DNA from: an uncultured Prevotella sp.
GTDB lineage: Bacteria; Bacteroidota; Bacteroidia; Bacteroidales; Bacteroidaceae
Length of the DNA stretch: 21,818 nt
NCBI GenBank assembly: GCA_934230965.1
Contig: CAKQFW010000009.1
Location: forward strand, 1-21,818
Direction: 5' to 3'
In this document: piece by piece, positions 1 through 21,818 of the stretch
How positions within the stretch are numbered: the stretch's first letter is position 1
Layout: every line of letters starts with the position of its first letter
Notes under the pieces: model-generated
Seen by the model: the letters and a program-made list of their open reading frames with translations, nothing else
What the model was told of the DNA's origin: nothing
Database searches by the model: none
Made by a program: the position numbers and the translations under genes

Positions 1-53
1 CACGTGCTCTATCCTCAAGCCCCAACATTGTTTTGATATAACGCTTCTCTGGG

Positions 54-89
54 AGGACGGGGCACGGAGACCACCGTACTACTATGGTA
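54..89 (+). repeat. GC-rich hairpin repeat, copy 1
   Basis: This copy shares the order acggggc.cggagacc..cgtactactat with a second copy at 1134-1171. Its stem is less perfect than that of copy 2. I see no coding function. Confidence 0.6.
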
Positions 90-112
90 TGCCATGCTCA
101 TTACATGAATTC

Positions 113-141
113 TTCACTCTTCGTTCTTCACTCTTCACTTA
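113..141 (+). repeat. Short ttcactcttc-type repeat
   Basis: The motif ttcttcactcttc occurs twice back to back, separated by a single g. It is a simple-sequence spacer with no visible gene. Confidence 0.5.
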
Positions 142-178
142 ACTGTGCCCCATCCTCCAGCAAGAAGCAGGGGTATTT

Positions 179-234
179 ACTCCCCTCCATAAGGGGAGGG
201 GAAAGCCGCGCGTGCGCGGCGCGGGGGAGGGGCT
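179..234 (+). repeat. Double-hairpin GC repeat, copy A
   Basis: The unit has two adjacent hairpins: cccctcc-ataa-ggggagg, then a gccgcgc/gcgcggc palindrome. It ends in gcgggggaggggct. Three further copies lie at 1837-1893 (inverted), 2028-2084 and 3681-3769. This copy is not next to a gene visible in the window. Confidence 0.85.
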
Positions 235-248
235 TTAAATTACAGTCT

Positions 249-334
249 GAAAGCCTTGGTTTCAGGCTGCGAAACCAAGGGTTTTAGGACGTGAAACCAA
301 GGGTTTTAGGGTGTGAAACCAAGGGTTTTGCAAA
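249..334 (+). repeat. 22-bp gaaaccaaggg tandem repeats
   Basis: Three tandem 22-bp units begin at 269, 291 and 313 and share gaaaccaagggtttt. An inverted copy (ccttggtttc, 254-263) precedes them, and with the first unit it forms a perfect 10-bp stem. Confidence 0.8.
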
Positions 335-433
335 TGAGGGGTATCACTTTTGAAAAGTGTAAGGAAAAGAAACGATATCGGCATCGATTGTTATATTTTT
401 AACAAATGTTTTGTTAAACGATGTAAAATAGCA

Positions 434-490
434 TTTTTGCATATTTATACACGTTTTGTATATTTATGCAGTTTCTGTATATTTATGCAG
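434..490 (+). repeat. AT-rich 18-20 bp tandem repeat
   Basis: Three consecutive units share the pattern tttt.gtatatttatgcag with small changes. They begin near 434, 454 and 472. The surrounding 335-560 segment is AT-rich and without a supported gene. Confidence 0.65.
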
Positions 491-559
491 GTTTTGAGGA
501 CGTTTGCGCTTTTTGTCTTTTATCTTTTCCTACCTTTTTTATTTCTTCTATCGCGTTGA

Positions 560-724
560 AACAAAAACCTAAAAAAACCCGTATCTGTTTTCTGAGCCTT
601 CGGCTACGCCTTGCCTCCAGCCAGCACCTTTACGAGAGCAAGCTCTCGACAGGCCCCGGCTGAAGGTAAGGCAGTGACACTACGTGCCACTCAGAAAACA
701 AATACGGTGATAAACATAAAAAAC
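560..724 (-). repeat. Cloverleaf-like palindromic element, copy P1
   Basis: The element has an outer stem (586-596 with 690-700, 11 bp) enclosing three branches. Branch one is a gcc-ttc-ggc hairpin (596-604). Branch two is a long stem (608-622 with 658-672, 13 of 15 paired) capped by cgagagc-aa-gctctcg (633-648). Branch three is gtg-a-cac-tac-gtg-c-cac (674-690). The right end (704-723) is a perfect 20-bp inverted copy of 922-941. Copy P2 has the same layout in inverted orientation with different stem bases. Strand is set by the direction in which more imperfect pairs become G-U wobbles, which is tentative. Confidence 0.75.
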
Positions 725-741
725 ATTATATCAAGAAGATT

Positions 742-925
742 AGATTTAATTATGCAAAGGTTTAAGATTTAATTGATTAAAAGTTTAAGATTTACTTGTG
801 CAAAAGTTTAAGGTTTACTTGTGCAAAGGTCTAAGATTTAATTGATTAAAAGTTTAAGATTTAATTGTGCAAAGGTTTAAGATTTAATTGATTAAAAGTT
901 TAAGATTTGCTTGTGCAAAGGTTTT
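742..925 (+). repeat. Eight tandem 23-bp units of two alternating types
   Basis: Eight contiguous units of exactly 23 bp begin at 742, 765, 788, 811, 834, 857, 880 and 903. Each begins agattta or a close variant and most end gttta. Two versions exist: one has gattaaaa in the middle (units 2, 5, 7) and the other has gtgcaaag or a close variant (units 1, 3, 4, 6, 8). There are no unique spacers, so this is not a CRISPR array. It sits between the inverted elements P1 and P2. Confidence 0.9.
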
Positions 926-1085
926 TTATGTTTATCACCGTCGCTCATTTCGAGCGGCACGAAGTGTCGCTAATACGAGCCAGAGGCTGTACTGGGTGAG
1001 AGCTTGCTCTCGCCACGGTACAGCCTCTGGGTTGTATGTAAGCCGTAAGGCTCGAAATGAGCGATGGGGTTTTTATGGTTTTTGT
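921..1085 (+). repeat. Cloverleaf-like palindromic element, copy P2
   Basis: This is an inverted homologue of P1. The outer stem (942-955 with 1050-1063) is perfect over 14 bp. Inside lie a gcg-g-cac-gaa-gtg-t-cgc hairpin (954-970) and a perfect 13-bp stem (980-992 with 1018-1030) capped by gagagc-tt-gctctc (998-1011). The last branch is an agcc-gtaa-ggct hairpin (1041-1052). The imperfect pairs in the small hairpins are G-T on this strand, so an RNA from the plus strand would pair them as G-U. Confidence 0.75.
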
Positions 1086-1133
1086 CTAAAGATGAGGGGG
1101 GTTGACTATAAACGAACAAGAGGGGTGTTGGAG

Positions 1134-1171
1134 TACGGGGCGCGGAGACCCCGTACTACTATAGTTTATAC
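1134..1171 (+). repeat. GC-rich hairpin repeat, copy 2
   Basis: The sequence gtacgggg-cgcggaga-ccccgtac forms a perfect 8-bp stem with an 8-nt loop and is followed by tactatagttta. It lies just beyond the stop of the WbqC-like gene on the minus strand. It could act as a transcript-end hairpin, but a T-run is lacking. Confidence 0.65.
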
Positions 1172-1188
1172 CTATTATAATAATGCTG

Positions 1189-1959
1189 TTACAGGTAGAA
1201 GATGCCCTCGGGACCCTCGTTAAACAGCAGGTCGAGGATGCTGAGGTTGGGTAAGAAGCCGTGGCGTTGCGCGCGCACTTGATAATAAGGTGTGGGGTTG
1301 AAGTCGGCGTCGGGCAGTGGATGCTTCGGGCGTATTGCCTCGCGGAAGTCGACAAAGTCAGTAAGCGATTTATCTGTAAGAACGTCAGCACACACAGCCG
1401 CGTCATCCTCCGATGGCAACACGATATACTGTTCAGAGAGCTGCACTTGTGGCCGCACGTCGAGCAGCTGGCACATGGTGTGCATGATGTCGAGGTTGAG
1501 GTCGAAGAGGAAGGTGTGACGCTTCTCGAAGAAAGGTCGCAGGTCGTCGGCATAAAACTCGAAGAAGGGTGTCTCGCCGTATGCCGACACCAGCGCGTTC
1601 CAGTGCAGATGTCGCCAGTTGCCGTGGTCAGAGATACGAATATCGCGCATGGGGCATTTCGTGCCGTCGTATCGTTCTATGGGCACGGTGAGCGTCTGCG
1701 TACCGTTGGCCGTTGCTATGACGCATCGGTTGCGGTAGGTTTGCTTCACAAAGTGATCGTGCTGCTCAAGGATGCACGGCATACGATGCAACTTCTGGTA
1801 CCACTGAATGGGGCCGAAATAGGTGGAAGTAAGAAGGGCCCCACCCCCGCGCCGCGCGGAGCGCGGCTTCCCCCTCCCCTTATGGAGGGGAGTGATGTGC
1901 TTTGCTGCTTCTTCGTTTTCTCTATTTCCTATATCAATTGTATCTTTATTTTCAAGCAT
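1189..1959 (-). CDS. WbqC-like family protein with repeat-derived N-terminal extension
   Basis: The 256-residue protein matches the WbqC-like family by its start of domain (LLTSTYFGPIQWYQKL, about residues 42-57) and the later segments HWNALVSAYGETPFFEFY and FNPTPYYQVR. Family members are associated with surface polysaccharide loci and their biochemical role is poorly defined. It is the last gene of dapB-lepB-wbqC, 127 bp after lepB. No Met lies between residue 1 and the domain. The only usable ATG therefore forces reading through a palindromic repeat (1837-1893), which encodes about residues 23-41 (TPLHKGRGKPRSARRGGGA). Residues 1-22 are acidic and polar. The extension is unusual for the family. 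The product is probably cytoplasmic. Confidence 0.8.
   Translation of the reverse strand: MLENKDTIDIGNRENEEAAKHITPLHKGRGKPRSARRGGGALLTSTYFGPIQWYQKLHRMPCILEQHDHFVKQTYRNRCVIATANGTQTLTVPIERYDGTKCPMRDIRISDHGNWRHLHWNALVSAYGETPFFEFYADDLRPFFEKRHTFLFDLNLDIMHTMCQLLDVRPQVQLSEQYIVLPSEDDAAVCADVLTDKSLTDFVDFREAIRPKHPLPDADFNPTPYYQVRAQRHGFLPNLSILDLLFNEGPEGIFYL
1837..1893 (-). repeat. Double-hairpin GC repeat, copy B, inside a coding region
   Basis: This is an inverted copy of the 179-234 repeat, here read in frame near the 5' end of the WbqC-like gene. Its coding strand begins actcccctccataagggg and ends gcgggggtggggc. The 57-bp span is a multiple of three and holds no stop in the used frame. Confidence 0.85.
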
Positions 1960-2027
1960 TTATAACGTCACACTTTTTTGTTCGATATTTATAAACTTAG
2001 AACAAACCATAAATAAAAAGGCATATC

Positions 2028-2084
2028 ACTCCCCTCCATAAGGGGAGGGGAAAGCCGCGCATCGCGCGGCGCGGGGGAGGGGCT
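2028..2084 (+). repeat. Double-hairpin GC repeat, copy C
   Basis: This is a near-identical copy of 179-234. Its right end lies 2 bp beyond the lepB stop codon (2087-2089 on the minus strand), so it begins the lepB-wbqC spacer and would form strong hairpins in the operon mRNA. Confidence 0.85.
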
Positions 2085-2086
2085 CT

Positions 2087-3538
2087 TTATTTTATATCAT
2101 CCACAAACCTAAACAACCTATTCCATCTTACGCCTGAGAAGCCGCGACGGTCGGGGTCGCTCGACCACCATATAAAGATAGGCTTGCCCACGATATGATC
2201 TTCGGGCACGAAGCCCCAGTAGCGCGAGTCGAGCGAGTTGTGGCGGTTGTCGCCCATCATCCAGTAGTAGTCCATCTTAAAGGTGTAGCTGTGTGCCTCC
2301 TTACCGTTTATGTAGATACGTCCGTTGCGCACCTGCAGGTCGTTGCCCTCATAGGTGCGGATGGGTCGTTCGTAGATGGCAATGTTGTCGAGCGTGAGCT
2401 TGAGCGTAGCGCCGCGCTTCGGAATCCATATCGGGCCATAGTTGTCGCGAGTCCAACCCGTAGCGCCGTTCAGCGGATAAATCTCCGAGGTGTTGTTGTC
2501 GACGTTCAGCGACACGCTCTGCACCAGTCCGGGCACCGCCTTCAGCGTCTTCAGTGCCTTGTTTGTCAGCGTCATATATCCGCGCTCGTTCAGCATGGTG
2601 ATGTCCTCTTGCGAGATGTTCAGCTCCTTCATCAGCTCGTCGGGTATGTTGTTCATCAACTTGATGTAGTAAGAATACTGCACGTTGTCGGGCTCTTTGT
2701 TAGCCTTGCCGTCGAGGTAGATGATGTGGTTCTTTATTTGCAGTGTCTGTCCGGGCAGACCCACACAGCGTTTCACATAGTTCTCGCGGCGGTCGACGGG
2801 GCGTGTGATGATGCCCTCAAACTGCTGCATGTCGGGGTCGGCCATGATGTAGGCGCGACCTGTGGCATACACCTTGTCAAAGTATTGGCGCTGCTGCACG
2901 CGCGTCATCGAGTCGAGTTTAGGCATGCCAGCGTTGCGTGCCAACAGCTGCTCGCCATAGGCATACACCATCTGGTAGTAGTCGGAGCCTTGCCAGCGTT
3001 CGCCAGCGCACAGCGTGTCGCCAGCGGGATAGTTGAACACCACGATGTCGTTCAGCTTCACGTGTCCCAGACCCTTGGCGCGTTCATACTTCCACTGCGG
3101 CCACTCAATGTAGCTCTTCACGCCAAACACGGGCAGCGTGTGCTGTGTGAGGGGCATGGTGAGGGGTGTTTGCGGCTTGCGGGGGCCGTAGCTCACCTTC
3201 GACACGAAGAGGTAGTCGCCTGTGAGCAACGACTTTTCGAGCGATGATGTGGGGATGACATAGTTCTGGAAGAAGAACAGGTTGATAAAATATACGGCCA
3301 CGAGGGCAAACACCAGTGCGTCGACCCACGAGCCTATGAAGCGGCCCACGGGCTCGGCATCGCGCCACCACTGCCACTGTATCTTTTTGGTGATATACAC
3401 GTCGAAGATGAAGGGTACCACTACCAGTCCGAGCCAGCTCTTCACCCAAAGCAGGAAGAGCAGATAGAGCACGAGCACAACGATAAACTTGGCCCACTGC
3501 TTGCGGGGGTCGAGTTTTGCTTTTTCTTTGTCAATCAT
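2087..3538 (-). CDS. lepB: Signal peptidase I
   Basis: This membrane serine protease (family S26) cleaves signal peptides from exported proteins. Hydrophobic segments at about residues 17-32, 34-47 and 72-92 precede the catalytic part. The motif PTSSLEKSL (96-104) supplies the nucleophile Ser99. NYVKRCVGLPGQ (253-264) supplies the general-base Lys256. MGDNRHNSLDSRYWG (428-442) is the conserved last box. At 483 residues it is much longer than the E. coli enzyme (324), and about 155 residues separate Ser from Lys; long forms are common in Bacteroidetes. The gene lies between dapB (233 bp upstream) and the WbqC-like gene, on the same strand. Many proteins in this window carry signal peptides that would be its substrates. 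Confidence 0.95.
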   Translation of the reverse strand: MIDKEKAKLDPRKQWAKFIVVLVLYLLFLLWVKSWLGLVVVPFIFDVYITKKIQWQWWRDAEPVGRFIGSWVDALVFALVAVYFINLFFFQNYVIPTSSLEKSLLTGDYLFVSKVSYGPRKPQTPLTMPLTQHTLPVFGVKSYIEWPQWKYERAKGLGHVKLNDIVVFNYPAGDTLCAGERWQGSDYYQMVYAYGEQLLARNAGMPKLDSMTRVQQRQYFDKVYATGRAYIMADPDMQQFEGIITRPVDRRENYVKRCVGLPGQTLQIKNHIIYLDGKANKEPDNVQYSYYIKLMNNIPDELMKELNISQEDITMLNERGYMTLTNKALKTLKAVPGLVQSVSLNVDNNTSEIYPLNGATGWTRDNYGPIWIPKRGATLKLTLDNIAIYERPIRTYEGNDLQVRNGRIYINGKEAHSYTFKMDYYWMMGDNRHNSLDSRYWGFVPEDHIVGKPIFIWWSSDPDRRGFSGVRWNRLFRFVDDIK

Positions 3539-3680
3539 AAATTAAGGGCCCTAACCTAAAGCTGCCATAAGCAATGCAAGGATTAGCAAAGCAACATAAG
3601 CAGCAAAAGTAAAAGGGCGTTATTGTTATTAGTGAATTAATAGTATAATTAATACAAACGAATAGCCCACAAAGCATATT

Positions 3681-3769
3681 ACTCCCCTCTCCCGCTCGAC
3701 CTTTGGTCGCTTGCTAGAGCAAGAACGGGGAGGGGGAAGCCGCGCAACGCGCGGTGCGGGGGTGGGGCT
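3681..3769 (+). repeat. Double-hairpin GC repeat, copy D, with enlarged first loop
   Basis: The outer parts match the other copies. The short ccataa loop of the first hairpin is replaced by about 30 bp holding two perfect small hairpins: cgacc-ttt-ggtcg (3697-3709) and cttgct-ag-agcaag (3710-3723). Its right end is 2 bp past the dapB stop codon. Confidence 0.8.
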
Positions 3770-3771
3770 TC

Positions 3772-4527
3772 TTAGAACTTAAACATATCTCCAATGGTCA
3801 GCAGTCCGCTATGCTCCTTCGTATATTCGGCTGCCAGCACGGCGCCTAAGGCGAAGCCTTTGCGCGAGTGAGCATCGTGTGTGATGGTGATGCTGTCGGC
3901 CTCCGAGTCGTACACCACGCTGTGTATGCCTGGCACCTCGTCGCGGCGTATGCTCTCAATGGCCAGCTGGTCGGCATTGCAGACGTTGGTGCCCGTCACG
4001 GTGCCGTCGGCATGTTGCTGCACACCCTTTACCCACGCGTGTTTGCGGTCGAGGCCATCAATAATCTCTTCGGCCAGTGTGATGGCGGTGCCGCTGGGGG
4101 CATCGAGCTTATGTATGTGGTGCGTTTCTTCCATGTGAACATCATACTGTGCAAAGCCGTTCATGATTTTGGCCAAATAGCGGTTTACGGCCGAGAAGAT
4201 GGCCACGCCGATAGAGAAGTTTGATGCCCAAAACAGTGTCTTGCCCTCGTCGGTACACATGCGGCGCACGTCGGCCTCGTGGTCTTTCATCCAACCTGTC
4301 GACCCGCTCACCACCTTCACGCCCGCCTTGAAGGCGCGCAGATAGTTGCCGTAAGCGGCTGTGGGCGACGTAAATTCGATGGCTACATCGGCCGAGGCGA
4401 AGGCCTCCGACTCGAAATCATCTTGGTTATCAACATCAATAATGCTCACAATGTTGTGGCCACGCTCGCGGGCTATCTGTTCTATCATCTTGCCCATCTT
4501 GCCGTAGCCTATCAATGCTATATTCAT
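3772..4527 (-). CDS. dapB: 4-hydroxy-tetrahydrodipicolinate reductase
   Basis: This cytoplasmic NAD(P)H-dependent enzyme reduces 4-hydroxy-tetrahydrodipicolinate to tetrahydrodipicolinate in the diaminopimelate/lysine pathway. The nucleotide-binding turn GYGKMG is at residues 7-12. EFTSPTA (51-57) and SGSTGW (74-79) line the cofactor pocket. EETHHIHKLDAPSGTA (133-148) holds the catalytic His/Lys pair and the substrate-binding loop. The length of 251 residues is normal. It is the first gene of the minus-strand set leading into lepB, an order often seen in Bacteroidales. A possible promoter box lies about 100 bp upstream. Confidence 0.97.
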   Translation of the reverse strand: MNIALIGYGKMGKMIEQIARERGHNIVSIIDVDNQDDFESEAFASADVAIEFTSPTAAYGNYLRAFKAGVKVVSGSTGWMKDHEADVRRMCTDEGKTLFWASNFSIGVAIFSAVNRYLAKIMNGFAQYDVHMEETHHIHKLDAPSGTAITLAEEIIDGLDRKHAWVKGVQQHADGTVTGTNVCNADQLAIESIRRDEVPGIHSVVYDSEADSITITHDAHSRKGFALGAVLAAEYTKEHSGLLTIGDMFKF

Positions 4528-4629
4528 ACTGGTTTGTGTTTTTGTTTTTTATGCTTGGTAAGGTAATGGCTTGTAGGTTTGCACGTTATATTGTGCACAA
4601 ACATTTCATGGCCACTACTATACAGAGGG

Positions 4630-4637
4630 CAAAGGTA
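4630..4637 (-). promoter_or_regulatory. Possible -7 box for the dapB operon
   Basis: Read on the minus strand this is TACCTTTG, a perfect match to the Bacteroidetes -7 pattern TAnnTTTG, about 100 bp before the dapB ATG. No TTTG is found 19-21 bp further upstream, so the assignment is weak. Confidence 0.35.
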
Positions 4638-4781
4638 CGAAAAAAAACGGGGCGCGTGGCATCGTGGGCTTTAATTTTACTTAATGGGGCTTACAGATAG
4701 GTCACATTTTCCTTTTATATTGTCATTTTTACATCTAAAGGGCAATAAAAGTGCTATTTAGCATCTTTTTCAACAAAAACT

Positions 4782-4813
4782 TTTGGTCAAGAAATGTTTT
4801 TCTCTTAACTTTG
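4782..4813 (+). promoter_or_regulatory. Bacteroidetes-type promoter of the PCMD operon
   Basis: TTTG at 4782-4785 and TAACTTTG at 4806-4813 are separated by 20 bp, matching the primary sigma factor consensus of Bacteroidetes (-33 TTTG, 19-21 bp, -7 TAnnTTTG). Transcription would start near 4820, giving a leader of about 85 nt before the ATG at 4906. Confidence 0.75.
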
Positions 4814-4905
4814 CACACGATACATTATTTATAAAAAGAGAAGCAGGGGCATCAGGCAGCCCGTAACGCGCTCTTTTTCTGAACTAAAAGATAATAGGTT
4901 TTTTA

Positions 4906-6084
4906 ATGAAAGGAACATTTTTTGCCCTTGGCATGCTGTGCGTGTCGGCCACGCTCACGTCATGCTTCAAGGACGAGCCCCTCAATGCCGAATGTGACAT
5001 TGAGCAAGCGTATATTCATGTAGACAATCCCGAGGCCATGTTCTTCAACAACAACGACACGTTGGTGAAGGTGCTGTCGAGCGAGCGCAACATTAAGTTT
5101 AAGGTGTTGCCTGAAGCCGACCTTACGGCCATTGTACCACAGTTTAGGGTAACGCCAGGCGCTACGGTGACCGCCACCGACGGCCAGCCCCTGAACACGC
5201 CGCGCGACTTTTCTGATGGCAAGACGGTGCAATATACCGTGACATCGGAAGACGGACAGTGGAACCGCACCTACACCGTGAGCATGGGCATGCGCACTCT
5301 CGACGCCATCAGCAACTTCAACTTTGAAAACGTGCAGATGGTGACCGAAGGCTGTAACCGTCCCTACGACGCATGGGTAGAATCCTTTGACGATGGCTAT
5401 ATCATTGACTGCTGGGCAACGGGCAATGGCGGCTTCGACATCAGCATGGGCATGGAAACAGAAGAAAACCATGTAACCAAGGACCAATTTCCCAGCGTGA
5501 GCATTGACAACGGACGCACAGGCAAAGGTGTGCGCCTTACCACGTGCAGCACAGGCCCCTTCGGCATGCTCATGAACATGCCTATCGCCGCCGGCAACCT
5601 CTTCCTTGGCAAGTTCGACCTCGCCGAAGCGCTGGGCGAGACGCTGAAGGCCACCATGTTTGGCGTGCCCGTAAGCAAGAAGCCGCTCAGCTTATCGGGC
5701 TACTATAAGTATAAACCAGGCGAGCAGTTTACCAACCGCGACAACAAAATAGACCCCACCCTCACCGACCGTGGCGACATTTACGCCGTGCTGTATCGTA
5801 ACACCGACGAGAAGGGTCAGGCCGTAACGCTCGATGGCAGCAACGTGCGCACCAGCAACCTCATCGTGGCAACAGCCATCATCGACGAGGTGAAGACCAC
5901 CGACGAATGGACTGCCTTCAACATACCCTTCACCTACACCGCCAACATCGACCCCGCCACGCTGGCACGTCATGGTTATAACCTGACCGTGGTGTTTACG
6001 TCGAGCTTTAAGGGCGCCGACTTCCAGGGTGCCGTGGGCAGCACGCTGTGCATTGACGATGTGCACCTGTCGTGGGAAGAGTAA
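4906..6084 (+). CDS. PCMD-domain surface lipoprotein
   Basis: This 392-residue protein has a type II signal peptide ending in the lipobox LTSC (lipidated Cys20). An Ig-like N-terminal part follows (about 25-127, ending TVTSEDGQWNRTYTVSMG). The C-terminal region resembles the Bacteroidetes PCMD domain (putative carbohydrate metabolism domain), with CWATGNGGFD, SGYYKYKPGEQF, DEWTAFNIPFTY and CIDDVHLSWEE. PCMD proteins are jelly-roll-like surface proteins tentatively linked to glycans. It is first in a three-gene operon, 29 bp before a beta-barrel gene. The third gene carries a related DEW..F.IPF.Y ... DD segment. The ligand is unknown. Confidence 0.85.
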   Translation: MKGTFFALGMLCVSATLTSCFKDEPLNAECDIEQAYIHVDNPEAMFFNNNDTLVKVLSSERNIKFKVLPEADLTAIVPQFRVTPGATVTATDGQPLNTPRDFSDGKTVQYTVTSEDGQWNRTYTVSMGMRTLDAISNFNFENVQMVTEGCNRPYDAWVESFDDGYIIDCWATGNGGFDISMGMETEENHVTKDQFPSVSIDNGRTGKGVRLTTCSTGPFGMLMNMPIAAGNLFLGKFDLAEALGETLKATMFGVPVSKKPLSLSGYYKYKPGEQFTNRDNKIDPTLTDRGDIYAVLYRNTDEKGQAVTLDGSNVRTSNLIVATAIIDEVKTTDEWTAFNIPFTYTANIDPATLARHGYNLTVVFTSSFKGADFQGAVGSTLCIDDVHLSWEE

Positions 6085-6113
6085 ATGTATAACGCTGAAA
6101 CAAACTGAAACGT

Positions 6114-6863
6114 ATGAAAAGATACATCATAGCAGCCGCCATGGCAATGGCCGTATCGGCTCAGGCAATGGCCATCGGCATCTTCGACAACCTCACCTAC
6201 TATGCTCGCGCTGGCTATGCGCTGGGCGGCACAGCACCGCTGGGTATGCCGGCCGAGATACGTGGCTTGAACAAATTTTCGGTGAAGCCTAACATTACGC
6301 TGGCGCTCGACGCCTACAAGCCCCTGGGCAACGGATGGGGTGTGCTGGCAGGCTTTCACTACGAAAACAAGAACATGAAGACCGATGCCGACGTGAAAAA
6401 CTATCACATGGAGATGCGACAAGGCGGACGCACCGTGAGCGGCATGTTTACGGGTGGCGTGGTGACCGAGGTTGACGAGTGGATGGTAACACTGCCCCTA
6501 CAGGCCACCTACGACCTGGGACGTGTGCGACTGAAGGCGGGCCCATACCTCAGCTACGTGCTGTCGAACAATTTCTCGGGCTATGCCTACGACGGACATC
6601 TGCGTGTGGGCGACCCCACAGGCAATAAGATAAACATTGGGTCGGACGAGAGCTCGCGTGGCACCTACGATTTCTCTGACGACCTACGACACCTGCAGTT
6701 TGGCATCAACGCTGGCGCCGACTGGTATTTCTCAAAACGATGGGGCGCCTACGCCGACATTGCATGGGGCTTAACAGGCATCTTCAAAAGCAATTTTAAA
6801 ACCATTGAGCAAACCATGTACCCCATATACGGCACCATAGGTATAACGTATAAGCTAAAATAA
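6114..6863 (+). CDS. Outer-membrane beta-barrel protein
   Basis: The 249-residue protein starts with a Sec signal peptide (MKRYIIAAAMAMAVSAQAMA, cleavage near residue 18 or 20). It continues with alternating amphipathic strands typical of small outer-membrane barrels: YYARAGYALGG, WGVLAGFHYEN, VRLKAGPYLSYVL, LQFGINAGADWYFSKRWGAYADIAWGL. It ends in IYGTIGITYKLK, a usual terminal strand. It resembles the 8-strand porin/OmpA-like barrels of Bacteroidetes. It is flanked 29 and 41 bp away by two secreted proteins, so the three probably act together at the outer membrane. No substrate can be inferred. Confidence 0.85.
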   Translation: MKRYIIAAAMAMAVSAQAMAIGIFDNLTYYARAGYALGGTAPLGMPAEIRGLNKFSVKPNITLALDAYKPLGNGWGVLAGFHYENKNMKTDADVKNYHMEMRQGGRTVSGMFTGGVVTEVDEWMVTLPLQATYDLGRVRLKAGPYLSYVLSNNFSGYAYDGHLRVGDPTGNKINIGSDESSRGTYDFSDDLRHLQFGINAGADWYFSKRWGAYADIAWGLTGIFKSNFKTIEQTMYPIYGTIGITYKLK

Positions 6864-6904
6864 AGAAAACAGTAAACCCAAAAAACAATAAAAGGTAAAG
6901 AAAA

Positions 6905-8485
6905 ATGAAAAAGTTATTTACATTATTATTCGTAGCCATGACCGCTCTCACTGGCATGGCCGACACCTACAACGGACCGTTGCACATTGACATCAACGGC
7001 GCTACAGTAGATCAGACCTCTGACATCACCATAGAGAAGCAGGCCGATGGCAACTATACCCTGAAGCTGATGAACTTTAAGTTCAAACTGGACAAAATGA
7101 CGATGAACGTGGGCAACATCATCATTACCGACGTGCCCGCCGTATCAAACGGCCAAACACTGATGCTGAAGGTAAAGAAAAACATCGCCATCAAAGGCGG
7201 TAGTCTGGATTTAATGCTGAAGAGTGTGCCCATCGACATGATTGGTGAGTTGCGCGACGGCGACTTCTACGCCAACATCGACATCATCATGGAGAAACTA
7301 AACCAGAAAATCAAGGTTACCTTCGGCACGGCCAAGTATCAGCTGCCCAACGCTGGCTTTGATACTTATCACACAGCAACAGTAACCTCGCCCGACGATC
7401 CCAATGCTAAATCTACCAGCGACGAACCCGACTACTGGCACTCGTTCATGAGCGCTTCGGGCGATCCCGCCCTCGTTTACTTGGCTGGTTACACCCCCGT
7501 AACCTTTAAGTGCGATGACGTGCGCCCTGGTTCTACTAGCAAGCATAGCCTTATGCTGAAGAGCTTTTACGCGTTCATAGCCATCGCCAACGGCACCATC
7601 ACCACTGGCCGCATGAACACTGGCGACGTTACTCCCAGCAACACCAACGCAAACTATGCGTGGAGCGATATGAGCAATACCGATAAGGATGCACACGGCG
7701 ACCCCTTCTACGCTACGTTCTACAGCATGCCCGACGCCATGAAGGTATGGCTGAAGTTTAAACAAGGCACACCTAACGCCGACCACCCCTATGCCACCGC
7801 TACCGCCATCATCAACGACGGTACCGAGTTTCATGAGCCGGCTCCCTCTGAGACCAATTACACCAACGTGGTGGGCGAAGCTCGCAACGCAAAGATTGCT
7901 GAGACTGGCGACGAGTGGAAAGAGTTTACCATCCCCTTCAGCTACGACGCTTTCGCACAGTATGGCGCTAAAGCTAAGTCGGTGCTCGTAACCCTCTCAA
8001 CCAATGCCGACGCTGGTCAGGGCTCTGACGGCGACCTGCTGTATGTTGACGACCTGAGCTTTGTTTACAACGCTGGCTTGAAGGCCATCACCCTGACCGC
8101 CGATAACGGCGAGGTGTTTACCGTAAACAACGTTAACAGCGAGACAAAAGAATATACCGCTACCGTGCCCTTCGACGTTACTGCCCAGAACCTGAAGGCT
8201 GTGAGCGACGGTAAGGGTGCCTACGTAAACACCACCATCGCCAACGGTAAGGCTACCATCGAGATTACCTCTAACGACCTCGCCACCACTAACGTCTACA
8301 CCCTCAACATTAAGAAGGGCGACGCTCAGGGCATCACATCGGGCATCAACGGTGCTCAGGCTGCTCAGGCTCAGGCCGCTGGCGTCTACACCATCGGCGG
8401 TATGCGCGTAAACGCTATCACCAAGCCCGGCCTCTACATTGTGAAGGGCGCCGACGGCAGCGTGAAGAAAGTGCTGAAGAAGTAA
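6905..8485 (+). CDS. Secreted calycin-like / PCMD-like protein with C-terminal sorting-like tail
   Basis: This 526-residue protein has a signal peptide (cleavage near Ala19). An N-terminal beta-sheet domain (about 20-155, starting YNGPLHIDINGATVD) resembles the Bacteroidetes calycin-like family. The central region (about 155-390) matches the C-terminal part of the upstream lipoprotein: DEWKEFTIPFSY and LLYVDDLSFVY. An Ig-like segment follows (about 393-470). The last 33 residues (VYTIGGMRV ... PGLYIVKG ... KKVLKK) resemble C-terminal sorting or anchoring tails. Codons shift towards GCT/GGT/CTG compared with neighbours, which may point to high expression. It is last in the operon, before a strong terminator. 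Confidence 0.8.
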   Translation: MKKLFTLLFVAMTALTGMADTYNGPLHIDINGATVDQTSDITIEKQADGNYTLKLMNFKFKLDKMTMNVGNIIITDVPAVSNGQTLMLKVKKNIAIKGGSLDLMLKSVPIDMIGELRDGDFYANIDIIMEKLNQKIKVTFGTAKYQLPNAGFDTYHTATVTSPDDPNAKSTSDEPDYWHSFMSASGDPALVYLAGYTPVTFKCDDVRPGSTSKHSLMLKSFYAFIAIANGTITTGRMNTGDVTPSNTNANYAWSDMSNTDKDAHGDPFYATFYSMPDAMKVWLKFKQGTPNADHPYATATAIINDGTEFHEPAPSETNYTNVVGEARNAKIAETGDEWKEFTIPFSYDAFAQYGAKAKSVLVTLSTNADAGQGSDGDLLYVDDLSFVYNAGLKAITLTADNGEVFTVNNVNSETKEYTATVPFDVTAQNLKAVSDGKGAYVNTTIANGKATIEITSNDLATTNVYTLNIKKGDAQGITSGINGAQAAQAQAAGVYTIGGMRVNAITKPGLYIVKGADGSVKKVLKK

Positions 8486-8510
8486 GGATTTACTGAAAAT
8501 AGAAGAAAAA

Positions 8511-8545
8511 GGTCCCGTACTCACAACGAGTTCGGGACTTTTTTT
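8511..8545 (+). terminator. Rho-independent terminator of the PCMD operon
   Basis: gtcccg-t-actc and gagt-t-cgggac form an 11-bp stem with one T-T mismatch around the loop acaac, followed directly by seven Ts. Confidence 0.9.
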
Positions 8546-8546
8546 G

Positions 8547-8554
8547 TAGTTTTG
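8547..8554 (+). promoter_or_regulatory. Possible -7 box before the DUF2851 gene
   Basis: TAGTTTTG fits TAnnTTTG and overlaps the end of the terminator T-run. It lies 23 bp before the ATG at 8578. No proper TTTG -33 element is seen, because its place is taken by the terminator stem. Confidence 0.4.
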
Positions 8555-8577
8555 CATATCCAACTCTTACCATCACC

Positions 8578-9876
8578 ATGGAACAGCTACTACACTACGT
8601 ATGGAAGCATAAACTCTTCCCGCTCACCACTCTCGCCACCACAAAGGGGCAAGAGGTTGAGGTTATCGACCCCGGATTGCTAAACCGCAACGCGGGGCCC
8701 GACTTCTTCAATGCCAAGGTGCGCATAGCAGGAACCATGTGGGTGGGAAATGTAGAGATACACCTGAAGACGTCTGACTGGCTGGCGCATCATCACAACA
8801 CCGACCCCGCCTACGACAATGTGGTGCTGCACGTGGTTGAACTAGACGATGGCGCACAGGCGCTATGCGCTGATGGACAACAGCCGCCACTGCTGGTGCT
8901 GCCCATACCGCAAAGCGTGAAAGACAACTATGAGGCGCTGCTGCACGAAGATGCGTATCCGCCGTGTCACAGCGTCATAGCTGGGCTACCAAACCTCACA
9001 AAGCATAGCTGGATGAGCGTGCTGCAAACCGAACGGCTGCAGCAAAAGGCCGAAGCCATCATACAGCGGGCTAAACAGTGTGGGGCCGACTGGGAGCGGG
9101 CGTTCTTCATCACGCTGGCTCGCAACTTTGGGTTCGGCATCAATGGCGACGCGCTGGAGGCGTGGGCCACAAACCTATCGCTCGACGCTGCCGCTCATCA
9201 CCGCGACGACCTCTTCCAGATTGAGGCGCTGTTCTTGGGACAGGCGGGCTTGCTAAACGTGGCGGCCACAGCGGCACACAGGCAGGTAGAGACGGCGGCC
9301 GACGATTATTTTCAACGCCTCTCAAACGAGTATAATTACCTTGCTCATAAGTTCCGCCTCGAAGCCATCGACGCTCGGCAGTGGCGCTTTCTACGGCTGC
9401 GTCCGCAAAACTTCCCGTATATACGCTTGGCACAGTTGGCGCACCTGTATCACTCGCGACAATGCTCGCTCAGCATCATGGCCGACTGCACCACTATAAA
9501 AGAGTTGCGCACCGCACTGTCGACAAAGGTTACGCCCTACTGGCAAACGCACTACACCTTCGGGCATGAGGCTCGGCAAAACGAGAAACGGCTCTCAACA
9601 GCCTCAACCGACATCATCATTATCAACACCGTGGTGCCCATGCTGTATGCCTACGGCTGCCACCGCGACGACGAACGGCTCTGCCACCGCGCCATCACGC
9701 TGCTGGAACAGCTAAAGCCCGAAGACAACAACATTGTGCGCCTGTGGCAACAATGCGGTCTACAAGCCGAAAACGCCGCCGACACTCAAGCCCTCATACA
9801 GCTAAAACGCCAATACTGCGACCGCAAAGACTGCCTACGCTGCCGCTTTGGGTATGAGGCACTGAAGAAAAGATAA
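8578..9876 (+). CDS. DUF2851 family protein
   Basis: The 432-residue protein shows the typical start of this Bacteroidetes family: LLHYVWKHKLFP, PGLLNRNAGPDFFNAKVRI and WVGNVEIHLKTSDW (about residues 5-68). A C-terminal CDRKDCLRCRFGYEAL cluster has three cysteines (about 413-428). The function is unknown. The conserved acidic and polar residues in the N-terminal half have been taken to suggest a nuclease-like fold, but this sequence alone does not show it. There is no signal peptide, so it is probably cytoplasmic. It heads a plus-strand run with a thioesterase, dprA and dusB. A 155-bp spacer with 9-bp repeats follows. Confidence 0.9.
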   Translation: MEQLLHYVWKHKLFPLTTLATTKGQEVEVIDPGLLNRNAGPDFFNAKVRIAGTMWVGNVEIHLKTSDWLAHHHNTDPAYDNVVLHVVELDDGAQALCADGQQPPLLVLPIPQSVKDNYEALLHEDAYPPCHSVIAGLPNLTKHSWMSVLQTERLQQKAEAIIQRAKQCGADWERAFFITLARNFGFGINGDALEAWATNLSLDAAAHHRDDLFQIEALFLGQAGLLNVAATAAHRQVETAADDYFQRLSNEYNYLAHKFRLEAIDARQWRFLRLRPQNFPYIRLAQLAHLYHSRQCSLSIMADCTTIKELRTALSTKVTPYWQTHYTFGHEARQNEKRLSTASTDIIIINTVVPMLYAYGCHRDDERLCHRAITLLEQLKPEDNNIVRLWQQCGLQAENAADTQALIQLKRQYCDRKDCLRCRFGYEALKKR

Positions 9877-9886
9877 CGACAATAAG

Positions 9887-9994
9887 ACCTATAAGCCCTA
9901 TAAGACCTATAAGCCCCATAAGCCCCACAAGCCCCACAAGCCCTATAAGCCCCATAAGCCCTATAGGACCTATAAGCCCCATAGCACCTATAAG
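9887..9994 (+). repeat. 9-bp tandem repeat, twelve units (consensus mcctataag)
   Basis: Twelve consecutive in-phase 9-bp units run from acctataag at 9887 to acctataag at 9986, with variants ccccataag and ccccacaag. They start 10 bp after the DUF2851 stop. The opposite strand reads as a meaningless GLIGLIGLM-type frame. Confidence 0.92.
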
Positions 9995-10031
9995 GCCATA
10001 ACCCCATACCCTCCCCAAAAAACAAAACAAT

Positions 10032-10448
10032 ATGCAAAAATATATCTTTGAAACAGAAATGGAGGTTCGCGACTACGAGTGCGACATCCAAGGCATTGTA
10101 AACAACGCCAACTATCTGCATTACACCGAGCACACCCGTCACCGCTTTCTGGTTTCGCTCGGCGTTAGTTTCTCACAGCTACACGAGCAGGGCGTCGACG
10201 CCGTGGTGGCGCGCATGAACCTGCAATATAAGCAACCGCTGCGCTGCGAAGACATTTTTATATCACGCCTCGGGCTGAAGAAAGAGGGCTTGCGCTACAT
10301 CTTCAACCAAGACCTCTATCGCAAGAGCGATGGCGCACTCTGCTTCAAAAGCACCACGGAACTGGTTGTGCTGGTAAACGGTCGTCTGTCTAACAGTTCC
10401 GACTACGACAACGCCTTCGCCTCCTTCCTGAAAGAAGAAGAGAAATAA
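10032..10448 (+). CDS. Acyl-CoA thioesterase, YbgC/4-hydroxybenzoyl-CoA type hotdog
   Basis: This 138-residue single-domain protein has the length usual for the family. The signature YECDIQGIVNNANYLHYTEHTR (residues 15-36) places the active-site aspartate (Asp18) at the start of the long central helix, with the conserved Tyr28/Tyr31/Glu33 spacing. It would hydrolyse acyl-CoA or acyl-ACP thioesters in the cytoplasm; the physiological substrate is not clear. It lies 66 bp before dprA, a pairing often seen in Bacteroidetes. The end of the gene (SFLKEEEK) is made by the first copy of a roughly 30-bp repeat that continues into the spacer. Confidence 0.92.
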   Translation: MQKYIFETEMEVRDYECDIQGIVNNANYLHYTEHTRHRFLVSLGVSFSQLHEQGVDAVVARMNLQYKQPLRCEDIFISRLGLKKEGLRYIFNQDLYRKSDGALCFKSTTELVVLVNGRLSNSSDYDNAFASFLKEEEK

Positions 10449-10512
10449 TAACACCTCAACCCTTCCTGTAAGAAGCAATAACACCTTTCAGCCCTTCCTG
10501 TAAGAAGAGAAG
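10421..10512 (+). repeat. Three-copy repeat of about 30 bp across a stop codon
   Basis: ccttcctgaaagaag (in the thioesterase 3' end) recurs as ccttcctgtaagaag twice more (units 10447-10475 and 10477-10507), together with aataacacct. The copies fill the whole thioesterase-dprA spacer. Confidence 0.75.
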
Positions 10513-10514
10513 TA

Positions 10515-11327
10515 ATGATTGATAAAGAGGAAATAAGGAGCGCTATGGCCCTTGTACACCTACAACTGTACGACGAAGCCGAACTGCTGCAAACCGTGCA
10601 AGGCATTGGGTCGGCAGCCAAAACGCTACGTTTTCTTAATGCCGAGGGCACAGAACAGGCGCTATGCTGGGCCGACAACGAGCTGCAAGCCCTATCGCAT
10701 TATGGCATACGCTCGCTGCTATACGGCGGCCCTGACTACCCCTTGCGCCTTATGACGTGCAACGACGCTCCGCTGGTGCTCTACCAACTGGGCCCTGCCA
10801 ACCTAAACGCCAAGCACGTGGTAAGCATCGTGGGCACACGACACTGCACACCCGAAGGCCGACAGCGCACGCAGCAACTGGTGCAAACGCTGCACCAACG
10901 CTACGGACACCAACTGCTGGTGGTGAGCGGACTGGCCAAAGGTATCGACGTGAGCGCACACCGTCAGGCACTGGCCGACAACATCGCCACCGTAGGCATC
11001 TTGGGGCACGGCTTAGGCACCCTCTACCCCGCCGCTCACCGCCCCGAGGCCGAAGCCATGACACGACAAGGAGCACTGCTCACCGAATATCCGCTCGGCA
11101 CCAAGCCTCTCGCTTCGCGTTTCTTACAGCGCAACCGCCTCATCGCGGCCTTGGCCGACGAGGTTTACATTATAGAGAGCGCTGCCCGAGGCGGGGCCCT
11201 ATCGGCCATGCACCACGCCCGCCACTACCACCGCCCCTGCTTCGCCTGGAGGGGCATCAACGGCACCACCCTCTCGGCAGGCTGCCAGCAGCTCATAGAA
11301 AGCGGCTTGGCAGAACCCTTAGCGTAA
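10515..11327 (+). CDS. dprA: DNA-processing protein DprA, short form
   Basis: DprA binds incoming single-stranded DNA and loads RecA during transformation; the Rossmann-like core is its hallmark. Here the core is clear: VSIVGTRHCTPEGR (103-116), VVSGLAKGIDVSAHRQAL (136-153), GHGLGTLYPAAHR (165-177), LTEYPLGTKP (189-198), RFLQRNRLIAAL (202-213) and ARGGALSAMHHA (224-235). The first 60 residues form a helical domain. The protein stops at residue 270, right after IESGLAEPLA. It therefore lacks the C-terminal winged-helix domain of typical Bacteroidetes DprA (about 370 residues). No continuation is seen in other frames. Confidence 0.93.
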   Translation: MIDKEEIRSAMALVHLQLYDEAELLQTVQGIGSAAKTLRFLNAEGTEQALCWADNELQALSHYGIRSLLYGGPDYPLRLMTCNDAPLVLYQLGPANLNAKHVVSIVGTRHCTPEGRQRTQQLVQTLHQRYGHQLLVVSGLAKGIDVSAHRQALADNIATVGILGHGLGTLYPAAHRPEAEAMTRQGALLTEYPLGTKPLASRFLQRNRLIAALADEVYIIESAARGGALSAMHHARHYHRPCFAWRGINGTTLSAGCQQLIESGLAEPLA

Positions 11328-11419
11328 AAGTAACCATAAGCACCCTCAGTCACCCAGGCTTAGAAAGGCCTATAAAGGCTTAGGAAGGCTTCCTCACCCC
11401 ACCATTAAAAGAAAAAACA

Positions 11420-12406
11420 ATGAAAATAGGAAACATAGAATTTGGCCCCCACCCCATCTTCCTGGCTCCCATGGAAGACGTCACCGACATAGGCTTCCGC
11501 CTCTTGTGCAAACGCTATGGCGCCTCAATGGTCTACACCGAGTTTGTGAGCGCCGAAGCCCTCGTGCGCTCAATAAAATCTACCGTCAATAAGCTCACCA
11601 TCAGCGACGAAGAGCGCCCCGTAGGCATACAGATATACGGCCGCGACGTCGACGCCATGGTCGAAGCTGCCAAGATAGTAGAGCAAGCTCACCCCGACGT
11701 TATCGACCTCAACTTTGGCTGCCCTGTAAAGAAGGTGGCAGGCAAGGGTGCGGGCGCAGGCATGCTGCAAAACATACCCCTCATGCTCGAGATAACCGAA
11801 AAGGTGGTAAAGGCCGTAAACACACCCGTGACGGTGAAAACCCGACTGGGCTGGAGCGCCGACAACCTCGTTATCACCACGCTGGCCGAACAGCTGCAAG
11901 ACTGTGGCATACAGGCCCTCACCATTCATGGCCGCACAAGGGCTCAGATGTACACTGGCGAGGCCGACTGGACCCTCATAGGCGAGGTGAAACGCAACCC
12001 ACGCATACATATACCCATCATAGGCAATGGCGACATCACCACGCCCGAACAGGCCAAGGAGGCCTTCGACCGCTATGGCGTAGATGCCGTGATGGTGGGC
12101 CGCGCCACCTTTGGCCGCCCCTGGATTTTTAAGGAGATGCGCGACTATCTCGATGGTCTTCCCGCCGACCCCACTCTTGACCTCGACCACAAGATCGACA
12201 TCTTGGAAGAGCAGCTGCGCATCAACGTCGAGCGCATTGACGAGTATCGTGGCATCTTGCACACACGCCGCCATCTGGCCGCCTCGCCCATCTTCAAAGG
12301 CATACCCGACTTCCGCCAAACACGCATCGCCATGCTGCGCGCCGAAACAGTGCAAGACCTAACACAAATTTTGGAAGACTGCCGCGTAAGGCTTAAAGGC
12401 TTATAA
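11420..12406 (+). CDS. dusB: tRNA-dihydrouridine synthase, DusB-like
   Basis: This FMN enzyme reduces uridine to dihydrouridine in tRNA D-loops. The protein (328 residues) is a TIM barrel followed by a helical domain. LAPMEDVTDIGFR (15-27) binds FMN. DLNFGCPVKKVAGKGAG (96-112) contains the catalytic Cys101. TVKTRLGW, IHGRTRAQMYTG and IGNGDI...VMVGRATFGRPW are the remaining cofactor and substrate motifs. The length and all key residues are normal. It lies 92 bp after dprA and is followed by 9-bp repeats starting 8 bp after its stop. Confidence 0.95.
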   Translation: MKIGNIEFGPHPIFLAPMEDVTDIGFRLLCKRYGASMVYTEFVSAEALVRSIKSTVNKLTISDEERPVGIQIYGRDVDAMVEAAKIVEQAHPDVIDLNFGCPVKKVAGKGAGAGMLQNIPLMLEITEKVVKAVNTPVTVKTRLGWSADNLVITTLAEQLQDCGIQALTIHGRTRAQMYTGEADWTLIGEVKRNPRIHIPIIGNGDITTPEQAKEAFDRYGVDAVMVGRATFGRPWIFKEMRDYLDGLPADPTLDLDHKIDILEEQLRINVERIDEYRGILHTRRHLAASPIFKGIPDFRQTRIAMLRAETVQDLTQILEDCRVRLKGL

Positions 12407-12414
12407 GGGATAAA

Positions 12415-12477
12415 AGCTATAAGGCCTATAAGTCCTATAAGACCTATAAGACCCATAAAACCCATAAGCCCCACAAG
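12415..12477 (+). repeat. 9-bp tandem repeat, seven units
   Basis: In-phase units agctataag, gcctataag, tcctataag, acctataag, acccataaa, acccataag and ccccacaag follow the dusB stop. They belong to the same family and orientation as 9887-9994. Confidence 0.88.
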
Positions 12478-12509
12478 CCCACAACCGTAAAAAAATATTA
12501 AAAGGAAGC

Positions 12510-12557
12510 ATGAAAGTAGCCGACATAGATAATTATTCGCTACCTTTACCCATCTAA
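12510..12557 (+). CDS. Possible 15-residue leader peptide
   Basis: ATG...TAA encodes MKVADIDNYSLPLPI. It is preceded by aaaggaag, a better ribosome-binding sequence than most genes here have, and it ends 33 bp before the DUF3332 gene. Its 3' part overlaps a weak -7-like box (TACCTTTA, 12541-12548). It may simply be chance; no homology is recognised. Confidence 0.2.
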   Translation: MKVADIDNYSLPLPI

Positions 12558-12590
12558 TCGCATATTCTAATCAGTAAAAACCTTTGTATT

Positions 12591-13142
12591 ATGAGAATGA
12601 AGCATTTGAAAGTAGCTACACTGTTCATGGCTGGTGCCATGCTCACCACCTCGTGCGTAGGATCGTTCAGCCTGTTCAACCGTCTGGCAAACTGGAACCG
12701 TCAGGCCACCAGCGAGAAATTTCTTAACGAGCTTATCTTCATCATCATCTCGCCCGCATACGCTATCTGCGGTATGGCCGACGCATTGGTACTCAACACC
12801 ATCGAGTTTTGGTCAGGCAGCAACCCCATGGCACAACGCGTAGGCACCACCACCGAGGTGATGGGACAAGATGGACGCTACTATGCCGTTACCACGCTGA
12901 AGAACGGTTATAAGATAAAGAAACCCACTGGCGAAGAAATTTTCTTTGTATACGATAAGAAAACCAAGACCTGGAGCGAGCAGCACGACGGACAGGTGGT
13001 TAACCTCTTCACCTTCAACGATGATGGCACCATTCAGGCTTATATGCCCAACGGCGAAAGCTTGAAGCTCACACAAGACGAGGCAGGCCTCTTCCAGGCT
13101 CGCATGGCCGTTCACGGTGCTTCGTTCTACGCATGCCGCTAA
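12591..13142 (+). CDS. DUF3332 family lipoprotein
   Basis: The 183-residue protein has a type II signal peptide with lipobox LTTSC (Cys22). The conserved CVGSFSLFNRLANWNRQATSEKFLNEL segment of DUF3332 (about 22-48) follows. A hydrophobic stretch (49-70, FIIISPAYAICGMADALVL) then leads to a C-terminal beta-rich half. The start could be residue 1 or the Met at residue 3. The role is unknown and it is probably an envelope lipoprotein. It is a stand-alone gene ending just before a strong bidirectional terminator. Confidence 0.88.
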   Translation: MRMKHLKVATLFMAGAMLTTSCVGSFSLFNRLANWNRQATSEKFLNELIFIIISPAYAICGMADALVLNTIEFWSGSNPMAQRVGTTTEVMGQDGRYYAVTTLKNGYKIKKPTGEEIFFVYDKKTKTWSEQHDGQVVNLFTFNDDGTIQAYMPNGESLKLTQDEAGLFQARMAVHGASFYACR

Positions 13143-13181
13143 AGACAGGCACAAAGCATTAACACATCAATATCACCCAAT

Positions 13182-13227
13182 AAAAAAAGTGTAAGCAATC
13201 GTTTTTTGTATTGCTTACACTTTTTTT
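13182..13227. terminator. Perfect bidirectional terminator between convergent genes
   Basis: Two 18-bp arms (13182-13199 and 13210-13227) are perfectly complementary. The outer seven bases are A on the left and T on the right, and the loop is 10 nt. It therefore works for the DUF3332 gene and for the transporter gene arriving from the right. Confidence 0.95.
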
Positions 13228-13278
13228 GTATCTTTCATTTAAGAAAACAAAGGAGCATCTCCCTTTCTTACAATCGCA

Positions 13279-14445
13279 TCATTGGGCTTTTCGGCCAAAC
13301 AGCCTATCTACAATGAGCGTTATGGCGGCATCGCCACTCACGTTACAGGCAGGGCCGTAGCCATCGAGAGCCAAATAAATGGTCATCATAAGGGCGCTTT
13401 GCTCAGCCGAGAAGCCAAGCACGCTCTCCAGCAATCCTACCGATGCCATCAGCACACCACCCATCACGCCCGGCGCAGCCACAGCCGAAATGGCTTGCAG
13501 CAATACAAAATTAGCTATAAGCGCAAAATTAATATCCATACCCGACATAAACATTACGGCCACCGATGTGGTGATGAGCTTAATGGTAGAGCCACACATG
13601 TGAACGGTGCCACAAAGGGGTACGGTAAAGTCGGCTATCTCTTTGTTTACGCCCATCTTCTGGGTGCACTCAAGGGTAACAGGTATCACCGCCGAACTTG
13701 AACAGATAGAGAAGCCGGTGAGGTAGGCAGGCACAATCTTCCACAGGCAGCGCAACGGGTTTTTGCCAGCAACGATGCCCGCCACCACATATTGCAACAC
13801 GAGGTAAACAATAGAGAGGCATACGCCCGTAAGGATAACCTTTACGCCCGACCCCACCACGATGGCGAGCTGTCCACGAAAGCTCATCTCACACATCATG
13901 GTAAAGATATACCACGGCAACAGCGGTATAATTACGCGCTCAATGGTAAGCTTCACGATGTCGCCAAACTCGTCGAAAGCTTTACGCATGGCGGTTCCAC
14001 CCGTAAAGATGGCACCCACACCTATCATAAACGAGAGACACAGGGCGGTAAGGATGTCGCACACGGGTGGTATCTTTAGGCTTACGTAGGGCAGCACCTC
14101 GGCAGCCTGTGCCGACGTAGGGCTAATCTCGCCCACCGACAGGTAATGGGGCAGCAGCCAACTGGCACAGCCAAAGGCGAAGAAGCCTGCACACACCGTT
14201 GAGAGATATGACAGGCCTACCACCGTAACCAGTATCTTGCCCGCGCCCTTGCCCAAACGCATAATTGAGGGCGACACCAAGCCAAGCACCAATAAGGGCA
14301 CGATAAACTTTAGCAACTGTGCAAAAATGCCATTAAAGGTTTTGAACAGTCGCACTAAAAATTCGGGGGCCACCAATCCTAACAGCGAGCCAACAATGAT
14401 GGCACACACCACCTTAGGGAAGAGCCCTATCTTTCTTTTCTTCAT
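13279..14445 (-). CDS. Divergent SDF-family (dicarboxylate/amino acid:cation symporter) transporter
   Basis: The 388-residue integral membrane protein has the overall pattern of the SDF/DAACS family: helices throughout, CSSSAVIP in hairpin 1 (248-255), the unwound TM7 region PLCGTVHMCGS (276-286), and NVSGD in TM8 (368-372). The family couples uptake of glutamate, aspartate or neutral amino acids to sodium or proton entry. Two key sites differ. The usual NMDGT becomes HMCGS. The position of the arginine that binds substrate side-chain carboxylates (R397 in GltPh) is Gly364, while the aspartate at the D394 position is kept (Asp361). This suggests a non-acidic substrate. It is last in the minus-strand run, 74 bp after the SGNH gene. 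Confidence 0.85.
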   Translation of the reverse strand: MKKRKIGLFPKVVCAIIVGSLLGLVAPEFLVRLFKTFNGIFAQLLKFIVPLLVLGLVSPSIMRLGKGAGKILVTVVGLSYLSTVCAGFFAFGCASWLLPHYLSVGEISPTSAQAAEVLPYVSLKIPPVCDILTALCLSFMIGVGAIFTGGTAMRKAFDEFGDIVKLTIERVIIPLLPWYIFTMMCEMSFRGQLAIVVGSGVKVILTGVCLSIVYLVLQYVVAGIVAGKNPLRCLWKIVPAYLTGFSICSSSAVIPVTLECTQKMGVNKEIADFTVPLCGTVHMCGSTIKLITTSVAVMFMSGMDINFALIANFVLLQAISAVAAPGVMGGVLMASVGLLESVLGFSAEQSALMMTIYLALDGYGPACNVSGDAAITLIVDRLFGRKAQ

Positions 14446-14471
14446 GGGTTTTTATTGTTATTGGTTTTAGG

Positions 14472-14519
14472 GGCTTTATAGCCTTTTCCTTTATAGCCTT
14501 TGTTTCATATTATAGCCTT
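14472..14519 (-). repeat. tatagcctt spacer repeat
   Basis: Three copies of tatagcctt lie between the transporter and SGNH genes. On the minus strand they read aaggctata, similar to the 9-bp family at 9887 and 12415, and again lie in sense orientation just after a stop codon. Confidence 0.55.
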
Positions 14520-17258
14520 TTATCTCTTCACCATTTTCTTTCCCTTTTCAGTTACCACAATGCCACGAAAGGTAGTGGGGGCTACGCGGCCGTCTAAGGT
14601 GTAGTGACGAAGAGGCTGGAGGTTTTCTTCTGCCTCGACCTGGTTGATGCCCGAGGGCACGCTAAAATGGGCGTATAACGAAGCGTCGGGGTCTATGGTA
14701 GCGCCAGCGGTAAAGGCATTGCCTCCCTCGGCAGCATCGAACCAGCCATCAAACTGCATACCTTCTTTCGAGGGGTTATTGGCGGGCAGCACCAGTTTTC
14801 CGTTATTAAAGGTAGTCTCATACTGCATGGCATCCACATAAAAGTAGGCACGCTGCACGGCCTGTCCCTCAACCAGCAGCACGGGGTGGCTGTCGGCCAC
14901 TGAAAGGTCTTGTCCGAACACAGCCTTCTCTTGATCAAGGTTCAGCAGATAGCACAACATACCGCTGTGTACATCGTTTTCACTAACCTGAGTGGCGTTC
15001 TTATCTTCGGGCAAGGTGTTAATGGCATAGTTGGTGCCGAGAACAGTGTGCGTCTTCACGCCCGTCGACTTTGCCGAAACCACAGCATAGTTGGTGGGCT
15101 GGGTGCCTGTGCACAGCAACTGTCCGCTCACATAATTGTTTTTAATGGTAAGCACACCTTTCGACAGGTTAGCGTAACCTATGATGGCCGCGCCATAGGT
15201 GCACGAGGCCGATGAGGAGTTCTTCACGGTGCCCGTCATCCAGCAGTTTTCAATACTGCCCACAGCGCCTTCTACCGTACTGTTTGCCGTACCTACCAAT
15301 CCGCCGTAACCCTTGGTCTTGGTGTTGGTGGCGCCAATGGTCATGGTGCCCTCATACGAGCAGCCCTCTACACGAGTGGCCTTCATACGACCAATGAGTC
15401 CGCCCTGATAGATACCACAGCCACCTTCGCCCTCAATGTCAACCTTTGCGTGGCAGTTGCTAAGCGCCTTCAGCGCATTGGCCAGACCTATGAACGAACC
15501 ATAGTCGGCATTTTTTGCCGTTGGCAACTTCTTCACCACCATTTTTCCCTCAAGGTTTAGGTCGCTGATGGTGCCCGCGCCATTCGTTTGACCAATAAAG
15601 CCACTGACAGCGTCGGCAGCGGTAGGCTCAAGATACAGGCCACTAATGGTGTGGCCTTGGCCCTTGATGCTTCCGTTATAATATTTGGCCTTACCAATAG
15701 GTGTCCATTTATGTCCGCCCAGGTCAATATCTTGCGTGATGAGCATATTGGTTGCCGTGTTGCCTTGGTTTGAAATATTGGCCACCCAAGCCAGTTCGGC
15801 AGCAGCATTAATCACATAGCAGTTGCCCGACCCCAGCGCGGGTTCAGAAGTAGCGGTGCCATCCCAAGGGGTACCCGGGGCAATGCGCTCGGGTATGCCT
15901 ACTGTGGGGTCGAGGGTAGCGGTTTGTCCGTCGGCAGCCGTATATTGCAAGCTGGGCTGTATCTCGATGGCGTAGAGGCCGTCAATGCCGTCGCCCTGTG
16001 CGCTGGCCGTCTCGGCATCAACATACACACGGCCGTTAACGTCAGGAGCAATGGCGTGCTGCACAATGGTAGCAGGTTGCCCAGCGTTGAGATACGACAG
16101 TGTGATGTCGTAGGTTTGACCATGATACAGCCCTGTGAGCAACAACGAGCCAGGCTCGGTGGCGCTGAACGCCTTGTTCACACTCACCCTTACGGCAGTG
16201 GGAACAAAGGCATCATCAATCAGGTTTTCAGTCACCGCCATCGGGTCGGTGGCATTAATAAAGTTCCATTTCGAGCCCATCATCTCATCGGCCTTCTCGG
16301 TTTCGAGGCTGATGCTTACCTTGCGCGCCAGAGGCTGGTTCAGCACATCGGGGTTTACGCCCCACTTATCGCTGAGCGAGGTTATTTCCTTAGGCTTAGC
16401 CAAGGCTGCCGTTACTGCGTCGCGACACAACTGTGCCAGATTATCGCTAATGGTTGAGGGATGATAGGTAACGGTTTGTGGGTCGACCCCAAACACTACA
16501 GCAGCATAGGTCAAGCCCACGAGGTAGCGGCCATACTCAAAGTTCATGTGATAGCCATCGCGGTTCATGTTCTGACCAATATAGGTGGTGCGAGCGTTCT
16601 GTACAGCGGTGCCAGCGGGCACTACGGTACTGATGCCAGCCTGTTCAGCAGCACGGTAGGCACAGTCGATGATGGCGTTATACATCGTCATCTGGTCGTT
16701 GTTGTAAAGAGGAAAATCTTTGTAGGTAGACGAGGCATCGTAAGCCCATGTCATATACAAGAAAAACTTAGGATTGTGGTTCTTACCATTGGTTTTCACA
16801 TAGTTCATAAGGTCGGTAAGAAACGGAAAATAGTGGCTATACACGCCGCTATAGTTGTGGTCGGTTTGAATAACCACATAGTCCCACGCCTCATCTTTCA
16901 ATCCTACATCGAAGGTGGTATTAGCCTGTGCCGTATAGGCTCCCTCGGCATCAATCTTTCGATAATTGTAGATGGGGTTCTTGGCATTAATATATCCCAT
17001 GTGCATCTCAAGGGTGGTGCCACCCTTATAGGGGTAGCCCAAGATAACCTTCTTACCCACCGAGCGGAGGATGGGCGAAAGATAATCTTCTACGGCGTCG
17101 ACCGTGAACGAATTGCCTATACACAGCACGCGCACAGTGTCGTCGGTAGGGTCGGTAGAGGTGTCGGCTTCATTGGCCCGAGCCATATTGAAGAGGCCAC
17201 CCAGTACAAAGATAGCACACAGTGCCATAAGCTTTGTAAAGAAACGTGTCAATTTCAT
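14520..17258 (-). CDS. Secreted SGNH/DUF4886 hydrolase with GLUG-like repeats and C-terminal tail
   Basis: This 912-residue protein has a signal peptide (about 1-28). An SGNH-type hydrolase domain (about 42-290) follows: VRVLCIGNSFT carries the nucleophile Ser50, DYVVIQ lies at 126-131, and RDGYHMN gives the Asp234/His237 pair. Such DUF4886 domains are presumed esterases, for example on acylated glycans. A beta-sandwich-like linker leads to GLUG-like repeats (about 490-735; YNGSIKGQGHTISGLYL, GSFIGLANAL, GGLIGRMKATRVEGCSYEG, YGGLVGTANS), found in surface adhesins. A Listeria-Bacteroides-type repeat (FDGWFDAAEGGNAFTAGATI) comes next. The last 30 residues (HYTLDGRV ... FRGIVV ... GKKMVKR) form a sorting-like tail. 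It is 28 bp after the nuclease gene, so they are surely co-transcribed. Confidence 0.83.
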   Translation of the reverse strand: MKLTRFFTKLMALCAIFVLGGLFNMARANEADTSTDPTDDTVRVLCIGNSFTVDAVEDYLSPILRSVGKKVILGYPYKGGTTLEMHMGYINAKNPIYNYRKIDAEGAYTAQANTTFDVGLKDEAWDYVVIQTDHNYSGVYSHYFPFLTDLMNYVKTNGKNHNPKFFLYMTWAYDASSTYKDFPLYNNDQMTMYNAIIDCAYRAAEQAGISTVVPAGTAVQNARTTYIGQNMNRDGYHMNFEYGRYLVGLTYAAVVFGVDPQTVTYHPSTISDNLAQLCRDAVTAALAKPKEITSLSDKWGVNPDVLNQPLARKVSISLETEKADEMMGSKWNFINATDPMAVTENLIDDAFVPTAVRVSVNKAFSATEPGSLLLTGLYHGQTYDITLSYLNAGQPATIVQHAIAPDVNGRVYVDAETASAQGDGIDGLYAIEIQPSLQYTAADGQTATLDPTVGIPERIAPGTPWDGTATSEPALGSGNCYVINAAAELAWVANISNQGNTATNMLITQDIDLGGHKWTPIGKAKYYNGSIKGQGHTISGLYLEPTAADAVSGFIGQTNGAGTISDLNLEGKMVVKKLPTAKNADYGSFIGLANALKALSNCHAKVDIEGEGGCGIYQGGLIGRMKATRVEGCSYEGTMTIGATNTKTKGYGGLVGTANSTVEGAVGSIENCWMTGTVKNSSSASCTYGAAIIGYANLSKGVLTIKNNYVSGQLLCTGTQPTNYAVVSAKSTGVKTHTVLGTNYAINTLPEDKNATQVSENDVHSGMLCYLLNLDQEKAVFGQDLSVADSHPVLLVEGQAVQRAYFYVDAMQYETTFNNGKLVLPANNPSKEGMQFDGWFDAAEGGNAFTAGATIDPDASLYAHFSVPSGINQVEAEENLQPLRHYTLDGRVAPTTFRGIVVTEKGKKMVKR

Positions 17259-17286
17259 GTTAATATTGTTTTGTTGGTTCGTATTC

Positions 17287-19706
17287 TTATCTTAATAACT
17301 TCTTGCCATTCACAATCACGATGCCGCGATAGCTGTCGCTCACACGCTGCCCTTGCAGGTTATACGCTATATTATTAGTGGGACGAGCAGTGGGCGCCAC
17401 GTTTGGGGTGCTAATGGCCGATACGGCACCATACTCGTAGGCGCCGCGCACGCCAGCGCCACTGGTATTGCGAAGGGCGCCACGCTGGTCGGTGGTGAGA
17501 ACAGACTTAATGTCGGCATCATCGTCAACATCGCCTATGAAACGACTCTCGTTATAGTTGTCGGCAGGCACATCGTTAATGGTCTTGGTGCCAAACACGA
17601 GGCTTTTTACGGCCACAATGCGGGTGTCCGAATCGTCGGTAACATTGGCCACAAACTTGCCATCAACATTCTCGCCATCGAGCAAGGTGGCGAGGGCACT
17701 GAAGGCCGACGCATTGGTTGACATGAAGAGGTCGTTGTCAGAGAAATTCATGTGGCAATTGGCCGATGACGAGTAAACGTTGCGCTGCGTATCGACATGT
17801 GTTAGGTTGGTGAGATACACATCGCCACCAGTCGAGGCGTTTGAGCTGTTGCCCGCAATGATGTTATTGTAGAGGCGCACGGTGGCATCGGTGCTTACCT
17901 GTACGGCTGCACCACAGAAGTCGGTGGGCGTAGTGCCATCGGCCAGACAAGAAGCTTGGTTGCCCACAATAGTATTATTGACCAGTGCTACTGATGTGCC
18001 CTCGCCATTAAGGGTGAGCCAGATGGCCGAACCACCACGGTTATTGGCAGGCAGACCTGCCACAGCGGTAGCCGTAAGCGTATTGTTGGCAAATGTATTG
18101 TTTACGAAGCACACCTTGCTATTATACTTTGTGCGACTGGCATAGAAGGTGCCGGCTGTGGTGGCTACATTGTCGTAGAAGGCGCAAGCGCTAACGTGCA
18201 ACTGTGAGAACGCGCCTATGTAACAGGCGGCACCCATCGTGCCCTTGTTGTTATAAAAGAGGCTGTTGCGCACCGAGTAGCGCCAAACCAGTTCGCTGGT
18301 GTTGGCGGGTGTATAAAGTGCTCCGCCCGAGCCATACAGCGAGGTATTGTTATAAAACTGACAGTGGCTAACGTTTATTTGGCCCGAACAATACACACCA
18401 CCACCATTGCTGTAGGCTGTATTGTCGTGCACCAAACAGTGGTCAAGATGAACCATCGATCCCGTGCTATAAATAGCGCCACCCTGAGCCGTTGCGCCAC
18501 CCTGAGGGGCATTGCCGCCATGTAGGTCGAAGTGTGACAGCTCGAGGGCGCAGTTTTGGCTTACGGTGATAAGGTGGTTTACGTCGCCACACAGCTCGGT
18601 ATAGCCCGTTTGGGCACTGAAGTCGGCATTATAGCCACCCATGATGGTAAGCGACTTGTTTATCTTCACGGTGGCCGTCTTGCCCGAGCCAGGCAACGTC
18701 AAGCGGCCAGCCTGTATCATAAGGGTGTCGCCAGCCTGAGCGTTGGCAATAGCCTCAGCAATGTCGGCATCGGCGGTTAGGCGTTGGGTATGGTTAGGGG
18801 TGTAAGCGTTCAGCGTAATGGTGGCCTTGATGGCAAAGTGGTCGCTGGGCGTTTGCTTGCGGCCGTAGGTGTCGTTAATGGTCTTATAGAAAGACACCTT
18901 GGCGCCACGCACCCATATATAGTCGAGACGAGTGCTGGTGTGGTAGTTGGGGTCCCAAAAGTCTTGACCATTGACCTTATGTTTCGACAGCGTGCCATCG
19001 CCTTGCTCAATGCCTTGGGTGGTAGCGGCAGCGGTACGAGCGTCGAGCATGTAGCTGCCCATCATCTGATAGAAGGGTATGCGCGTCTTGCTCGAGTTAT
19101 GGTCGCCACACAGCACGACGGGGTAACTGCCAGCAATGGTGCGCACCTGCTGCATATTGATGCGTGCCTGCTCGTTTCGCGAGTCGTCGCCCTGATGGTC
19201 GAGGTGTGTCTCGAAGAAATAAAACACCTCGTCGGTGGCTTTTATGCGCAACTTGGCCCACACAGTAAAGCGTATGTTGTTAACATTGTATCCCAACTAA
19301 TGGTGGGACGTGTGAGGTCGGTGGCGAGATAATAAACGCCATCGTCGAGCAACTCAAACTTGTCGGTGCGGAAGAAGATGGGGTTGAAATTTTCGGTGGT
19401 GGTGCCAGGGCTCTTCAGGTCGCTATATTTCACCACGGTATAATCGGTAAGCTGCTGCTCAATATAGGCCAGGATGGGGCCACCATGACATTCATTTAAG
19501 CCTACAATGTCGTAGGCATTGTCTTTGAGGGTCTGCACCACGGCATCGCGACGTTGGCTCCAATCGCGCTCACCCGTATCGCCATTGCTGGGGCAGCGTA
19601 TGTTATAGGTACCAACGTTAAGTGTGGTGGTTTGTGCCAAGGCAACGGCAGCAAACAGTTGGCAGAACAGCACTTGTAGTGCGAAGAAAAGTTTATTCCG
19701 AGACAT
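17287..19706 (-). pseudogene. Secreted EEP nuclease/phosphatase fused to a beta-helix; broken by a frameshift
   Basis: Two overlapping frames together encode one protein of about 806 residues. Frame one gives a signal peptide (MSRNKLFFALQVLFCQLFAAVALAQ) and the start of an endonuclease/exonuclease/phosphatase domain: NVGTYNIRC (30-38) and VGLNECH with metal-ligand Glu72. It then runs off at PTISWD. The second frame resumes with GYNVNNIRFTVWAKL and supplies FFETHLDHQG, LCGDHNSS and the C-terminal SDHFAI. One missing G in the ggg run at 19292-19294 (plus-strand ccc) would join them as ISWGYNVNN. After the EEP domain comes a parallel beta-helix (about 330-700; repeated GGAIYS, GGGVYCSG, CQFYNNTS) and a tail (YNLQGQRV ... 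YRGIVIVNGKK). EEP enzymes include nucleases, sphingomyelinases and phosphatases; the substrate is unknown. A TTG at 19733 is possible but lies in a repeat, so the ATG at 19706 is chosen. Confidence 0.82.
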
Positions 19707-19710
19707 GGGA

Positions 19711-19776
19711 TTTTTTAGTTGACGAGTTGACAAGTTGACGAGTTGACAAGAACTTGTCTACTCGTCAACTTAAAAA
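19711..19776. repeat. 8-bp ttgacrag repeats with long hairpin
   Basis: Four 8-bp units (ttgacgag/ttgacaag) start at 19719. The last two form a hairpin with 18-nt arms (19733-19750 and 19753-19770, one T-T mismatch, loop aa). A T-run precedes the repeats and an A-run follows the hairpin. It fills the 72-bp spacer between two minus-strand genes. Confidence 0.8.
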
Positions 19777-19778
19777 AA

Positions 19779-21509
19779 CTATTTCACCACCTTCTTACCA
19801 TTCACGATAACGATGCCACGGTAGGCGTCGTTTACGCGCTGGCCCTGAAGGTTATACATATACTTCTGTGCAGCGGGCTTCTGAGCCTGTACACCAGCAA
19901 TACCAGTGGTATTGGCAAAAGCGTCGAAGGCGCCAGGGCAGTAGTCGGCATCGTCGTTGGCGTTACGCTTGGCACCCGTCTGGTCAACGGTTAGGTCGGG
20001 CACCTTGTAGCCAGTGGTGGCAAACAGAGGCTCGGTAGCCAACTGTGCAGCATAGGTGTTTACGTCGGCTACGTAAGGAGGATAAAACTCTTGTGCGGCC
20101 AAACCCTCAATATAGGTTTTGTTGGGCACAAGCACTTTGTCAGCGCTGGCGTTGATATCTTGCTCGCCAAAGAGGGCAGCAAAGGTGTTGGCAGCCTGCA
20201 TCGAATTGGTGGTACCCAGTTTGATGTAGCTCCACTTGTCGGCCTCAATCAATGGGAGGCATGAACCCGTAATGTTGAAGTTTTCAAACTCGCAACGCGG
20301 TTCAAACAAAGGTGCTGCCTCGCCCTTAGCAGCGTCTTTCATCACGATAGGTGCATAAGCCACGGTGCCATCGTCGGTACGTCCTACAACGATTGAGTTG
20401 TACATGTTAAAGTTGGCATCGGCAGCAATACGTAGGTCGGTACCTACCAGCGAACCTGGATTGGTAACCTCACCCGTCTCGGCATCGGTCTTATACAGCT
20501 CGGTGGGGTCGGCGGTACAGGTATTGCCCGCGATGGTAGAGTTGATAATATGTAGCTTACGTGTAGCGTTCTTGTCGCCATTGGCCACTACGCCACCGCC
20601 TTCGGCATAAGAGGTGTTGCCCGACACGGTACTGTTAATGATATACATCTCGCCAGCGGTAAGGGCTATGGCAGCGCCGTGGCGGTCGTCGAGGGTATTG
20701 TTATAGAAGGCGCAACGTTCAACAGTGCCACGCGAATAACGAATGTCGGTATTAATGTTTACACGCAAGGCGGCACCCGTTTGCACAGCGTGGTTGTTAT
20801 AGAAGCGGCAGTCGCGCAAGTTATACAGCGAGCCATACACGCTCATGCCCGATGCTTTGGCGGCATAGGTGTCGTGCACATCGCAGTTATACAGTTCGAG
20901 CCAGCCCTGCACAACGCTCAGGGCTCCCCAGCCCGTCATGGCATCGGCGGCCTCGCTGCTGGGCCACTCGCTCTCGTTATAGGCACACTTAAACTCGAAG
21001 CCGTGGAAGGTGAGAGGCTTCAGCGACGCATCGCTCACGGTGTAACGATCGTCGGCTGTATTCATGCCCTTCGAGCCCAGACGCATATTTACCAAGCAAC
21101 GGGCGTCGCCAGGCGATGCTACACCGTCGGCATTAAGGTCGCCAGAGAAGATAGTGGGAGTGGCCGATGGATAGGTGGGCCATGTGGTTATAGGGCCTTG
21201 TGTGGGGTCGCAACCACCTACAAAGATGTAGCCACGGTAGATGCGCTGTGCCACACCGCCAGCCTCAAGGGTGGGATAATAGGTACCGCCAGCAAAGAAG
21301 AACACGTCGCCGTTCTTATACTTCGAGTCGGCCTCTTTCTTCTTGGCCACGGCCTCGTTTTGGTAGATATCCCAAATGGTGAGGGCCTTGTCCCATGACG
21401 AGCCGTCGTTGCCAGTAGCGGCATTACCAGGCTTTACATAATAATCGGTTGCCATAACATTGGCTGAAGCAGCAACGGCTGCGGTAAGTAGTAAACCTTT
21501 TAGTTTCAT
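19779..21509 (-). CDS. Secreted right-handed beta-helix protein (choice-of-anchor Q type) with C-terminal tail
   Basis: This 576-residue protein has a signal peptide (cleavage after VMA, residue 20). It starts TDYYVKPGNAATGNDGSSWDKAL and continues DVFFFAGGTYYPT, the usual opening of Bacteroidetes beta-helix proteins. Later turns repeat the pattern C.FYNN (CRFYNNHAV, CAFYNNTLD, NSTVSGNTS, NSTIAGNTC), typical of pectate-lyase-like helices. DQTGAKRN...YCPGAFDA near the end matches the closing segment of choice-of-anchor Q proteins. The last 26 residues (YNLQGQRV ... YRGIVIVNGKK) are nearly identical to those of the downstream nuclease fusion. It may bind or process polysaccharide or act as an adhesin; no catalytic residues can be named. 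The flanking spacers both carry ttgacgag repeats. Confidence 0.85.
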   Translation of the reverse strand: MKLKGLLLTAAVAASANVMATDYYVKPGNAATGNDGSSWDKALTIWDIYQNEAVAKKKEADSKYKNGDVFFFAGGTYYPTLEAGGVAQRIYRGYIFVGGCDPTQGPITTWPTYPSATPTIFSGDLNADGVASPGDARCLVNMRLGSKGMNTADDRYTVSDASLKPLTFHGFEFKCAYNESEWPSSEAADAMTGWGALSVVQGWLELYNCDVHDTYAAKASGMSVYGSLYNLRDCRFYNNHAVQTGAALRVNINTDIRYSRGTVERCAFYNNTLDDRHGAAIALTAGEMYIINSTVSGNTSYAEGGGVVANGDKNATRKLHIINSTIAGNTCTADPTELYKTDAETGEVTNPGSLVGTDLRIAADANFNMYNSIVVGRTDDGTVAYAPIVMKDAAKGEAAPLFEPRCEFENFNITGSCLPLIEADKWSYIKLGTTNSMQAANTFAALFGEQDINASADKVLVPNKTYIEGLAAQEFYPPYVADVNTYAAQLATEPLFATTGYKVPDLTVDQTGAKRNANDDADYCPGAFDAFANTTGIAGVQAQKPAAQKYMYNLQGQRVNDAYRGIVIVNGKKVVK

Positions 21510-21540
21510 TGCAATGAATATTTAAATGGTTAATATTTTT

Positions 21541-21600
21541 AGTTGACGAGTTGACAAGTTGACGAGTTGACGAGCTGTTTGCTTGCCTAAGTTGACAAGG
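21541..21600. repeat. 8-bp ttgacrag repeats, second copy
   Basis: Four units of ttgacgag/ttgacaag begin at 21543, then an isolated ttgacaag sits near 21592. This matches the repeat at 19711-19776 and likewise lies directly upstream of a secreted-protein gene on the minus strand. Confidence 0.8.
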
Positions 21601-21610
21601 AGGTTTGCTT

Positions 21611-21818
21611 TTACTCTTCAACATGAATGGTGATGCGCTTTGTTACACCATCATACTGATATTGGGCATAATCGTATTGTGCCCAGAAGCTGAGCTCTAT
21701 GTCGCCAGCACGGGTGAGGGTTATCTCGGGCGAGATAAACTCGTTGGTGTCGGCGGTAGGCGTTACAAACATGGCCTTGGTGGCATAGTCGTAGTAGAAC
21801 CAGGATGTGGCGGCCTTT
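21611..21818 (-). CDS. Partial gene, C-terminal end of an unknown probable surface protein
   Basis: The last 68 codons and a TAA stop are inside the window; the start lies beyond its right edge. The peptide reads KAATSWFYYDYATKAMFVTP ... EFISPEITLTRAGDIELSFWAQYDYAQ ... TKRITIHVEE, a beta-strand-rich sequence such as found in extracellular Bacteroidetes domains. Unlike its downstream neighbours it lacks the YNLQGQRV-type tail. It is 101 bp upstream of the beta-helix gene on the same strand. It may be the preceding gene of the same operon. No family is recognised. Confidence 0.6.
   Translation of the reverse strand, partial: KAATSWFYYDYATKAMFVTPTADTNEFISPEITLTRAGDIELSFWAQYDYAQYQYDGVTKRITIHVEE

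Follow-up and report, generated by a model that had tools for sequence, protein, structure and literature searches.

What is the inverted pair of cloverleaf-like sequences that occupies positions 560 to 1085 of a 21,818-nucleotide stretch of DNA from an uncultured Prevotella sp. (the whole stretch is referred to below as the window), and how have its stems come to differ in sequence while remaining paired? A preliminary description, made from the letters alone, had likened the two sequences, P1 and P2, to a pair of BIME/REPIN-type mobile palindromes with compensatory stem changes and a hint of RNA.

Results

Architecture of the element

P1 and P2 are not two copies of one palindrome but the inverted left and right halves of a single element (560–1086), which lies directly downstream of a wbqC-like gene (1189–1959, minus strand; Pfam WbqC). 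The element is bounded by the terminal inverted repeats (TIRs) GGGGTTTTTATGGTTTTTGTC, and its middle stem encloses an array of 23-bp repeats: the inner ends of the halves (704–724 and 921–941) form an additional 21-bp inverted repeat, part of inverted repeat I4, around the array (742–924). Outward-facing inverted outer boxes of the form GGTTTTTNNGGTTTTTGTY are present in the window at 560–579 (minus) and 1068–1086 (plus), with at most two errors. The parts are as follows.

560–1086: whole element, comprising the TIRs, two inverted cloverleaf halves, the middle stem and the tandem-repeat core
560–580, minus: left TIR (outer box), aACAAAAACCTAAAAAAACCC; the TIR motif, a consensus from other genomes, matches 560–579 with mismatches allowed
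579–707, minus: left cloverleaf half (P1), from the minus-strand fold; outer stem 579–594 with 692–707
673–691, minus: arm A of the left half (8 bp, 3-nt loop), from the fold
608–672, minus: arm B of the left half (65 nt, GAGAGCTTGCTCTC tip), from the fold
595–605, minus: arm C of the left half, from the fold
704–724, minus: left inner box, one arm of the middle stem (inverted repeat I4)
742–924, plus: core of about eight 23-bp tandem repeats, the last bases of which overlap the right inner box
921–941, plus: right inner box, the other arm of the middle stem (inverted repeat I4)
938–1067, plus: right cloverleaf half (P2), from the plus-strand fold; outer stem 938–952 with 1053–1067
953–971, plus: arm A of the right half, from the fold
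973–1037, plus: arm B of the right half (65 nt), from the fold
1041–1052, plus: arm C of the right half, from the fold
1066–1086, plus: right TIR (outer box), GGGGTTTTTATGGTTTTTGTC, from the motif match and comparison with relatives

No open reading frame (ORF) of 80 or more amino acids lies wholly within 560–1086, and the core consists of the 23-bp array; thus, the window element is a gene-less derivative. The full-length version has a GxxExxY gene between its halves (see below), and no such gene is present there in the window.

The window holds other repeats as well. A 22-bp tandem repeat (GGTTTTAGGATGTGAAACCAAG, 3.3 copies) lies upstream of the element (258–329). GC-rich, REP-like palindromic repeats, CCCCTCC...GGGGAGGGG around GCCGCGC...GCGCGGC, occur near gene ends on both strands (181–233, 1838–1903, 2018–2087, 3727–3774). 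Two plus-strand ORFs are each followed by an array of 9-bp units (ATAAGCCCT / ATAAGACCC), the two arrays being oriented alike (9882–10008, 12387–12481), and partly inverted arrays of 8-bp units (AGTTGACG; 19717–19775, 21536–21574) flank a 576-aa ORF (19779–21509).

Fold and selection on structure

Both halves fold as initially described, far better than expected from their composition (MFE z from 200 dinucleotide shuffles: P1 −8.8 on the plus and −10.3 on the minus strand; P2 −12.3 on the plus and −10.1 on the minus strand), and none of the 200 shuffles folded as well as P1 or P2 on either strand. The best folds of the P1 minus and P2 plus strands follow a common plan, an outer stem (16 and 15 bp, respectively) with three arms, A (19 nt in both), B (65 nt in both) and C (11 and 12 nt). 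When P1 is compared with reverse-complemented P2, the ends, several loops and the junctions are in common, whereas most of the stem letters differ and still pair, as had been noted, and the G-T pairs reported on the P2 plus strand recur in the fold. In keeping with the earlier failure to recognize a known family, Rfam 15 gave no matches in the window at the gathering score.

To recover the structure independently of the window, a covariance model (R1) was built from a subfamily alignment of halves from relatives, A4, that contains no window sequence and includes the outer box. In a search of 395 kb, R1 matched the right half at 938–1086 on the plus strand (42.9 bits, E = 1.4e-6) and the left half at 560–707 on the minus strand (34.6 bits, E = 8.1e-5), these E-values being rough.

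Among 155 distinct foldable halves, 112 have an outer stem with exactly three branches, typically of about 11–18 nt (A), 61–68 nt (B) and 9–18 nt (C); the remaining 43 comprise 25 without a closed stem, 13 with two branches and 5 with more than three. Three branches of any size also arise in 74 of 465 dinucleotide shuffles, whereas a strict three-arm definition, with size limits on the stem and the arms, is satisfied by 100 of the 155 halves and by 1 of the 465 shuffles.

Covariation was analyzed in two subfamily alignments from half clusters thinned at 95% identity, A4 (17 of the 18 rows in the cluster; L164 was omitted) and A3 (23 rows). Paired cells make up 95.8% in A4 and 95.3% in A3, compared to 28–53% for slid structures, a comparison that favors the tested structures because they derive from the same alignments. 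Cells in which both partners have changed are far more frequent than in shuffled alignments (56 vs. 17.4 in A4 and 74 vs. 26.7 in A3; 0 of 500 shuffles in each case). Of the five covariation measures, one (how many further pair types occur) was no higher than in the shuffles for either A4 or A3. The outer stem that RNAalifold proposed for A3 was wrongly placed onto the outer box and was left out of the A3 count. These observations bear out the proposal that the secondary structure is selected, and the selection acts across the whole half rather than on the box alone.

Mismatches in the stems are biased by strand. In Watson-Crick-only folds of the outward strand of 74 halves (thinned at 80% identity), G.T exceeds A.C (27 vs. 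7) and G.A exceeds C.T (52 vs. 3), and a similar bias results when the other strand is folded (G.T 29, A.C 8, G.A 67, C.T 2). Counted by half, G.T is more frequent than A.C in 17, less frequent in 3 and equally frequent in 54 (p = 0.0026). The presence of this bias on the outward strand of both halves argues for selection on a single-stranded nucleic acid, DNA or RNA, being compatible with either and unable to separate them. Thus, the strand asymmetry behind the earlier hint of RNA is real; however, the outward strands of the two halves are opposite strands of the genome, a pattern that fits strand-specific single-stranded DNA no less well than it fits RNA.

A repeat family in relatives

The window feature belongs, as a member without a gene, to a repeat family that has multiple copies in Prevotella-type genomes. 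Relatives were reached via the wbqC gene and via genome searches, and copies were counted in these relatives, not in the window's own genome. A search of 398 genomes with P2 yielded matches in at least 23; because two candidates were scored per genome, the counts are lower bounds. Most of the places matched by P2 (27 of 32) fall on the outer end, GGGGTTTTTATGGTTTTTGTC, or its neighborhood. The outer-box motif had 137 matches in 23 genomes, 19 of them preselected by a P2 match and four added, compared to 8 for a reversed-pattern control, with a maximum of 25 per genome. At the level of the order, the exact outer-box pattern was found in 8 of 393 genomes, 7 of them once, and the reversed control in 9 genomes once each; since the pattern does not exceed the control outside one genome (G106), our claim for the family is limited to the genus.

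Other searches found little. A preliminary DNA search of 10 genomes gave a single weak match, a short-word search of 80 wbqC loci recovered no element (weak matches in L072 and L035 appeared coding by eye), and blastn of 540–1110 against plasmids and phages gave no match. A pattern scan of IMG/VR returned two matches to the AT-rich inner flank, in which no cloverleaf was apparent by eye, and these were rejected.

An inverted second copy of the outer end completes the pair in 13 of the 30 loci L084–L113, the whole pair spanning 308–435 bp; in all 13, a middle stem is present and both ends contain internal structure. A listing restricted to outward pairs gave 43 of them, 228–611 bp long and a few with an end in common, across the window and 80 further loci. 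With all orientations admitted, 44 of 52 neighboring outer boxes at most 900 bp apart face outward, 4 face inward and 4 point the same way; in the cases read, the inner ends also match between the halves. These two results, together with the spacing of the pairs, leave a negligible probability that the halves are separate small palindromic repeats that became inverted neighbors by chance in the manner of BIMEs, even though single halves exist and eight 5019-bp loci (L144, L160, L161, L164, L172, L174, L189, L214) have R1 matches at one place only.

None of the 40 pairs with placed flanking genes lies within an ORF; the flanking genes are in tandem for 21, convergent for 13 and divergent for 6. 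Many elements occupy orthologous places, which indicates that any movement is slow. Several assembly contigs (L207–L211 and others) end about 50–170 bp inside an element, and draft genomes therefore probably yield copy numbers that are too low.

The associated candidate nuclease gene

Among clustered ORFs flanking the elements, the commonest family, in 7 of 81 sources, is GxxExxY, which is not a known transposase; in 7 loci, a GxxExxY ORF lies within or beside an element. The element ORFs belong to this family (TIGR04256 / PF13366; PDDEXK_3, PD-(D/E)XK-like): against a curated cut-off of 35, three full-length ORFs score 112.6, 96.6 and 102.2 bits and a partial ORF scores 43.8. The putative active-site positions E43, D83, E93-x-K95 and Q107 are invariant in 56 GxxExxY sequences. 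For one gene pair, dN is 0.042 vs. a dS of 0.98. A kinship of GxxExxY with Holliday resolvases was considered and is not established (T7 endonuclease I, E = 0.19–0.27; Hjc by Foldseek, E = 0.058).

In a tree of 53 of the 64 GxxExxY sequences (the rest include partial, broken and profile-missed ones), the 11 proteins with boxes within 700 bp form one clade (support 88/88; 0 of 500 shuffles). The clade nuclease has 147 residues (in L147), and in L096 its TAG stop codon lies within the inner box, directly before a half. Boxes and intact genes do not always coincide: G117 has 20 box matches and only truncated clade-like nucleases, and G351 has a clade nuclease and no box at one mismatch.

Inverted flanks are common across the family. 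GxxExxY genes lie between inverted repeats in 32 of 53 cases at E ≤ 1e-4, compared to 4 among 400 controls sampled from a pool of 506 ORFs (Fisher p about 1e-30). Three of these four controls were inspected, and they comprise two TIGR02436 four-helix-bundle genes and one dapB-like gene. Across the phylum, 14 of 27 have inverted flanks at E ≤ 1e-2 and 6 of 27 at E ≤ 1e-4 (29 loci), a weaker signal for which there was no separate control. Of 118 Bacteroidota genomes sampled, 59 contain the family. In the sister-clade loci L271 and L272, three-arm structures are visible by eye with other outer boxes, and R1 gave no match there. Most members examined have inverted flanks of a different, array-type kind. 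Inverted arrays of short units (CACAGAT, CACGGAT, ACAGAATT, CATTAATT, AGACTATAG) surround many of these other genes (L224–L253), the units differing between loci; no GxxExxY gene had any of the tried unit patterns of the window arrays within 500 bp.

As a separate observation, TIGR02436 four-helix-bundle genes, presumably of the S23 family, lie between inverted repeats (23–24 bp, 100% identical) at L065:4130–4516 and L073:4221–4613, and may represent another selfish small gene with inverted-repeat flanks.

Occupied and empty sites

Copies with empty flanking sites in relatives, which the preliminary description had suggested looking for, do exist. We searched eight flank joins covering seven elements of genome G199, the aligned stretches of which are about 85–95% (mostly >90%) identical to those of G106. 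At three of the seven sites, one species has the element and another lacks it: elements L151:5979–6253 and L153 are absent from G106 and G117, and element L150 is absent from G117 and, in two pieces, from G106. The three empty sites hold other short sequence, and the intergenic flanks of occupied and empty sites are too diverged for a target-site duplication to be read. The sites of L149:3252–3693 (with a box at the contig end) and L148 are also occupied in G106. At the L148 site, G199 carries a gene-less 414-bp element and G106 an element with an intact GxxExxY gene; in the latter, the right outer box was not found and a right cloverleaf was not seen by eye. At one site (L283), G106 carries an array of the 9-bp type, like those of the window, where G199 has a cloverleaf element.

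At one common site (L147 in G199, L158 in G106), whole cassettes have been replaced. Identity there is 92% and 90% in the flanking genes, 98.6% (438/444) in the nuclease gene, 97–98% in the inner parts and 89–95% in the outer boxes, but just 50% and 41% in the two cloverleaves, which have been replaced from box to box. The nuclease genes of this pair (dN 0.014, dS 0.012) are too similar to show purifying selection. By half type, L147 is II + II, and L158 is IV + III, as is L194 from the more distant genome G376; judging from these types, it was most likely G199 in which both halves changed. Thus, the compensatory change proposed for P1 and P2 is real inside subfamilies but does not appear to be the whole cause of the stem differences, given that entire cloverleaves were exchanged between fixed boxes at this site, the one aligned letter by letter. 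Pairs with two halves of the same type were fewer than expected (2 of 24 fully typed pairs vs. 5.8; one-sided p = 0.048, with 19 of the 43 pairs not fully typed), which is only suggestive of homotypic avoidance between the halves of a pair.

Discussion

The mobile, REPIN-like character initially attributed to this locus fits the multiple copies in relatives, the presence or absence of elements between species and the existence of a candidate cognate enzyme. We consider the following explanation to be probable. Each element consists of two inverted halves, and each half is a cloverleaf of about 125 nt, a four-way junction, between an inner and an outer box of the GGTTTTT type, and structural selection acts on its outward-reading strand. 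The cognate enzyme would most likely be the GxxExxY (PDDEXK_3) nuclease of the box-associated clade, the genes of which lie beside or between the halves. The nuclease would recognize the folded half by its shape, as single-stranded or extruded DNA, and would cut at the junction or at the boxes; repair, or copying of another element, would then multiply the elements and put new cloverleaf cassettes between boxes that stay conserved.

The principal alternative, which appears unlikely, places the function at the RNA level: outward transcription of each half would yield a structured RNA, either on its own or as the 3' UTR of the message for the nuclease, and the GxxExxY protein would bind this RNA or be guided by it. 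In TnpB and IscB genes, RNA from the 3' end of the gene serves as such a bound or guide RNA, and the covariation, the bias of G.T and G.A mismatches to one strand and the L096 stop codon inside the inner box are all in line with this possibility. However, because the halves are biased on opposite strands, a single transcript has one of them in the wrong sense; moreover, both halves are kept in gene-less elements, and the Rfam search was negative.

It is rather improbable that the element is an ordinary MITE moved by a conventional transposase that escaped notice and acts on the TIRs, with the cloverleaves and the nuclease gene as passengers. Features that MITEs usually have are the TIRs, the gene-less copies and the intergenic positions; in addition, the halves differ while the outer box is conserved. 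Against this stand the prevalence of GxxExxY among the flanking ORFs, the confinement of the box-associated members to one clade, the selection of structure over the whole half and the failure to see a target-site duplication, although the flanks compared had diverged.

Still more doubtful is domestication by the host, whereby immobile elements (bidirectional terminators, insulators or sites for nucleoid proteins) would be kept by selection on nearby genes. The exclusion of placed pairs from ORFs, the excess of convergent and tandem over divergent flanks, the many orthologous positions and the T-rich outer boxes that come after paired stems could all be read in this way, but such elements would hardly be missing from their sites in close relatives, change their half types at a common site or, in some cases, carry a nuclease gene, and a terminator needs neither a 65-nt arm B nor a four-way junction.

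Relation to known systems

The window element has the TIRs, the lack of a gene and the several intergenic copies (counted in relatives) that characterize MITEs. It resembles BrickBuilt, a MITE of Porphyromonas gingivalis that, according to the accessible part of its description, is likewise intergenic, gene-less and bounded by TIRs and has a core of 23-nt tandem repeats (PMC4596501). However, the TIRs of BrickBuilt (GAGACCTTTGCA) resemble IS5-type ISPg elements, and that part of the description mentions neither cloverleaf ends nor a GxxExxY gene (PMC4596501).

The IS200/IS605 elements are small, with a subterminal structure that is read on one strand and a nuclease gene followed by a structured end. 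The cloverleaf elements share the small size, the structured end on one strand and the order of nuclease gene and structured end, but have two inverted structured ends, and TnpA, TnpB and IscB were not seen in the loci read. The intervening sequences of 23S rRNA, as far as the excerpted account goes, are also selfish units with a small ORF; however, their S23 protein is a different one, and the units reside at an rRNA site and are excised by RNase III (PMC4990558).

The closest parallel is with REPIN/RAYT, in which, in the portions of the reports available, an enzyme clade is paired with its repeat, and many intergenic copies accompany few enzyme genes (PMC8049555, PMC3733652). The cloverleaf family, too, has an inverted pair of strand-specific structured ends, many gene-less intergenic copies and few enzyme genes, slow vertical persistence and an enzyme clade paired with the repeat. 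In contrast, the candidate enzyme is PD-(D/E)XK-like and RAYT is an HUH tyrosine transposase (TnpA-REP); the halves are three-arm four-way junctions of about 125 nt and REPs are GTAG-tagged palindromes of 20–40 bp; and here whole halves are exchanged at one site. These differences in enzyme fold and repeat place the cloverleaf system outside REPIN/RAYT.

A broader proposal, plausible but put forward tentatively, is that a second class of REPIN/RAYT-like intragenomic repeats, unrelated to the first and widespread in Bacteroidota, has GxxExxY proteins as its enzymes, each clade with inverted flanks of its own; in the clade analyzed here, the shape of the four-way junction rather than its sequence would be read, so that cassettes exchange wholesale and the sequence of the ends is free to vary. 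No description of such a system was found among the matches listed in the literature searched, which did not extend to preprints and most subscription journals, and the accessible literature on the GxxExxY family gives no function for it.

If the nuclease is not the mover, the finding reduces to a variant of a MITE. If it is, GxxExxY, present in half of the sampled Bacteroidota genomes, would gain its first role, and with a second system, based on an enzyme of another fold, one could ask what is general about such repeat populations. The element looks like a new kind of mobile DNA that is recognized by shape and can swap its ends, as cassettes, for unrelated sequences of the same shape while the architecture is kept; cassette replacement would then be a natural explanation for the turnover of stems with pairing preserved.
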